Of a stretch of DNA of 64,000 nucleotides, positions 1-64,000 are shown in pieces. The position numbers were made by a program, and so were the translations under genes. Under the pieces are notes generated by a model. It saw nothing but the letters and a program-made list of their open reading frames with translations, ran no database searches and was not told where the DNA came from. Each line of letters begins with the position of its first letter. Position 1 is the first letter of the stretch. The DNA comes from Enterobacter kobei (GTDB taxonomy: Bacteria; Pseudomonadota; Gammaproteobacteria; Enterobacterales; Enterobacteriaceae): the NCBI RefSeq assembly GCF_001729765.1, contig NZ_CP017181.1, positions 124,001 through 188,000 of the forward strand, read 5' to 3'.

Positions 1-1000
1 AGTGCATTGCAGCGGCAATCCCTTTCACCAGGTTGGCATGCGGCAGACCGTATTCCAGCGTGCCGAGCAGCGGCTTAATCAGACGGTCGCCTGCACTCAG
101 CTTACGCAGCGGTTGACGTCCCACGCGCTCAACATCATCTTTCAGATACGGGTTTTCAAAGCGACCGAGGATTTTCTGGATGTAGGCTGCGTGTTTATCA
201 GCATCAAAACCGTAGCGTTTGATCAGCACCGCGCCGCTCTCTTCCATGGCCCCTTTTACCACCGCGCGGATTTTCTCATCGAGGATCGCATCGCGAATGG
301 TCTGATGACCGGCCAATTTTCCGAGGTACGCGGTTATAGCATGCCCGGTGTTCAGCGTGAAGAGTTTGCGTTCGACAAATGCCATCAGGTTATCGGTTAA
401 TTCCATTCCCGGAATAGTTGGCAGCGCACCTTTAAACTGAGTTTTATCGACGATCCACTCGCTGAAGGTTTCCACGGTCACTTCCAGCGGGTCGTGGGTG
501 GCGGATGCTGACGGCGGAACGATGCGGTCCACGGCGGAATCCACAAACCCAACGTGCGCGTCGACCCAGGCTTTATCTTCGTCAGCCACGGCCGCCATGA
601 CATGGCCTTTCAGCTGTGTGGTGCCGCGTACCATGTTTTCACAGGCGATGATGTTCAGCGGGGTGTCGATGCCCTGCGCTTTACGTTTTGCCAGGCCTTT
701 AGCCACCGCCGGGGCGATACGCTCCAGAACCACCGGGCCTACCGCCGTGGTGATAAGGTCAACGCTGGCAATCAGGTCGATTACGTCGTCGCCAATGCTG
801 CTGACCGCGTTCACGCCTGAGACGGTATCGACCTGCTCGTTTTCGCCCACCACATGGACCTGATAGCTATGACGGGCATTCAGGGCATCCAGGACCACCT
901 GATTCACATCGGCGAACGTCAGCGTAATGCCCGCGTCTGCCAGCAGTTTGCCGATAAAACCACGACCGATGTTACCTGCGCCAAAATGTAATGCTTTCAT
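1..1000 (-). CDS. mtlD: Mannitol-1-phosphate 5-dehydrogenase, C-terminus cut by window edge
   Basis: Cytoplasmic NAD-dependent enzyme that oxidises mannitol-1-phosphate, the product of the MtlA transporter, to fructose-6-phosphate. The minus-strand reading starts at ATG 998-1000 with [20 protein letters not shown], a GxGxxGxG-type Rossmann NAD-binding motif at the extreme N-terminus. About 333 codons lie in the window; the family is about 382 residues long, so roughly 50 C-terminal residues lie beyond position 1. It sits 102 bp downstream of mtlA on the same strand, the mtlA-mtlD operon order of E. coli, and the gap holds a palindromic repeat. Identification rests on family sequence and context. 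Confidence 0.95.
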
Positions 1001-1026
1001 AGTGTTAACCTTCATCAATGTTTTTA

Positions 1027-1092
1027 CCCGAGAGGGCTGGGGTGAGGAGCTTTCTCCCCCTCACCCTAGCCCTCTCCCCGGGGGGAGAGGGA
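1027..1092. repeat. Paired REP-like palindrome, family A
   Basis: Between mtlA and mtlD. A GAGGGCTGGGGTGAG arm (from about 1032) is followed by its inverted copy CTCACCCTAGCCCTC (from about 1060) and then a CTCTCCCC/GGGGAGAG palindrome. Copies of the same unit occur near 6699, 13439, 19349, 41832 and 45962. Transcribed between the two mtl genes, it could form a stable mRNA stem. Confidence 0.8.
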
Positions 1093-1102
1093 AGAGGCGC
1101 TG

Positions 1103-3010
1103 TTATTTGTTCAGCAGTGCCAGAACTTCTTCAACGCTGGTGGTTTTGGCCAGACGCTCGATAACGGACTCATCGTCCAGGGCGTTGGTCAGGCTGGTGA
1201 TCACCTGGATATGCTCGTTGTTGCGAGCGGCGATACCAATCACCAGACGGGCGATGTCATCTTCTTCTTCACCGAAGCGTACGCCATCAGGATACTGACA
1301 GAACACCACACCGGTTTTCAGCACGCGGTCTTTCGCCTCAACGGTACCGTGTGGAACCGCGATAGATTCACCGAGATAGGTTGGGGTCAGTTTTTCGCGC
1401 TCCAGCATCGCATCGACATATTCAGGCTGAACGTAACCGCCTTTTACCAGCTGTTCACCGGCAAAGCGAATCGCTTCTTCTTTAGTAGCCGCGGTACGGC
1501 CGAGGAAGATGTTCTCCGCACCCAGTTTAAACAGGTGGGCATTACTCTCGTCAAAGCTATCCTGCAGGCTGGTGCGCACTTTCACTTCGTTATCTTCATG
1601 ACGCTGCGCGGCAACCAGACGTTCGGTCAGGCTGGTGTACAGGCCGCTGTCGAGGAAGTTAGTCAGCGAAATGTGCTGTGCCTGCGGTACCTGACGCATG
1701 GCGCGTTCGGTCAGATCGCGGTGGGTGATCACCAGGTCAACGTCCGGCGGCAGACTGTTAATTGCGCTGTTGGTCACGGAGATGTTGGTCAGGCCCGCAT
1801 CCTGTACTTTCTTACGCAGCACGCCGGCACCCATTGCGCTGGAGCCCATACCAGCATCACAAGCAACGATGATTTTACGCACGTGGCTCAGGTCGTTAGA
1901 GACATCGCCAGCCGCCAGCGGGGTCGCGCCTTTGGATTCCGCTTTCATGTCGTGCATACGGCGGGTTGCCGCTTCGATATCGTCATCTTCTTTCACTTTG
2001 CTGGTTTTCAGCAGGATAGAAGAAACCACGAAGGAGACCGCCATGGCCGCACAGATAGCCGCGATGTTAGCGAAGTAGGCACCTTTCGGGGTCATCGCCA
2101 GCACGGCCAGGATAGAGCCCGGAGAAGCAGGAGAGACCAGACCGCCGCCCAGCACGCTCAGGGTGAACACGCCGGTCATACCGCCGAGGATAACGGCCAG
2201 GATCAGGCGTGGGTTCATCAGCACGTACGGGAAGTAAATTTCGTGGATACCGCCCAGGAAGTGGATGATAGCCGCACCGCCAGCAGACTGCTTAGCGCTG
2301 CCGCGACCAAAGAACATGTATGCCAGCAGAACGCCCATACCCGGACCTGGGTTCGCTTCAATCAGGAAGAAGATGGACTTGCCGAGATCGTGAGACTGCT
2401 GAATACCCAGCGGCGAGAAGATACCGTGGTTGATGGCGTTATTAAGGAACAGAATTTTCGCCGGTTCAACGAAGATAGACGCCAGCGGCAGCATGTCGTG
2501 CGCCACCATAAAGTTAACGCCTGCCGCCAGAATTTTGGACAGCACTTCAACCGCAGGACCAATGCCGAGGAACGCCAGAATCGCGAGGATCATCCCGATG
2601 ATGCCCGCAGAGAAGTTGTTCACCAGCATTTCGAAGCCGGATTTGATCTTACCATCTACCCAGACGTCGAATTTCTTAATCGCCCAGCCGCCCAGAGGAC
2701 CGGCAATCATGGCACCGAGGAACATCGGCATATCCGCACCGACGATAACACCCATTGTGGTGATGGCACCCACAACGCCACCACGGTCACCGCCTACCAG
2801 ACGACCACCGGTGAAACCGATCAGCAGCGGCAGGAGGTAAGTAATCATAGGGCCAACAAGTTTCGCCAGCGTTTCGTTAGGCAACCACCCTGTCGGAATG
2901 AACAATGCGGTGATAATACCCCACGCGATAAACGCGCCGATATTTGGCATCACCATGTTGCTGAGGAAACGACCAAAGCTTTGAACTTTGATCTTGAAAT
3001 CGGATGACAT
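1103..3010 (-). CDS. mtlA: Mannitol-specific PTS permease EIICBA
   Basis: Inner-membrane phosphotransferase permease of 635 residues (E. coli MtlA is 637) that imports and phosphorylates mannitol. Domains run IIC-IIB-IIA. The membrane IIC part, about residues 1-345, contains the substrate-site GGIHEIYFPYV motif near residue 256. IIB, about 375-475, has the phosphocysteine loop CDAGMGSSAMGAG near residue 384. IIA, about 490-635, has the phosphohistidine in SIAVPHGT near residue 554. The start at 3008-3010 has an AAGGGG ribosome site just upstream. It is the first gene of the mtl operon, and the leader carries several CRP-like sites, in keeping with catabolite control. Confidence 0.98.
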   Translation of the reverse strand: MSSDFKIKVQSFGRFLSNMVMPNIGAFIAWGIITALFIPTGWLPNETLAKLVGPMITYLLPLLIGFTGGRLVGGDRGGVVGAITTMGVIVGADMPMFLGAMIAGPLGGWAIKKFDVWVDGKIKSGFEMLVNNFSAGIIGMILAILAFLGIGPAVEVLSKILAAGVNFMVAHDMLPLASIFVEPAKILFLNNAINHGIFSPLGIQQSHDLGKSIFFLIEANPGPGMGVLLAYMFFGRGSAKQSAGGAAIIHFLGGIHEIYFPYVLMNPRLILAVILGGMTGVFTLSVLGGGLVSPASPGSILAVLAMTPKGAYFANIAAICAAMAVSFVVSSILLKTSKVKEDDDIEAATRRMHDMKAESKGATPLAAGDVSNDLSHVRKIIVACDAGMGSSAMGAGVLRKKVQDAGLTNISVTNSAINSLPPDVDLVITHRDLTERAMRQVPQAQHISLTNFLDSGLYTSLTERLVAAQRHEDNEVKVRTSLQDSFDESNAHLFKLGAENIFLGRTAATKEEAIRFAGEQLVKGGYVQPEYVDAMLEREKLTPTYLGESIAVPHGTVEAKDRVLKTGVVFCQYPDGVRFGEEEDDIARLVIGIAARNNEHIQVITSLTNALDDESVIERLAKTTSVEEVLALLNK

Positions 3011-3152
3011 AAAACACCCCTTCTTATGTTTACGCTTAGGCTTGCGGCCCGAGGTTTATCGTTAATGTGCGGCGGCAGAGGTAGCCGGACCCTGTTCTGA
3101 TGCTGTGAAATCTGGCACTGAATCGTTCAACTGTCCAGACAGTGAAAATTTG

Positions 3153-3329
3153 TGTGACATATGTCACGTAAATGTAGGGGGTGTGGCATTTAATGACGTG
3201 ATACGAATCACAAAATTAGTGGGTAAAAAAAATACGATGGCGAAAAACAAAGCAAAAACCACGCGTTTTTGTGATTGCGATCGCATTTTTGTTTTGTGGG
3301 TTTGTTTCTGGATTGTGACTGATTTCACA
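3153..3329. promoter_or_regulatory. mtlA control region with four CRP-like sites
   Basis: Four matches to TGTGA-N6-TCACA lie upstream of mtlA: TGTGA-N6-TCACG at 3153-3168, CGTGA-N6-TCACA at 3197-3212, TGTGA-N6-TCGCA at 3270-3285, and a perfect TGTGA-N6-TCACA at 3314-3329. A weak half-match follows at 3357-3372. The E. coli mtl promoter is known for multiple CRP sites, so this layout is expected, but occupancy here is inferred. From 3373 to 3671 nothing else is evident apart from presumed promoters for mtlA and yibI. Confidence 0.75.
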
Positions 3330-3778
3330 AAATATTTTTATGCAGATTTCTCTGGCTGTGATCGGCGGCAAACTCTGCTTTGCGAATTGGCGTCAGGATA
3401 GTCTTGAGTGACACGTAAAGCTAAAAAACCACTTTTCATGTGTGGTATGGCGAAAAGTTAAAAGGTGGATTACGCTCTTAATGTAAGGTTAAGTATATTA
3501 TTATTCAGGTTATATTTTGACACGTTTATAAACTTGCATGGAGATATTATAAAAACCGATACTCCCCGGCTCTGAAATAACCAGTGTGCCTTTTAAATTT
3601 AAAAATAAATTAATTAGGCTGCGTGCTGTTTTATTCGTTTAATGAGTTGACGTTGTTTAAGTGAGGAAAATATGTTTCTCAACTATTTTGCGTTGGGCGT
3701 ATTGATTTTTGTATTTCTGGTGCTTTTTTACGGGATTATCGCTATTCATGATATCCCTTATAAGGTAATGACTCCAAC

Positions 3779-4282
3779 TTATTGATAGTGTTTTATGTTC
3801 AGATAATGCCCGATGACTTTGTCATGCAGCTCCACCGATTTTGAGAACGACAGCGACTTCCGTCCCAGCCGTGCCAGGTGCTGCCTCAGATTCAGGTTAT
3901 GCCGCTCAATTCGCTGCGTATATCGCTTGCTGATTACGTGCAGCTTTCCCTTCAGGCGGGATTCATACAGCGGCCAGCCATCCGTCATCCATATCACCAC
4001 GTCAAAGGGTGACAGCAGGCTCATAAGACGCCCCAGCGTCGCCATAGTGCGTTCACCGAATACGTGCGCAACAACCGTCTTCCGGAGCCTGTCATACGCG
4101 TAAAACAGCCAGCGCTGGCGCGATTTAGCCCCGACGTATCCCCACTGTTCGTCCATTTCCGCGCAGACGATGACGTCACTGCCCGGCTGTATGCGCGAGG
4201 TTACCGACTGCGGCCTGAGTTTTTTAAATGGCGGAAAATCGTGTTGAGGCCAACGCCCATAATGCGGGCGGTTGCCCGGCAT
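3779..4282 (-). CDS. insB: IS1 InsB' transposase catalytic part
   Basis: A frame of 167 codons matching the catalytic DDE-type part of IS1 transposase, with the [16 protein letters not shown] and [13 protein letters not shown] segments. In IS1 it is normally expressed as an InsAB' fusion by -1 slippage on an A6C heptamer; that motif is present here on the minus strand at 4219-4225. The catalytic frame looks intact. Expression of the fusion is doubtful because insA, which supplies the N-terminus, carries a frameshift. Confidence 0.9.
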
Positions 4283-4477
4283 CCAACGCCATTCATGGCC
4301 ATATCAATGATTTTCTGGTGCGTACCGGGTTGAGAAGCGGTGTAAGTGAACTGCAGTTGCCATGTTTTACGGCAGTGAGAGCAGAGATAGCGCTGATGTC
4401 CGGCAGTGCTTTTGCCGTTACGCACCACCCCCGTCAGTAGCTGAACAGGAGGGACAGCTGATAGAAACAGAAGCCAC
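4201..4477 (-). pseudogene. insA: IS1 insA with one-base insertion
   Basis: InsA is the DNA-binding N-terminal part and regulator of IS1 transposase. From the usual GTG start at 4477 the frame reads [16 protein letters not shown], then meets a run of five G (plus-strand C at 4428-4432) where the standard element has four, and terminates a few codons later. Downstream the normal InsA frame resumes as [20 protein letters not shown] and ends with the helix-turn-helix and NSGRSR at 4201. An uninterrupted alternative frame from 4506 bypasses the shift but replaces the CPSC zinc-finger half with unrelated residues. A sequencing error in the homopolymer is possible. Confidence 0.8.
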
Positions 4478-4808
4478 TGGAGCACCTCAAAAACACCATC
4501 ATACACTAAATCAGTAAGTTGGCAGCATCACCCCCTTATAATATGGCTAAAAAACGTAATCATCCCCATGCCGATGCGATTCATACGGCAGGCTGGATTA
4601 GCCTGTTCACCCTCCATGCCATCTGGCCGTTTCTGTGGATTTGGGCCACGCTCTACCGTGAAGATCGCGGTTGGGGCATGCAGAACCACATTACAAAGCC
4701 AGATGAGGTCCCGGGCATGGATGCGCTGTCCAAACGCGTGGCCGAATTAGAACAAAAGCTGGCGGCGGTACAGCCCACTGCTGATCAGAACACGCTGGAG
4801 CGCTAATC

Positions 4809-5945
4809 ATGGATCTGTTGATTATTTTGACCTATGTGGCATTTGCCTGGGCGATCTTTAAAATATTCCGCATTCCGGTAAATCAGTGGACGCTCGCCAC
4901 CGCAACGTTGGGTGGGGTATTTATTGTTGCCGGACTGATTCTGTTAATGAACTATAACCATCCGTATACCTTTACGGCGCAAAAAGCGGTTATTTCCATT
5001 CCGATTACACCGCAGGTGACGGGCGTGGTCACCGAAGTGACTGATAAAAACAACCAGCTCATTAAAAAAGGCGAAGTGTTATTTAAACTTGATCCGGGCC
5101 GCTACCAGGCGCGGGTCGATAGACTCAAGGCCGATCTGGTCACCCCAACCCACAATATCGATAGCCTGAAAGCGCAGCTTGCAGAAGCCGTCGCTAATAC
5201 CACGCGCGTCTCGGCAGAGCGTGACCGCCTGTATAAAGATTATCAGCGTTACCTGAAAGGCAGCCGGGCGAAGGTGAACCCGTTTTCTGAAAGCGATATC
5301 GACAACGCGCGGCAGAACTATCTGGCGCAGGATGCGCTGGTGAAAGGTTCTGTGGCTGAACAGACGCAGATTCAAAGTCAGTTAGACAGCATGGTGAACG
5401 GTGAACAGTCGCAGATTGCCTCATTACGCGCCCAGCTTGCCGAAGCGAAATACAATCTCGATCAGACCGTGGTGCGCGCGCCGAGCAACGGCTATATCAC
5501 CCAGGTGCTGATCCGTCCGGGGACCTATGCCGCCGCGTTACCTCTGCGTCCGGTCATGGTCTTTATTCCTGAACAGAAACGTCAGATTGTGGCGCAGTTC
5601 CGCCAGAACTCGCTGCTGCGTCTTAAGCCGGGTGATGAAGCAGAAGTGGTGTTTAATGCGCTGCCGGGCCAGGTATTTACCGGGAAACTCACCAGCGTCC
5701 TGCCGGTGGTGCCGGGAGGGTCGTACCAGGCGCAGGGGGCGTTGCAGGCATTGACCGTCACACCGGGCACGGATGGCGTACAGGCGCTGATTGAACTGGA
5801 GCCTAACGCCGACGTCGATGCGCTACCAGACGGTATCTATGCCCAGGTGGCGGTCTATTCAGACCATTTCGCCCACGTCTCGGTGATGCGTAAAGTGTTG
5901 CTGCGCATGACCAGCTGGATGCACTACCTCTACCTCGATCATTAA
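4809..5945 (+). CDS. yibH: HlyD-family membrane fusion protein YibH
   Basis: A 378-residue periplasmic adaptor/membrane-fusion-type protein, the same length as E. coli YibH. It has two N-terminal hydrophobic segments (about residues 5-20 and 28-48), a lipoyl-like half near residues 70-95 ([20 protein letters not shown]), a coiled-coil hairpin at about 100-210, and the second lipoyl half plus beta-barrel after [19 protein letters not shown]. Such proteins normally link an inner-membrane pump to an outer-membrane channel; no pump gene is adjacent, and its substrate is unknown. It starts 2 bp after the interrupted yibI, so its transcription may be altered by the IS1 insertion. Confidence 0.93.
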
Positions 5946-5953
5946 TCCCGCCA

Positions 5954-5988
5954 GGGCAGGAATGCGACATCCATACCTGCCCTTTTTT
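5954..5988 (+). terminator. Rho-independent terminator after yibH
   Basis: GGGCAGG at 5954-5960 pairs with CCTGCCC at 5976-5982, followed by six T. Confidence 0.85.
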
Positions 5989-6035
5989 CATCCCGTGATC
6001 CATACTGACCTTTTCCCAGCATCAAGGATCAGGCA

Positions 6036-6644
6036 ATGAAACTCATCGGTAGCTACACCAGTCCCTTCGTGCGAAAAATCTCGATTCTCCTGCTGGAGAA
6101 AGGGATGACATTCGAATTCGTCAATGAACAGCCCTACAACGCTGAAAACGGCGTCGCGCAGTACAACCCGCTGGGAAAAGTTCCGGCGCTGGTGACGGAC
6201 GAGGGTGAATACTGGTTCGACTCCCCGATTATTGCGGAGTATATCGAGCTGTTGGGCGTGGCCCCGGCAATGCTGCCGGCTGACCCAAAAGCGGCGCTGG
6301 CGGTGAAGCAGATTGAAGCCCTGGCCGATGGCATTATGGATGCGGCGCTGACTTCCGTGCGTGAGCAGGCAAGGCCCGCCGCACAGCAGTCAGAAAACGA
6401 ACTGCTGCGCCAGCGGGAAAAAATCAACCGCAGTCTGGATATGTGCGAAAAGCTCATCCGGGAGGGAAAAATTCACACCGACAGCCTGAACCTGGCCACC
6501 ATCGCCATTGCCTGCGCCATCGGGTATCTCAATTTCCGCCGCGTGTCCCCCGGCTGGTGCGTTGACCGACCGTTGCTGGTGAAGCTGGCTGAAACGCTCT
6601 TTAGCCGCGAGAGCTTTGCCCGTACCGAACCGCCAAAGGCTTGA
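6036..6644 (+). CDS. yibF: Glutathione S-transferase family protein YibF
   Basis: A 202-residue cytoplasmic GST-fold protein, the family's usual length. The thioredoxin-like N-domain (about 1-78) opens with [20 protein letters not shown] and has the cis-Pro segment [10 protein letters not shown] and the SPIIAEYIE motif that binds the glutathione gamma-glutamyl end; an all-helical C-domain follows. AAGGATCAGG precedes the start. E. coli YibF binds glutathione, but its physiological substrate is not known. It keeps the E. coli position between yibH and selA. Confidence 0.93.
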
Positions 6645-6698
6645 CGCGGGTTATAACACTTCGCTGCAGGAGGCGGTACAATCTCTCCACATGTTAAC

Positions 6699-6720
6699 TC
6701 CCTCTCCCGTCGGGAGGGGG
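6699..6720. repeat. REP-like palindrome, family A (short)
   Basis: CTCCCTCTCCC / GGGAGGGGG hairpin in the 103-bp gap between yibF and selA. It is the core half of the family A unit and lies just upstream of the selA start. Confidence 0.65.
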
Positions 6721-6747
6721 GAAGATATTTACTCGCCAGGCGCTTTC

Positions 6748-8133
6748 ATGACTACTCATCATTCGCTCTACAGCCAGATCCCCGCTACCGATCGTCTTCT
6801 TCGCGAACCTCGCATTCATGCTGTTGTGGAGCGTTTCGGCCATACCGCGACGGTTGAGATGTTACGCCTGCTTCAGGACGAAGCCCGATGCGCCATTCAG
6901 GCAGAAAATAGCTTGCCCGACTGGTGTAGCGAGTGGGAGCTGGAAGTGGAACATCGGCTGGACAAGAACGCGCAAAGCGCATTACGCCCGGTGATCAACC
7001 TTACCGGTACCGTGCTGCACACCAACCTGGGCCGCGCGCAGCAGGCGGAAGAGGCCGTGGCTGCGGTCGGGCAGGCCATGCGAACGCCGGTGACGCTGGA
7101 GTACGATCTGGACGGCGCAGGACGCGGGCATCGCGATCGTGCCCTGGCGGATCTGCTGTGCCAGCTGACCGGTGCAGAAGATGCCTGCATTGTGAATAAC
7201 AACGCCGCAGCGGTGCTGCTAATGCTGGCGGCCACCGCCAGTGGCAAAGAGGTGGTGGTATCCCGCGGCGAGCTGGTGGAAATTGGCGGGGCGTTTCGCA
7301 TCCCGGACGTGATGCGCCAGGCGGGCTGCACGCTGCATGAGGTCGGTACCACCAACCGTACCCATGCGAAAGATTATCGCGCAGCGGTGAATGAAAACAC
7401 CGCCCTGCTGATGAAGGTTCACACCAGCAATTATCAGATTGAAGGCTTCACCAAAACGGTTGATGAGGCCGAGCTGGCGGAGATTGGGCGCGAACTGAAT
7501 CTCCCGGTGATTGCCGATCTCGGCAGCGGTTCGCTGGTGGACCTGAGCCAGTACGGCTTGCCAAAAGAACCGATGCCGCAAGAGATGATTGCGGCGGGCG
7601 TCAGCCTGGTGAGTTTTTCCGGCGACAAACTGCTGGGCGGGCCGCAGGCCGGGATTATCGTCGGCAAACGCGAGCTGATTGCCCGGCTGCAGCAGCATCC
7701 GCTCAAGCGCGCCCTGCGAGCCGATAAAATGACCCTTGCCGCGCTGGATGCGACGCTGCGGCTCTATCTCCATCCGGAGAAGCTGGCCGACCGCCTGCCT
7801 GTGCTGCGTCTCTTAACCCGTGATGCCGCCTCGATTCGTGCGCAGGCCGAGTTATTGCTGCCGCGCATCGCCCCGCACTACCCTGATTTTGACGTTCGGA
7901 TTGAGCCCTGCCAGTCGCAGATTGGCAGCGGTTCGCTGCCGGTGGACAGGCTGCCGAGCGAAGCGCTCACGTTTACCCCGCGTGACGGGCGCGGCAGCCA
8001 CCTGGAGGCCCTGTCGTTACGCTGGCGCGCCATGCCTGTGCCGGTTATCGGGCGGATTTACGATGGACGAATGTGGCTGGATCTGCGTTGCCTTGATGAT
8101 GAAGAGCGATTTCTGGAGATGTTGATGAAATGA
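6748..8133 (+). CDS. selA: L-seryl-tRNA(Sec) selenium transferase
   Basis: PLP enzyme that converts seryl-tRNA(Sec) to selenocysteyl-tRNA(Sec). With start ATG 6748 ([18 protein letters not shown]) it has 461 residues, against 463 in E. coli; an open frame extends upstream to 6616 but crosses a palindromic repeat and lacks similarity. Visible features are the [14 protein letters not shown] segment, the [13 protein letters not shown] phosphate-binding region, and the PLP lysine in [14 protein letters not shown] (Lys294). Its stop overlaps the selB start (ATGA at 8130-8133), so the two are translationally coupled. The pair implies selenoproteins such as formate dehydrogenases elsewhere in the genome. 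Confidence 0.97.
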
Positions 8134-9977
8134 TTATTGCCACCGCCGGTCATGTCGACCACGGAAAAACTACGTTGCTGCAGGCGATTACTGGCATAAA
8201 CGCCGATCGTCTGCCGGAAGAGAAAAAGCGCGGCATGACTATCGACCTGGGCTATGCCTACTGGCCCCAGCCAGACGGCCGCGTGCTGGGTTTTATTGAT
8301 GTACCAGGGCACGAGAAGTTTCTGTCTAACATGCTGGCGGGGGTGGGGGGTATCGATCATGCCCTGCTGGTCGTGGCCTGCGATGACGGCGTGATGGCGC
8401 AAACCCGCGAGCATCTGGCAATCCTCCAGCTGACCGGCAACCCGCAGCTGACCGTAGCGCTGACGAAAGCTGACCGCGTGGATGACGCGCGCGTCGGCGA
8501 GGTGCGCGAAGGGGTGCAGGCCACCTTACGGGAGTATGGTTTTGCCGATGCGCCGATTTTTGTCACCGTGGCCACCGAAGGCCGCGGCATCGACGAACTT
8601 CGTCACCATTTGCAGCAACTGACGTCACGTGACCACGCAAGTCATCATCGCTTCCGTCTGGCGATTGATCGGGCATTTACCGTAAAAGGGGCGGGCCTGG
8701 TGGTCACCGGTTCCGCGTTGAGTGGTGAAGTGAAGGTGGGCGATAGCCTGTGGCTGACGGGCGTTAACAAACCGATGCGCGTGCGCGGCTTACATGCACA
8801 GAACCAGCCCGCAGAGCAGGCGCATGCCGGGCAGCGGATCGCGCTGAATATTGCCGGAGATGCGGAAAAAGAGCAGCTTAACCGCGGCGACTGGCTGCTG
8901 GCCGATGCTCCGCCAGAGCCGTCTGAACGCGTGATTGTCTCTCTGCAGACGAATGTGCCGCTGACTCAGTGGCAGCCGCTGCATATTCACCACGCGGCCA
9001 GCCATATCACCGGACGCGTGTCGCTGCTGGAAAACGATCTTGCTGAACTGGTTTTCGATTCACCGCTCTGGCTTGCAGACAACGACCGTCTGGTTCTGCG
9101 GGATATCTCCGCGCGGGAAACGCTGGCCGGGGCACGGGTGGTGGCGCTTAACTCGCCGCGACGCGGCAAGCGTAAACCGGAATATCTGCAATGGCTGGCC
9201 GCGCTGGCACAGGCCCCTGATGATAACGCCGCGCTGCGGGTGCATCTCGATCGCGGTGCGGTGAACCTGGGTGATTTTGCCTGGGCACGCCAGCTGAGCA
9301 GGGAAGGATTAGACCCGCTGACCCGGCAGCCGGGCTTTATTCAGGCCGGTAATAGCCTGTTGAATGCCCCGGTTGCCGCACGCTGGCAGCGCAAAATACT
9401 CACCACTCTCGCGACGTATCATGAACAGCATCAGGATGAGCCTGGTCCGGGGCGTGAGCGTCTGCGCCGCATGGCGCTGCCGATGGAAGACGATGCGCTG
9501 GTGCTGCTGCTGATTGAAAACATGCGCGAAAGCGGGGTGATTAAAAGCCACCACGGCTGGCTGCACCTGCCGGATCACAAAGCCGGATTCACCGCAGAGC
9601 AGGAGGTTATCTGGCAGAAAGTGGCTTCGCTGTTTGGTGATGAGCCGTGGTGGGTTCGCGATCTGGCGCGCGAAACGAACACCGACGAGCAGGCGATGCG
9701 TCAGGTATTACGCCACGCGGCGCAGCAGGGGCTGATAGTTGCGATCGTGAAAGATCGTTATTACCGTAACGATCGCATTGTGGCGTTTGCTAACCTGATC
9801 CGCGAGCTGGATCAGGCGCGCGGCTCTACCTGTGCAGCCGATTTTCGCGATCGGCTGAACGTAGGGCGCAAGCTGGCGATTCAGATCCTGGAATATTTCA
9901 ATCGTATTGGGTTTACGCGTCGCCGCGGTAACGACCATGTTCTGCGAGATTCGTTATTATTTCCTGAAACTCCGTGA
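8130..9977 (+). CDS. selB: Selenocysteine-specific elongation factor
   Basis: A 615-residue GTPase that delivers Sec-tRNA(Sec) to UGA codons followed by a SECIS stem-loop. G motifs are [10 protein letters not shown] at residues 7-16, DVPGHEKF near 60, and TKAD near 112. EF-Tu-like domains II and III are followed by four winged-helix repeats over roughly the last 240 residues that bind SECIS RNA. The length matches E. coli SelB (614). It overlaps selA by four bases. In E. coli yiaY lies between selB and aldB; here aldB follows directly. Confidence 0.97.
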
Positions 9978-10063
9978 CCCCCGTCGTAAACACCGTTACC
10001 GGTTGGCGAGAAAATCGCCAGCCGGGACTACCCTTGTTGTACACCAACAGCAAGGAGACGGTC

Positions 10064-11602
10064 ATGACAAACAATCCTCCCTCTTCGCGTATCCAGCCTG
10101 GCGAGTATGGTTTTCCCCTCAAGCTAAAGCCTCGTTATGACAACTTTATTGGCGGCGACTGGGTGGCCCCCGTCGACGGCGAATACTATTCCAACCTGAC
10201 CCCCGTTACCGGCCAGCCGCTGTGTGAAATAGCCAGCTCCGGCAAGCGCGATATCGATCTGGCGCTGGATGCGGCGCACAACGCGAAAGACAAATGGGGG
10301 CATACCTCCGTTCAGGATCGGGCAGCCATTCTGTTCAAAATCGCTGACCGGATGGAGCAGAATCTGGAACTGCTGGCGACGGCAGAAACCTGGGATAACG
10401 GCAAGCCGATCCGGGAAACGATGGCGGCAGACGTGCCGCTGGCCATTGACCACTTCCGCTATTTTGCCTCCTGTATTCGCGCTCAGGAGGGCGGAATCAG
10501 CGAGGTCGACAGCGACACCGTGGCGTATCACTTCCACGAACCGCTGGGCGTGGTAGGGCAAATTATTCCGTGGAACTTCCCGCTGCTGATGGCGAGCTGG
10601 AAAATGGCGCCCGCGCTGGCAGCAGGCAACTGCATTGTGCTCAAACCGGCGCGTCTGACCCCGCTTTCGGTTCTGCTGCTGATGGAAATCGTTGGCGATC
10701 TCCTGCCGCCGGGCGTGATTAACGTGGTGAACGGTGCGGGTGGCGAGATAGGGGAGTATCTGGCTACGTCTAAACGTATCGCCAAAGTGGCATTTACCGG
10801 GTCGACGGAAGTGGGCCAGCAGATCATGCAGTACGCCACCCAGAACATCATTCCGGTGACGCTTGAGCTCGGGGGAAAATCCCCGAACATCTTCTTTGCA
10901 GACGTGATGGAAGAAGAGGATGCCTTCTTTGATAAAGCCCTGGAAGGGTTTGCGCTGTTTGCGTTTAACCAGGGTGAAGTCTGTACCTGCCCGAGTCGCG
11001 CGCTGGTGCAGGAGTCTATCTATGAACGCTTCATGGAGCGCGCCATTCGCCGCGTCGAATCTATCCGCAGCGGGAACCCGCTCGATAACGTTACGCAGAT
11101 GGGGGCGCAGGTCTCACATGGACAGCTGGAGACCATCCTCAACTACATTGATATCGGCAAGAAAGAGGGCGCAGATATCCTGACCGGCGGCCGCCGTAAG
11201 GTACTTGGTGGCGATCTGCAGGACGGGTATTACCTTGAGCCGACGATCCTGTTTGGCAAGAACAACATGCGCGTCTTCCAGGAGGAGATTTTCGGACCGG
11301 TGCTGGCGGTGACCACCTTCAAAACGATGGAGGAGGCACTGGAGATTGCCAACGACACGCCGTATGGCCTGGGGGCAGGCGTCTGGAGCCGCAACGGTAA
11401 TCTGGCCTATAAAATGGGCCGGGGCATTCAGGCCGGGCGCGTCTGGACCAACTGCTATCACGCCTATCCGGCACACGCCGCATTTGGGGGTTATAAGCAA
11501 TCCGGCATCGGGCGTGAAACCCACAAGATGATGCTGGAGCATTACCAGCAGACGAAATGTTTGCTGGTCAGCTACTCCGATAAACCGCTGGGCCTGTTCT
11601 AG
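10064..11602 (+). CDS. aldB: Aldehyde dehydrogenase B
   Basis: NAD(P)-dependent cytoplasmic aldehyde dehydrogenase of 512 residues, identical in length to E. coli AldB, which oxidises acetaldehyde and similar small aldehydes. The start at ATG 10064 is preceded by AAGGAG; upstream in-frame codons lie in the selB 3' flank and are less likely. Motifs include the cofactor-site [10 protein letters not shown], the catalytic general-base segment [11 protein letters not shown], and the nucleophile Cys in [13 protein letters not shown]. The stop TAG at 11600-11602 overlaps the stop of the convergent yiaU gene. E. coli aldB is controlled by CRP and Fis; no clear site stands out in the short leader. Confidence 0.96.
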
Positions 11603-12561
11603 TCGCCCTGCTCAGGCCGTCCCTGGGCGGCCTGAGCAATTTGCTGGCGCAGGCAATTGAGGACGCCATCAAGGACGTACTGCACACGCCAGGGCTGGTA
11701 TTCACGTTTGCGGAATATCGCGGTCAGATCGAGCCACCACTCTTCCTGATGCGGGAAGCAGGGAACCAGCATGCCTTGCGCTAATTCTTTTTTCAGGCTC
11801 TCTTTAGGTGCGAATACGATCCCAAGGTTATTTCTTGCCAGCTCCAGCGCCGTCTGCGTATTGTCACAAATATAATTTCCGGTCACCCTGTAATCTTGCA
11901 CGTTATCACTACCATGGGTACGAAAACGCCAGATATTTGCATCGTCGACCAGCATGGAATCGATCAGAATACATGAGTGATTAATTAAATCGTCAGGTCC
12001 GGCTAACGGATGATTATTTAAATATTCCTGAGTGGCGAATGCCGTAACGGAATATTTTGTTAATACGCTGGCGACCAGATTTCCATCTTTTGGTTGTGCA
12101 TAGGTAATTAAAATATCGCAGTCATCCGGGAAGGAAACGCCTTCTGAAAATTCATTGCGGTCCAGGTTGTACGTTTTCAGGGAGATACGAATGTCGCCGA
12201 TGTCTTTTATCTGATGGATGACATGGCGCGCGAGGTAGGTGACAATTCCCGTGGGCGCGTAAAGGGTCACTTTGCCCCGCTTTTCATGCTTATAATCGGC
12301 AATGAAATTCACGAGCTGATCGTTTTTGTCCAGCGAAGCGTCAATATAGGGAAGTAACGATTCACCAAACTGAGTAAGCGCAAGCTGACGGGTCGTGCGC
12401 TCAAAAACCTTTAGTCCAACCCGCGCTTCAAAATCAGAGAGATATTTACTGACGTTAGCCTGCGCCATACCCAACAGGGCAGCAGCATCACCAATGCTGT
12501 GAGTGGCGGCGATGACGGAGATTATTTTTAATTCGCGTGGTTTTAGTTGTAATTTACTCAT
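11599..12561 (-). CDS. yiaU: LysR-family transcriptional regulator YiaU
   Basis: About 320 residues. An N-terminal winged helix-turn-helix (about residues 8-65, [20 protein letters not shown]) is followed by a LysR substrate-binding domain. The sequence is closely similar to E. coli YiaU, and like it the gene is divergent from yiaT. Possible starts are GTG 12570, ATG 12564 or ATG 12561; I favour 12561 (MSKLQLK). Its effector and regulon are not known to me. The stop overlaps the aldB stop on the other strand. The 119-bp AT-rich gap to yiaT is the likely operator region. Confidence 0.88.
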
Positions 12562-12680
12562 CATGCGCACCCATCTATATCATTATATATATAATATTAT
12601 ATAAACCGCAGCGTTGCATTGGCAAATTTGTAACCATTATTATTCGCCCCGCTTGTTTGGCGTTTAAATGGATTACTTTG

Positions 12681-13421
12681 ATGACTATTAAATACAATTT
12701 ACTTATCGCTGCCACGTTATTTGCAGCCACATCTGCGATGGCCGGTGACTTTTCAATAGGGGCGGGGGCTGTATTTAATGAGTCGCCTTATAAGGGATAT
12801 AACGAAAATACCACTGCGGTGCCGTTAATCAGTTACGAAAGCGATCGTTTCTATGTGCGCCAGACCACGGGCGGCTGGATCCTGTGGAAAGACGCAAAAA
12901 ATGAACTCAGCCTGACCGCATCGTGGATGCCGCTGCATTTTGATCCCGATGACAATGACGACCATCAGATGAAACAGCTTGATGAGCGTAAGGCGTCCGC
13001 TTTCCTCGGTGGCGCGTACTATCACCACGAAAGCTGGGGTTCTTTGAAAGTGGCGGTCTCTGGCGATGCCACGGATGAAAGCGGCGGCATGATTGGAGAA
13101 GTCTCCTACTTTCGACCCATCAGGATGGAACGTCTGACCCTGACGCCATCTGTGGGTGTTTTTTATACCGACGAAAGCTATAACGACTACTACTACGGCG
13201 TATCCGGCAACGAGTCTCGCCGCTCAGGTCTGAAGCAATACACCGCCGGTGACAGCTGGACGCCATACGTTGGCCTGGCGGCTAAATATCAGTTAACTCA
13301 GAAGCTGTACCTTAACGCCAGCGCGGTCTACACCGTGTTGCCTGACGACGTGAAGAACAGCCCGATGATCGACCGCGACGACAGCTTCGTGCTGATGACC
13401 GGGCTGACCTGGCGCTTCTGA
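12681..13421 (+). CDS. yiaT: MipA/OmpV-family outer membrane protein YiaT
   Basis: A 246-residue beta-barrel protein, the same length as E. coli YiaT. From ATG 12681 there is a signal peptide, MTIKYNLLIAATLFAATSAMA, with probable cleavage after AMA. The mature part has alternating aromatic beta strands and ends in TGLTWRF, a terminal Phe typical of outer-membrane barrels. Longer upstream starts would destroy the signal peptide. It is divergent from yiaU, its probable regulator. The role is unproven; MipA relatives scaffold murein enzymes, OmpV relatives are porin-like. Confidence 0.9.
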   Translation: MTIKYNLLIAATLFAATSAMAGDFSIGAGAVFNESPYKGYNENTTAVPLISYESDRFYVRQTTGGWILWKDAKNELSLTASWMPLHFDPDDNDDHQMKQLDERKASAFLGGAYYHHESWGSLKVAVSGDATDESGGMIGEVSYFRPIRMERLTLTPSVGVFYTDESYNDYYYGVSGNESRRSGLKQYTAGDSWTPYVGLAAKYQLTQKLYLNASAVYTVLPDDVKNSPMIDRDDSFVLMTGLTWRF

Positions 13422-13438
13422 TACGTTAAAGCCGGTTT

Positions 13439-13478
13439 ACTCCCTCTCCCCGTGGGTGTGTACAGTCCGGGGGGAGGG
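13439..13478. repeat. REP-like palindrome, family A
   Basis: CTCCCTCTCCCC and GGGGGGAGGG arms separated by a longer loop, between the convergent ends of yiaT and the GH127 gene. Confidence 0.65.
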
Positions 13479-13495
13479 CAACAGACCGCAAATAT

Positions 13496-15445
13496 TCAGC
13501 CTTCATCCACCCATATCCGCATCTCCCCTTCTCCCCGGTTTGCCCAACTGAACCAGGGAATAAAGGTCAGCGTCTGGGGCTGACGCTGTACCGGCGAGCG
13601 ATCGTACTGCCACAGCGCATCCGTATCCTTCACGTGATAACCGCGCCCCTCCGCCTGTATCAACATTTTGTGCGCGAAAATGCCTTTGCCTTCAAATACC
13701 CGGAACGCACTGTTTTCAGGCAAAGAGAGGTTATGCAGATTTGCGCCGTTATCAGCTTCTTCCAGACAGTAAACCAGGGGCCCGCGCTGAAGCGCGACTT
13801 TACCTGCCTGCTGGCGCACCTGCGGGTTACCGTACACGCGGCGAACCGGCATAGGGAGTGTCAGAGTCAGCGTGTCGCCCTCATGCCAGCAACGGTTGAG
13901 GTAAAGATATCCACGAACGACCTCACCAGTGACGCGTTCACCATTCAGCGAAACAGCCGGTTCGGCGCACCAGTCCGGCAGCCGCAGGGCCAGCGTGTGA
14001 GTCACCGGAACAGGCGAGGTTATTTCGATGGTCACCTGATCCTGCCACGGATAGTTACCGCTAATACGTAGCCGGAGTGTGTTTTCATCAATCTGTATGG
14101 CGACATCGTTCCCCACATACAGGTTGATCAACAGGGCATCCGGGCGAACGGTATAAATGTAATGTCCCAGTGAGGTCAGCACGCGGGCGATATTCGGCGG
14201 ACAGCAGGCGCAGCCGAACCATCGCTGGCGGACGGGCTTCACGTGATCGTAGATATGGTTGAACGCCAGCGTTTTCGGATGTACCTCCAGCGGGTTCACA
14301 TAGAAGAAGTGTTTTCCGTCCAGCGCCATGCCGCCGAGTACCGTGTTGTATAACGCGCGCTCCATCACGTCGGCGTAGTGGCTGTCTGCCTCCATCTCGA
14401 GCATCCGGCGGGCAAACATCATCAGGCCAATGGAGGCGCAGCTTTCCGCGTACACCGTATCGTTGGGCAGATCGTAATCGCTGCTGAATGCCTCGCCGCT
14501 ACTTTGCGAGCCAATCCCGCCGGTAATGTACAGCTGGCGCTGCGCCATGTTATTCCACAGCCGCAGGCAGTCCTGGCGTTTACCTTCGTCGCCGCTCAGG
14601 CGCGCCAGATGCGCCATGCCCGCCATCAGGTAGACAAAGCGTACCGCATGGCCGATGGCCGTTTGTTGTTCAGCAAGAGGTTGATGTGCCTGGCTGTAGG
14701 CTTTGTCCTTGACCATCCACGCAGGTCCATAGGTATTCCAGTATGACGTTTTGCCACGCTTCTCGTACTCGATATCGTAGAAGTGAGGCTGGGCGCCGCG
14801 TTCCTCAATAAAGTATTTCACCAGATTGAGGTAGCGTGGTTCCTCCGTGACGTCGTACAGCCGCATCAGCGCCAGCTCGATTTCCGGGTGGCCAGGATAA
14901 CCGTGCAGCTGCGTTTCGCCAGGGCCAAACACGCTGTCGATATGGTCTGCCAGCCTGCACACCACATCCAGCAGGTTGCGTTTACCGGTTCCCTGAAACC
15001 AGGCCACGCCAGCCTCAATCATATGCCCGGCGCAGTACAGCTCGTGGCATTCGGCCAGATTGGTCCAGCGCGCCTCGGGGGCCTTAACCGTAAAGTACGT
15101 ATTGAGATAGCCATCTTCACACTGTGCTGCGGCAATCAGTTCAATGACCTCGTCGGCGGTTTTTTCCAGTTCAGCATCCGGTTTCTGGCATAGCGACCAC
15201 GCCACGGCCTCCAGCCATTTCGCCACGTCGCTGTCCTGAAACACCATCCCGTAGAATTCACCCTCTTCCAGACCCGCGGCAATGCGGAAGTTGGTAATGG
15301 CGTGGCTGGGTTCAGCCTCTGCCACGCGATCGTTCAGCGCATCCCACTGGTAGGGGATCACCACATCACGGACCAGTCGTTGATACTGCCCGAGAAACGG
15401 GTCATTGATTTTCAGTTGGTGCAGATCGGGTTCCATTACGGACAT
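13496..15445 (-). CDS. Glycoside hydrolase family 127 (probable beta-L-arabinofuranosidase)
   Basis: A 649-residue cytoplasmic-type enzyme with no signal peptide. Start ATG 15445 (MSVMEPDLHQL) has a GAGGA site just upstream; the frame extends to 15493 without support. GH127 enzymes use a cysteine nucleophile held by zinc with a neighbouring glutamate. The matching residues here are Glu334 and Cys336 in VYAESCASIG, and Cys412, Cys414 and Cys415 in RWFGCACCPPN, with spacing close to Bifidobacterium HypBA1. It lies 10 bp downstream of the end of the symporter frame on the same strand, actually overlapping the unsupported upstream extension. Together they suggest import and hydrolysis of an arabinofuranosyl oligosaccharide. 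The exact substrate is inferred. Confidence 0.88.
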   Translation of the reverse strand: MSVMEPDLHQLKINDPFLGQYQRLVRDVVIPYQWDALNDRVAEAEPSHAITNFRIAAGLEEGEFYGMVFQDSDVAKWLEAVAWSLCQKPDAELEKTADEVIELIAAAQCEDGYLNTYFTVKAPEARWTNLAECHELYCAGHMIEAGVAWFQGTGKRNLLDVVCRLADHIDSVFGPGETQLHGYPGHPEIELALMRLYDVTEEPRYLNLVKYFIEERGAQPHFYDIEYEKRGKTSYWNTYGPAWMVKDKAYSQAHQPLAEQQTAIGHAVRFVYLMAGMAHLARLSGDEGKRQDCLRLWNNMAQRQLYITGGIGSQSSGEAFSSDYDLPNDTVYAESCASIGLMMFARRMLEMEADSHYADVMERALYNTVLGGMALDGKHFFYVNPLEVHPKTLAFNHIYDHVKPVRQRWFGCACCPPNIARVLTSLGHYIYTVRPDALLINLYVGNDVAIQIDENTLRLRISGNYPWQDQVTIEITSPVPVTHTLALRLPDWCAEPAVSLNGERVTGEVVRGYLYLNRCWHEGDTLTLTLPMPVRRVYGNPQVRQQAGKVALQRGPLVYCLEEADNGANLHNLSLPENSAFRVFEGKGIFAHKMLIQAEGRGYHVKDTDALWQYDRSPVQRQPQTLTFIPWFSWANRGEGEMRIWVDEG

Positions 15446-15455
15446 CGTATTCTCC

Positions 15456-16856
15456 TCAGGAAGGGACATGACGCTGGCGCAGATCGGTGGCAATGCGCGA
15501 CATTAGTGGATTGTTAAGCCTGCACCAGCGGATAGTGACCGCCAGCAGCAGATGGAAAAGGGCAGGCAGCAGTGTCTCCATGGCGGTGATGCCCTGTAAC
15601 GAGGCTGGCGTCTGGTTACCCATGCCCGGCTGATAGGCTACGGTGATAAACACCAGGCTGATGATCCCGGCGCTGGATGCCCATGCGAGCTTGATGAAAA
15701 ACAGGTTGAAGGCGAAGTTCATGCCCGATGAGCGCACGCCGTTTTTCCATTCACCGTAGTCATCGGCAAAAGCCATCAGCGAGAAGTGCAGTGGCAGGGT
15801 AAAACCGAGGATCACGCCGTTGCTTAAAATAATCACCAGCCAGAGCGTCTGGTGCGCCGGGCCTCCCGGCAGAAACCACATGCCCACCGCAAGCGCAGCG
15901 AGCACCAGGTTGGTGTAGTAGTAGAGTTTGACGGTATCAATACGGCGCGACAGCGGATTGACGATCACCGCACCCAGAATGGCCGCAAAAGTCACCATCG
16001 TGAAAAAGAGCGAGGTATAGGCCGTGCTGCCCTGCAGGACGTAGGTGATGAAGTACATGTATCCGCCGCCGCGAATGTTGAAAACGTTGATCAGCAGAAA
16101 CGACATTACCAGCATCAGGAGCAGTTGATCGTTTTTACGCAGGCCCGCAAGGTGCTCGCGTAAGGTGAATTTACCCATCAGCGCCAGCGGGACGCGCTCG
16201 CGAACCCAGAAGAAGCAGCAGAGAAACATCACCACGGCGACAGCACACAGGACGCCGACGCCAAGCTGATAACCCTTTGCGGCATCGCCCTGACCGAGCT
16301 CCGCGACCAGCCATGGCAATCCCACAGAGACCAGAAATCCCGCCACGCCGCACAGCACAAAGCGCCATGACTGGCAGGCGATCACCTCGTTGTGTCGGGT
16401 AGTCATGGTGTTAATCAGCGCGCAGTAGGGCACGTTAATGGCGGTATAACCAACGGACAACAGCAAATAGGTACCAAACGCCCAGGCGATTTTCACCCCC
16501 ATGCTGGCTTCCGGTACGGTGAACGTCAGCACGCCAATAACCCCGATGGGGAGCGCCACCCATAGCTGCCAGGGACGAAAACGTCCCCAGCGGCTCTGCG
16601 TGCGGTCAGCAATCACGCCCATCACCGGATCGGAGATGGCATCAAACACACGAAGAGCAATAAATAGCGTGCCCACGAGCGCGGGAGTGAGGCCAAAGAC
16701 ATCGGTATAGAAAAAGGTCAGGAAATTCATGATCAGGCAGGTAATTACCGTCCCGCCCGCATCACCCAGGCCGTAGCCAATTTTTTCGCGGACGGACAGC
16801 CGGTCATCTGCCGCCCCTTGTGTCACGTCTGATTCAGTAATCGGTGTGGAAGTCAT
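15456..16856 (-). CDS. GPH-family glycoside/pentoside cation symporter
   Basis: A 466-residue inner-membrane carrier with 12 predicted helices, of the MelB/XylP/YicJ type. The family signature appears near the N-terminus ([19 protein letters not shown]) and in loop 2-3 ([20 protein letters not shown]). The cytosolic ends are hydrophilic. It is first in a two-gene unit with the GH127 hydrolase (10 bp to that gene's start) and divergent from an AraC regulator. This points to uptake of the glycoside that the hydrolase cleaves. Which sugar and which coupling ion cannot be read from the sequence. Confidence 0.9.
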
Positions 16857-16988
16857 GAAGTAACTCCTCGATGAACGAATTTATTATCGTATTTATGCAA
16901 GGTACCCATTTATTCTGCATTGAACGGCAAGGCCAACAAGGGAAGGGAAAAGTATAAAAAGGTGACGATTCCGACCTGATGAAGAAAA

Positions 16989-17004
16989 TGTGATTTCGAT
17001 CGGA
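16989..17004. promoter_or_regulatory. Possible CRP site in the symporter/AraC divergent promoter
   Basis: TGTGA-N6-TCGGA with an AAA flank, in the 225-bp gap between the symporter and the AraC regulator. Two of the five right-half bases deviate from consensus, so this is a candidate only. Confidence 0.35.
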
Positions 17005-17081
17005 CAGTTATTCAGATATTAGTTAATAATCAATGCGTAAATTGAATATTGATGGCAATAAAAGCGGAATGGTGAATATCC

Positions 17082-17891
17082 ATGCTCGAATTATCCATAG
17101 CGCTTCCGATTAAGGTCCAAAATGGCGGCCTATTTATTTCCCGGGGCGTGGGTCGCCATCCTGCGCGGAAATTAACATCGTGGGAGATTATTTTTGTCGA
17201 AAAAGGGACATTAACGATCCAGGAAGAAAATACGGTGTTTGAGGTGCGTGCAGGGGAGACGTTACTGCTTTGGCCTGACAGGCGACACGTGGGCGTAGGC
17301 GAATTCTCTGTCGATCTTAAATTTTACTGGCTGCATTTTGAGATTGAACATTACCCCTCTTCACAACCCAATCTGGCGATAGAACAGCATTGTCGCGTGA
17401 GGGACGCCCAGTCTGTCATTTCTCTTTTCCGCCAGTTCTTAAGCGAGCAGGAGAAATTACAGCGAACCATGGCGCTTGAAATCATTTTACTGCTGATCTT
17501 ACAGCAAATTTCCCGTCCTTCCGGATATGAAGACAGCGGCAATGAAGCCGGTGCGGCCATGGCGTGGAAGGCGAAACAGCTTATTCGCACACAGTTTCAT
17601 TTACCGCTTTCAACGTCGCTACTGGCAAAAGAGCTGCACTGCAATGCGGATTACCTTGGGCGAGTATTTCGCCGGACATTTCATTTAACCCTGACGGAGG
17701 CCATTCATCGCCAGCGTGTCCGGGCGGCAGAAAAATTACTGCTCAACGAGGCCGCATCATTAACCGAAGTAGCGACACGCTGCGGTTTTAATGATGTGGG
17801 CTATTTTCGACAGATTTTTTCTAAGCACACCGGTCTAACGCCCGCCGTCTGGAAACGGCGGTACTGTAAAGAGCATATTAATTCTGGTTGA
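17082..17891 (+). CDS. AraC-family transcriptional activator of the GH127 locus
   Basis: A 269-residue regulator. The N-terminal cupin-like sensor (about residues 10-150) includes GETLLLWPDRRHVGVG. The C-terminal AraC DNA-binding domain (about 165-265) has two helix-turn-helix units and the family signature EVATRCGFNDVGYFRQIFSKHTGLTPAVWKRRY. It is divergent from the symporter-hydrolase pair, the usual arrangement for a local sugar-responsive activator. No E. coli gene name is assigned. The inducer is inferred to be the imported glycoside or its product. Confidence 0.85.
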   Translation: MLELSIALPIKVQNGGLFISRGVGRHPARKLTSWEIIFVEKGTLTIQEENTVFEVRAGETLLLWPDRRHVGVGEFSVDLKFYWLHFEIEHYPSSQPNLAIEQHCRVRDAQSVISLFRQFLSEQEKLQRTMALEIILLLILQQISRPSGYEDSGNEAGAAMAWKAKQLIRTQFHLPLSTSLLAKELHCNADYLGRVFRRTFHLTLTEAIHRQRVRAAEKLLLNEAASLTEVATRCGFNDVGYFRQIFSKHTGLTPAVWKRRYCKEHINSG

Positions 17892-17947
17892 CCTGCCTCG
17901 GGGTCGCCAGATTATGCCCGCTGTGCAGCATCATCTGGCGTAACGCG

Positions 17948-19204
17948 TCACTGACCGTCTTCGCGCCAGGCTTTTTCGATTTCTTCGGCGAGAATTTTGA
18001 CGCCCGCTTCAATTTTTTCCGGATCGGGCACGTAGTTCATACGCATGCACTGGTGCGTGTGCGGCCACGGCTTATCCAGACCCGGGAAGAAGTAATCACC
18101 CGGCACCATCAACACACCGCGTTTTTTCAGACGCTGGTAGAGCAGTTCGGTGGTGATCGGCAGGTCCTTAAACCACAGCCAGAGGAAAATCGCCCCTTCA
18201 GGTTTGTGGATCAGGCAGCGCTCTTCCGGCAGGTAGCGGCGAATCGTCGCGATGGTTTCCTGAACGCGCTGATAATAAAACGGCTTGATAACCTCGTTAG
18301 ACAGACGCAGCAGGTCGTTGCGCTTAATCATTTCACACATCATTGCCGGACCGATGCCGCCCGGTGAAAGGCTGATAATGCCGTTCATATTGGTAATGGC
18401 GGTGATGATTTTCTCGTTGGCGATGATGATGCCGCAGCGGCTACCCGGCAGGCCCAGCTTAGAGAGGCTCATACACAGAACGATATTCGGGTTCCACAGC
18501 GGACGCGCTTCGCTGAAGATAATGCCCGGGAACGGCACGCCGTAGGCGTTATCGATCACCAGCGGAATGCCGTGCTGATTTGCCAGCGCATCCAGCTTCA
18601 TCAGCTCGTCGTCGGTAATGACGTTGCCCGTCGGGTTAGTCGGACGGGAGACGCAGATCATGCCCGTCTCTTCACCGATATGCAGATGTTCAAAATCGAC
18701 GTGATATTTGAACTGGCCTTCCGGCAGCAGCTCAATGTTAGGGCGTGCGGAGACGAACAGATCCTCTTCCAGACCGGAATCGGCATAGCCGATATACTCC
18801 GGGGCCAGCGGGAACAGCACTTTTTTGGTCGTGCCGTCGGCGCGACGTCCAGCGAACAGGTTAAACAAGTAGAAAAACGCGCTCTGGCTGCCGTTTGTTA
18901 GTGCAATATTCTGTGGTTCGATATCCCAGCCCAGCTCGTCACGCAGCATTCCAGCGAGAAGCGCCAGCAGTTCAGTTTTGCCCTGAGGACCGTCGTAATT
19001 GCAGAGCGCATCGGTCGCTTTGCCGTTTTCCAGCATCTGAGCGAGCAGCGTCTGGAAATAGGTATTCATCTCCGGAATTTGAGCCGGGTTTCCGCCGCCG
19101 AGCATGATTGCGCCCGGTGTGCGCAGCCCGTCGTTGAGGTCCTCCATCAGGCGAGTAATGCCTGAATGGCGGGTGAATTTGTCGCCGAAAAGTGAAAACG
19201 TCAT
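17948..19204 (-). CDS. avtA: Valine-pyruvate aminotransferase
   Basis: PLP-dependent cytoplasmic enzyme that forms alanine from pyruvate with valine as amino donor. With start ATG 19204 (MTFSLFGDKFTRHSGITRLM) it has 418 residues, one more than E. coli AvtA. Motifs are the NPTGN loop, the DNAYGVPFPG cofactor-ring segment and the PLP lysine in MSLSKLGLPGSRCG. The frame is open upstream to 19270 but the alignment starts at 19204. It lies downstream of malS on the same strand with a 243-bp gap filled largely by palindromic repeats, so it probably has its own promoter. Confidence 0.97.
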   Translation of the reverse strand: MTFSLFGDKFTRHSGITRLMEDLNDGLRTPGAIMLGGGNPAQIPEMNTYFQTLLAQMLENGKATDALCNYDGPQGKTELLALLAGMLRDELGWDIEPQNIALTNGSQSAFFYLFNLFAGRRADGTTKKVLFPLAPEYIGYADSGLEEDLFVSARPNIELLPEGQFKYHVDFEHLHIGEETGMICVSRPTNPTGNVITDDELMKLDALANQHGIPLVIDNAYGVPFPGIIFSEARPLWNPNIVLCMSLSKLGLPGSRCGIIIANEKIITAITNMNGIISLSPGGIGPAMMCEMIKRNDLLRLSNEVIKPFYYQRVQETIATIRRYLPEERCLIHKPEGAIFLWLWFKDLPITTELLYQRLKKRGVLMVPGDYFFPGLDKPWPHTHQCMRMNYVPDPEKIEAGVKILAEEIEKAWREDGQ

Positions 19205-19348
19205 AGCAGGTGATCTGTCGAGCTTATTTTGAAAGTGGGTAACCATAACGCTAGCACCGTGTTGGTGCAAATCGGGTGGTGTGGTCGGATTTGTTGTTTT
19301 GTGTGGCGGGTAAGGATTTATTCAGTGAATTGTTCTGGCGGTTTTTTC

Positions 19349-19446
19349 TCCCCTCACCCCGGCCCTCTCCCCAAAGGGGCGAGGGGGAAAAGACGGCTCC
19401 GTGCGGTTCCCTCTCCCCTGTGGGGAGAGGGTTAGGGTGAGGGGGG
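19349..19446. repeat. Inverted pair of family A palindromes
   Basis: CCCCTCACCCCGGCCCTCTCC at 19350-19370 and its inverted partner near 19410-19445 (CTCTCCCC, then GGGGAGAGGGTTAGGGTGAG). The two face each other across about 30 bp. It is the largest and most symmetrical copy in the window and ends at the malS stop codon. Confidence 0.85.
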
Positions 19447-19447
19447 A

Positions 19448-21478
19448 TTATTGATTACCAGCCCATACCACCATGACTTTATCGCCCTTGTGCTCGCGCA
19501 CAAAGCCATACCCTTCTTTCAGCGACAGCGTGGTTTGCTTGCCTTCGCCGATCGCCGGGTGACGGGCGCGGAACTGACCCAGCATTTGCCAGTGGGCGAC
19601 GGTTGACGCCTGCGTGCCCGTGACATCCTGCCAGTTCATATCCGAACGGGTGCCCTGAAGCGGGTCGGAGCCCGTCGGGCCGAACGGACGTTCGGATTCA
19701 TCCCCGTAATAGATTTGTACGCTGCCCGGTGCCAGCAGGAGCAGCTCAGCCGCGCGCTGACCACCTTCGCGGAACAGGCGTGTGTCATGGGAGGAGAGGT
19801 AGCTCAGAACGTTGAAGCTTTGCAGCTTTTCTGCCATCTGCTGCCACGTCAGGTCGATATCGGCCAGGCAGTTCACCGCCTTTGCCGCCTGCTCCTGATA
19901 ATCAAAGTTGATCATCGCATCGAAACCGTGGCGGTAATAATCACTCTGCATCACCCCGTGACCCCAGGATTCCCCGGTCATCCAGAACGGTGCGTTGTCG
20001 AGCTTTTTGTCCGGGTTCGCCCCTTTCCAGGCCGCCAGTGCCTGACTTGTCTGATCTTTTAGCTGCTGCCAGGCCGCAAGCTCGACGTGCTTCGCGGTAT
20101 CGACCCGAAAACCGTCGATGCCGTAGTCTCGTACCCACTGGCTGAGCCAGTGAGTCAGATAGTCGCGCGGGGTATATCCCGGGATGGCCTTCGCGTGGGT
20201 ATCGGGTTTGTGCTGATAAAAATTGGGTAACCCGGAAGGGACGGTGGATTCCGTTTTCAGGTCGGGCAGGAACGCCAGCGACATCGTCAAATCATCAAAG
20301 CCAGGGTTGTCGTAATCACCGATGTCGGTACGGATCCATTTCTTGCCCCACCATTTTTCCCATGCGGCTTTGTCGCTGAAGTTAATGTAGTCATTGAAGC
20401 TGTGCCAGGTTTGGCCTGCACCTGGCTTCCAGTCTGTCCAGTGTTCACCCAGCGTTTTTTTCAGCTCATCACCCTGTAAATACAGCGCGCCAAACTGATA
20501 CGCCTGCATGTCTGCTAGCGTCGCGTAGCCCGTGTGGTTCATGACGATATCGAACAGGATGCGGATACCACGCTTGTGTGCTTCATCGACAAGATGGCGC
20601 AAATCTTCTTCGGTACCCATGTTGGCATCAAGCTTTGTCCAGTCCTGGGTGTAATAGCCATGATACGCATAGTGAGGGAAATCCCCTTTGGTCCCCCCGC
20701 CTACCCAGCCGTGGATTTGCTCAAGCGGAGAGCTTATCCAGAGCGCATTCACCCCCAGTTGCTGTAAATAATCGAGCTTGCTGGCAAGTCCCTTGAGGTC
20801 GCCACCGTGGAAGGTGCCAATCTCCTGCATGCCGTCTTTATGGCGGCCATAGCTGTTGTCGTTGCTCGGGTCACCGTTCACATATCGGTCGGTCAGGACA
20901 AAATAGACGGTGGCGTTCTGCCAGCTAAACGGTGCGGGTTTGTCCGTTTCGGCGCGCTCAAGCAGCAGCAGGCCATTACTGCCAGCGGCGGGCTGCAGGG
21001 TAATGTTTCCGTTCTGTACCGTCGCAGTCTGTTTGCTGTAGAAATCACGCACTACTGTCCCTTCCGGGAAAGTATCGCTAACGTTCAGCGTCAGCGGTTT
21101 ACCATCCCACTTCGGACACTGGCGGATAGCGGTTGCCACCGGTTGTTCTGCTGCACTCTGAATTGTCAGCAGCATTGTGGGCGTGCCGGAGCGAGTATCA
21201 ATCCGCATCTGATATTCACCGTCGCGGAAAAGGCGCCACTGCGGCGGCGTGCCATCGCAGGGTTTGAGCGACAGCATCTCATTGAGTTTTATCGCCTCTG
21301 ATGGCTGCCAGCACGTCTTGTCAAAACTCAGCGTAATAGGACGCGTACCCTTCGCAAGCTTTGCCTGGCTGGTGAAAATCCCGGTGCCTTCGGCGCTAAA
21401 ACTATTAAACCCCGGTGATGACCAGTCAGCGTGTGCCAGTGTGGGTAGCATCAGAAAAGCCAGAGCGGTGCGTTTCAT
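19448..21478 (-). CDS. malS: Periplasmic alpha-amylase
   Basis: A 676-residue endo-acting amylase that cuts long maltodextrins in the periplasm; length equals E. coli MalS. Start ATG 21478 gives the signal peptide MKRTALAFLMLPTLAHA. A longer frame to 21517 would bury the signal. GH13 signatures are visible: DIVMNHTG, GFRVDTAKHVE with the nucleophile Asp, the general acid in MTGESWGHG, and YLSSHDTRLF. The upstream gap contains GGATGA-type MalT boxes, so control by MalT is likely. It is divergent from bax, as in E. coli. Confidence 0.96.
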   Translation of the reverse strand: MKRTALAFLMLPTLAHADWSSPGFNSFSAEGTGIFTSQAKLAKGTRPITLSFDKTCWQPSEAIKLNEMLSLKPCDGTPPQWRLFRDGEYQMRIDTRSGTPTMLLTIQSAAEQPVATAIRQCPKWDGKPLTLNVSDTFPEGTVVRDFYSKQTATVQNGNITLQPAAGSNGLLLLERAETDKPAPFSWQNATVYFVLTDRYVNGDPSNDNSYGRHKDGMQEIGTFHGGDLKGLASKLDYLQQLGVNALWISSPLEQIHGWVGGGTKGDFPHYAYHGYYTQDWTKLDANMGTEEDLRHLVDEAHKRGIRILFDIVMNHTGYATLADMQAYQFGALYLQGDELKKTLGEHWTDWKPGAGQTWHSFNDYINFSDKAAWEKWWGKKWIRTDIGDYDNPGFDDLTMSLAFLPDLKTESTVPSGLPNFYQHKPDTHAKAIPGYTPRDYLTHWLSQWVRDYGIDGFRVDTAKHVELAAWQQLKDQTSQALAAWKGANPDKKLDNAPFWMTGESWGHGVMQSDYYRHGFDAMINFDYQEQAAKAVNCLADIDLTWQQMAEKLQSFNVLSYLSSHDTRLFREGGQRAAELLLLAPGSVQIYYGDESERPFGPTGSDPLQGTRSDMNWQDVTGTQASTVAHWQMLGQFRARHPAIGEGKQTTLSLKEGYGFVREHKGDKVMVVWAGNQ

Positions 21479-21534
21479 TCCATTTTCCTGTCGCGGCATT
21501 TTTAACCAGTTTGCCATCAGGCGGGGGGTAAAAA

Positions 21535-21578
21535 CTCATCCTCCAGCGCTTTCTGCCAGGAGGACGTGTGAGGATGAG
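21535..21578. promoter_or_regulatory. Probable MalT boxes upstream of malS
   Basis: GGAGGATGAG reads on the minus strand at 21535-21544, and GAGGATGAG on the plus strand at 21570-21578; both contain the GGATGA core of MalT boxes. The 314-bp malS-bax gap (21479-21792) otherwise holds an AT-rich stretch from about 21600 to 21770 that presumably carries the bax promoter; nothing else is evident. Confidence 0.5.
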
Positions 21579-21792
21579 TGATCCCGCGCAAAATTAGGCA
21601 GTTATCTGCGATATCGCGCACAAATTTTCAGGAGTGCTGTTTTTATAAGCAAGTTTCAGGTGACATAGTTTCGGATTTGGACTATTTCTATACGTGCTCT
21701 TGAAGTCTATTTTTGATATGATTTGAGATTCCGCTCTCAAATTTGTGAAAAAAATAAGGTGTTAGGATGATGACATCCGACCAGGAGACCTA

Positions 21793-22617
21793 ATGATATC
21801 GACTCCCATTCGACGATATGGGGCTGCGATACTCATGTTACTCACCATGGCATTTTCAGGTGAGGTGCTTGCGAAGACGCACACGGATACAACGAGTAAG
21901 AAAGCCCACGTAATAAAGACGACAAGTAGTAAGGTTAGCAGTAAACAAGAGTATTCTCGCAATAGTGCAAAGAGTAGTTCACTTCCTGATTTGCGAAAAT
22001 ACCCTTCCGGAACACCAAGGAAAAAAGCGTTTCTCCGGACGGTAATGCCTTACATCACGAGTCAAAATGCCGCGATTACTGCGGATCGTAACTGGCTGAT
22101 TTCCAAACAGTACGATAGCCGCTGGTCGCCTTCAGAACGCGCGCGTCTGAAAGATATCACGAAGCGCTACAAGCTGAGCTGGAACGGTAACACCCGTCGT
22201 GTGCCGTGGAATGCTCTCCTTGAACGTGTCGATATCATCCCGAATAGCATGGTTGCGACCATGGCGGCAGCCGAAAGCGGCTGGGGAACGTCAAAGCTGG
22301 CGCGTAATAACAACAATCTTTTCGGTATGAAGTGTGTGAAAGGTCGTTGTAATAATGCGCCTGGCAAGGTGAAAGGCTATTCTCAGTTTGAATCAGTTAA
22401 AGATTCCGTGGGTGCCTATGTGGTCAATCTGAACACGCACCCGGCCTACTCATCCTTCCGTAAATCACGTGCTCAGTTGCGTAAAGCGGATCAGGAAGTG
22501 ACGGCCAGTACGATGATCCACAAGCTGAAGGGTTATTCGACGAAGGGACAGAGCTATAACAACTATCTGTTCGCGATGTACCAGGATAACCAGCGCTTAA
22601 TCGCCGCCCATATGTAA
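21793..22617 (+). CDS. bax: Bax, glucosaminidase-like protein
   Basis: A 274-residue protein matching E. coli Bax along its length. It has an N-terminal hydrophobic signal (about residues 8-27), a Ser/Lys-rich linker, and a C-terminal glucosaminidase domain of the FlgJ/LytG type from about residue 140, with the catalytic segment MVATMAAAESGWGTSKLARN and the NNLFGMK motif. It probably cleaves peptidoglycan in the periplasm, but its role is not established. It lies between malS and xylR as in E. coli, and a bidirectional terminator follows. Confidence 0.92.
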   Translation: MISTPIRRYGAAILMLLTMAFSGEVLAKTHTDTTSKKAHVIKTTSSKVSSKQEYSRNSAKSSSLPDLRKYPSGTPRKKAFLRTVMPYITSQNAAITADRNWLISKQYDSRWSPSERARLKDITKRYKLSWNGNTRRVPWNALLERVDIIPNSMVATMAAAESGWGTSKLARNNNNLFGMKCVKGRCNNAPGKVKGYSQFESVKDSVGAYVVNLNTHPAYSSFRKSRAQLRKADQEVTASTMIHKLKGYSTKGQSYNNYLFAMYQDNQRLIAAHM

Positions 22618-22623
22618 TCACTA

Positions 22624-22652
22624 AAAACGCCTTCTAAATGAAGGCGTTTTCT
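22624..22652. terminator. Bidirectional terminator between bax and xylR
   Basis: AAAACGCCTTC / GAAGGCGTTTT inverted repeat with A and T runs on its two sides, between the convergent bax and xylR genes. Confidence 0.85.
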
Positions 22653-22655
22653 TTT

Positions 22656-23834
22656 CTATATCAGCACCTCGCTGTGGCGATCCCGATACTCTTTTGGCGT
22701 GGTGTCATACTCTTTGCGAAACACCGAATAGAAATATTGCAGCGACGGATAACCGCACATCTGCGAGATTTCGTTGATCGACAGTGATGTTGAGATGAGC
22801 AGGCTGCGGGCTTTCTCCAGTTTCTCCGCATGGATGACGGCATGAATGGTTTCGCCCACTTCTTCTTTGAAACGCTTCTCCAGATTCGAACGAGAAATGC
22901 CCACCGAATCCAGAACCTGATCGACCTTAATTCCTTTACAGGCGTGGTTGCGAATATAGTGCATCGCCTGAATGACGGCCGGGTCACTCAGGGAACGATA
23001 GTCGGTTGAGCGACGCTCCACGACGCGGACAGGGGGTACCAGCAAACGCTGAAGCGGCAGAGACTCTTTATCCAGCAGACGATGCAGCAGCTTCGCTGCC
23101 TGATAGCCCATCTGACGGGTGCCCTGTGCCACAGAGGAGAGCGCCACGCGGGAGAGATAGCGGGTGAGTTCTTCGTTATCAATGCCAATCACGCACAGCT
23201 TCTCGGGCACGGGGATATGTAAATGCTCGCAGACCTGCAGCACGTGGCGGGCGCGGGCGTCGGTGACGGCAATAATGCCGGTTTGCGGGGGCAGCGTTTG
23301 CAGCCAGTCCGCCAGCCGGTTTTGCGCGTGCTGCCAGTTTTCCGGAGCCGTCTCCAGCCCCTGATACACTACGCCGCGATACTTCTCCTGCGCGACCAGC
23401 TGGCAAAACGCATGCTCGCGCTCGACTGCCCAGCGCTTGCCGCTGGTGGCGGGTAAACCATAGAACGCGAAACGATGGACGCCTTTCTCTTTTAAATGAA
23501 GAAAAGCGGCTTCGACCAGGGCATGATTATCGGTGGCGATATAGTGAACCGGCGGGTAATTTTCGGGGGAATGGTAGGAGCCGCCGACGCCCACGATCGG
23601 GACGTCGACGTCGGTCAGCAGCTGTTCAATGACGGGATCGTCATAGTCAGCGATGACGCCATCCCCCAGCCAGTCTTTGATGTTCTCCAGACGGGTGCGG
23701 AAGTCTTCCTCAATGAAGATATCCCACTCGGATTGCGACGCCTGCAAATATTCACCCACGCCTTCAACGACCTGACGGTCGTAGGCTTTATTGGCATTGA
23801 ATAACAACGTAATGCGGTGACGCTTTTCAAACAT
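22656..23834 (-). CDS. xylR: Xylose operon activator XylR
   Basis: A 392-residue regulator, exactly the E. coli length. The N-terminal two-thirds (about 1-280) is a LacI/periplasmic-binding-type sensor for D-xylose that starts MFEKRHRITLLFNANKAYD. The C-terminal 100 residues form an AraC-type DNA-binding domain with two helix-turn-helices (SISRSNLEKRF and the INEISQMCGYPSLQYFYSVF signature). It activates xylA and xylF promoters. It lies 33 bp downstream of xylH on the same strand and may be partly cotranscribed with xylFGH. Confidence 0.97.
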   Translation of the reverse strand: MFEKRHRITLLFNANKAYDRQVVEGVGEYLQASQSEWDIFIEEDFRTRLENIKDWLGDGVIADYDDPVIEQLLTDVDVPIVGVGGSYHSPENYPPVHYIATDNHALVEAAFLHLKEKGVHRFAFYGLPATSGKRWAVEREHAFCQLVAQEKYRGVVYQGLETAPENWQHAQNRLADWLQTLPPQTGIIAVTDARARHVLQVCEHLHIPVPEKLCVIGIDNEELTRYLSRVALSSVAQGTRQMGYQAAKLLHRLLDKESLPLQRLLVPPVRVVERRSTDYRSLSDPAVIQAMHYIRNHACKGIKVDQVLDSVGISRSNLEKRFKEEVGETIHAVIHAEKLEKARSLLISTSLSINEISQMCGYPSLQYFYSVFRKEYDTTPKEYRDRHSEVLI

Positions 23835-23867
23835 GGCTCACTTCCCAATTAAGTCACAATACGGTTA

Positions 23868-25049
23868 TCAGGCTCGTCGCTTGGTGGCAGAGTCCATCCA
23901 GACTGCCAGCAAAAGAATGGCCCCCTTGACGATATACTGCCAAAACGTCGGGACGTCCATCATACTCATCCCGTTATCCAACGACGCCATGATAAATGCC
24001 CCCATGACCGCACCCGCCACGCTACCGATACCGCCGGCGAGGCTGGTGCCGCCAATGACGCAGGCGGCAATCGCATCCAGCTCGGCGATGTTACCTGCGG
24101 AGGGCGAACCGGCACCCAGACGCGAACTGAGGATCAACCCGGCGATGGCGACCATCAGGCCGTTAATGGCGAACACCGCGAGCTTAGTGCGCTCGACGTT
24201 GATCCCCGAGAGACGGGCAGCTTCAAGGTTGCCACCGATGGCATAAATGCGGCGGCCAAACGCGGTGCGCGTCGCCATAAACATCCCGCCCAGCAGTAAC
24301 AGCGCCAGCAGCAGGACCGGTGTCGGAACACCGCGATAGTCGTTAAGAAGCCAGATGGCGCCCAGCACAATGACCGCAGTCAGCGCATGGCGTCCTACCA
24401 CGGAGGTTGATGCCGGTGACGCCAGCCCCAGCGCCTGACGACGCATGCGCCCCCGCCACTGCCAGGCGACAAACGCCAGCAAACCTACCACGCCAATCGT
24501 AAAGCCCACGCTATCGGAGAGGTAGCTCTGACCAATTTGCGACATGGCGGCGCTGGTGGGAGAGACGGTAGTGCCGTTGGTAATCCCGATTAAGATCCCA
24601 CGGAAGGCCAGCATACCCGCCAGGGTAACAATAAACGACGGGACTTTGCGGTAGGCAACCCACCAGCCGTTCCAGGCCCCCAGGACCAGACCCAGTATCA
24701 GCGTCACCGCCACGGTCAGCGGCAGCGGCCAGCCAAGCCAGACGTCGAAAATAGCCGCCACGCCGCCGAGCAGGCCCATCATCGAGCCTACAGACAGGTC
24801 AATTTCTGCCGAGATAATGACGAACACCATGCCTACGGCCAGGATCCCGGTAATGGCGGTCTGGCGGAGCAGGTTAGAGACGTTACGCGCGCTTAAGTAT
24901 GAGCCATCGGTCATCCAGGTAAAAAACAGCATGATGACGATAATTGCTGCGATCATCACGAAAACCTGCAGGTTCAGCGCTTTTAGCCCTGCGAACGCAC
25001 CGGGCGTCGGAACGGCGACTTTGATATCAGACGGATTGCTTTTCGACAT
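23868..25049 (-). CDS. xylH: D-xylose ABC transporter permease
   Basis: A 393-residue integral membrane permease of the ribose/xylose type, same length as E. coli XylH. About ten hydrophobic segments; conserved features are [15 protein letters not shown] in the early transmembrane part and the cytoplasmic coupling loop around [18 protein letters not shown] near residue 275. The start ATG at 25049 overlaps the 3' end of xylG by 23 bp, indicating coupled translation. Confidence 0.96.
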
Positions 25050-26568
25050 GACGTTCGCTCCTTAAAGCGGCTTCCATCACCTGCTCCTGCGTCAGGTTCT
25101 GGTTAATCAGGTTGGCTTTCAGTTTCCCCTCGTGCATCACCAGCACGCGGTCGCTCAGGCCGAGCACTTCGGGTAACTCAGACGAAATGACAATGACGGC
25201 AATCCCTTGCTGAACAAGCTGATTAATCAGTTTGTAGATTTCATATTTGGCACCGATATCAATCCCGCGCGTTGGCTCATCGAGGATTAATATGCGTGGG
25301 TTGAGAAGCAGGCAGCGCGCCAGAATCGCTTTCTGCTGGTTACCGCCACTCAGGCGGCCAATCGCCAGTTCCGGGGAGGACGTTTTGACCTTCAGCCTGG
25401 CAAGCGACTGAAGAATGCACTGCTGCTCTGCGGCATCGTCCAGGCTGCTCAGCGCGCCGGAGAACCGATCGAGTGCCGCAAGCGTGATGTTTTTCCCCAC
25501 CGCCATGACCGGTACGATGCCGTCTTTTTTACGATCTTCCGGCACCATAGCAATGCCGCGGGCAATCGCCTGCTGGCAGTTGTCGATTTTCACTGGCTGG
25601 CCGTCGATATAAATCGTCCCCTCCCAGCGCCCGGGCCACACGCCAAAGAGACACTCTACGGCCTCCGTGCGTCCGGCGCCGACGAGGCCCGCAATCCCGA
25701 GAATTTCGCCGCTGTGAAGAGAAAACGAGACGTTATTCACGCGTTTAATGTGGCGGTTAACGGGGTGCCACGCGGTCAGGTTTTCCACACGCAGCACTTC
25801 CTCGCCTCTGGCGTGTGGCTCATTCGGGTAGAGCGCCGTCAGCTCGCGGCCTACCATCATGGTGATGATGTCATCTTCACTCATGCCTGCCGCTTCGCGC
25901 GTGCCGATGTGTTGCCCGTCGCGAATGACACAGATGGTGTCCGAAATGGCTTTAACCTCGTTTAGCTTGTGCGAAATGTAGATACAGGCGATGCCGTGGT
26001 TTTGCAGATCGCGGATGATATTGAGCAGAACTGCGGTTTCCTGTTCGGTGAGCGAAGCCGTGGGCTCATCGAGGATCAGCAGCCGTACCTGTTTGTTCAG
26101 CGCCTTAGCAATTTCTACCAGCTGCTGTTGCCCCAGACCCAGATCGCCCACGCGGGTATCCGGTGAAATATTGAGGCTCACCTGCGCCAGCAGCTTTTCA
26201 CAGCGGAGCGTCATGGTGTCGTAATCCAGTACGCCGTGGCGGGAAATCTCGGCTCCAAGGAAGATGTTTTCCAGCACGGTGAGATGCTTCACCAGCGCCA
26301 GCTCCTGGTGGATAATGGCGATCCCTTTACGTTCGGTATCGCGAATGTGTGTCGCCTGGATCACTTCACCGGCAAAGACAATTTCGCCTTCGTAACTGCC
26401 GTGTGGGTAGATCCCACACAGAACTTTCATCAACGTTGATTTGCCCGAACCGTTCTCGCCGCACAGCGAAACCACTTCGCCGGGGTTCAACCGGAGGCTG
26501 ACGTTGTCGACGGCCTTCACTGCGCCGAAGCGCTTGGTGATGCTTTTCATTTCAAGTAAATAAGGCAT
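25027..26568 (-). CDS. xylG: D-xylose ABC transporter ATP-binding protein
   Basis: A 513-residue tandem ATPase with start ATG 26568 ([15 protein letters not shown]). The first nucleotide-binding domain has Walker [13 protein letters not shown] (about residues 38-49), a degenerate signature around [14 protein letters not shown] and [11 protein letters not shown]. The second has a degenerate Walker A region ([16 protein letters not shown]), the signature [13 protein letters not shown] and [14 protein letters not shown]. This asymmetric pair is normal for monosaccharide ABC ATPases. It energises XylH with XylF as binding protein. Confidence 0.96.
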
Positions 26569-26640
26569 ACCTGCTCCACATAACCCGAGGGAAGAACAGT
26601 ACAACGTGATGCGCCCCCGCAGAGCGGGGGCCGCGCTGGA

Positions 26641-27633
26641 TTACAGTTCGCTCTTCTTGTGGAAACCGTCTTTAATCACGGTGGCGTCAATGTTCTCTTT
26701 ATTGACTTCAATTGGCGTGAGCAGGCGAGCCGGAACATCTTTCAGCCCGTTATTCAGCGTCGCGTCTGCTTTAGGCTGCTTGCCATTGCCCAGCTCCACG
26801 GCGATTTCCGCCGCGGTATTGGCAAGCTCGGTAATCGGTTTGTAGACCGTCATGGTTTGTGTGCCAGCGATAATGCGTTTTACCCCTGCCAGGTCGGCAT
26901 CCTGCCCGGAGATAGCGACTTTCCCGGCCAGCCCCTGGGCGCTCAGCGCCTGGATAGCACCGCCTGCGGTGGCATCGTTGGAGGCCACGACCGCATCAAT
27001 TTTGTTGTTGTTGGCCGTCAGCGCGTTTTCCATAATTTTCAGCGCGTTTTCTGGCAGCCATCCGTCGGCCCACTGATCGCCAACCACCTTAATTTTCCCG
27101 TTGTCGATGTAAGGTTTAAGGACTTTCATTTGTCCTTCACGGAACAGTTTGGCGTTGTTATCTACCGGAGAGCCACCCATCAGGAAATAATTGCCCTGAG
27201 GCACTTTGTCGATCAGGCTTTGCGCCTGTAATTCACCCACTTTTTCATTGTCGAACGAAATATAATAATCAATATCCGCATTATTAATCATGCGATCATA
27301 AGCGAGAACTTTTATGCCTTCTTGCTTCGCTTCTTTCACTACGTTACTTAATACCTGGCCGTTATAAGGGATAATGACCAGGACATCGACACCACGGTTA
27401 ATCATATTCTCAATCTGTGACATTTGCGTTTCTTCATTGCCATTCGCTGACTGAACAAAGACATTCGCACCGAGTGATTCCGCTTTTTTCACAAAGATAT
27501 CGCGATCTTTTTGCCAGCGCTCCAGGCGCAGGTCGTCAATCGCCATGCCAATTTTGACCTCTTTGGCATGTCCTGCAAAGCTTACAAGGAGGAGAGTAGT
27601 GCAGATCGTTAGGGTCAGGTTCTTTATCTTCAT
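26641..27633 (-). CDS. xylF: D-xylose periplasmic binding protein
   Basis: A 330-residue protein from start ATG 27633, equal to E. coli XylF. It has a signal peptide MKIKNLTLTICTTLLLVSFAGHA followed by mature KEVKIGMAIDDLRLERW. It is a class I periplasmic-binding fold with the two lobes around GNEETQMSQIENMINRGVD and AVVASNDATAGGAIQAL. An open frame extends upstream to 27732 but would remove the signal. It is the first gene of xylFGH, divergent from xylAB across the XylR control region. Confidence 0.96.
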   Translation of the reverse strand: MKIKNLTLTICTTLLLVSFAGHAKEVKIGMAIDDLRLERWQKDRDIFVKKAESLGANVFVQSANGNEETQMSQIENMINRGVDVLVIIPYNGQVLSNVVKEAKQEGIKVLAYDRMINNADIDYYISFDNEKVGELQAQSLIDKVPQGNYFLMGGSPVDNNAKLFREGQMKVLKPYIDNGKIKVVGDQWADGWLPENALKIMENALTANNNKIDAVVASNDATAGGAIQALSAQGLAGKVAISGQDADLAGVKRIIAGTQTMTVYKPITELANTAAEIAVELGNGKQPKADATLNNGLKDVPARLLTPIEVNKENIDATVIKDGFHKKSEL

Positions 27634-28003
27634 AATTATTAGGCCTTTTGTAGGGGTATGTGTTGCTGAGATAAAAGAAACATTCACTGCTGGGACGCAG
27701 CAAATTTTTAACGCGGAAAGGCGGGCTGGCAATTACAGATTTTTATCTTCTCATTACGATATTTGGTTTATTTCTGAATTTATGACCGCGATCGGATTTT
27801 AAAATGCGTAACGTCTTAATTACATTTGATTCTGGAATTTACGCCGAAAAATAGTTTGCCTGCGCATTATTTTGCGAGCCAGCGCACAGTTGTGCATTCT
27901 CTCAATAGCAGTGTGAAATAACGTAATTGAGCAACCCAAAATGTCTATTCACTATTACTCCTGTATCAACGACTCGCCGCATACCCTGATTATGGAGCTC
28001 AAT
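27634..28003. promoter_or_regulatory. Divergent xylF/xylA control region
   Basis: This 370-bp gap separates xylF and xylA. The stretch at about 27893-27936, just upstream of xylA (CTCTCAATAGCAGTGTGAAA, then TAACGTAATTGAGCAA), is nearly identical to the E. coli XylR I(A) site as I recall it. On the xylF side the minus strand carries AAAATCTGTAATTGCC near 27728-27744, sharing the GTAATTG core, a plausible I(F) site. A weak CRP-like TATGA-N6-TCGGA lies at about 27780-27796 between them. XylR and CRP control is established for E. coli; assignment here is by similarity. Confidence 0.7.
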
Positions 28004-29326
28004 ATGCAAGCTTATTTCGACCAACTCGATCGTGTTCGTTACGAAGGTCCAAAAACGACCAATCCTTTAGCATTTCGTCACTACAACCCGGATGAGCTGG
28101 TTCTGGGTAAGCGCATGGAAGACCATCTGCGCTTTGCCGCCTGTTACTGGCATACCTTCTGCTGGAACGGCGCCGATATGTTCGGTGTGGGTTCCTTTGA
28201 CCGCCCATGGCAGCAGCCGGGTGAAGCCATCGAGCTGGCGAAACGCAAAGCCGATGTGGCATTTGAGTTTTTCCACAAGCTGAACGTGCCGTACTACTGC
28301 TTCCACGATGTGGACGTCTCGCCGGAAGGTGCGTCTCTGAAAGAGTACCTGAACAATTTCGCGCAGATGGTGGATGTGCTGGCGGCAAAACAGCAGCAAA
28401 GCGGCGTGAAGCTGCTGTGGGGCACAGCAAACTGCTTCACTAACCCACGCTACGGCGCGGGCGCGGCAACCAATCCGGATCCGGAAGTGTTTAGCTGGGC
28501 GGCCACGCAGGTGGTGACGGCCATGAACGCCACGCATCAGTTGGGCGGCGAAAACTATGTCCTGTGGGGCGGCCGTGAAGGCTACGAAACCCTGCTCAAC
28601 ACCGATCTGCGCCAGGAGCGCGAGCAGATTGGCCGCTTTATGCAGATGGTTGTCGATCATAAGCACAAAATCGGCTTCCGTGGCACGCTGCTGATTGAGC
28701 CGAAACCGCAGGAACCGACCAAGCACCAGTATGACTACGACGTGGCGACGGTTTATGGCTTCCTGAAACAGTTCGGTCTGGAAAAAGAGATTAAAGTTAA
28801 CATTGAAGCCAACCACGCCACGCTGGCGGGCCACTCTTTCCATCACGAGATTGCGTCTGCGATTGCACTGGGCATCTTTGGCTCTGTCGATGCTAACCGC
28901 GGCGATGCACAGCTGGGCTGGGATACAGACCAGTTCCCGAACAGCGTGGAAGAGAATGCGCTGGTGATGTACGAAATCATTAAAGCGGGTGGTTTCACTA
29001 CCGGCGGACTGAACTTTGACGCCAAAGTACGTCGTCAGAGCACCGACAAATACGATCTGTTCTACGGCCACATTGGCGCGATGGACACCATGGCGCTGGC
29101 GCTGAAAGTCGCCGCACGCATGATTGAAGACGGTGAGCTGGATAAGCGTGTTGCGAAGCGCTACAGCGGCTGGAACAGTGAGCTGGGTCAGCAAATTTTG
29201 AAAGGCCAGTTATCACTTGCGGAGATCGCGAAGTACGCTGAACAGCAGCAGCTGGCGCCGCAGCACCAGAGCGGGCACCAGGAACTGCTGGAAAACCTGG
29301 TCAACCACTACCTGTTCGATAAATAA
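28004..29326 (+). CDS. xylA: Xylose isomerase
   Basis: A 440-residue cytoplasmic TIM-barrel enzyme converting D-xylose to D-xylulose. Start ATG 28004 ([15 protein letters not shown]) matches E. coli; the open frame runs further up to 27941 into the regulatory region. The catalytic His101 lies in [13 protein letters not shown]. Metal ligands are in [16 protein letters not shown] and [13 protein letters not shown], and in GSVDANRGD and GWDTDQFP. It is first in xylAB under XylR control; a palindromic repeat separates it from xylB. Confidence 0.98.
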
Positions 29327-29332
29327 CAGCAC

Positions 29333-29363
29333 GTAGGCCCGGTAAGCGTTAGCGCCACCGGGC
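29333..29363. repeat. REP-like palindrome, family B
   Basis: GTAGGCCCGGTAAGCGTTAG then CGCCACCGGGC, a hairpin in the 61-bp gap between xylA and xylB. The same unit recurs near 30847, 35567, 35721, 44749 and 56799. Confidence 0.8.
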
Positions 29364-29387
29364 ATTTCTGTTAAAGGAGTCACCGTA

Positions 29388-30842
29388 ATGTATATCGGGA
29401 TCGATCTTGGCACGTCGGGTGTGAAAGCCATCCTGTTAAGCGAGCAGGGCGATGTGTTAGCCACGCAGACGGAAACGCTGCAGGTTTCACGTCCGCATCC
29501 GCTGTGGTCGGAACAGGACCCGGAGCAGTGGTGGCAGGCAACGGACCGTGCCATCAAGGCGCTAGGCGAGAAACACCCTCTGCGTGACGTCAAAGCGCTG
29601 GGGATTGCCGGGCAAATGCACGGCGCAACGCTGCTTGATAGCCAGCATCGCGTGTTGCGTCCTGCGATCCTCTGGAACGATGGCCGCTGTGCAGAAGAGT
29701 GTGCGCTTCTTGAGGAACGTGTACCCACCTCCCGCCAGATCACCGGCAACCTGATGATGCCCGGTTTTACCGCACCGAAACTTCTGTGGGTACAGCGTCA
29801 TGAACCTGAGATTTTCCGGCAGGTGGCGAAAGTCCTGCTGCCGAAAGATTATTTGCGTTTTCGCATTACGGGTGATTTCGCCAGCGACATGTCTGACGCG
29901 GCGGGCACGATGTGGCTCGACGTGGCGAAACGTGACTGGAGCGAGGCGATGCTGGATGCCTGCCATCTGACCCGCGCCCATATGCCCGCGCTGTTCGAAG
30001 GTAGCGAGGTGACAGGCACGCTGCAGCCAGCCGTTGCTGAACGCTGGAATATGCCAGCCGTACCGGTGGTGGCCGGAGGCGGTGACAATGCGGCGGGGGC
30101 CGTCGGTGTCGGCATGGTGGAGGCAGGGCAGGCGATGCTGTCGCTGGGAACGTCCGGTGTCTATTTTGCCGTTAGCGACGGGTATCGCAGCAACCCTGAA
30201 AGCGCAGTGCACAGTTTCTGCCATGCCCTTCCGGGGAAATGGCATTTGATGTCAGTGATGCTCAGTGCCGCATCTTGCCTGGACTGGGCGGCAAGACTCA
30301 CCGGCATGGCCGATGTTCCGGCGCTCATCTCCGCCGCGCAGCAGGCGGATGACACCGCGGGTACGATCTGGTTTTTACCGTATCTTTCCGGTGAGCGAAC
30401 GCCGCACAACAACCCGGAAGCGAAAGGGGTGTTCTTTGGTTTAACTCATCAGCATGGCCCGGCTGAGCTGGCGCGTGCGGTTCTGGAGGGTGTGGGCTAT
30501 GCGCTGGCCGACGGCATGGACGTGGTGCATGATTGCGGCCTGAAACCGTCGAGCGTCACCCTGATTGGCGGCGGCGCGCGGAGCCCTTACTGGCGACAGA
30601 TGCTGGCTGACATCAGCGGATTGCAGCTGGATTTCCGCACTGGTGGCGATGTCGGGCCCGCACTCGGCGCCGCACGGCTGGCACAGATAGCCATGAACCC
30701 CGAAAAACCGCTTTCACAATTGTTACCGCAGCTTCCGCTTGAACAGGCGCACTTGCCTGACGCAGCACGCCATGCCCGCTATGCGCAGAGGCGCGACGTG
30801 TTCCGCAAAATCTATCAGCAGCTGCTGCCGCTGATGTCGTAA
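29388..30842 (+). CDS. xylB: Xylulokinase
   Basis: A 484-residue FGGY-family sugar kinase, same length as E. coli XylB, that phosphorylates D-xylulose to xylulose-5-phosphate for the pentose phosphate pathway. The N-terminal ATPase lobe begins MYIGIDLGTSGVKAILLSEQ. The catalytic Asp lies in VVAGGGDNAAGAVGVG, and the FGGY C-terminal region carries LIGGGARSPYWRQMLAD. AAAGGAG precedes the start. Second gene of xylAB. Confidence 0.97.
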   Translation: MYIGIDLGTSGVKAILLSEQGDVLATQTETLQVSRPHPLWSEQDPEQWWQATDRAIKALGEKHPLRDVKALGIAGQMHGATLLDSQHRVLRPAILWNDGRCAEECALLEERVPTSRQITGNLMMPGFTAPKLLWVQRHEPEIFRQVAKVLLPKDYLRFRITGDFASDMSDAAGTMWLDVAKRDWSEAMLDACHLTRAHMPALFEGSEVTGTLQPAVAERWNMPAVPVVAGGGDNAAGAVGVGMVEAGQAMLSLGTSGVYFAVSDGYRSNPESAVHSFCHALPGKWHLMSVMLSAASCLDWAARLTGMADVPALISAAQQADDTAGTIWFLPYLSGERTPHNNPEAKGVFFGLTHQHGPAELARAVLEGVGYALADGMDVVHDCGLKPSSVTLIGGGARSPYWRQMLADISGLQLDFRTGGDVGPALGAARLAQIAMNPEKPLSQLLPQLPLEQAHLPDAARHARYAQRRDVFRKIYQQLLPLMS

Positions 30843-30846
30843 ACAT

Positions 30847-30878
30847 CCGCCGGGTGGCGCTGCGCTGACCCGGCCTAC
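30847..30878. repeat. REP-like palindrome, family B
   Basis: CCGCCGGGTGGCGCTGCGCT then GACCCGGCCTAC between the convergent xylB and wecH ends, in inverted orientation to the copy at 29333. No conventional terminator is seen here. Confidence 0.75.
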
Positions 30879-30896
30879 CACTCCCCGTCCATCTGG

Positions 30897-31892
30897 TTAA
30901 CTTACAAACCTACGCGTATCGATTCTTTGCAGCAGCATCGACAGCAGCAGGCTGATGACCAGCGTGGCGGCAAAAATCCAGATGATATCCAGCACCGGCC
31001 AGCTCTTTAGCTCCACACCTCTTGTTCGCAGGGCGTGGATAACCAGCGCGTGAAAACCATAAATTCCGAGCGAGTGCCGCGAAATCACGCTCAGGACCGG
31101 GAGTGGCCGCGCGTTGAGCGTGTTTTTAACGAGCGTAAGCAGCGAGACGGCACAGAGAAACACCATCGGTCCGCAATACAGGTACCAGGTATCGGCAAAA
31201 TTACCGCGCCACTGCAATTCGTGCAGCGTCCCGCGCGATATCACCGCCACGCCTGCGATAAACAGCGACGCACAAAGCCAGTTCAGACTACGTTTTTGCG
31301 TCTCCATCATCCCGATGGCGCGCCCCAGCATGCCGTAAAGCACGTAATAGAAGGTATCGCCGTTGATATAGAGATTGACCGGCAACCATTCAAATCCGTC
31401 GATTTTCTGCGAGACCGTATTCGGGTTGGCGATGAGGCCAATCACCACCATCAGGGCCAGCAGCATTTTCCCGCTGACGTTTTTCACCTGAATAAGAGGA
31501 GAGACAAGATAGATAACGATAATGGCGAAGAAAAACCACAGGTGATAGAACACTGGTTTTTGCAGCAAATATTTGAGTGATAGCCCGGCGTTAATTGAGG
31601 TGAACAGGGTGATATAGAGCAAGGCAACGGCGCTGTAAAACCCCAGACAGGCCGCGATGCGGGTGAAGTGCCTCGGTTGCGCGCTACGTTCGCCAAAAAA
31701 GAGAAAGCCGGAAATCATAAAAAACAGCGGAACGCTGACGCGAGACGCAGAGTTGAGAATGTTGGCAATGTCCCAGTTAACAGAGCTGATGCTGTGCGCA
31801 TTCGTGACATACCAGGTCGTAGTGTGGATCATGACCACCATCAGACACGCTATTCCTCGCAGGTTATCAATCCAGTTAATTTTTGACGCCAT
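30897..31892 (-). CDS. wecH: O-acetyltransferase WecH
   Basis: A 331-residue inner-membrane acyltransferase-3 family protein matching E. coli WecH (YiaH), which adds O-acetyl groups to enterobacterial common antigen. About ten hydrophobic segments are visible. The N-terminal motif [19 protein letters not shown] holds the conserved His, and [17 protein letters not shown] is the second family block. It is monocistronic and convergent with xylB, as in E. coli. Confidence 0.93.
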
Positions 31893-32074
31893 CAGTTCCT
31901 CGTGTTCCCTGTAAATGGAGTGTGACTGCCATTGTCCAAAAGTCTTCGTTTGGAAAATTCTGAGTTTTATCAGCAGGCTTGCCGGAAGACCGCGAGATTC
32001 GCAGAATGGCGAACCTTAATCTATAAAAGCTTTGATACTAAAAATAACAGCCACTGACCAGGACGGTAATAAAA

Positions 32075-32380
32075 ATGATGATGAAGCGAGTGGCGTCACT
32101 CTTTCTGCTGCTCATGCTGGCAGGTTGCAGTACGCCACAAGAAGCACCTGTGCAAAAAGCACAGCAGGGCAAAATGAGCCCGGAACGTTCACTGAACATG
32201 GAGGCAATCTGTAAAGATCAGGCTGCACGCCGCTATAACTCGGCCGTTCAGAAGATTGATGTCACCGGATTTGAGCGCTTTCAGGGAAGCTATGAGCTGC
32301 GGGGCCATACGTCGCGTAAAGAGGGCTTTGTCTGCTCGTTTGATGCAGACGGCCAGTTTTTACACCTCTCCATGCGCTAG
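32075..32380 (+). CDS. ysaB: Small lipoprotein YsaB
   Basis: A 101-residue predicted lipoprotein similar to E. coli YsaB. The N-terminus MMMKRVASLFLLLMLAGCST is a lipoprotein signal with lipobox LAGC. The mature part has conserved SLNMEAICKDQAARRYN and a C-terminal FVCSFDADGQFLHLSMR. Function unknown. It lies 160 bp upstream of glyQ on the same strand. Confidence 0.88.
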   Translation: MMMKRVASLFLLLMLAGCSTPQEAPVQKAQQGKMSPERSLNMEAICKDQAARRYNSAVQKIDVTGFERFQGSYELRGHTSRKEGFVCSFDADGQFLHLSMR

Positions 32381-32540
32381 CCTGCTCGCATAATCAACAG
32401 CCAGAGGCCGCCCGCGTTCTGGCCTGAAGGCTTATTTCCCAATTTTCCCTAAACAACCCCGTTTCGTACTGTATATCTTGCAGCCAGCGGGTATACTGGT
32501 CCCTTCCATTTAAAACCACACGTATCCAGCACGAAATACT

Positions 32541-33452
32541 ATGCAAAAGTTTGATACCAAGACCTTCCAGGGCCTGATCCTGACCTTACAGGATTACTGG
32601 GCTCGTCAGGGCTGCACCATTGTTCAACCTTTGGACATGGAAGTCGGCGCCGGCACTTCACACCCGATGACCAGCCTGCGCGCGTTGGGACCAGAGCCAA
32701 TGGCGACCGCGTATGTGCAGCCTTCCCGTCGTCCGACCGATGGTCGTTACGGTGAGAACCCGAACCGTCTGCAGCATTACTATCAGTTCCAGGTGGTGAT
32801 TAAGCCATCGCCCGACAATATTCAGGAACTGTACCTCGGGTCGCTGAAAGAGCTGGGTATGGATCCAACCATTCACGATATCCGTTTCGTGGAAGATAAC
32901 TGGGAAAACCCAACGCTGGGTGCCTGGGGTCTGGGTTGGGAAGTGTGGCTGAACGGCATGGAAGTGACCCAGTTCACTTACTTCCAGCAGGTTGGCGGTC
33001 TGGAATGTAAGCCGATCACGGGTGAAATCACCTACGGTCTGGAACGTCTGGCGATGTACATTCAGGGCGTAGACAGCGTTTACGACCTGGTCTGGAGCGA
33101 CGGCCCGCTGGGTAAAACCACCTACGGCGACGTGTTCCATCAGAACGAAGTGGAGCAATCCACCTATAACTTCGAATACGCGGACGTGGACTTCCTGTTC
33201 ACCTGCTTCGAGCAGTACGAGAAAGAAGCGCAGCAGCTGCTGGCGCTGGAGACTCCGCTGCCGCTGCCTGCTTACGAGCGTATTCTGAAGGCCGCCCACA
33301 GCTTCAACCTGCTGGACGCCCGCAAAGCCATCTCCGTGACTGAACGTCAGCGCTACATTCTGCGTATTCGTACCCTGACCAAAGCCGTTGCTGAAGCGTA
33401 CTACGCGTCCCGTGAAGCCCTTGGCTTCCCGATGTGCAACCGAAACAAATAA
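32541..33452 (+). CDS. glyQ: Glycyl-tRNA synthetase alpha subunit
   Basis: A 303-residue class II catalytic subunit of the tetrameric bacterial glycyl-tRNA synthetase, same length as E. coli. Motifs include [11 protein letters not shown] at the N-terminus, [20 protein letters not shown] (motif 2) and [15 protein letters not shown] (motif 3). It is followed after 9 bp by glyS, and the two form an operon whose products act together. Confidence 0.98.
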
Positions 33453-33461
33453 GAGGCGGCC

Positions 33462-35531
33462 ATGTCTGAGAAAACTTTCCTGGTGGAAATCGGCACCGAA
33501 GAGCTGCCACCAAAAGCCCTGCGCAGCCTGGCTGAATCTTTTGCTGCGAACGTGACTGCTGAGCTGGATAACGCTGGCCTGGCGCACGGTAAAATTGAGT
33601 GGTTTGCTGCGCCGCGTCGTCTGGCGCTGAAAGTGGCAAATCTGGCGGCGTCTCAGCCGGATCGTGAAGTCGAAAAACGTGGCCCGGCTATTGCCCAGGC
33701 GTTCGACGCGGAAGGCAAGCCGAGCAAAGCGGCTGAAGGCTGGGCGCGCGGTTGCGGCATCACCGTTGACCAGGCCGAGCGTCTGACCACCGACAAAGGC
33801 GAGTGGCTGCTGTATCGTGCGCATGTGAAAGGCGAGAGCGCAGAAGCGCTGCTGCCGGACATGATTGCCACGTCGCTGGCGAAATTGCCGATTCCTAAAC
33901 TGATGCGCTGGGGCGCGTCTGACGTCCACTTCGTGCGTCCGGTGCATACCGTGACCCTGCTGCTGGGCGACACCGTTATTCCTGCCACCATTCTGGGCGT
34001 GGCGTCCGATCGCGTGATCCGCGGCCACCGCTTTATGGGTGAGCCGGAGTTCACCATCGACAATGCCGACCAGTATCCGCAAATCCTGCTGGAGCGCGGT
34101 AAGGTCATTGCTGACTACGAACAGCGTAAAGCCAAAATCAAAGCGGACGCGGAAGAGGCGGCGCGCAAGATTGGTGGTAATGCCGATCTGAGCGACAGCC
34201 TGCTGGAAGAAGTGACCTCTCTGGTTGAATGGCCGGTGGTGCTGACCGCGAAGTTCGAAGAGAAATTCCTGGCCGTTCCGGCAGAAGCGCTGGTGTACAC
34301 CATGAAGGGTGACCAGAAGTACTTCCCGGTATACGCCAACGACGGCAAGCTGCTGCCAAACTTCATCTTTGTCGCCAACATCGAATCGAAAGATCCGATC
34401 CAGATTATCTCCGGTAACGAGAAAGTGGTGCGTCCGCGTCTGGCGGATGCCGAGTTCTTCTTCAATACCGACCGTAAAAAGCGTCTGGAAGATAACCTGC
34501 CGCGTCTGCAGACCGTGCTGTTCCAGCAGCAGCTGGGTACGCTGCGCGACAAGACCGACCGTATTGCGGAGCTGTCCGGCTGGATCGCCCGCGAAATTGG
34601 TGCCGACGTCAACCATGCGACCCGTGCGGGCCTGCTCTCCAAGTGCGACCTGATGACCAACATGGTGTTCGAATTTACCGACACCCAGGGCGTGATGGGC
34701 ATGCACTACGCGCGTCACGATGGCGAAGCGGAAGACGTGGCTGTGGCACTGAACGAGCAGTATCAGCCGCGCTTTGCGGGTGACGAACTGCCGTCTAACC
34801 CGGTCGCCTGCGCCGTGGCGATTGCCGACAAGATGGACACCCTGGCGGGTATCTTCGGTATCGGCCAGCATCCAAAAGGGGACAAAGACCCGTTTGCGCT
34901 GCGTCGTGCTGCGCTGGGCGTGCTGCGCATCATCGTTGAGAAGAACCTGAACCTGGATCTGCAGACACTGACCGAAGAAGCGGTGCGTCTGTACGGCGAC
35001 AAGCTGACCAACGCGAACGTGGTGGACGACGTTATCGACTTTATGCTCGGTCGTTTCCGCGCCTGGTATCAGGACGAAGGTTACACCGTTGACACCATTC
35101 AGGCGGTGCTGGCGCGTCGTCCGACCCGTCCGGCTGATTTCGATGCGCGTATGAAGGCGGTTTCCCACTTCCGTACGCTGGAAGCGTCATCTGCGCTGGC
35201 TGCGGCTAACAAGCGTGTCTCCAACATTCTGGCGAAATCCGACGAAACGCTGAACGAACGCGTGAACGCCGCAACCCTGAAAGAGCCGGAAGAAATTGCT
35301 CTGGCGATGCAGGTTGTGGTGCTGCGCGACAAGCTCGAACCGTACTTCGCGGAAGGCCGCTACCAGGAAGCGCTGGTGGAGCTGGCGGAACTGCGTGACG
35401 TGATCGACGCCTTCTTCGAGAAAGTGATGGTGAACGTAGAAGATAAAGACCTGCGTATCAACCGTCTCTCTATGCTCGAAAAACTGCGCGAGTTGTTCCT
35501 GCGCGTGGCGGATATTTCGCTGCTGCAGTAA
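33462..35531 (+). CDS. glyS: Glycyl-tRNA synthetase beta subunit
   Basis: A 689-residue tRNA-binding subunit, same length as in E. coli. It begins [20 protein letters not shown]. It contains an HD-like domain in the middle and a C-terminal anticodon-binding (DALR-like) helical domain over about the last 100 residues. It starts 9 bp after glyQ with GAGGCGG as ribosome site. A terminator follows at 35686 after an inverted pair of palindromic repeats. Confidence 0.98.
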
Positions 35532-35566
35532 TGTGCCCGCTGTCATAAACATATGAGCCGTCTTTC

Positions 35567-35652
35567 TTGCCGGGTGGCGCTACGCTTACCCGGCCTACAT
35601 TGTGTAACGGGTTGCACGTTTCATTGTAGGCCCAAGCGTAGCGCCGCCGGGG
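35567..35652. repeat. Inverted pair of family B palindromes
   Basis: TGCCGGGTGGCGCTACGCTT at about 35568-35587 continuing to ACCCGGCCTAC, and the inverted partner TGTAGGCCCAAGCGTAGCGC at about 35626-35645, across a spacer of about 30 bp. Lies between glyS and its terminator. Confidence 0.8.
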
Positions 35653-35685
35653 GAAACTGACAAAATGCACTTTGCCAGCAGTTTG

Positions 35686-35710
35686 AAAACCCGCTTCGGC
35701 GGGTTTTTTT
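35686..35710 (+). terminator. glyQS terminator
   Basis: AAAACCCGC-TTCG-GCGGG followed by seven T. Confidence 0.9.
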
Positions 35711-35967
35711 ATGGGGCTTTTGTAGGCCGGATAAGCGCGGCGCCTTCAGGGTATCGGCAAAGTAGTCCTTCCCAAAGGGCTGAGGGAGTATAAGTCGCCC
35801 AAAATTTAACCTTGAAACCTTCAACACATTACCGTTATCCTTACCCTCGTTAAATTTCTCGCGCTGGAGTGCCCCCCAAAAATGAACAAACACGACTGAT
35901 GAATTTCGATCCTTGCTAAACGCCACCGCGTCGGCAGGGGATGTTTTGATTTCATTCAGGAGTGCTT
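35711..35967. other. Gap before the ABC-F gene
   Basis: A lone family B palindrome unit lies at 35721-35744. From about 35745 to 35950 I see no supported gene; a minus-strand frame of about 100 codons crosses the glyS terminator and repeat and has no recognisable similarity. The promoter of the ABC-F gene must lie here, but no strong sigma-70 match stands out. Confidence 0.5.
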
Positions 35968-37587
35968 ATGGCTCATTTTGCGCAGTCCCCTTCTTTTATT
36001 TTGCATCAGGTCACCTGTCAGTTTGCGACGGGGGATATCCTTTTTGGTCCGCTGAATCTTTCTCTGGAGCCGTCTCTGTGCGCGCTGGTGGGCCGCAACG
36101 GCAGTGGGAAAACACGTCTGCTGCGCCTGCTGGCGGGGCTTGATGAACCCGCAAACGGGCATATCGAACGAACCGGAACACAGGTTTATGTGGCGCAGCA
36201 GCAGGATATTTTGCCACACACGACGCTGGCTGAATTGCTCGGGTACGAGGCCATCTTCGCGGCGCGAGCGCGTGTCGACAGCGGAGAGTATCAGCCTGAC
36301 GATCTGGAAACGCTTGATGGCTTCTGGGATTTAGCAGAGCGCCTGAGAGAGGCGTTTGCCCGGGCGACACTGCCGCCGTTTGAGCCTGATAAGCCTGCCG
36401 CTGAACTCAGCGGTGGCGAGCGTGTCCGCGCGTTGCTGTGCGGGGCGTTTACGGCGCAAGCGGATTATCTGCTGCTGGACGAACCCACTAACCACCTGGA
36501 CCGGCAAGGCCGGACATGGTTCTACGACCAGCTTGCCCGTTATCAGGGCGGTGTACTGGTGGCCTCCCATGACCGTGAGCTGCTGGCGCAGGTGCCGCGT
36601 ATTCTTGAACTGAGTGGCGCTGGTCTTCGCAGCTATGGCGGGAATTATGCGGATTATCAAACCCAGCGCGATGCTGAGCAACAGGCTGCCCGCGCGGCGC
36701 TGGAGCACGCGGCGACGGCGCGCAAACGTACCCGCGCGCGCATGCAGAAAGAGCATGACGACAGCCAGCGGCGGTCGGCAAAAACATTACGCACCGTCGA
36801 TACCCTCAATATCGCATCGTTCGAACGTGTCAAATATAAAGGCGCGGCAAAGGAACGTATTGGCAGCTGGAAAAAGCAGCATAACGAGCAAAATGATGCC
36901 CTGAACGCTGCCGTAAACAAGGCGCGTGAGCGGGTTGAAGACGATAACCCGGTGATGTTTACCCTGCCGGGGAGTCAGATTCCGGAAGGAAAACAGGTGC
37001 TGGTGATGGAAAATCTGGTGCTGCCGCATGTGCCCGTTCCCCCACTCAACTGGCGGATGGATGGTCCGATGCGCGTGGTGTTAAAAGGACCAAACGGCTG
37101 CGGGAAGTCGACGCTGTTAAAAGCGATTCTCGGCGAAATCAGCCCGCGTTCAGGGACCTGCAACGTTTCCGTCAGCTGCGCTTATCTCGACCAACATCTG
37201 TCCCGGCTCGATCTCTCGCAGTCGGTCATGACCCACCTCAACCTGGGCAATACGCCCCTTGAAGAGGGGGTATTACGAACCCGTTTAGCGCAGCTTCAGT
37301 TGGGGGCCGATAAAGTCGCGCTCCCGCTGGCGGATCTGAGCGGCGGTGAGCGTCTTAAGGCGGCACTGGCATGCGTATTATGGCGTGCTGAGGCCACGCA
37401 GCTCCTGTTGCTGGATGAACCGACCAACCATCTGGATCTGGCCTCGGTTCAGGCCATTGAAGCGGCATTGGCCGGTTTTCCGGGAGCTCTGCTGGTGGTG
37501 TCTCACGATGACGCTTTTTTACAAGGGTTAACGTTGTCGCACGAGATGATCTGGGAAGAGGCGGGCTGGCGTTGCGAAAGCCTTTAA
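35968..37587 (+). CDS. ABC-F family ATPase (unnamed)
   Basis: A 539-residue soluble protein with two ABC ATPase domains and no membrane segments. The first has Walker A GRNGSGKTRLL (near residue 40), signature LSGGERVRALL and LLLDEPTNHLD. The second has GPNGCGKSTLLK (near 378), LSGGERLKAAL and LLLDEPTNHLD. The charged linker between them, rich in Arg/Ala (about 225-300), is the arm that in ABC-F proteins reaches the ribosomal E site or peptidyl centre. AGGAG precedes ATG 35968. It has no counterpart at this place in E. coli K-12 and is distinct from Uup, YheS, YbiT and EttA by length and context. Whether it acts in translation or antibiotic protection is not known. Confidence 0.85.
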   Translation: MAHFAQSPSFILHQVTCQFATGDILFGPLNLSLEPSLCALVGRNGSGKTRLLRLLAGLDEPANGHIERTGTQVYVAQQQDILPHTTLAELLGYEAIFAARARVDSGEYQPDDLETLDGFWDLAERLREAFARATLPPFEPDKPAAELSGGERVRALLCGAFTAQADYLLLDEPTNHLDRQGRTWFYDQLARYQGGVLVASHDRELLAQVPRILELSGAGLRSYGGNYADYQTQRDAEQQAARAALEHAATARKRTRARMQKEHDDSQRRSAKTLRTVDTLNIASFERVKYKGAAKERIGSWKKQHNEQNDALNAAVNKARERVEDDNPVMFTLPGSQIPEGKQVLVMENLVLPHVPVPPLNWRMDGPMRVVLKGPNGCGKSTLLKAILGEISPRSGTCNVSVSCAYLDQHLSRLDLSQSVMTHLNLGNTPLEEGVLRTRLAQLQLGADKVALPLADLSGGERLKAALACVLWRAEATQLLLLDEPTNHLDLASVQAIEAALAGFPGALLVVSHDDAFLQGLTLSHEMIWEEAGWRCESL

Positions 37588-37593
37588 ACACAA

Positions 37594-37613
37594 GCCCCCG
37601 CGAAGGCGGGGGC
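37594..37613. terminator. Probable bidirectional terminator stem
   Basis: GCCCCCG-CGAAG-GCGGGGGC hairpin between the convergent ABC-F gene and yiaG. It lacks a good T run, so termination strength is uncertain. Confidence 0.55.
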
Positions 37614-37625
37614 GTTCAAACGTCA

Positions 37626-37913
37626 CTACGCTATCTGTTTGCTGAGTGCAGGGTTGGCCTGAATCAGGCGCATCAGCTTTAACTCGGTTGGCGTGGGTCT
37701 CTCACGTTTTGACTCCCACTCCAGCACCATCGCTACGCTGACACCCATCGCTCTGGCGAATTCTTCTGTCTTCAGACCTGTCCCTTTGCGCAATTGCTCA
37801 TATTCTGTAAAGGGATTGGCTTTTTGTTGCAGGGTAATCGTCTGCGGTACATCTTTAAAAATGATCTGTTCCAGACTGCTCAGCAGCTCAAACTCAGGAT
37901 CTTTATATTCCAT
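37626..37913 (-). CDS. yiaG: Helix-turn-helix protein YiaG
   Basis: A 95-residue XRE/HigA-like DNA-binding protein close to E. coli YiaG (96 residues). The helix-turn-helix is around residues 40-65, GLKTEEFARAMGVSVAMVLE, and is followed by WESKRERPTPTELKLMRLIQ. No toxin gene is adjacent on either side, so there is no evidence of a toxin-antitoxin pair. Regulatory target unknown. Confidence 0.88.
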   Translation of the reverse strand: MEYKDPEFELLSSLEQIIFKDVPQTITLQQKANPFTEYEQLRKGTGLKTEEFARAMGVSVAMVLEWESKRERPTPTELKLMRLIQANPALSKQIA

Positions 37914-38245
37914 TGAGAACTCCTCTTAAATCTCACATCGTGATCAAGAACATCAGAGAGCCAATTAAGAATAGTCCCTAATACAAACCCAGGATCGTCA
38001 CGGGTGTGATTAATCGTGCGGTAACGATCGCTTTATCCGATTCAGCTATATGGATAGTTATGCTAATTACCTGATTAACCATAAGGAGGGCCCGTCAGGT
38101 ATTTTTTTGTAAATGATAAGAAATAAATCGGCAATAGGCGTTTTACATGAAAAGAGTATCTTGCAAGGCTGACCTGGACTATCCTTGTAAGCCGTCGGGC
38201 ACGCGTGTGCCGGTGTGCGCTTTTTTGGGTGAAAGGAGTAATAAA
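37914..38245. other. Divergent yiaG/yiaF gap
   Basis: A 332-bp intergenic stretch, AT-rich to about 38140, that must hold promoters for both genes. A frame continuous with yiaF starts at 38147 but is unlikely to be translated as part of it, because it would precede the lipoprotein signal. No RNA gene is recognised. Confidence 0.5.
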
Positions 38246-38956
38246 ATGGCGACAGGAAAGTCCTGCTCTCGCTGGTTTGCGCCTATTGCGGCGTTGTTGA
38301 TGGTTGTTAGCCTGAGTGGGTGTTTTGATAAAGAAGGCGATCAGCGCAAAGCGTTTATCGATTTTCTGCAGAATACAGTGATGCGCAGCGGCGAGCGGTT
38401 ACCGACGCTGACTGCGGATCAGAAAAAACAGTTTGGTCCCTTTGTGTCTGATTACGCCATTCTTTATGGGTATTCACAGCAGGTGAGCCAGGCGATGGAT
38501 TCCGGTATCCGCCCGGTCGTGGATAGCGTAAACGCCATCCGCGTTCCACAGGATTATGTGACTCAGCGTGAACCGCTGCGCCAGTCCAACGGGGCGCTTG
38601 GCGTGCTGAGCCAGCAGCTACAGAATGCAAAAATGCAGGCTGATGCGTCACGTTCTGCGCTTAAGCAGGGCGACGATCTCAAACCGGTCTTTGACAAAGT
38701 GTATGAGAAAGTGGTGACCAAACCGTCTGAAGCACTGCAACCGCTGATTCCGGCCGCGCAAATCTTTACGCAGCAGCTGGTTCAGGTGGGTGACTTTATC
38801 GCCCAGCAGGACACTCAGGTGAGCTTTGTTGCCAACGGCATCCAGTTCCCGACTTCGCAGCAGGCAAGTCAGTACAATACGCTGATTGGGCCACTGGCCT
38901 CCCAGCATCAGGCCTTTAGCCAGGCCTGGAGTGCCGCCGTCACGGCCACAGAATAA
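38246..38956 (+). CDS. yiaF: DUF3053 lipoprotein YiaF
   Basis: A 236-residue predicted lipoprotein, same length as E. coli YiaF. Start ATG 38246, after GAAAGGAG, gives MATGKSCSRWFAPIAALLMV and a lipobox LSGC near residue 27, followed by FDKEGDQRKAFIDFLQ. The rest is helical. The longer frame from 38147 would bury the signal. Function unknown. Strong terminator after the stop. Confidence 0.92.
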   Translation: MATGKSCSRWFAPIAALLMVVSLSGCFDKEGDQRKAFIDFLQNTVMRSGERLPTLTADQKKQFGPFVSDYAILYGYSQQVSQAMDSGIRPVVDSVNAIRVPQDYVTQREPLRQSNGALGVLSQQLQNAKMQADASRSALKQGDDLKPVFDKVYEKVVTKPSEALQPLIPAAQIFTQQLVQVGDFIAQQDTQVSFVANGIQFPTSQQASQYNTLIGPLASQHQAFSQAWSAAVTATE

Positions 38957-38961
38957 ACCGG

Positions 38962-38990
38962 AAAAACCCCGCGTCAGGCGGGGTTTTTTT
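38962..38990 (+). terminator. yiaF terminator
   Basis: AAAAACCCCGC-GTCAG-GCGGGG followed by seven T. Confidence 0.9.
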
Positions 38991-39010
38991 ATGCATTGCG
39001 AAAATAACGC

Positions 39011-39039
39011 TTGTCATTCCTCTACCACATCGGTATAAC
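39011..39039 (+). promoter_or_regulatory. Probable cspA promoter
   Basis: TTGTCA at 39011-39016 and TATAAC at 39034-39039 with a 17-bp spacer, about 10 bp upstream of the start of the leader conserved with E. coli cspA. Confidence 0.6.
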
Positions 39040-39049
39040 TATTCCCGTC

Positions 39050-39203
39050 GGTTTGTTACACAGACCTAAAGCAGTTTAGTAAAGCAGTCCAGATTGTTAT
39101 CCATAGATACCCTTCGTTGTGACCCTTCCTTCATCGCTTAAAAATCTGTAACGCAATCCATCAAGCCGGAAGGCACAATATATTTGTTAATTAAGGTAAT
39201 TCT
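39050..39203 (+). promoter_or_regulatory. cspA long 5' leader (cold-shock thermosensor)
   Basis: About 154 nt of untranslated leader whose blocks match the E. coli cspA leader: ACAGACCTAAAGCAGTTTAG near the 5' end (cold box region), GATACCCTTCG in the middle, and AAAATCTGTAACGC and GGAAGGCACA nearer the gene. In E. coli this leader refolds at low temperature to expose the ribosome site and stabilise the mRNA. The similarity, gene identity and length support the same mechanism here. Confidence 0.8.
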
Positions 39204-39416
39204 ATGTCTGCTAAAATGACTGGTCTGGTAAAATGGTTCAACGCTGATAAAGGTTTCGGCTTCATCACTCCTGACGATGGCTCAAAAGACGTGTTCGTAC
39301 ACTTCTCTGCTATCCAGAACGATGGCTACAAATCTCTGGACGAAGGTCAGAAAGTGTCCTTCACCATCGAAAGCGGCGCTAAAGGCCCAGCAGCTGGTAA
39401 CGTTGTAAGCCTGTAA
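39204..39416 (+). CDS. cspA: Major cold shock protein CspA
   Basis: A 70-residue cold-shock-domain RNA chaperone, nearly identical to E. coli CspA. RNA-binding motifs RNP1 (KGFGFITP) and RNP2 (VFVHFSAI) are intact. TTAAGGTAAT precedes the start. Monocistronic, with its own promoter, long leader and terminator. The neighbourhood (yiaG, yiaF, ghrB) fits cspA rather than other csp paralogues. Confidence 0.96.
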
Positions 39417-39442
39417 GCTTCCAACCCAGTAGCACAAAATTC

Positions 39443-39470
39443 AAAAACCCGCCTTCTGGCGGGTTTTTTC
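39443..39470 (+). terminator. cspA terminator
   Basis: AAAAACCCGCC-TTCT-GGCGGG followed by six T, ending just before the convergent ghrB stop. Confidence 0.9.
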
Positions 39471-39474
39471 GTTT

Positions 39475-40449
39475 CTACTGTTGGATCTGCGGGTTAACGC
39501 AGTTTTTATCCACTTTTCCACCCAGCGCGGCAATCAGGTTGTCCACTGCGGTAGCCGCCATGTTGTAGCGCGTCTCGTGAGTGGCAGAGCCGATGTGGGG
39601 TAGGGCGACGACGTTTGGCATTTTCAGCAGTGGAGAATCCACCGGCAGTGGCTCCTGCTCAAACACGTCCAGACCGGCGGCGTGGATCTCGCCATTTTGA
39701 AGGGCTTCAATGAGCGCCTGCTCATCCACCACCGGGCCACGACCCGCGTTGATGAAAATGGCGGATTTCTTCATTTTTTCAAATGCGGATTTGCCAATCA
39801 GGTGACGTGTTTCATCCGTCAACGGCAGGATCAGGCAGACAAAATCGGCTTCCTGCAACAGCGTATCCAGCTCACAGTAACGCGCGTTAAAACGTTCTTC
39901 CGCTTCACCGTGGTGACGGCGCGCGTTGTACAGTATCGGCATGTTGAAACCAAAATGCGCGCGCTGTGCCAGCGCCAGCCCGATACGTCCCATACCCACG
40001 ATGCCCAGCGTTTTGCCGTGAACATCCACGCCGAACCAGTCCGGGCCAATGCTTTTTGTCCATTCGCCTGCTTTAACGCGCTCGGCCACTTCAACCACGC
40101 GACGGGCGGTGCTGAGCACCAGCGCCATCAGCGTGTCGGCCACGGTTTCCGTCAGGGCATGCGGCGTGTGCATCAGCAGGATTTTGCGGGCGCTCAGGGC
40201 ATCCACGTCGAAGTTGTCATAACCTACTGAAACAGTTGAAGTAGCACGAAGCTTCGGCATTTTCTCCAGCAGGGCGATGTCCACTTTCTCGCTTGAACCC
40301 AGCAGGCCTTCGGCGCTGGCGAACGCATCGGCATGCTGTGCCACGGTCTCCGGACTCAGGTTTTTCACCTGCGTGACGGTGAAGTGCTCTTCAAGGCGTT
40401 TCTGCAGATCTTCCGGCAGTGCTTTATACAAAATGACGGACGGCTTCAT
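39475..40449 (-). CDS. ghrB: Glyoxylate/hydroxypyruvate/2-ketogluconate reductase
   Basis: A 324-residue D-2-hydroxyacid dehydrogenase, same length as E. coli GhrB (YiaE). NAD(P)-binding GxGxxG in [20 protein letters not shown] (about residues 145-164); catalytic Arg, Glu and His in [28 protein letters not shown] and [11 protein letters not shown]. In this genome it is the last gene of a unit with a sugar-acid transporter, kinase and epimerase-like gene, 26 bp after the transporter. That matches kguD of the Pseudomonas kguEKTD operon, so its role is likely reduction of 2-keto-6-phosphogluconate or 2-ketogluconate. The name ghrB follows the enterobacterial orthologue. Confidence 0.94.
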
Positions 40450-40475
40450 GCTAATCTCCGTTGATTTTTAAGGAT

Positions 40476-41756
40476 TCAGGCGTGGCGTGCGCCGACGGGG
40501 TGCTGTTGATTATTAGCAGGCTTAACAATCAGAGTAAGCCACACGGAGGCAAAAAGCGCCACCCCCATAAAGATGTACGATGCGGATGGGCTGCCGGTGG
40601 CTCCGTTCAGGTAACCAACAAACCAGGAGCCGCAGAACGAACCCAGCGCGCCCATGCTGTTAATTAATGCCATGGCACCGCCCGCCACGTTACGCGGCAG
40701 CATCTCCGGGATGATGGCAAAGAATGGACCGTACGGGGCGTACATGGCGGCACCGGCAATGACCAACAGGGTATAAGAGGCCCAGAAGTGATTCGCGCCC
40801 ACGGCCCAGGAGCCGATGAAGGCAAAAGCAGCAATCAGCAGCAGCGGCCAGACGAACACCTTACGGTTTTGCAGCTTATCCGACGCCCAGGAGGCGACGA
40901 TCATGGCGATGGTCGCAGCCAGATACGGTACGGACGAGAGCCAGCCCACTTCAACCATGCCGAGATTCTCACCGCCGCTGCGGATGATCGACGGCAGCCA
41001 CAGCACAAAACCGTACACGCCGATACTCCAGGTAAAATACTGCGCGCAGAGCAGGATCACGTTACGGGAGCGGAAGGCTTCACCGTAGTTACGTACCGCC
41101 TTCAGACCCTGCTGCTCTTTATCCAGCTGCGCCTGGAGCGCCGCTTTTTCATCTTCGGAAAGCCATTTCGCCTGGGCAGGTTTATCTTTCACCAGCACCC
41201 ACCAGCAGAAGGCCCAAATCACTGCCGGAACCCCTTCGATGATGAACATCTCGCGCCAGCCGAAGGACTGGATCAGGTAGCCGGAGACCACCGACATCCA
41301 CAGTACGGTGACCGGGTTACCGAGGATCAGGAAAGTATTCGCGCGTGAGCGTTCAGATTTGGTAAACCAGTTGCTGATGTAAATCAGCATCGCGGGCATG
41401 ACCGCCGCCTCAACGACGCCAAGGATAAAGCGAATGGCGGCCAGGGCAGGAATATTGTTCACCACGCCGGTAAGTGACGCACAGGCGCCCCACAGGATCA
41501 GACAGATGAAGATCAGCTTACGCACGCTGCGGCGTTCGGCGTAAATAGCACCGGGGATCTGGAAGAAGAAATACCCCAGGAAGAAGAGGGCGCCCAACAG
41601 GGATGAGACGCCCTTAGTGATCCCGAGGTCTTCGGTGATCCCCGCCGCGGATGCGAAACTGAAGTTGGCACGATCAAGGTACGCCAGGCTGTACGTGATA
41701 AACACGATTGGCATGATGTACCACCAGCGTTTTACTGCATTGGTCGAACTGTTCAT
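40476..41756 (-). CDS. kguT: MFS transporter, probable 2-ketogluconate permease
   Basis: A 426-residue inner-membrane carrier of the anion:cation symporter branch of the major facilitator superfamily (sugar acids, tartrate, phthalate). It has 12 predicted helices, with YLDRANFSFA after helix 1 and the FIIEGVPAVIWAF region around helix 6. Start ATG 41756 (MNSSTNAVKRWWYIMP) has AGAGG upstream; a longer frame to 41807 lacks support. The position between ghrB/kguD and the kinase matches kguT. Substrate assignment rests on operon context. Confidence 0.85.
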   Translation of the reverse strand: MNSSTNAVKRWWYIMPIVFITYSLAYLDRANFSFASAAGITEDLGITKGVSSLLGALFFLGYFFFQIPGAIYAERRSVRKLIFICLILWGACASLTGVVNNIPALAAIRFILGVVEAAVMPAMLIYISNWFTKSERSRANTFLILGNPVTVLWMSVVSGYLIQSFGWREMFIIEGVPAVIWAFCWWVLVKDKPAQAKWLSEDEKAALQAQLDKEQQGLKAVRNYGEAFRSRNVILLCAQYFTWSIGVYGFVLWLPSIIRSGGENLGMVEVGWLSSVPYLAATIAMIVASWASDKLQNRKVFVWPLLLIAAFAFIGSWAVGANHFWASYTLLVIAGAAMYAPYGPFFAIIPEMLPRNVAGGAMALINSMGALGSFCGSWFVGYLNGATGSPSASYIFMGVALFASVWLTLIVKPANNQQHPVGARHA

Positions 41757-41820
41757 AGGCTTGCCTCTGTTGTTGAGGTTGTTACCGCCGTTGCCTGTAG
41801 GGTACACGGTGGTTTAATTA

Positions 41821-41871
41821 TTGGGTGCGGCCTGTTGCCCTCACCCTGGCCCTCTCCCACGGGGAGAGGGA
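41821..41871. repeat. REP-like palindrome, family A (uninterrupted IS110 target type)
   Basis: Contains GGGTGCGGCCTGTTGCCCTC followed by ACCCTGGCCCTCTCCCAC and GGGGAGAGGG, between kguK and kguT. Its left part (GGGTGCGGYCTGKTGCC-CT-CACCC) is the same sequence that the IS110-family element at 44790 has split, so it shows the empty target. Confidence 0.85.
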
Positions 41872-41873
41872 AT

Positions 41874-42812
41874 TTACATGCCGAGCTGTGCTCGTGTCGG
41901 TAATCCTTCGCTGTCGCCCTGCACCTGAATGGCCAGTGAGCCAATCTTGTTGCCTCGTGCAACCGCCTGCTGCAGCGGTTTGCCTTCCAGCAGCGCGCTA
42001 ATGACGCCCACGGCAAAGCCATCGCCCGCGCCGACGGTGTCGACGACGTTCTCGACCTTCACCGCCGCGACCGCGCCTTGCTCGCCTTCGGCTGTTTTAA
42101 ACCATGCGCCATCGGCACCGGTTTTCAGCACCACCGCTTTTACCCCTTTATTCAGGTAGAAGTCAGCAATGCCTTCCAGTGTATTTTCGCCGGTCAGGAT
42201 CATCCCTTCTTTCAGGCCCGGCAGAACCCAGTCCGCCCTGAATGCCAGCCGGTTAAGCTTCTCGATCATTTCCGCTTCGCTTTTCCACAGCACCGGGCGC
42301 AAATTTGGATCGAAAGAGATCGTTTTGCCCAGCGACTTCATGGTCGTTGCCGCATGATCCAGCAGCGAATACGAGCTGGCAGAGAGCGCCGCCGCCACGC
42401 CGCTCAGGTGCAAATGGCGCGCGGAGGCAAAATAATCGGCGTGGTAATCTTCTACGGAGAGATGGCTGGCGGCCGACCCTTTACGGAAATACTCCACGAT
42501 GGGATCGGTTCCATTTTCAACTTTAGACTTAAGCTGAAAGCCGGTGGGGAAGCGTCCGTCGAGCGTAACGCCTGCGGCATCAATCCCCTCTTTTTTCAGC
42601 GAATCGAGAACGAAGTGGCCAAAGCTGTCATCGCCCACGCGGCTGACCCAGCCGACGTTCAGGCCCAGACGCGCCAGGCCGGTTGCGACGTTCAGCTCTG
42701 CGCCCGCCACGCGTTTGATAAAGTGCTCTACCGCGCTCAGCTCGCCCGTTTCGGTGGCGACAAACATTGCCATGGCTTCGCCAATCGTGATGACATCCAG
42801 CGTCTTGTGCAT
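41874..42812 (-). CDS. kguK: PfkB-family sugar kinase, probable 2-ketogluconate kinase
   Basis: A 312-residue ribokinase/PfkB-type kinase. It has the N-terminal substrate lid region (GEAMAMFVATETGEL), GAELNVATGLARLG for sugar binding, and the C-terminal PfkB signature DTVGAGDGFAVGVISALL with the catalytic Asp. The sequence also resembles 2-keto-3-deoxygluconate kinases. In the kgu pathway it would phosphorylate 2-ketogluconate to the 6-phosphate. It starts 3 bp after the kguE stop. Substrate is inferred from context. Confidence 0.85.
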   Translation of the reverse strand: MHKTLDVITIGEAMAMFVATETGELSAVEHFIKRVAGAELNVATGLARLGLNVGWVSRVGDDSFGHFVLDSLKKEGIDAAGVTLDGRFPTGFQLKSKVENGTDPIVEYFRKGSAASHLSVEDYHADYFASARHLHLSGVAAALSASSYSLLDHAATTMKSLGKTISFDPNLRPVLWKSEAEMIEKLNRLAFRADWVLPGLKEGMILTGENTLEGIADFYLNKGVKAVVLKTGADGAWFKTAEGEQGAVAAVKVENVVDTVGAGDGFAVGVISALLEGKPLQQAVARGNKIGSLAIQVQGDSEGLPTRAQLGM

Positions 42813-42815
42813 GAT

Positions 42816-43565
42816 TTACTCCTCGCGCAGCAGGTTGACGTAATGGCGGGTAACGGCGGTTAAATCCACCCCTTCCAGCGGGAACTCGATACCGCGCGGG
42901 GCATCGGCAGGCAGCTGGCCAAGCAGATCCAGCCAGCGGGAATCGGCACCGTCCGGCGCGACGGCGCGAAAGTTATCTTTATGCGGAACGGCGGCTTTAA
43001 CGTGGATATAGCTCACGGCAGGCGCCAGATGACGCGCGGCCTCTTCCGGGGAGTCACCGACCCACAGCCAATTGCCCATGTCAAAAGTCAGCGTGACGGG
43101 AAGCGCCCTTTCGCGACAGGCGGCCTGAAAGCGTTGCATCGGTGCAAGCTGGCCGCAGTCGGTCTGATCGTTTTCCACAACCAGCGCTATACCGCTGGTA
43201 TTGAGCAGAGTACGTAAGGCATCGAGAGGCTGCGTGTCGCTAAAATGGCCCAGGGAAACCTTCAGCCACAGCGCGTTCAGGGTGCTGGCTTCTGAGAGAT
43301 ACCGCGGCAGGTCCGGGTTGAGGGTGCCATCGGGCATAAACAGGGCGGCAGGTGCTGAGTAACACGCCAGCAGGCCCAGAAGCTCAATGGACTCACCGAG
43401 CGCAGGCAGCGCCAGTAACTCTTCGCTATTGAACAGCTCGCGGCGGATCTCCACGCCGTCGGCGCCTGCACCCGCAATAACGGGAAGCATCGCCCGCTGA
43501 CCGCCCGCCTGTCGCACCTGCTCCGCGCCATACGCGGCGGTGACCACCATGATTTTCCTGCCCAT
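42816..43565 (-). CDS. kguE: Sugar phosphate isomerase/epimerase family protein KguE
   Basis: A 249-residue xylose-isomerase-like TIM barrel. Metal-ligand residues are visible in ADGVEIRRELF, VVENDQTDCG, TFDMGNW and SYIHVKAAV. Start ATG 43565 (MGRKIMVVTAAYG) has a GGAG site eight bases upstream, whereas the earlier in-frame ATG at 43586 has none. First of kguE-K-T-D; the reaction of KguE in the pathway is not well defined. A PtxS-type operator lies 42 bp upstream. Confidence 0.82.
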   Translation of the reverse strand: MGRKIMVVTAAYGAEQVRQAGGQRAMLPVIAGAGADGVEIRRELFNSEELLALPALGESIELLGLLACYSAPAALFMPDGTLNPDLPRYLSEASTLNALWLKVSLGHFSDTQPLDALRTLLNTSGIALVVENDQTDCGQLAPMQRFQAACRERALPVTLTFDMGNWLWVGDSPEEAARHLAPAVSYIHVKAAVPHKDNFRAVAPDGADSRWLDLLGQLPADAPRGIEFPLEGVDLTAVTRHYVNLLREE

Positions 43566-43606
43566 CTTCGGACTCCATCGCAACATATCAATACTATTAC
43601 GCTAGA

Positions 43607-43620
43607 TGGAACCGGTTCCA
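43607..43620. promoter_or_regulatory. Probable PtxS operator
   Basis: Perfect 14-bp palindrome TGGAACCGGTTCCA, 42 bp upstream of kguE and between it and the LacI-family gene. The known Pseudomonas PtxS operator is TGAAACCGGTTTCA, differing by one base in each half. The central CG step and symmetry are typical of LacI-family sites. Confidence 0.75.
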
Positions 43621-43668
43621 AAGAAAAGCTCAGGATGTCGAATTTATGATCGCTATCACAAGGGGAAA

Positions 43669-44685
43669 TTAACGTGCGGTGGAGCCGCGGACGATCAGCT
43701 CGCCGGAGAAGACCTGCTCGCGTACGGCCTCACTGGTGCCTTCAATACGACGAACCACTTGTTCTACAGCAGCATAGCCAATCTGCCAGGTGGGCTGTTT
43801 GAGGGTGGTAATGCCGACGCCAGCCAGCTCCGCCCACTCCAGTTCATCAAACCCCAGCAGACCGATATCGCTGCCCCAGTGCAGGCCAATACGCTTGAGT
43901 GAGCGGGCAACCTGCAGGGTTAGTGCCCCGTTGGCGGAGATAACGGCTTTGCGCATCCCGCGATGGCGCGTGTGGAACTGGCGTAGGGTATTGTCGAGCT
44001 GATCGGCTTCGTGAAGCGGCGTTTCGGCATTTTCGGCGATCACGCCAGGATAACGCGCCAGCGTGGCACGAAATGCAGCCAGCCGATCGCGTCGGGTATT
44101 TACCATGCCCAGCGGTTCGCTCAGAAAGAGAATCGCCTCGAAACCTTGTTCAATCAGATGCTCGGTCGCGGTCGTGGCAGCCTGGGTGTTATCCAGCCCG
44201 ACCACATCGCAGGCAAATTCCGGGATTTTACGGTCGATGAGGACCATGGGCAGGGAGGATTGCTGCAGACGGTTCAGCCCCTCTTCACGCATGCCCACCG
44301 CGTTGACCACAATCCCTTCCACCTGATAGCTGCGCAGCAGATCGAGATAGTGCAACTCCTGGTCGACCTCGTTGTTGGTATTACAGACCAGAGGCGTAAA
44401 ACCTTTTTCGCGGCAGGCGGCTTCGATACCGCTGAGCACGTTTACAGAGTAGGGGTTAGTGATATCCGCGATGATAAGTCCGATAAGGCGGGTGCGGCCA
44501 CGTTTGAGCCCGCGGGCCATCAGGCTGGGGCGGTAGTCGAGATCGGCAATAGCCTGTTCAATACGCGCCAGCAATGCATCGGACAATAGATGTTTCTCGC
44601 CGTTAAGGTAGCGCGAAATGCTGGTTTTACCGGTTCTGGCGGCTTTCGCCACGTCGCTGATGGTGGCCCGGGCTGGTTTGCTCAT
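43669..44685 (-). CDS. ptxS: LacI-family repressor, PtxS-like
   Basis: A 338-residue LacI-type regulator. The helix-turn-helix and hinge occupy about residues 1-60 (RATISDVAKAARTGKTSISR, LARIEQAIADLDYRPSLMAR), followed by a periplasmic-binding-type effector domain. Start ATG 44685 (MSKPARATISD); the frame continues upstream to 44808 into non-conserved and repeat sequence. It lies directly upstream of kguE on the same strand, and the palindrome between them is close to the known PtxS operator. In Pseudomonas, PtxS releases DNA on binding 2-ketogluconate. Confidence 0.85.
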   Translation of the reverse strand: MSKPARATISDVAKAARTGKTSISRYLNGEKHLLSDALLARIEQAIADLDYRPSLMARGLKRGRTRLIGLIIADITNPYSVNVLSGIEAACREKGFTPLVCNTNNEVDQELHYLDLLRSYQVEGIVVNAVGMREEGLNRLQQSSLPMVLIDRKIPEFACDVVGLDNTQAATTATEHLIEQGFEAILFLSEPLGMVNTRRDRLAAFRATLARYPGVIAENAETPLHEADQLDNTLRQFHTRHRGMRKAVISANGALTLQVARSLKRIGLHWGSDIGLLGFDELEWAELAGVGITTLKQPTWQIGYAAVEQVVRRIEGTSEAVREQVFSGELIVRGSTAR

Positions 44686-44748
44686 CGCTGATTTCCCTGA
44701 ATTTAGTGAGAATACCTTAACGGGAAAATCGGACGAATCAAGTAATTT

Positions 44749-44775
44749 GCCCGGTGGCGCAGCGCTTACCTGGGG
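44749..44775. repeat. REP-like palindrome, family B
   Basis: GCCCGGTGGCGCAGCGCTTA followed by CCTGGGG, immediately left of the family A unit that the IS110-family element has split. Confidence 0.7.
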
Positions 44776-44791
44776 TGCGGTCTGGTGCCCT
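44771..44791. repeat. Left piece of a family A repeat split by IS110
   Basis: GGGTGCGGTCTGGTGCC-CT, matching the left flank of the intact copy at 41822-41841. The rest of the unit is at 45960-45991, on the far side of the insertion. Confidence 0.8.
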
Positions 44792-44805
44792 TGTATGTTT
44801 AAAGT

Positions 44806-44994
44806 CACTTCAGTTACCCGTCAACAGACGGGTAAACTGTCACTGAGTTTGACCTGATGCCACAGCCCGTTAGCCCTCTGGGTTTCCAAGCCCGCGGGTG
44901 AGCTCCTGGCGTGGCTTCAGTTTTCCTGTTAACCCGAACAGCTGCCCGGGCGGCCTGTGCCAGCCCGTATATTACAAGGCCGGGAGACTCGAAC
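44806..44994 (+). ncRNA. Predicted bridge RNA of the IS110-family element
   Basis: The segment upstream of the transposase contains a 5' hairpin (TTACCCGT/ACGGGTAA, 44814-44835) and two internal-loop structures. The target loop is closed by CTGATGCCAC (44854-44863) with GTGGCTTCAG (44911-44920). It carries GCCCT (44873-44877), equal to the left target through the CT core, and GGGTGAG (44896-44902), the complement of the right target CTCACCC. The donor loop carries ACAGCTGC (44938-44945), equal to the element's right end, and TACAAG (44973-44978), the complement of the left end CTTGTA. A hairpin CGGGC/GCCCG (44947-44967) separates the donor guides. Bridge RNAs are established for IS110 elements; this instance is read from sequence only. 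Confidence 0.8.
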
Positions 44995-45930
44995 ATGACT
45001 GAACATACCACCGTTGGCATCGATATCGCCAAAGAGACCTTTGATGTATTTATCAGTCCTGACGGGATTTTCCTTCATCTGGACAATACCCCTCAGGGCC
45101 ATCAGCTACTCCTCGACGCCCTTTCATCCCGTGCCGTTGCACGCATCGTGATGGAAGCCACCGGGCGCTACCACAACCTTCTTGCTGCCACACTTGAACT
45201 TGCCGGGCTGCCTGTCGCCGTCGTTAACCCTGCTCAGGTCAAACACTTCGCACGGGCTCTCGGGACGCTGTTCAAGACAGACCCGAACGATGCCCGCATC
45301 ATCTGCGAGTTTGGCCGCAGAATGACACCGGATGTCAGACCCGCTCCGGACGAACAGACACAGCGTCTGGCCATGATGGTATCCCGCCGCCGTCAGCTGG
45401 TGGACAACAGAACCATGGAGCAGAACCGCTACGGCTCCTGCACTGATGAGCTTATCCGGACGGGCATCAAACGGCATATTGACTGGCTTAATGCAGAGAT
45501 AAAGGACACGGATGACGACATCGACCAGCAGATAAAAGTGATGCCGCTATGGCAGGAGAAAGTGAAGCTGCTGGAAGAAGTCAAGGGTATAGGACGGACA
45601 ACGCTGGCGGTTCTGCTGTCGATGCTGCCGGAGCTGGGACAACTTAACAGATGTAAAATCAGCGCACTGGTAGGCGTGTGTCCTTATGCCCATGACAGCG
45701 GAAAGATGAAAGGAAAACGATGTATCTGGGGAGGACGAAGTGCGGTGCGTGCAGCGCTGTACATGGCGGCAATGTCAGCGGTGCGTTATAACCCAACCAT
45801 ACAGGCTTTTTTTGAGAAACTGAGAAGCAAGGGAAAAGCCTTTAAAGTGGCGATGACAGCCTGCGTCAGAAAGCTGGTAACAATCCTGAATGCGATGGTG
45901 CGGGACAATAAAAAATGGGCGGCAGCTTAG
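44995..45930 (+). CDS. IS110-family transposase (DEDD recombinase)
   Basis: A 311-residue recombinase with start ATG 44995 after GGGAG. The RuvC-like domain has Asp10 in VGIDIAKETFDVF, Glu54 in VMEATGRYH, and Asp96 and Asp99 in FKTDPNDARI, the DEDD set. A coiled-coil region (about 150-185) is followed by the C-terminal Tnp domain with LLEEVKGIGRTTLAVLLSML and the probable nucleophile Ser249 in IWGGRSAVRAAL. All key residues are present, so the enzyme may be active. It acts with the bridge RNA encoded just upstream. Confidence 0.93.
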   Translation: MTEHTTVGIDIAKETFDVFISPDGIFLHLDNTPQGHQLLLDALSSRAVARIVMEATGRYHNLLAATLELAGLPVAVVNPAQVKHFARALGTLFKTDPNDARIICEFGRRMTPDVRPAPDEQTQRLAMMVSRRRQLVDNRTMEQNRYGSCTDELIRTGIKRHIDWLNAEIKDTDDDIDQQIKVMPLWQEKVKLLEEVKGIGRTTLAVLLSMLPELGQLNRCKISALVGVCPYAHDSGKMKGKRCIWGGRSAVRAALYMAAMSAVRYNPTIQAFFEKLRSKGKAFKVAMTACVRKLVTILNAMVRDNKKWAAA

Positions 45931-45959
45931 TCGTCAGATGTTGACTTTAAACACAGCTG

Positions 45960-45991
45960 CTCACCCCAACCCTCTCCCACGGGAGAGGGAG
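45960..45991. repeat. Right piece of the split family A repeat
   Basis: CTCACCCCAACCCTCTCCCA followed by CGGGAGAGGG. It continues the left piece at 44771-44791 and ends 9 bp before the yiaD stop. Confidence 0.8.
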
Positions 45992-45999
45992 AAATGCGA

Positions 46000-46662
46000 T
46001 TACTGAATTGGACTCAACGTAATCTCTACGCGACGGTTCTGCGCTTTACCTTCCGCCGTGCTGTTGCTGGCGATAGGGTTGGCAGGGCCCATGCCGCTGG
46101 TGCGGATGCGGTTCGCTTCCACACCCTGGGCGATCAGCGAGCTGGCAACGGAATCCGCGCGCTGCTGTGACAGACGCATGTTCAGATCCTGGCTGCCGGT
46201 GCTGTCGGTGTAGCCAATCACGTTCACGGCGGTCTTGTTGTACTCTTTCAGCACCATCGCCACGCCGGTCAGCGTGTTCGCACCCGCTGGTTTCAGCGTT
46301 GCGCTGCTGCTGTCAAAGGTCACGTTGTTCGGCATGTTCAGAATGATGTTATCGCCGCTGCGCGTCACGCTTACGCCGGTTCCCTTCATTTTGTCACGCA
46401 GTTTTGCTTCCTGCACATCCATGTAATAACCGACGCCGCCGCCCAGTGCTGCCCCCGCCGCTGCGCCAATCAGCGCGCCTTTACCGCGGTCTTTCTTGGA
46501 GGAGGAGAGTGCCCCAACGCCTGCACCTACCAGTGAGCCGATACCTGCGCCGATGCCGGATTTACCCGCTTCGCGCTCACCGGTGTAAGGGTTGGTTGTG
46601 CAGCCAGAAACAGCCAGTGCACCGCTCACCAGAGCGGCAATAACGAGTACGCGTTTTTTCAT
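46000..46662 (-). CDS. yiaD: OmpA-family outer membrane lipoprotein YiaD
   Basis: A 220-residue lipoprotein close to E. coli YiaD (219). The signal MKKRVLVIAALVSGALAVSG ends in the lipobox VSGC. A glycine-rich glycine-zipper segment (about 35-85, GAGIGSLVGAGVGALSSS and GAAAGAALGGGVGYYMDV) precedes an OmpA-like peptidoglycan-binding domain (about 115-220) with NVIGYTDSTGSQDLNMRLSQ and NRRVEITLSPIQ. Anchors to peptidoglycan; YiaD of E. coli is a multicopy suppressor of bamB defects. The IS110-family element lies just downstream and does not touch the gene. Confidence 0.95.
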   Translation of the reverse strand: MKKRVLVIAALVSGALAVSGCTTNPYTGEREAGKSGIGAGIGSLVGAGVGALSSSKKDRGKGALIGAAAGAALGGGVGYYMDVQEAKLRDKMKGTGVSVTRSGDNIILNMPNNVTFDSSSATLKPAGANTLTGVAMVLKEYNKTAVNVIGYTDSTGSQDLNMRLSQQRADSVASSLIAQGVEANRIRTSGMGPANPIASNSTAEGKAQNRRVEITLSPIQ

Positions 46663-46826
46663 CTTCTTTCCTTAATCCTTTTTATTCTTTGCCACGGCGT
46701 GCGTGGCAGTTGATTATGACGTCCAGATACGGAGAAAATTCCGGGTATAACTCTGAAATTTGTGACAAACCATAAACGGCCTCAGCAAGAAGGCCGTAAA
46801 ACCTGCACGTAACCAGGAGCGCACGC

Positions 46827-49154
46827 TTGAGCACCTCAATGAAAACCATTCTGACCGCCGCCCACTGGGGGCCGATGCTGGTCGAAACCGATGGCGAAAA
46901 TGTTTTGTCGTCCCGCGGGGCACTGCCAACACAACATCCCAACTCTTTACAGACCGTCGTTCGCGATCAGGTGCATAGCAAAACGCGCGTGCGCTGGCCG
47001 ATGGTGCGTAAGGGTTTTCTGGCTTCGCCGGACAAACCGCAGGGTATTCGCGGCCAGGATGAGTTTGTTCGCGTGAGCTGGGATGACGCGCTGGCGTTGA
47101 TCCACGCCCAGCATAAGCGCATCCGCGAACGTTACGGCCCATCGTCCATTTTTGCCGGATCTTACGGCTGGCGTTCAAACGGCGTGCTGCATAAGGCGTC
47201 GACGCTGCTGCAGCGTTACATGAGTCTGGCGGGCGGTTATACAGGACATCTGGGAGATTATTCCACTGGCGCTGCGCAGGCGATCATGCCGTACGTGGTC
47301 GGCGGCAACGAAGTTTACCAGCAGCAGACCAGTTGGCCGCTGGTGCTGGCGCATACCGATGTGGTGGTGCTCTGGAGTGCCAACCCGCTTAACACGTTGA
47401 AAATTGCCTGGAATGCCAGTGACGAGCAGGGCATTGGCTATTTCGACGCGCTGCGCAAAAGCGGCAAGCGCATCATCTGCATTGACCCGATGCGCTCTGA
47501 AACCATGGATTTCTTCGGCGACAGAGCCGAGTGGATTGCGCCGCATATGGGCACCGACGTGGCAATGATGCTGGGTATCGCCCATACGCTGCTGGAGAAC
47601 GACTGGCACGACAGTGACTTCCTCACCCGCTGCACCTCCGGCTTTGACCAATTTGCCGACTATCTCACGGGGCAATCCGACGGGGTGGCTAAAACCGCAG
47701 AATGGGCGGCAGGAATTTGTGGTGTTTCTGCTGACAAAATTCGCGAACTGGCCGCGTTATTCCATGACAACACCACGATGTTAATGTCCGGCTGGGGGAT
47801 GCAGCGCCAGCAGTTTGGCGAGCAGAAGCACTGGATGCTGGTCACGCTTGCCGCCATGCTCGGGCAGATCGGTACGCCGGGCGGCGGTTTTGGTCTCTCC
47901 TATCATTTTGCCAACGGCGGAAACCCAACGCGCAAAGCGGCGGTGCTGGCTTCTCTGCAAGGTTCGGTGGCAGGCGGCGTGGATGCCGTGGATAAAATCC
48001 CGGTGGCGCGAATCATTGAAGCCCTGGAAAACCCGGGCGGTTTTTATCAGCACAACGGTCTGGACCGCCATTTCCCGGATATTAAATTTATCTGGTGGGC
48101 GGGCGGGGCGAACTTCACGCACCATCAGGATACCAATCGCCTGATCCGCGCCTGGCAAAAGCCGGAGTTGGTGGTGATTTCCGAGTGCTTCTGGACCGCT
48201 TCGGCCAAACATGCGGATATTGTGCTGCCGGCGACCACGTCGTTTGAGCGTAACGATCTCACCATGACCGGCGATTACAGCAACCAGCATATGGTACCGA
48301 TGAAGCGCGTTGTGGCGCCGCGCGATGAAGCACGTGATGATTTTGACGTGTTTGCTGAACTGAGCGAGCGGTGGGAAGCGGGCGGTCGTGAACGTTTTAC
48401 CGAAGGGAAAACGGATCTGCAATGGCTGGAGACGTTTTACCAGATCGCCGGGCAGCGCGGTGCGGCGCAGGGCGTAACGCTGCCGCCATTTTCTGCGTTC
48501 TGGGAAGCGAACCAGTTGATCGAAATGCCGGAAAGCGAACAGAACGCGCAGTTCGTCCGTTTCGCTGATTTCCGCCGCGACCCGGAGAACCATCCGCTGA
48601 AAACCGAGAGCGGCAAGATTGTGATCTACAGCGAGCGCATCGCCAGCTTTGGCTATGCCGATTGCCCGCCACACCCTTCCTGGCTGGAGCCGGACGAGTG
48701 GCACGGCAACGCCCAGCCGGAGCAGCTGCAGGTGTTATCTGCTCATCCCGCACATCGTCTGCACAGCCAGCTTAACTACTCCTCACTGCGTGAGCAGTAT
48801 GCGGTCGCCGGGCGAGAGCCGATCACGCTGAATACCCATGACGCAAAAGCCCGCGGGATTGCGGACGGCGATGTGGTGCGCGTCTGGAATCATCGTGGTC
48901 AGGTGCTGGCAGGGGCGGTGGTCAGCGACGGGATTAAACCGGGCGTGATCTGTATTCACCAGGGCGCATGGCCCGATCTTGAGCCTGCCGAGGGGGGGAT
49001 CTGTAAAAACGGGGCGGTTAACGTGCTGACCAAAGATCTCCCCAGCTCGAAGCTGGGGAACGGTTGTGCAGGGAATACGGCGCTGGCCTGGGTCGAGAAA
49101 TACCAGGGGCCTGAGCTTACCTTAACGGCGTTTGATCCGCCTGCCAGCTCATAA
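46827..49154 (+). CDS. bisC: Biotin sulfoxide reductase
   Basis: A 775-residue molybdopterin guanine dinucleotide enzyme that reduces biotin sulfoxide and methionine sulfoxide in the cytoplasm; E. coli BisC has 777. The likely start is TTG 46827, seven bases after GGAG; the ATG at 46839 is too far from that site and would shorten the N-terminus relative to homologues. No twin-arginine signal and no N-terminal Fe-S cysteine motif are present, as expected for BisC. Mo-cofactor contacts include [40 protein letters not shown] and GAWPDL. Overlaps the end of yiaC by 38 bp. Confidence 0.95.
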
Positions 49155-49563
49155 TCCAGGTCGGGTGCTGGGTATCGTCCTGCCAGGCGCTGTCTTCGAT
49201 GCGAAAGCCCTGTGCATGATAGAAATTCACCGCCCGGACGTTTTTCTGATAGACCTCCAGGCTTAAATGCGGGAAGCGCTGTTGAACATGGTTCAGCAGC
49301 GCGCCTCCAATACCTTGCCCGATATACGTTGGCCTGACGAACAGCGCCCCCACAAACTGCGACTGTATAATGCTAATAAAACCACGCAGCGTACCGTCCT
49401 CTTCCCACACCCAGGTTTCCGCTGCAGGGAGGTAGACCTCCCGCACCATGGCTTCGTTCTCCTTCCAGTAGCTTGCGCTGATGAACGGGTGCGCTTCGGT
49501 GGTGCTTTCAAGCCACAGGCTCAGGAGCGGATCGGCATTGTCACTTTGCCACTTGCGGATCAT
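49117..49563 (-). CDS. yiaC: GNAT acetyltransferase YiaC
   Basis: A 148-residue GCN5-related acetyltransferase similar to E. coli YiaC (146), which acetylates protein lysines. Start ATG 49563 ([20 protein letters not shown]). The acetyl-CoA pyrophosphate loop is [19 protein letters not shown] near residue 80. It is convergent with bisC (tails overlap by 38 bp) and overlaps tag upstream by 23 bp on the same strand, so tag and yiaC are probably coexpressed. Confidence 0.92.
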
Positions 49564-50122
49564 GTTGCCTCCCCGGATGACAGAAGCAGCCGGTAACATG
49601 GTCATTGACCAGGCCACAGGCCTGCATAAAGGCGTAGCAGATGGTGGAGCCGACAAACTTAAAGCCGCGCTTTTTGAGGGCCTTAGAGAGCGCGTCCGAC
49701 TCCGGCGTGGAGGCCGGGATCTCCGCCAGCGAGGTGGCCTGAGTGAGCTGCGGCGTGTTATTCACAAACGACCAGACAAACGCAGAGAAGGGCTCGCCGT
49801 TTTGCTCCATCGCCAGGTAAGCGCGGGCATTGCCGATGATGGCCTGAATCTTACCGCGATGGCGGATGATGCCAGCATCCTGCACCAGGCGTTCTACGTC
49901 TTCATCGGTCATGGCGGCGACGGCGGCGGGGTCGAACTGGTGGAAGGCGTTGCGGTAGTTTTCACGTTTCTTCAGTACCGTTATCCATGACAATCCCGCC
50001 TGCTGTCCCTCAAGGCAGATCATCTCAAAGAGTTTTCTGCCCTCCGTCTCCGGCACGCCCCATTCCCGATCGTGATAGTCGATATAAAGCTGATCCTGGC
50101 TTACCCAACCGCAACGTTCCAT
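49541..50122 (-). CDS. tag: DNA-3-methyladenine glycosylase I
   Basis: A 193-residue constitutive base-excision enzyme that removes 3-methyladenine; E. coli Tag has 187. The zinc-snap residues are Cys4 and His17 (MERCGWVSQ, YHDREWGVPE) and the C-terminal His/Cys in LVNDHVTGCFCHPG. The helix-hairpin-helix region is around VERLVQDAGIIRHRGKIQAI. The C-terminus is about six residues longer than in E. coli. Followed by yiaC with overlap. Confidence 0.95.
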   Translation of the reverse strand: MERCGWVSQDQLYIDYHDREWGVPETEGRKLFEMICLEGQQAGLSWITVLKKRENYRNAFHQFDPAAVAAMTDEDVERLVQDAGIIRHRGKIQAIIGNARAYLAMEQNGEPFSAFVWSFVNNTPQLTQATSLAEIPASTPESDALSKALKKRGFKFVGSTICYAFMQACGLVNDHVTGCFCHPGRQHDPQVAK

Positions 50123-50284
50123 CCGTTATCTCCCTTACTGATGCTGATTTCGCAAAATTTTCATTCCGTCTGTCTTGACGTGCCTGGTATAAAGACAATA
50201 GTTAATACAGGGCTATATGCCCGCTAAACGCTTCCTGAATAACGACAAATATCGCCGAACTCGGCTCTCTCTGGGGTCGCTTTG

Positions 50285-50983
50285 ATGATGATAAAAAAAA
50301 TCAGTGGTCGCCATGCTGTTTCTGGCCTGGTGGGGATTTCAGCCTGCCTGTTGTTTTGTCATACAGCGTCTGCCTGGCAACAGGAATATATCGTTTCAGA
50401 CGCCCAAAATAATACGGCGGAACGCTATACATGGGACGCGGATCACCAACCGCGTTATGAAGATATTCTTGCTGAGCGTATTCAGTCTTCGCAAAATTTG
50501 CCTGGGCTTGCCCTGGCTGTACCTTCAGGCGCCACCACGGACGCGGCGATGAGCCTGGGCTGGAATTTTCCGGTTTCAGCGCGGATAACCACCGGTCCGG
50601 TGATGTCCTGGCGGTATGACGGCTCGACGCCGATGATGATCAATGAGTTTGGCGATAGCGCGACGACGCAGACGCTCGCCGATCCGCTCTGGCATGCCAG
50701 CGTGAGCACGCTAGGCTGGCGCGTAAATACTCAGTACGGCGATCTTCGTCCCTGGGCGCAGGTGAGCTATAACCAGCAGTTTGGTGAAAACCAGTGGAAA
50801 TCGCAGTTTGGCATGCCGCAAACGCCGGCCCCTGCTCAAAACGGTAGCTGGATGGATGTCACTGTTGGAACGGATATGCCTTTTAATACGCACATGGCGG
50901 CGTATGCGTCGCTGGCTCAGGGGGAACGCACCACGACGGGTGAAGAGTTTCTCTATACCCTGGGGGTGAGTGCGAATTTTTAA
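50285..50983 (+). CDS. yhjY: Autotransporter-barrel-like outer membrane protein YhjY
   Basis: About 232 residues, matching E. coli YhjY. A signal peptide lies at about residues 12-30 (LVGISACLLFCHTASA), then WQQEYIVSD. The remainder resembles an autotransporter C-terminal beta-barrel with strands such as AAMSLGWNFPVSARITTGPV and ends in a terminal Phe (LYTLGVSANF). No passenger or lipase domain is present despite the E. coli annotation as a putative lipase. Start could be TTG 50282, ATG 50285 or ATG 50288. Function unknown. Confidence 0.85.
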   Translation: MMIKKISGRHAVSGLVGISACLLFCHTASAWQQEYIVSDAQNNTAERYTWDADHQPRYEDILAERIQSSQNLPGLALAVPSGATTDAAMSLGWNFPVSARITTGPVMSWRYDGSTPMMINEFGDSATTQTLADPLWHASVSTLGWRVNTQYGDLRPWAQVSYNQQFGENQWKSQFGMPQTPAPAQNGSWMDVTVGTDMPFNTHMAAYASLAQGERTTTGEEFLYTLGVSANF

Positions 50984-51107
50984 TGTTGTTACTTTTTTAA
51001 ACGTAGCGATAACATCTCGGAAACAATAACCACGGGCTTTACAGTGATAGCAGGTACTAACCTGCTGTCGCTTTGTTCCCCGGCAAGGTCATTCATTCCC
51101 GATTCCA

Positions 51108-51138
51108 GGCATTTCATTCCGTTCCTCCTGCATTTCAT
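51108..51138 (+). promoter_or_regulatory. Tandem YpdB (PyrR)-type sites upstream of yhjX
   Basis: GGCATTTCAT at 51108-51117 and TGCATTTCAT at 51129-51138 with an 11-bp spacer, 84 bp upstream of yhjX. The known YpdB response element in E. coli is a direct repeat of GGCATTTCAT with 11-bp spacing at yhjX. The second copy deviates at its first base. Confidence 0.85.
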
Positions 51139-51221
51139 GCCGTTTTACCCCATCACCGCTAGGGTTTTGTTTATCGTTGTCCTCAGCGAATTCTTCTAAT
51201 TTCTGTTGCAGGACAACGGCC

Positions 51222-52424
51222 ATGAACACATCAACTTATAACCGTACGCGCTGGCTCACGCTCTTTGGCACCATCGTCACCCAGTTCGCGCTGGGATCGG
51301 TCTATACCTGGAGTCTGTTTAACAGTGCGCTTTCCGACAAACTTGGCGCACCGGTCAGCCAGGTGGCGTTTTCTTTTGGTCTGCTGAGTCTTGGGCTGGC
51401 GATCTCGTCTTCCGTCGCGGGCAAGCTGCAGGAGCGTTTTGGCGTGAAGCGCGTGACCATGGCGTCCGGCATTTTGCTCGGTCTGGGCTTCTTCCTGACG
51501 GCGCATTCCAGCAACCTGATGATGCTGTGGCTGAGTGCTGGCGTCCTGGTGGGCCTGGCAGACGGTGCGGGCTATCTGCTGACGCTGTCGAACTGCGTGA
51601 AGTGGTTCCCGGAGCGTAAGGGGTTAATCTCCGCCTTTGCCATTGGTTCTTATGGCCTGGGCAGCCTCGGCTTTAAGTTTATTGATGCCCATCTTCTGGC
51701 GTCCGTTGGCCTCGAAAAGACCTTCATGATCTGGGGTGCCATCGTGCTGGTGATGATTCTGTTCGGTGCCACGCTGATGAAAGATGCCCCGCAGCAGGAA
51801 GTGAAATCCGTTAACGGCGTGGTGGAGAACGACTTTACGCTGGCGCAGTCCATGCGCAAACCGCAGTACTGGATGCTGGCGGTGATGTTCCTGACGGCCT
51901 GCATGAGCGGTCTGTACGTCATTGGCGTGGCGAAAGATATCGCCCAGGGAATGGTGAAACTGGATGCGGCAACCGCGGCGAATGCGGTGACGGTTATTTC
52001 CATCGCCAACCTGTCTGGTCGCCTGGTGCTGGGGATCTTGTCCGACAAGATTGCCCGTATCCGCGTCATTACGATAGGGCAGGTGGTCTCTCTGGTGGGG
52101 ATGGCGGCGTTACTGTTCGCCCCGCTGAATGAAGCGACATTCTTTGCAGCAATTGCCTGCGTGGCCTTTAACTTTGGCGGCACCATTACCGTCTTCCCGT
52201 CGCTGGTAAGCGAGTTCTTTGGGCTGAATAACCTGGCGAAAAACTACGGGGTTATCTATCTCGGCTTTGGGATCGGCAGTATCTGCGGCTCGCTGATTGC
52301 CTCGCTGTTCGGCGGGTTCTACGTGACCTTCTGCGTGATATTTGCTTTGCTGATTATTTCGCTGGCACTGTCCACGACGATTCGTCAGCCGCAGCGTGAA
52401 GTCTATAAAGAAGCGCATGCCTGA
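51222..52424 (+). CDS. yhjX: MFS pyruvate transporter YhjX
   Basis: A 400-residue oxalate/formate-antiporter-type major facilitator carrier with 12 predicted helices, closely similar to E. coli YhjX (402), which is induced by external pyruvate through the YpdA/YpdB system. Start ATG 51222 (MNTSTYNRTRWLTLFG) follows AGGA; an upstream in-frame extension to 51177 is not needed. Motifs: GKLQERFGVKRVTMASG after helix 2 and GILSDKIARIRV between helices 8 and 9. Tandem YpdB-type sites lie upstream and a terminator downstream. Confidence 0.95.
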   Translation: MNTSTYNRTRWLTLFGTIVTQFALGSVYTWSLFNSALSDKLGAPVSQVAFSFGLLSLGLAISSSVAGKLQERFGVKRVTMASGILLGLGFFLTAHSSNLMMLWLSAGVLVGLADGAGYLLTLSNCVKWFPERKGLISAFAIGSYGLGSLGFKFIDAHLLASVGLEKTFMIWGAIVLVMILFGATLMKDAPQQEVKSVNGVVENDFTLAQSMRKPQYWMLAVMFLTACMSGLYVIGVAKDIAQGMVKLDAATAANAVTVISIANLSGRLVLGILSDKIARIRVITIGQVVSLVGMAALLFAPLNEATFFAAIACVAFNFGGTITVFPSLVSEFFGLNNLAKNYGVIYLGFGIGSICGSLIASLFGGFYVTFCVIFALLIISLALSTTIRQPQREVYKEAHA

Positions 52425-52433
52425 TTTAATAAA

Positions 52434-52457
52434 GAGAGGCCGCAGGGCCTCTTTTTT
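52434..52457 (+). terminator. yhjX terminator
   Basis: AGAGGC-CGCAGG-GCCTCT followed by a T run. Confidence 0.8.
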
Positions 52458-52660
52458 ATCTCTGCATTGCTTTCGGACTTGTTATTTTGTAAAAATCTTC
52501 ATCGATCACATTCTCTGCTGCCACTTTTCTTTCCCGCTGTGGTCTACTTATCGCGCTTGTGGACCTTTCTGATAACGGTTTCTCTCGCACCAACTTACTC
52601 TGTCTGCTTTCTCGATGAGATTCGGCGGGTCTTTATACCCCTTCCCCCAGGGTTGTTTGC

Positions 52661-54355
52661 ATGAAATATATTAGGTCTCTTACCCAGCAACGATTGTGTC
52701 TGATGCTGGCTGTCTATATCGGTTTGTTTCTGAATGGCGCGGTGCTGTTCAGAAGAGTGGAAGGTTATTTTGAACACCTCACCGTAAGAAATGGAATTTT
52801 TGCCGCGATTGAAGTGTTTGGTTCCGTTCTGGCAACCTTCTTCCTGTTACGCCTGCTCTCACTTTTTGGCCGACGTACCTGGCAAATTCTGGCCTCGCTG
52901 GTGGTGATTATCTCTGCCGCCGCAAGCTATTACATGACGTTCATGAACGTCGTCATCGGGTACGGTATCGTGGCGTCGGTGATGACCACGGATATCGATC
53001 TTTCAAAAGAGGTGGTCGGTAAAGGCTTTATCGTCTGGACGGTGTTAACCTGCCTGATCCCGCTCTTCTTTATCTGGAGTAATACCTGCCGCTATACCTT
53101 ATTACGCCAGTTGCGTACGCGCGGACAGCGGGTACGCAATATCGTTGTCGTTTTGCTGGCCGGACTGCTGGTATGGGCGCCTATTCGCTTAATGGAAAAA
53201 CAGCAAAAACGAATTGAAAAAGCGACGGGCGTTGATATGCCAAGCTACGGTGGTGTAGTGGCTAACTCTTATCTGCCGTCTAACTGGCTCTCGGCATTAG
53301 GTCTTTATGCCTGGGCACAGGCGGACGAATCGAGTGATGTGAAATCGCTGATTAACCCGACAAAAAAATTCACCTATCAGGCACCTGCTGACGGACTGGA
53401 TGATACTTACGTCGTGTTTGTTATCGGTGAAACAACACGCTGGGATCATATGGGTATTCTCGGTTACGACCGTGATACCACACCAAAACTGGCTCAGGAA
53501 AAGAACCTGGTGGCCTATCGCGGCTACTCTTGCGATACCGCGACGAAGCTCTCATTGCGCTGTATGTTTGTGCGTGAAGGCGGTGCGAGTGATAACCCAC
53601 AACGCACGCTGAAAGAGCAAAACGTGTTTGCTGTGCTGAAGCAGCTTGGTTTTAGCTCCGATCTCTTCGCTATGCAAAGTGAGATGTGGTTCTACACCAA
53701 TACGCTGGCGGATAACATCGCGTACCGTGAGCAGATTGGCGCCGAGCCCCGCAACCGCGGTAAAAACGTCGACGATATGCTGCTGCTTGAGGAGATGTCT
53801 GAGTCTCTGAAGAATCATCCGCAGGGCAAACATCTCGTCATTCTGCATACAAAAGGGTCACATTACAGCTATTACCAACGTTACACGCGCGACTTTGCAA
53901 AGTGGCAACCTGAGTGCATCGGTATTAATAAAGACTGCAGCAAGCAGGAACTGATCAATGCCTACGATAACTCGGTACTGTATGTTGATACCTTCCTGAG
54001 CCGCGTGATTGACCAGCTGCGCGACAAGAAAGCGATTGTTATCTATGCGGCAGATCACGGTGAATCCATCAATGAGAAAGAGCATTTGCACGGTACACCG
54101 CGCAAGCTGGCACCGCCGGAGCAGTTCCGCGTGCCGATGATTATGTGGATGTCGGATAAGTATCTGGAAAACCCTGACAAAGCTGCAATGTTTGCTCATC
54201 TGAAAAAAGAGGCGGAGATGAAGGTGCCACGTCGCCACGTTGAACTGTACGACACCATTATGGGTTGTCTCGGCTATACCTCACCAAATGGTGGAATTAA
54301 CGAAAACAACAACTGGTGTAAACTCCCTGATAGCACCGCAAAAGCCGCGCAGTAG
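52661..54355 (+). CDS. eptB: Kdo2-lipid A phosphoethanolamine 7''-transferase
   Basis: A 564-residue inner-membrane enzyme of the EptA/MCR type that adds phosphoethanolamine to the outer Kdo of lipopolysaccharide; E. coli EptB has 563. Five N-terminal transmembrane helices (to about residue 190) precede a periplasmic sulfatase-like domain. Zinc and catalytic residues are in VIGETTRWDHMG, the nucleophile Thr in CDTATKLSLRCMF, and AADHGESINEKEHLHGTPR. In E. coli it is under sigma-E and the sRNA MgrR; no MgrR site was searched for here. Precedes a tRNA-Pro gene. Confidence 0.95.
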   Translation: MKYIRSLTQQRLCLMLAVYIGLFLNGAVLFRRVEGYFEHLTVRNGIFAAIEVFGSVLATFFLLRLLSLFGRRTWQILASLVVIISAAASYYMTFMNVVIGYGIVASVMTTDIDLSKEVVGKGFIVWTVLTCLIPLFFIWSNTCRYTLLRQLRTRGQRVRNIVVVLLAGLLVWAPIRLMEKQQKRIEKATGVDMPSYGGVVANSYLPSNWLSALGLYAWAQADESSDVKSLINPTKKFTYQAPADGLDDTYVVFVIGETTRWDHMGILGYDRDTTPKLAQEKNLVAYRGYSCDTATKLSLRCMFVREGGASDNPQRTLKEQNVFAVLKQLGFSSDLFAMQSEMWFYTNTLADNIAYREQIGAEPRNRGKNVDDMLLLEEMSESLKNHPQGKHLVILHTKGSHYSYYQRYTRDFAKWQPECIGINKDCSKQELINAYDNSVLYVDTFLSRVIDQLRDKKAIVIYAADHGESINEKEHLHGTPRKLAPPEQFRVPMIMWMSDKYLENPDKAAMFAHLKKEAEMKVPRRHVELYDTIMGCLGYTSPNGGINENNNWCKLPDSTAKAAQ

Positions 54356-54446
54356 CTGCTCTGGCGAGAATATCGCCAGTTGAATGGCTTTTTGAAAATA
54401 AGGGATTGACGGGGGCGCACCTCAGCAGTAAGATGCGCTCCGCATT

Positions 54447-54523
54447 CGGCGAGTAGCGCAGCTTGGTAGCGCAACTGGTTTGGGACCAGTGGGTCGGAGG
54501 TTCGAATCCTCTCTCGCCGACCA
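54447..54523 (+). tRNA. tRNA-Pro (anticodon UGG)
   Basis: A 77-nt cloverleaf with encoded CCA. Acceptor stem CGGCGAG/CTCGCCG, anticodon arm ACTGG-TTTGGGA-CCAGT, giving anticodon TGG, and T arm GGAGG-TTCGAAT-CCTCT. The sequence agrees with E. coli proM as I recall it, although this position beside eptB and dppA holds proK (anticodon CGG) in E. coli K-12. No symbol is given for that reason. Confidence 0.96.
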
Positions 54524-54530
54524 CATTCTG

Positions 54531-54561
54531 AAAAGGGCTAACCGCAAGGTTAGCCCTTTTT
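54531..54561 (+). terminator. tRNA-Pro terminator
   Basis: AAAAGGGCTAACC-GCAA-GGTTAGCCC followed by five T. Confidence 0.9.
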
Positions 54562-55143
54562 GCATTATGACCTTAGCCCGCCAGAGTCACCAAAACGCCC
54601 CTTATCCTGGCTTCTCCCTGCCTGTTAACGATTTTGTGACATAATCCATTGTATTTTTTTATATATAGATTGATCTTTTTTCGCGTTGCTTATGGATAAC
54701 CTCAGCATTTTTCGCTGTGCGTTTTAACGTTCGCGGTATTTAGTGCTCAGATAATCACCATTCTGCAAGAAAATTTACCCATTCTGAATAAAAGTTAATC
54801 ACTGATTGTTGCGAAATATGAAGATATTTGTGCTGCAAGATGGCGAGTAGCATAAATTTCCCTGCTGAAAACTGGCATACATAGTTTTTTTAATCTTTGT
54901 TTGCGGTTTCTCACACTCCACGTAAATCCCCGTCACCTGTATTGACGTTTTCACATTCTGTTGACAGATTGTAGGGCATGAGGGGCATTTCAGGGACGAT
55001 CTGCGCTGCAACTCAAACGCTCTTCTGAAAGGATTCTCCATCCCTTTACTGCCTTCGGGCACCACCGACCGGACCGGGTAAAAAATAAATAAAGGTCTGG
55101 CGGCGTAACACAACAAAGCAAAACATCACATTGGAGCAGAATA
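54562..55143 (+). promoter_or_regulatory. dppA upstream region with probable promoter and GcvB target
   Basis: This 582-bp gap holds no supported gene. TTGACA at 54961-54966 is a candidate -35 for dppA, though the -10 around 54984-54990 is poor. A CA-rich stretch at 55106-55130 (ACACAACAAAGCAAAACATC and following) just before the GGAG ribosome site is the kind of sequence bound by the small RNA GcvB, a known repressor of dppA in E. coli. A minus-strand frame of about 100 codons here is not convincing. Confidence 0.5.
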
Positions 55144-56751
55144 ATGAGTATTTCCTTGAAGAAGTCAGGGATGCTGAAGCTTGGTCTGAGCCTGGTGGCT
55201 ATGACCGTGGCAGCAAGCGTACAGGCAAAAACCCTGGTTTACTGTTCTGAAGGCTCGCCGGAAGGCTTTAACCCACAGCTCTTTACCTCTGGCACGACGT
55301 ACGACGCAAGCTCTGTACCGATCTATAACCGTCTGGTTGAATTCAAAACCGGCACCACCGAAGTGATTCCGGGTCTGGCTGAGAAGTGGGACGTCAGCGA
55401 AGACGGTAAGACCTATACCTTCCACCTGCGTCAGGGCGTGAAGTGGCAGGACAGCAAAGAATTTAAACCAACGCGTGACTTTAACGCCGACGACGTTGTG
55501 TTCTCCTTCGACCGTCAGAAAAATGCCCAGAACCCGTACCACAAAGTGTCGGGCGGCAGCTATGAGTACTTCGAAGGGATGGGTCTGCCTGACCTGATCT
55601 CAGAAGTGAAAAAAGTGGACGATAAAACCGTGCAGTTCGTGCTGACGCGTCCGGAAGCGCCATTCCTGGCTGACCTGGCCATGGACTTCGCCTCTATTCT
55701 CTCTAAAGAGTATGCGGACAACATGCTGAAAGCCGGCACGCCTGAGAAAGTGGACCTGAACCCAATCGGTACCGGCCCGTTCCAGCTGCTGCAGTACCAG
55801 AAAGACTCCCGTATTCTGTATAAAGCCTTCCCGGGCTACTGGGGCACCAAGCCGCAGATCGACCGTCTGGTCTTCTCCATCACGCCTGATGCGTCCGTGC
55901 GTTATGCAAAACTGCAGAAAAACGAATGCCAGGTGATGCCATACCCGAACCCGGCTGACATCGCGCGCATGAAGCAGGATAAGAACATTAACCTGCTGGA
56001 ACAGGCGGGCCTGAACGTGGGCTACCTCTCCTTCAACACCGAGAAGAAACCGTTTGATGACGTGAAAGTGCGTCAGGCGCTGACCTACGCGGTGAACAAA
56101 GAAGCGATCATCAAAGCCGTTTACCAGGGCGCAGGCGTTGCAGCCAAGAACCTGATCCCACCAACTATGTGGGGCTATAACGATGACGTTAAAGACTACA
56201 GCTACGATCCTGAGAAAGCGAAAGCGCTGCTGAAAGAAGCGGGCCAGGATAAAGGCTTCACCGTTGAGCTGTGGGCGATGCCGGTACAGCGTCCGTACAA
56301 CCCGAACGCACGCCGTATGGCGGAAATGGTTCAGGCTGACTGGGCGAAAGTTGGTGTACAGGCCAAGATCGTGACCTACGAGTGGGGCGAGTACCTGAAG
56401 CGCGCCAAAGCGGGTGAGCACCAGGCGGTGATGATGGGCTGGACCGGTGACAACGGGGATCCGGACAACTTCTTCGCTACCCTGTTCAGCTGCGCGGCGG
56501 CGAAAGACGGTTCTAACTACTCTCGCTGGTGCTACAAGCCGTTTGAAGACCTGATCCAGCCGGCGCGTGCGACCGACGATCACAACAAACGTATTGAGCT
56601 GTACAAGCAAGCGCAGGTTGTTATGCACGATCAGGCTCCGGCGCTGATTGTTGCTCACTCCACCGTGTATGAGCCAGTGCGTAAAGAAGTGAAGGGCTAT
56701 GTGGTTGATCCACTGGGCAAACACCACTTCGAAAACGTATCGGTTGAATAA
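55144..56751 (+). CDS. dppA: Dipeptide ABC transporter substrate-binding protein
   Basis: A 535-residue periplasmic binding protein, same length as E. coli DppA; binds dipeptides and also serves heme uptake and peptide chemotaxis in E. coli. The signal peptide of about 28 residues ends in SVQA before KTLVYCSEG. Family SBP_bac_5 features include NPYHKVSGGSYEYFEGMGLP and the C-terminal DNGDPDNFFATLFSC. It heads dppABCDF; a hairpin and a palindromic repeat in the 177-bp gap to dppB fit a high dppA to dppB transcript ratio. Confidence 0.98.
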   Translation: MSISLKKSGMLKLGLSLVAMTVAASVQAKTLVYCSEGSPEGFNPQLFTSGTTYDASSVPIYNRLVEFKTGTTEVIPGLAEKWDVSEDGKTYTFHLRQGVKWQDSKEFKPTRDFNADDVVFSFDRQKNAQNPYHKVSGGSYEYFEGMGLPDLISEVKKVDDKTVQFVLTRPEAPFLADLAMDFASILSKEYADNMLKAGTPEKVDLNPIGTGPFQLLQYQKDSRILYKAFPGYWGTKPQIDRLVFSITPDASVRYAKLQKNECQVMPYPNPADIARMKQDKNINLLEQAGLNVGYLSFNTEKKPFDDVKVRQALTYAVNKEAIIKAVYQGAGVAAKNLIPPTMWGYNDDVKDYSYDPEKAKALLKEAGQDKGFTVELWAMPVQRPYNPNARRMAEMVQADWAKVGVQAKIVTYEWGEYLKRAKAGEHQAVMMGWTGDNGDPDNFFATLFSCAAAKDGSNYSRWCYKPFEDLIQPARATDDHNKRIELYKQAQVVMHDQAPALIVAHSTVYEPVRKEVKGYVVDPLGKHHFENVSVE

Positions 56752-56798
56752 TTAAAAGCAACGCCAGGCGGCGTTGCGCTTGCACTGGCCTACGGTAT

Positions 56799-56828
56799 GT
56801 AGGCCGGGTAAGCGTAGCGCCACCCGGC
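56799..56828. repeat. REP-like palindrome, family B, in the dppA-dppB gap
   Basis: GTAGGCCGGGTAAGCGTAGC followed by GCCACCCGGC. A separate small hairpin CAACGCC-AGGC-GGCGTTG lies at 56759-56776. Together they would form a stem structure at the 3' end of the dppA transcript. Confidence 0.8.
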
Positions 56829-56928
56829 AGCAGTGCTTTATTTCCTCTCTGAAAGGAGAGGGGATAAGATTTGTGAGCAATACAGACGTCACGCCACTGG
56901 TCGTGCGTCATCAGAGAGAATCCGGGTT

Positions 56929-57948
56929 ATGTTGCAGTTCATCCTCCGACGTCTGGGACTTGTTATCCCGACGTTTATCGGTATCACCCTTCTCACTTTT
57001 GCCTTCGTCCATATGATCCCCGGCGACCCGGTAATGATTATGGCGGGCGAGCGTGGTATCTCCCCTGAACGTCATGCGCAGCTTCTGGCTGAACTCGGCC
57101 TCGATAAGCCGATGTGGCAGCAGTACCTCCATTATATCTGGGGCGTGTTGCACGGTGACTTAGGGATTTCGCTAAAAAGCCGTCTTCCGGTGTGGGACGA
57201 GTTCGTGCCGCGTTTTAAAGCGACACTGGAGCTTGGCGTCTGCGCCATGATTTTCGCCACTGCGGTGGGTATTCCAGTTGGGGTACTGGCTGCCGTTAAA
57301 CGTGGCTCAATTTTCGACCACACCGCTGTTGGCCTGGCGCTGACCGGCTACTCCATGCCTATCTTCTGGTGGGGCATGATGCTGATTATGCTGGTTTCGG
57401 TGCAGCTTAACCTGACGCCCGTCTCCGGGCGCGTCAGCGATATGGTTTTCCTCGACGACACCAATCCGTTGACCGGCTTTATGCTGATTGATACGGCTAT
57501 CTGGGGTGAAGAGGGTAACTTCATCGATGCCGTCGCGCATATGATCCTGCCAGCCATGGTGCTGGGCACCATCCCTCTGGCGGTGATTGTGCGTATGACC
57601 CGTTCCTCCATGCTGGAAGTGCTGGGCGAAGATTACATCCGTACCGCACGCGCCAAAGGGTTAACCCGTATGCGCGTCATCATCGTACATGCGCTGCGTA
57701 ACGCCATGCTGCCGGTGGTGACCGTTATTGGTCTTCAGGTGGGTACGCTGCTGGCAGGGGCGATCCTGACCGAAACCATCTTCTCCTGGCCCGGCCTCGG
57801 ACGCTGGCTGATTGATGCGCTGCAACGCCGTGACTATCCGGTCGTGCAGGGCGGGGTGCTGCTGGTCGCGACGATGATTATCCTCGTCAACCTGCTGGTC
57901 GATTTGCTGTACGGCGTGGTGAACCCGCGTATTCGTCATAAGAAGTAA
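56929..57948 (+). CDS. dppB: Dipeptide ABC transporter permease DppB
   Basis: A 339-residue inner-membrane permease with six predicted helices, same length as E. coli. Start ATG 56929 (MLQFILRRLGLVIPTFIGIT); an open frame to 56833 crosses the palindromic repeat. The coupling EAA motif is in EDYIRTARAKGLTRMRVIIVHALRNA, shown here only as family region around residue 220. Works with DppC as the membrane channel. Confidence 0.97.
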   Translation: MLQFILRRLGLVIPTFIGITLLTFAFVHMIPGDPVMIMAGERGISPERHAQLLAELGLDKPMWQQYLHYIWGVLHGDLGISLKSRLPVWDEFVPRFKATLELGVCAMIFATAVGIPVGVLAAVKRGSIFDHTAVGLALTGYSMPIFWWGMMLIMLVSVQLNLTPVSGRVSDMVFLDDTNPLTGFMLIDTAIWGEEGNFIDAVAHMILPAMVLGTIPLAVIVRMTRSSMLEVLGEDYIRTARAKGLTRMRVIIVHALRNAMLPVVTVIGLQVGTLLAGAILTETIFSWPGLGRWLIDALQRRDYPVVQGGVLLVATMIILVNLLVDLLYGVVNPRIRHKK

Positions 57949-57957
57949 GGGGCCATC

Positions 57958-58860
57958 ATGTCACACGTTTCTGAAAACAAAGTGGTTGCTGCACCGGTTC
58001 CAATGACACCGCTGCAGGAGTTCTGGCACTACTTCAAGCGCAATAAAGGTGCGGTAGTAGGGCTGGTGTATGTCGCAATCATGATCCTGATTGCGGTGTT
58101 TGCGAACTTCCTCGCACCTTATAACCCTGCGGATCAGTTCCGCGATGCGCTGCTTGCACCTCCTGCGTGGCAGGATGGCGGTAGCCTGGCGCACCTGCTG
58201 GGTACCGATGATGTAGGCCGCGATGTGCTTTCGCGTCTGATGTACGGCGCGCGTCTGTCGCTGCTGGTTGGCTGCCTGGTGGTGGTGCTGTCCCTGATTA
58301 TGGGGATTGTGCTTGGTCTGGTGGCGGGTTACTTCGGCGGCATCGTCGATAACATCATTATGCGTGTTGTCGACATCATGCTGGCGCTGCCAAGCCTGCT
58401 GCTGGCGCTGGTGCTGGTGGCGATCTTCGGTCCGTCTATCGGTAACGCCGCGCTGGCGTTGACCTTCGTGGCGCTTCCTCACTACGTGCGTTTAACCCGT
58501 GCGGCGGTGCTGGTGGAAGTGAACCGCGACTACGTCACCGCGTCTCGCGTGGCGGGGGCGGGGGCGATGCGCCAGATGTTCGTCAATATCTTCCCGAACT
58601 GCCTTGCGCCGTTGATTGTTCAGGCGTCGCTCGGTTTCTCAAACGCCATTCTTGATATGGCCGCTCTTGGCTTCCTGGGCATGGGTGCGCAGCCGCCAAC
58701 ACCGGAGTGGGGCACGATGCTCTCCGACGTGTTGCAGTTCGCACAAAGCGCCTGGTGGGTTGTCACCTTCCCGGGTCTGGCAATCCTGCTGACGGTGCTG
58801 GCATTTAACCTGATGGGTGACGGCCTGCGTGATGCGCTTGATCCCAAACTGAAGCAGTAA
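57958..58860 (+). CDS. dppC: Dipeptide ABC transporter permease DppC
   Basis: A 300-residue permease, same length as E. coli DppC, with an N-terminal extension before the first helix (about residue 37) and five further hydrophobic segments. [20 protein letters not shown] is the OppC-type signature and the EAA loop lies around [17 protein letters not shown]. It starts 9 bp after dppB. Confidence 0.97.
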
Positions 58861-58870
58861 GAGGCACGAG

Positions 58871-59854
58871 ATGGCGTTATTAAATGTAGATCAATTATCG
58901 GTGCACTTCGGAGACGTTGGCACTGAGTTTCGCGCCGTGGACCGCATCAGCTACAGCGTAAATCAGGGCGAAGTGGTGGGTATTGTCGGGGAATCCGGTT
59001 CCGGTAAGTCGGTGAGCTCACTGGCGATTATGGGGCTTATCGATTATCCCGGCCGCGTGATGGCGGAAAACCTGCAGTTCAATGGTCAGGATCTGAAGCG
59101 CATTTCCGAAAAACAGCGCCGCCAGCTGGTGGGCGCGGAAGTGGCGATGATTTTCCAGGACCCGATGACCAGCCTGAACCCGTGTTACACCGTCGGCTTC
59201 CAGATTATGGAAGCGATAAAGGTGCACCAGGGCGGTAATAAGAAAACCCGTCGCCAGCGCGCGATCGATCTGCTGAATCAGGTGGGTATTCCTGACCCGG
59301 CATCGCGTCTGGACGTCTACCCGCACCAGCTCTCTGGCGGGATGAGCCAGCGCGTGATGATCGCGATGGCGATTGCCTGTCGGCCAAAACTGCTGATTGC
59401 GGATGAACCGACGACGGCGCTGGACGTGACCATTCAGGCGCAAATCATCGAACTGCTGCTGGAGTTGCAGCAGCAGGAAAATATGGCGCTGGTCCTGATT
59501 ACGCATGACCTGGCGCTGGTGGCCGAAGCGGCGCACAAAATCATCGTGATGTATGCAGGCCAGGTCGTCGAGACCGGAAGTTCGCACGATATCTTCCGCG
59601 CACCGCGTCACCCTTATACGCAGGCTCTGCTGCGTGCGCTGCCGGAGTTTGCCCAGGATAAAGCGCGCCTGGCGTCACTGCCGGGTGTGGTGCCGGGTAA
59701 ATATGACCGTCCGCAGGGCTGTCTGCTTAACCCGCGCTGTCCGTATGCGACGGACAAATGCCGGGCGGAGGAGCCAGAGCTGAACCAGCTTGCTGACGGC
59801 CGTCAGTCGAAATGCCACTACCCACTCGATGATGCCGGGAGGCCAACACTATGA
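58871..59854 (+). CDS. dppD: Dipeptide ABC transporter ATPase DppD
   Basis: A 327-residue ATPase, same length as E. coli. Walker [13 protein letters not shown] (about residues 40-51), signature [14 protein letters not shown], Walker [14 protein letters not shown], and a C-terminal oligopeptide-transporter extension with four cysteines ([15 protein letters not shown] and KCHYP), which in this family can hold an Fe-S cluster. Its stop overlaps the dppF start (ATGA at 59851-59854). Confidence 0.97.
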
Positions 59855-60864
59855 GTACGCAACAGGCCACCACGCAACAACCGCTGTTGCAGGCCATCGA
59901 CCTGAAAAAACACTACCCGGTGAAGAAGGGGATTTTTGCCCCTGAGCGCCTGGTGAAAGCGCTGGACGGCGTCTCCTTTACCCTCGAACGCGGCAAAACG
60001 CTGGCGGTGGTTGGGGAGTCGGGCTGTGGTAAATCTACGCTGGGCCGTCTGTTGACGATGATTGAAGTCCCGACCGGCGGTGAACTTTATTATCAGGGGC
60101 AGGATCTGCTCAAACACGATCCTCAGGCGCAGAAGTTGCGTCGCCAGAAAATCCAGATTGTGTTCCAGAACCCGTACGGTTCTCTGAACCCGCGTAAAAA
60201 AGTGGGACAGATTCTGGAAGAGCCGCTGCTCATTAACAGTAATCTGAGCAAAGAGCAGCGCCGCGAAAAAGCGCTGGCGATGATGGCGAAGGTCGGCCTG
60301 AAAACCGAGCATTATGACCGCTACCCGCATATGTTCTCCGGCGGCCAGCGTCAGCGTATTGCCATCGCCCGCGGCCTGATGCTCGACCCGGACGTGGTGA
60401 TTGCCGATGAGCCCGTCTCCGCGCTCGACGTTTCCGTGCGTGCGCAGGTGCTGAACCTGATGATGGATCTCCAGCAGGAACTGGGACTCTCTTACGTGTT
60501 CATCTCCCACGATCTGTCGGTTGTCGAACACATTGCGGATGAAGTGATGGTGATGTACCTGGGGCGCTGCGTGGAGAAGGGGAGCAAAGACCAGATCTTT
60601 ACTAACCCGCGTCACCCGTATACCCAGGCCCTGCTGTCTGCGACGCCGCGTCTCAACCCGGACGATCGCCGTGAGCGTATTAAGCTGACGGGTGAGTTGC
60701 CAAGCCCGCTGAATCCGCCTCCTGGGTGTGCATTTAACGCCCGCTGCAGTCGCCGCTTTGGTCCCTGCACGCAGCTGCAGCCGCAGCTGAAGGATTATGG
60801 TGGTCAACTGGTCGCCTGTTTCGCGGTCGATCAGGATGAAAATGGCGAGAAGCCACATGCATAA
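59851..60864 (+). CDS. dppF: Dipeptide ABC transporter ATPase DppF
   Basis: A 337-residue ATPase (E. coli DppF 334). Walker [13 protein letters not shown] near residue 56, signature [14 protein letters not shown], Walker [14 protein letters not shown], and a C-terminal Cys-rich extension ([16 protein letters not shown]). It pairs with DppD to power DppBC. Translationally coupled to dppD by a 4-bp overlap. The operon ends here with a terminator shared with the convergent coaA. Confidence 0.97.
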
Positions 60865-60866
60865 AG

Positions 60867-60893
60867 AAAAAAAACCGGCGTTAAGCCGGTTTT
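60867..60893. terminator. Bidirectional terminator between dppF and coaA
   Basis: AAAAAACCGGC-GTTAA-GCCGG followed by six T, symmetric enough to serve both convergent genes. This is also the point where the E. coli-like gene order changes. Confidence 0.85.
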
Positions 60894-60907
60894 TTATGTC
60901 TGCGCAA

Positions 60908-61858
60908 TTATTTCCGCAAGCGAATCTGGTCGACTGCGTGCTTCTCGCTCTTGGTGAGGATCAGACTTGCGCGTTCGCGCGTCGGCAGGATGTTCTCTTT
61001 CAGGTTCACGTAGTTGATCTCATTCCACAGCCCCGTCGCCACCTTAATGGCCTCTTCTTTTGACAGCTGCGCATAGTTATGGAAGTAAGAGTCAGGATCG
61101 GTGAACGCGCCTTCCCGGAACTTCAGGAAGCGGTTGATGTACCAGCTCTGGAGAAGATCTTCCGGCGCATCAACATATATAGAGAAATCGACGAAGTCTG
61201 AAACGAACACATGATGTGGATCATGAGGATAATCCATCCCGCTCTGCAGGACGTTTAACCCTTCCAGGATCAGGATATCCGGCTGGACCACCGTTTTATC
61301 CCCATCCGGAATACGATCGTAAATCAGGTGTGAATAGACCGGTGCCGTGACGTGAGGCACCCCGGATTTCAGGTCAGAGACAAATTTCACCAGACGGTGC
61401 ATATCATAAGAGAGCGGGAAGCCCTTCTTCTTCATTAGCCCGCGTTCTTTTAATACTTCGTTCGGGTGCAGGAAGCCGTCGGTGGTAATTAACTCAACGC
61501 TGCGGTGTTCAGGCCAGCGGCTCAACAGCGCCTGCAATACGCGCGCGGTGGTGCTTTTACCCACGGCCACGCTGCCCGCAATGCTGATGATATAAGGAAT
61601 GCGCTGACCGTTCGTTCCGAGGAACTGCTCCAGTACCGCCTGACGGCGCAGGTTGGAGCTGATATAGAAGTTAAGCAAGCGAGAAAGGGGGAGATAAATT
61701 TCTGCCACCTCTTCCAGGGACAGATCTTCGTTTATCCCTTTTAACCGTGCGATTTCACCTTCCGTCAGCGTCATAGGGACGGAATCACGCAGGGCAGCCC
61801 ACTGGCTGCGGTTAAAGTGAAGATAAGGCGTCATTAACGTTTGCTCTTTTTTGCTCAT
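60908..61858 (-). CDS. coaA: Pantothenate kinase (type I)
   Basis: A 316-residue cytoplasmic P-loop kinase, same length as E. coli CoaA, catalysing the first and regulated step of coenzyme A synthesis. Start ATG 61858 ([13 protein letters not shown]); a start at 61864 would add two residues. Walker [13 protein letters not shown] lies near residue 95, followed by [12 protein letters not shown] and the [16 protein letters not shown] region. In E. coli coaA lies beside birA at about 90 min and upstream of the thrU-tufB cluster; here its 3' side abuts dppF. Confidence 0.97.
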
Positions 61859-62132
61859 AAGCATGCTTCAGTGAGCCAGCTCAATACTGCCGGATCGTGG
61901 CTCATCACACAGTTAATTTTGGACAATGGGCAGGAGGTTAACACCAGATGGCAGGAATAATAAGAAAAAAGATGGAAAGCGCTACGTTACGCGGAAGCCG
62001 TCACGCTACGGTGTATCCCGTGCAAACGACCCTTGCATGTTGATTATTTGACCGCGAATGACTACTTTTACAGCGCTTAGTATGCTGTTCGCATAAAATG
62101 TGAGCGAAAGAACGTTTTATGCAAATTTTTAG
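61859..62132. other. Gap between coaA and the tRNA operon
   Basis: No gene seen. The AT-rich stretch upstream of the tRNA promoter (about 62060-62132) is where Fis sites lie in E. coli; one or more degenerate Fis-like segments are plausible but not distinct by eye. Confidence 0.4.
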
Positions 62133-62161
62133 TTGCATGACCGCGCAGGTATCCATAGAAT
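62133..62161 (+). promoter_or_regulatory. Promoter of the thrU-tufB operon
   Basis: TTGCAT at 62133-62138 and TAGAAT at 62156-62161 with a 17-bp spacer, followed by a GC-rich GCGCGC discriminator typical of stringently controlled stable-RNA promoters, about 14 bp upstream of the first tRNA. Confidence 0.85.
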
Positions 62162-62175
62162 GCGCGCTACTTGAT

Positions 62176-62251
<76 letters not shown>

Positions 62252-62259
62252 TCAAGTCC

Positions 62260-62344
<85 letters not shown>

Positions 62345-62461
62345 CTTTCTGGCAGCGTAAATGCCGCCGGAGCTGGTTGGAAAAATTAGCCAGCTCAAAC
62401 TGAAAAAGAGAGAAATCTCTTTTTTTGTTACAGAAAGAACTGGGTAGCCGAGTTTCAGGAT

Positions 62462-62536
<75 letters not shown>

Positions 62537-62542
62537 ATACGT

Positions 62543-62618
62543 GCTGATATGGCTCAGTTGGTAGAGCGCACCCTTGGTAAGGGTGAGGTCCCCAGTTCGA
62601 CTCTGGGTATCAGCACCA
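62543..62618 (+). tRNA. thrT: tRNA-Thr (anticodon GGU)
   Basis: A 76-nt cloverleaf with encoded CCA. Acceptor GCTGATA/TATCAGC, anticodon GGT in ACCCTTGGTAAGGGT. Only 6 bp after glyT. Confidence 0.97.
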
Positions 62619-62700
62619 CTTCACTTCTCCTTCCCGTTTCTCTCTGTTTCAATTTTACTGTATTCAACAATTCAGGCATTTCGCCTGGTTGATGTGGTGA

Positions 62701-63921
<1,221 letters not shown>

Positions 63922-63952
63922 TTGCTGATAACATTTGACGCAATGCGCAATA

Positions 63953-63979
63953 AAAGGGCATCATTTGATGCCCTTTTTG
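63953..63979 (+). terminator. tufB terminator
   Basis: AAAGGGCATC-ATTT-GATGCCC followed by five T. Confidence 0.9.
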
Positions 63980-64000
63980 CACGCTTTCAGATCAGAACCT

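Follow-up and report, generated by a model that had tools for sequence, protein, structure and literature searches.

Background

IS621 has CT as its core. Bridge RNAs have been established for this insertion sequence and its relatives (PMC11208160, PMC11208158) and, according to the relevant parts of the first of these papers, a promoter is formed at the circle junction of IS621, IS110 elements insert in repeated extragenic sequences, and the inverted repeats of the IS110 group are 2-3 bp long. In the engineered tests described in parts of this literature, multi-kilobase cargo was inserted by IS621, and cargo was moved by ISEc11. For the IS1111 group, passages of the seekRNA paper (PMC11187229) describe subterminal inverted repeats of usually 11-13 bp and a long noncoding part after the transposase gene.

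Here, we analysed a stretch of 64,000 nucleotides of Enterobacter kobei (contig NZ_CP017181.1, positions 124,001 to 188,000), referred to as the window, and found an intact-looking insertion sequence of the IS110 group that very probably moves by bridge RNA-guided recombination. This reading builds on the anatomy of the element, its guide matches, the target repeat, uninterrupted sites, and guides that change together with their targets; the circle, the RNA, its binding, and the strand exchange are taken over, by analogy, from IS621. The element resembles IS621 in its domain plan, in a predicted left-end RNA with a 5' stem-loop and two guide loops, in the order and strand logic of the guides, in the CT core, in a junction promoter (predicted here), and in its insertion into a repeated extragenic sequence. 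However, the recombinase is only distantly related to that of IS621 (140 bits), and guides and target repeat differ. The best solved relative, ISCro4 (9t56, 151.5 bits), is about as distant as IS621. Unlike the 2-3 bp given for the IS110 group in the part of PMC11208160 concerned, the window element has a perfect 12-bp subterminal inverted repeat, which is similar to those of the IS1111 group and falls within the 7-17 bp range used to define that group, but its long noncoding part lies before the gene instead of after it. A placement in the IS1111 group by means of the noncoding region was rejected, as the right end measures only 29 nt.

An IS110-group element in an intergenic repeat

The element and its ends consist of the following parts, in window coordinates:

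44790..45961, plus strand, whole IS110-group element with both CT cores, 1172 bp (1170 bp when counted with one core)
44787..44791, plus strand, left target GCCCT including the core, read from the sequence
44790..44791, no strand, left core CT, from comparison with uninterrupted sites of GCCCTCACCC
44794..44799, plus strand, -10 like TATGTT, giving TTGACT-17-TATGTT with TTGACT at 45941-45946 when the ends join in a circle
44796..44807, plus strand, left arm of the perfect 12-bp subterminal inverted repeat, TGTTTAAAGTCA
44995..45930, plus strand, IS110 recombinase of 311 aa, from profile matches and relatives with solved structures
45941..45946, plus strand, -35 like TTGACT, in the right end
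45942..45953, plus strand, right arm of the 12-bp subterminal inverted repeat
45960..45961, no strand, right core CT
45960..45966, plus strand, right target CTCACCC including the core, inside a chromosomal repeat that extends to about 45989

The preliminary description, made from the sequence of the window, had called 44790..45961 an intact IS110-family element. Its family assignment is borne out by the domains, by the NCBIfam model NF033542, by the solved relatives IS621 and ISCro4, and by the ends and cores, and its intact appearance by a full-length reading frame of 311 aa with conserved residues and by guides, ends, and cores that are consistent with each other. The recombinase matched PF01548 (DEDD_Tnp_IS110) with 94.5 bits, PF02371 (Transposase_20) with 64.1 bits, and NF033542, which describes IS110 RNA-guided transposases, with 233.4 bits (cut-off 140). 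By sequence, only two solved relatives were found, ISCro4 (9t56) at 151.5 bits and IS621 (8wt6) at 140.3 bits. The element combines a DEDD RuvC-like domain with a Transposase_20 domain that has a conserved serine, which is a trait of the IS110 group. In an alignment of 11 recombinase sequences, including that of the window, D10, E54, D96, D99, and S249 were invariant, and S249 was aligned with a serine of ISCro4. These five are taken to be the catalytic residues, as in IS621.

The noncoding left end covers 203 nt from the core to the gene, on the 5' side of the latter, and the right end covers 29 nt, an arrangement typical of the IS110 group. The flanks read ...GGTGCC-CT-TGTATG on the left, and the right end runs ...ACAGCTG-CT-CACCCC. 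When the ends of the window element are joined, they give TTGACT-17-TATGTT, and 13 relatives showed the same spacing with slightly altered hexamers. The 12-bp subterminal repeat is perfect in the window element and, judged by eye, shorter in these relatives.

In its own genome, GCCCTCACCC occurs 81 times, versus 21 times for the pattern read backwards, and 29 of the first 30 of these 81 sites lie in one repeat, roughly CTGATGCCCTCACCCyrrCCCTCTCCCACrGGGAGAGGG, of which GCCCTCACCC is the conserved part. The element is inserted in such a repeat, between the gene of a LacI-type regulator and that of a yiaD-like lipoprotein, both named here from their translations. An uninterrupted GCCCTCACCC in a full repeat is found on the same strand only 3 kb from the element, at 41837-41846 of the window (L088). 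The longest reading of the regulator frame (43669-44808) begins inside the left end of the element; its start likely lies at an inner ATG at about 44685, so that the insertion is just upstream of the regulator gene.

The best 29 of 60 sister genomes all aligned across the joined flanks of the element (29/29), and an exact GCCCTCACCC was present near the junction in 24 of these 29 loci, the match of core and repeat being plainest in L117, L122, and L143. Many of these alignments are gapped, thus the intergenic region varies in length. Judged from the uninterrupted sites, insertion is scarless at a short core within a specific target. Sister genomes lack the element at this site, which means that it was either gained or lost at this locus.

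Elsewhere, the element is scarce. It has a single copy in its own genome, and 60 other genomes of the genus contained no full-length copy, with four giving short matches only; both findings count against an element that moves. There was no DNA match to the element in the E. coli genomes and no match in the phage search, while the best-covering match in the plasmid DNA search was 64.4% identical over 80%. Viral contigs gave no match with a protein query and two distant matches, of 42% and 29%, with an alignment query, and a search of genome contigs gave two loci at 33-34%. Proteins 94-97% identical to the recombinase are encoded on contigs from other sources (P0004-P0014). Two sister genomes contain relics: in L012 there is a right end (...AAACACAGCTG-CT-CCCCCC) whose match is limited to 50 bp, and L013 has a 60-bp piece that resembles the 5' stem-loop of the left end.

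The single copy in the genome, and 60 sister genomes in which only relics of 50-60 bp of related ends were seen, in two of them, could also indicate a decayed or domesticated IS110 element that has kept its anatomy and lost its movement. We consider this unlikely, as the reading frame is full-length with conserved residues, the guides are consistent with the ends and cores, contigs of other sources encode proteins of 94-97% identity, and the site is empty in sister genomes. The element may still be active, as the preliminary description had suggested.

A putative bridge RNA in the left end

The left end contains the following predicted parts:

44806..44985, plus strand, predicted bridge RNA with approximate ends, from the fold (z -2.93) and an alignment of 14 left ends
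44814..44835, plus strand, 5' stem-loop of the RNA, a 9-bp perfect inverted repeat
44854..44920, plus strand, target-binding loop with closing stem (44854-44866 with 44909-44920), changed on both sides at 6/12 stem pairs among relatives
44873..44877, plus strand, left target guide GCCCT
44896..44902, plus strand, right target guide GGGTGAG, complement of CTCACCC
44933..44984, plus strand, donor-binding loop, closed by CCC 44933-44935 and GGG 44982-44984, with an inner hairpin at about 44947-44967
44938..44945, plus strand, left donor guide ACAGCTGC, identical to the right terminus
44973..44978, plus strand, right donor guide TACAAG, complement of the left terminus CTTGTA

The preliminary description had read four guides from this region (GCCCT, GGGTGAG, ACAGCTGC, and TACAAG) and a stem with 9 of 10 pairs that closes the first loop. 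All four strings are present at the coordinates claimed, and the stem was found as CTGATGCCAC and GTGGCTTCAG (44854-44863 with 44911-44920), extending by two further pairs beyond a bulge. The 5' sides of the loops correspond to the top strand of the left target and left donor, and the 3' sides are complementary to that of the right target and right donor, which is the known guide convention. The left end is predicted to fold into a 5' stem-loop followed by two guide loops, and the predicted RNA from 44806 to 44985 reached -71.3 kcal/mol, compared to a mean of -59.6 kcal/mol for shuffled sequences (z -2.93, 1/200 shuffles as low). A search with Rfam gave no family at gathering score at the element. 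Together, the sequence data support the view that an apparent bispecific bridge RNA is encoded in the left end.

It had also been proposed that four guides in this order are unlikely to occur by chance, and none of 200,000 dinucleotide shuffles of 44808-44994 contained all of them in order. The individual strings were found in 78,426 (GCCCT), 3,689 (GGGTGAG), 896 (ACAGCTGC), and 7,738 (TACAAG) of these shuffles, which multiplies to a frequency of 1.25e-6 before order is counted; GCCCT by itself is weak, being present in 39% of shuffles. The guide strings had been selected with the sequence already known, so that the shuffles serve only as an initial test, and the relatives provide the stronger one.

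A conserved structure in the left end, on which the preliminary description had made its reading depend, is reflected in compensatory changes in the stem of the target loop. Among 14 aligned left ends, 6/12 pairs of this stem were changed on both sides. The number of cells changed on both sides was 15, versus 5.2 in shuffles (18 pairs tested, 0/500 as high), although kinship among sequences can exceed such shuffles, and sliding the stem partners abolished the pattern. The closing pairs of the donor loop never vary and therefore offer no covariation test, so that informative covariation is confined to the target loop.

Plasmid relatives with distant right ends

At 51-57% protein identity, 26 plasmid records were found (H11-H36), of which 14 were examined. 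No right end was present close behind the transposase gene in the plasmid relatives examined. A right-end pattern of 21 nt, with at most 3 mismatches, occurred at 13 places in 12/14 records, W02 and W09 being the two without it, and the reversed control pattern did not occur (0). Each of the 13 distant right ends is preceded, on its own strand, by a left end. The published boundary method, as described in a part of PMC11208160, took 1,000 bp on either side of the gene, and a search of this kind would probably miss right ends at such a distance. The distance between left and right ends ranges from 2.8 to 30 kb: 2.8 kb (W11), 3.5 kb (W06b), 4.5 kb (W03), 7.1 kb (W04, W14), 7.3 kb (W07, W08), 8.27 kb (W01, W13), 9.05 kb (W12), 9.8 kb (W05, W06a), and 30.2 kb (W10). 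The transposase frame of W06b has 325 aa, and that of W01 stops at 268 aa, while it is 319 aa in the near-identical W13. For all 12 elements tested (all but W04), the joined flanks matched, over the junction, repeats that stand uninterrupted in four other plasmids, at 68-89% identity; the alignments for W06b, W07, and W12 spanned only 59-76 nt.

The genes between these ends belong to several types. W13 contains a Gabija system of GajA (777 bits) and GajB (769 bits), together with a restriction-modification pair made up of an EcoRII-type endonuclease and a cytosine methyltransferase. W03 contains the restriction-modification pair alone, with an endonuclease 96% identical to that of W13, and W12 contains an annotated AAA ATPase and helicase, an IS3 element, and restriction-modification genes, the ATPase being 27% identical to the GajA of W13. 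A SAVED effector, an oligonucleotide cyclase, and an E1-E2 protein, i.e., a CBASS system, are found in W14. A W04-type element that carries CBASS genes, and whose right flank shows the same misfit as that of W04, is located on a wastewater plasmid of E. coli (L146). By annotation, W05 and W06a carry genes for an aldoxime dehydratase, an amidase, and a nitrile hydratase; W07 and W08 carry genes for a methyltransferase, HlyD, a peptidase-ABC transporter, and a Clp protease (domains checked for W07); and W11 carries one hypothetical gene that matched no family. The span of W10 includes repA and duplicated genes, and this unit may be composite. Cargo units with defence or metabolic genes were recorded at L060, L061, and L075-L083, and their insertion into a plasmid repeat follows the guide logic seen in the window element.

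The distant right ends could be stray or belong to other elements, in which case the enclosed genes would not be cargo. W02 and W09, which lack a right end (2/14 records), the 30-kb span of W10 with its repA and duplicated genes, the right flank of W04 and L146, which does not fit, and the early end of the W01 transposase frame at 268 aa would agree with this. However, 13/13 right ends lie downstream of a left end on the same strand, with no reversed pattern in 14 records, the joined flanks of 12/12 tested elements align to repeats without an insertion (in three cases over only 59-76 nt), and the right guide and right target of W12 have changed together, which makes this explanation quite improbable. 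From their sequences, the plasmid relatives appear to carry blocks of anti-phage and other genes by means of an RNA of the same plan.

In 2018, a passage of PMC5971314 reported, for Pantoea ananatis AJ13355, IS110-family transposons that carry three cargo genes and have inverted repeats of 14 bp. They resemble the plasmid relatives in combining an IS110 transposase with cargo enclosed by inverted repeats. That passage describes no guide RNA or target logic, and the likeness does not imply a shared clade. In a literature search whose scope lay mostly outside preprints, subscription papers, and post-2024 work on bridge recombinases, we found no account of bridge-RNA transposons with natural cargo or defence systems.

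The target repeat of the plasmid elements recurs before plasmid genes, with copies near genes for DNA methylase, anti-restriction, and partition functions. Folded as single-stranded DNA, one copy (L058:2500-2730) reached -58 versus -40 kcal/mol (z -5.3, 0/200). Frpo sequences, the single-stranded promoters of leading regions, have such strong folds according to the part of PMC11541004 that describes them; the main text of that paper contains no mention of IS110, CBASS, or Gabija. By analogy, our guess is that the plasmid repeat might be a single-stranded promoter of the Frpo type.

Guides change together with their targets

Left ends and left flanks were read for 17 elements, namely the window element, L018, which is a chromosomal relative at 79%, and 15 elements on 14 plasmid records; this reading leaves out loci of about 37-46% identity (L023-L041). 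Right ends were read for 15/17, with W02 and W09, which have none, kept in the left-guide test, and W04 counted as a misfit. The right guide matched the right target at 7 of 7 positions in 13/15 elements, the exceptions being W07, with 6 and a wobble, and W04, which does not fit. There are three versions of right guide and target: GGGTGAG/CTCACCC, GGGAGAG/CTCTCCC (L018), and GGGGGAG/CTCCCCC (W12). For the left guide, 94/117 positions matched in 13 distinct pairs, compared to a permutation mean of 71.2 (sd 4.0; 0/20,000 as high), and without the core 75/91 matched, versus a mean of 53.4 (0/20,000 as high); these permutation values should not be taken as strict probabilities, as the 17 elements are related, with W01/W13 and W04/W14 near-identical, and permuting does not correct for this.

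The left guide of the window element gave the weakest match of the 17, 5 of 9, which counts against guided insertion. Two registers tie here, of which one is scattered and the other is the unbroken GCCCT. The latter stands two bases ahead of the inner hairpin's GGG, a register identical to that of L018; W02 and W12 match best one base off, and in the remaining plasmid elements the register lies directly before the GGG. Also counting against guided insertion is the right flank of W04 and L146, which does not fit the right guide. In W04 (L064) and L146, the right end is followed by CTTGTGTGATG in place of CTCACCC, a sequence similar to the beginning of a further IS110 left end.

The donor guides are near-constant among relatives, with CAGCTGCC, CAATTGCC, or CAACTGCC on the left and TACAAG or TGCAAG on the right, some of those in the plasmid elements pairing with the ends through one wobble. 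Relatives at other sites have other target guides that match these sites, in agreement with the expectation in the preliminary description that donor guides stay constant while insertion sites follow the target guides. That the matches are due to chance, or are a by-product of GGG/CCC motifs in RNA and target, is hardly credible: both loops do contain GGG...AGCCCG motifs, the target repeat is CCC-rich, the guides were picked after the fact, and GCCCT alone is common in shuffles, but all four guides in order were absent from 200,000 shuffles, and the guides track their targets across relatives even without the core (0/20,000 permutations).

Proposed mechanism and wider reading

If the window element behaves like IS621, it would be excised as a circle in which the right end is joined to the left end, creating the promoter TTGACT-17-TATGTT. 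This promoter would drive transcription of the left end and yield an RNA of about 180 nt, of which one loop would pair with both half-sites of the chromosomal target GCC-CT-CACCC and the other with the joined element ends ACAGCTG-CT-TGTA; strand exchange by the recombinase would take place at the CT core. Since the target forms the conserved part of a repeat with tens of copies in the genome, insertion tends to fall between genes.

In a wider reading, which we hold to be probable but with clear reservations, the window element would belong to a clade of bridge-RNA transposons and represent its compact branch on chromosomes. In the plasmid branch, multi-kb cargo would lie between the left end and a distant right end and would include what seem to be complete anti-phage systems (Gabija, CBASS, and EcoRII-type restriction-modification) as well as a metabolic operon. 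The RNA would direct this cargo to a repeat with a strong fold on IncF-type and Pantoea plasmids, in many cases next to genes for anti-restriction or partition. Few guide changes would suffice for the lineage to shift between the repeat on plasmids (such as GTCCT/CTCACCC) and those on chromosomes (GCCCT/CTCACCC, TCCCCT/CTCTCCC). We infer both the mobility of the cargo units and the direction of guide change between plasmid and chromosomal targets. If the wider reading is true, RNA-guided recombination would be a natural route for spreading defence genes, and bridge-RNA recombination would extend beyond minimal insertion sequences and deliver entire defence systems to sites on conjugative plasmids that are selected by the guides. 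The window element itself would add one more natural bridge RNA with four readable guides, and the apparent natural retargeting among its relatives, down to single nucleotides, could be useful for learning how guides evolve.

Other observations

Other IS110-family reading frames in the same genome were set aside as a different family. Six of these (334 aa) lie within 83 kb (G000:C1:3613922-3696696) and one more at C1:4163500, all 93-100% alike over 1.33 kb, and an additional one with a longer frame is located at 3617628. From their appearance, we assume that the 334-aa frames are of the IS1111 type. Finally, the window contains a cspA thermoregulator RNA at 39047-39472, which matched positions 1-428 of the 428 positions of the model with 363.7 bits.
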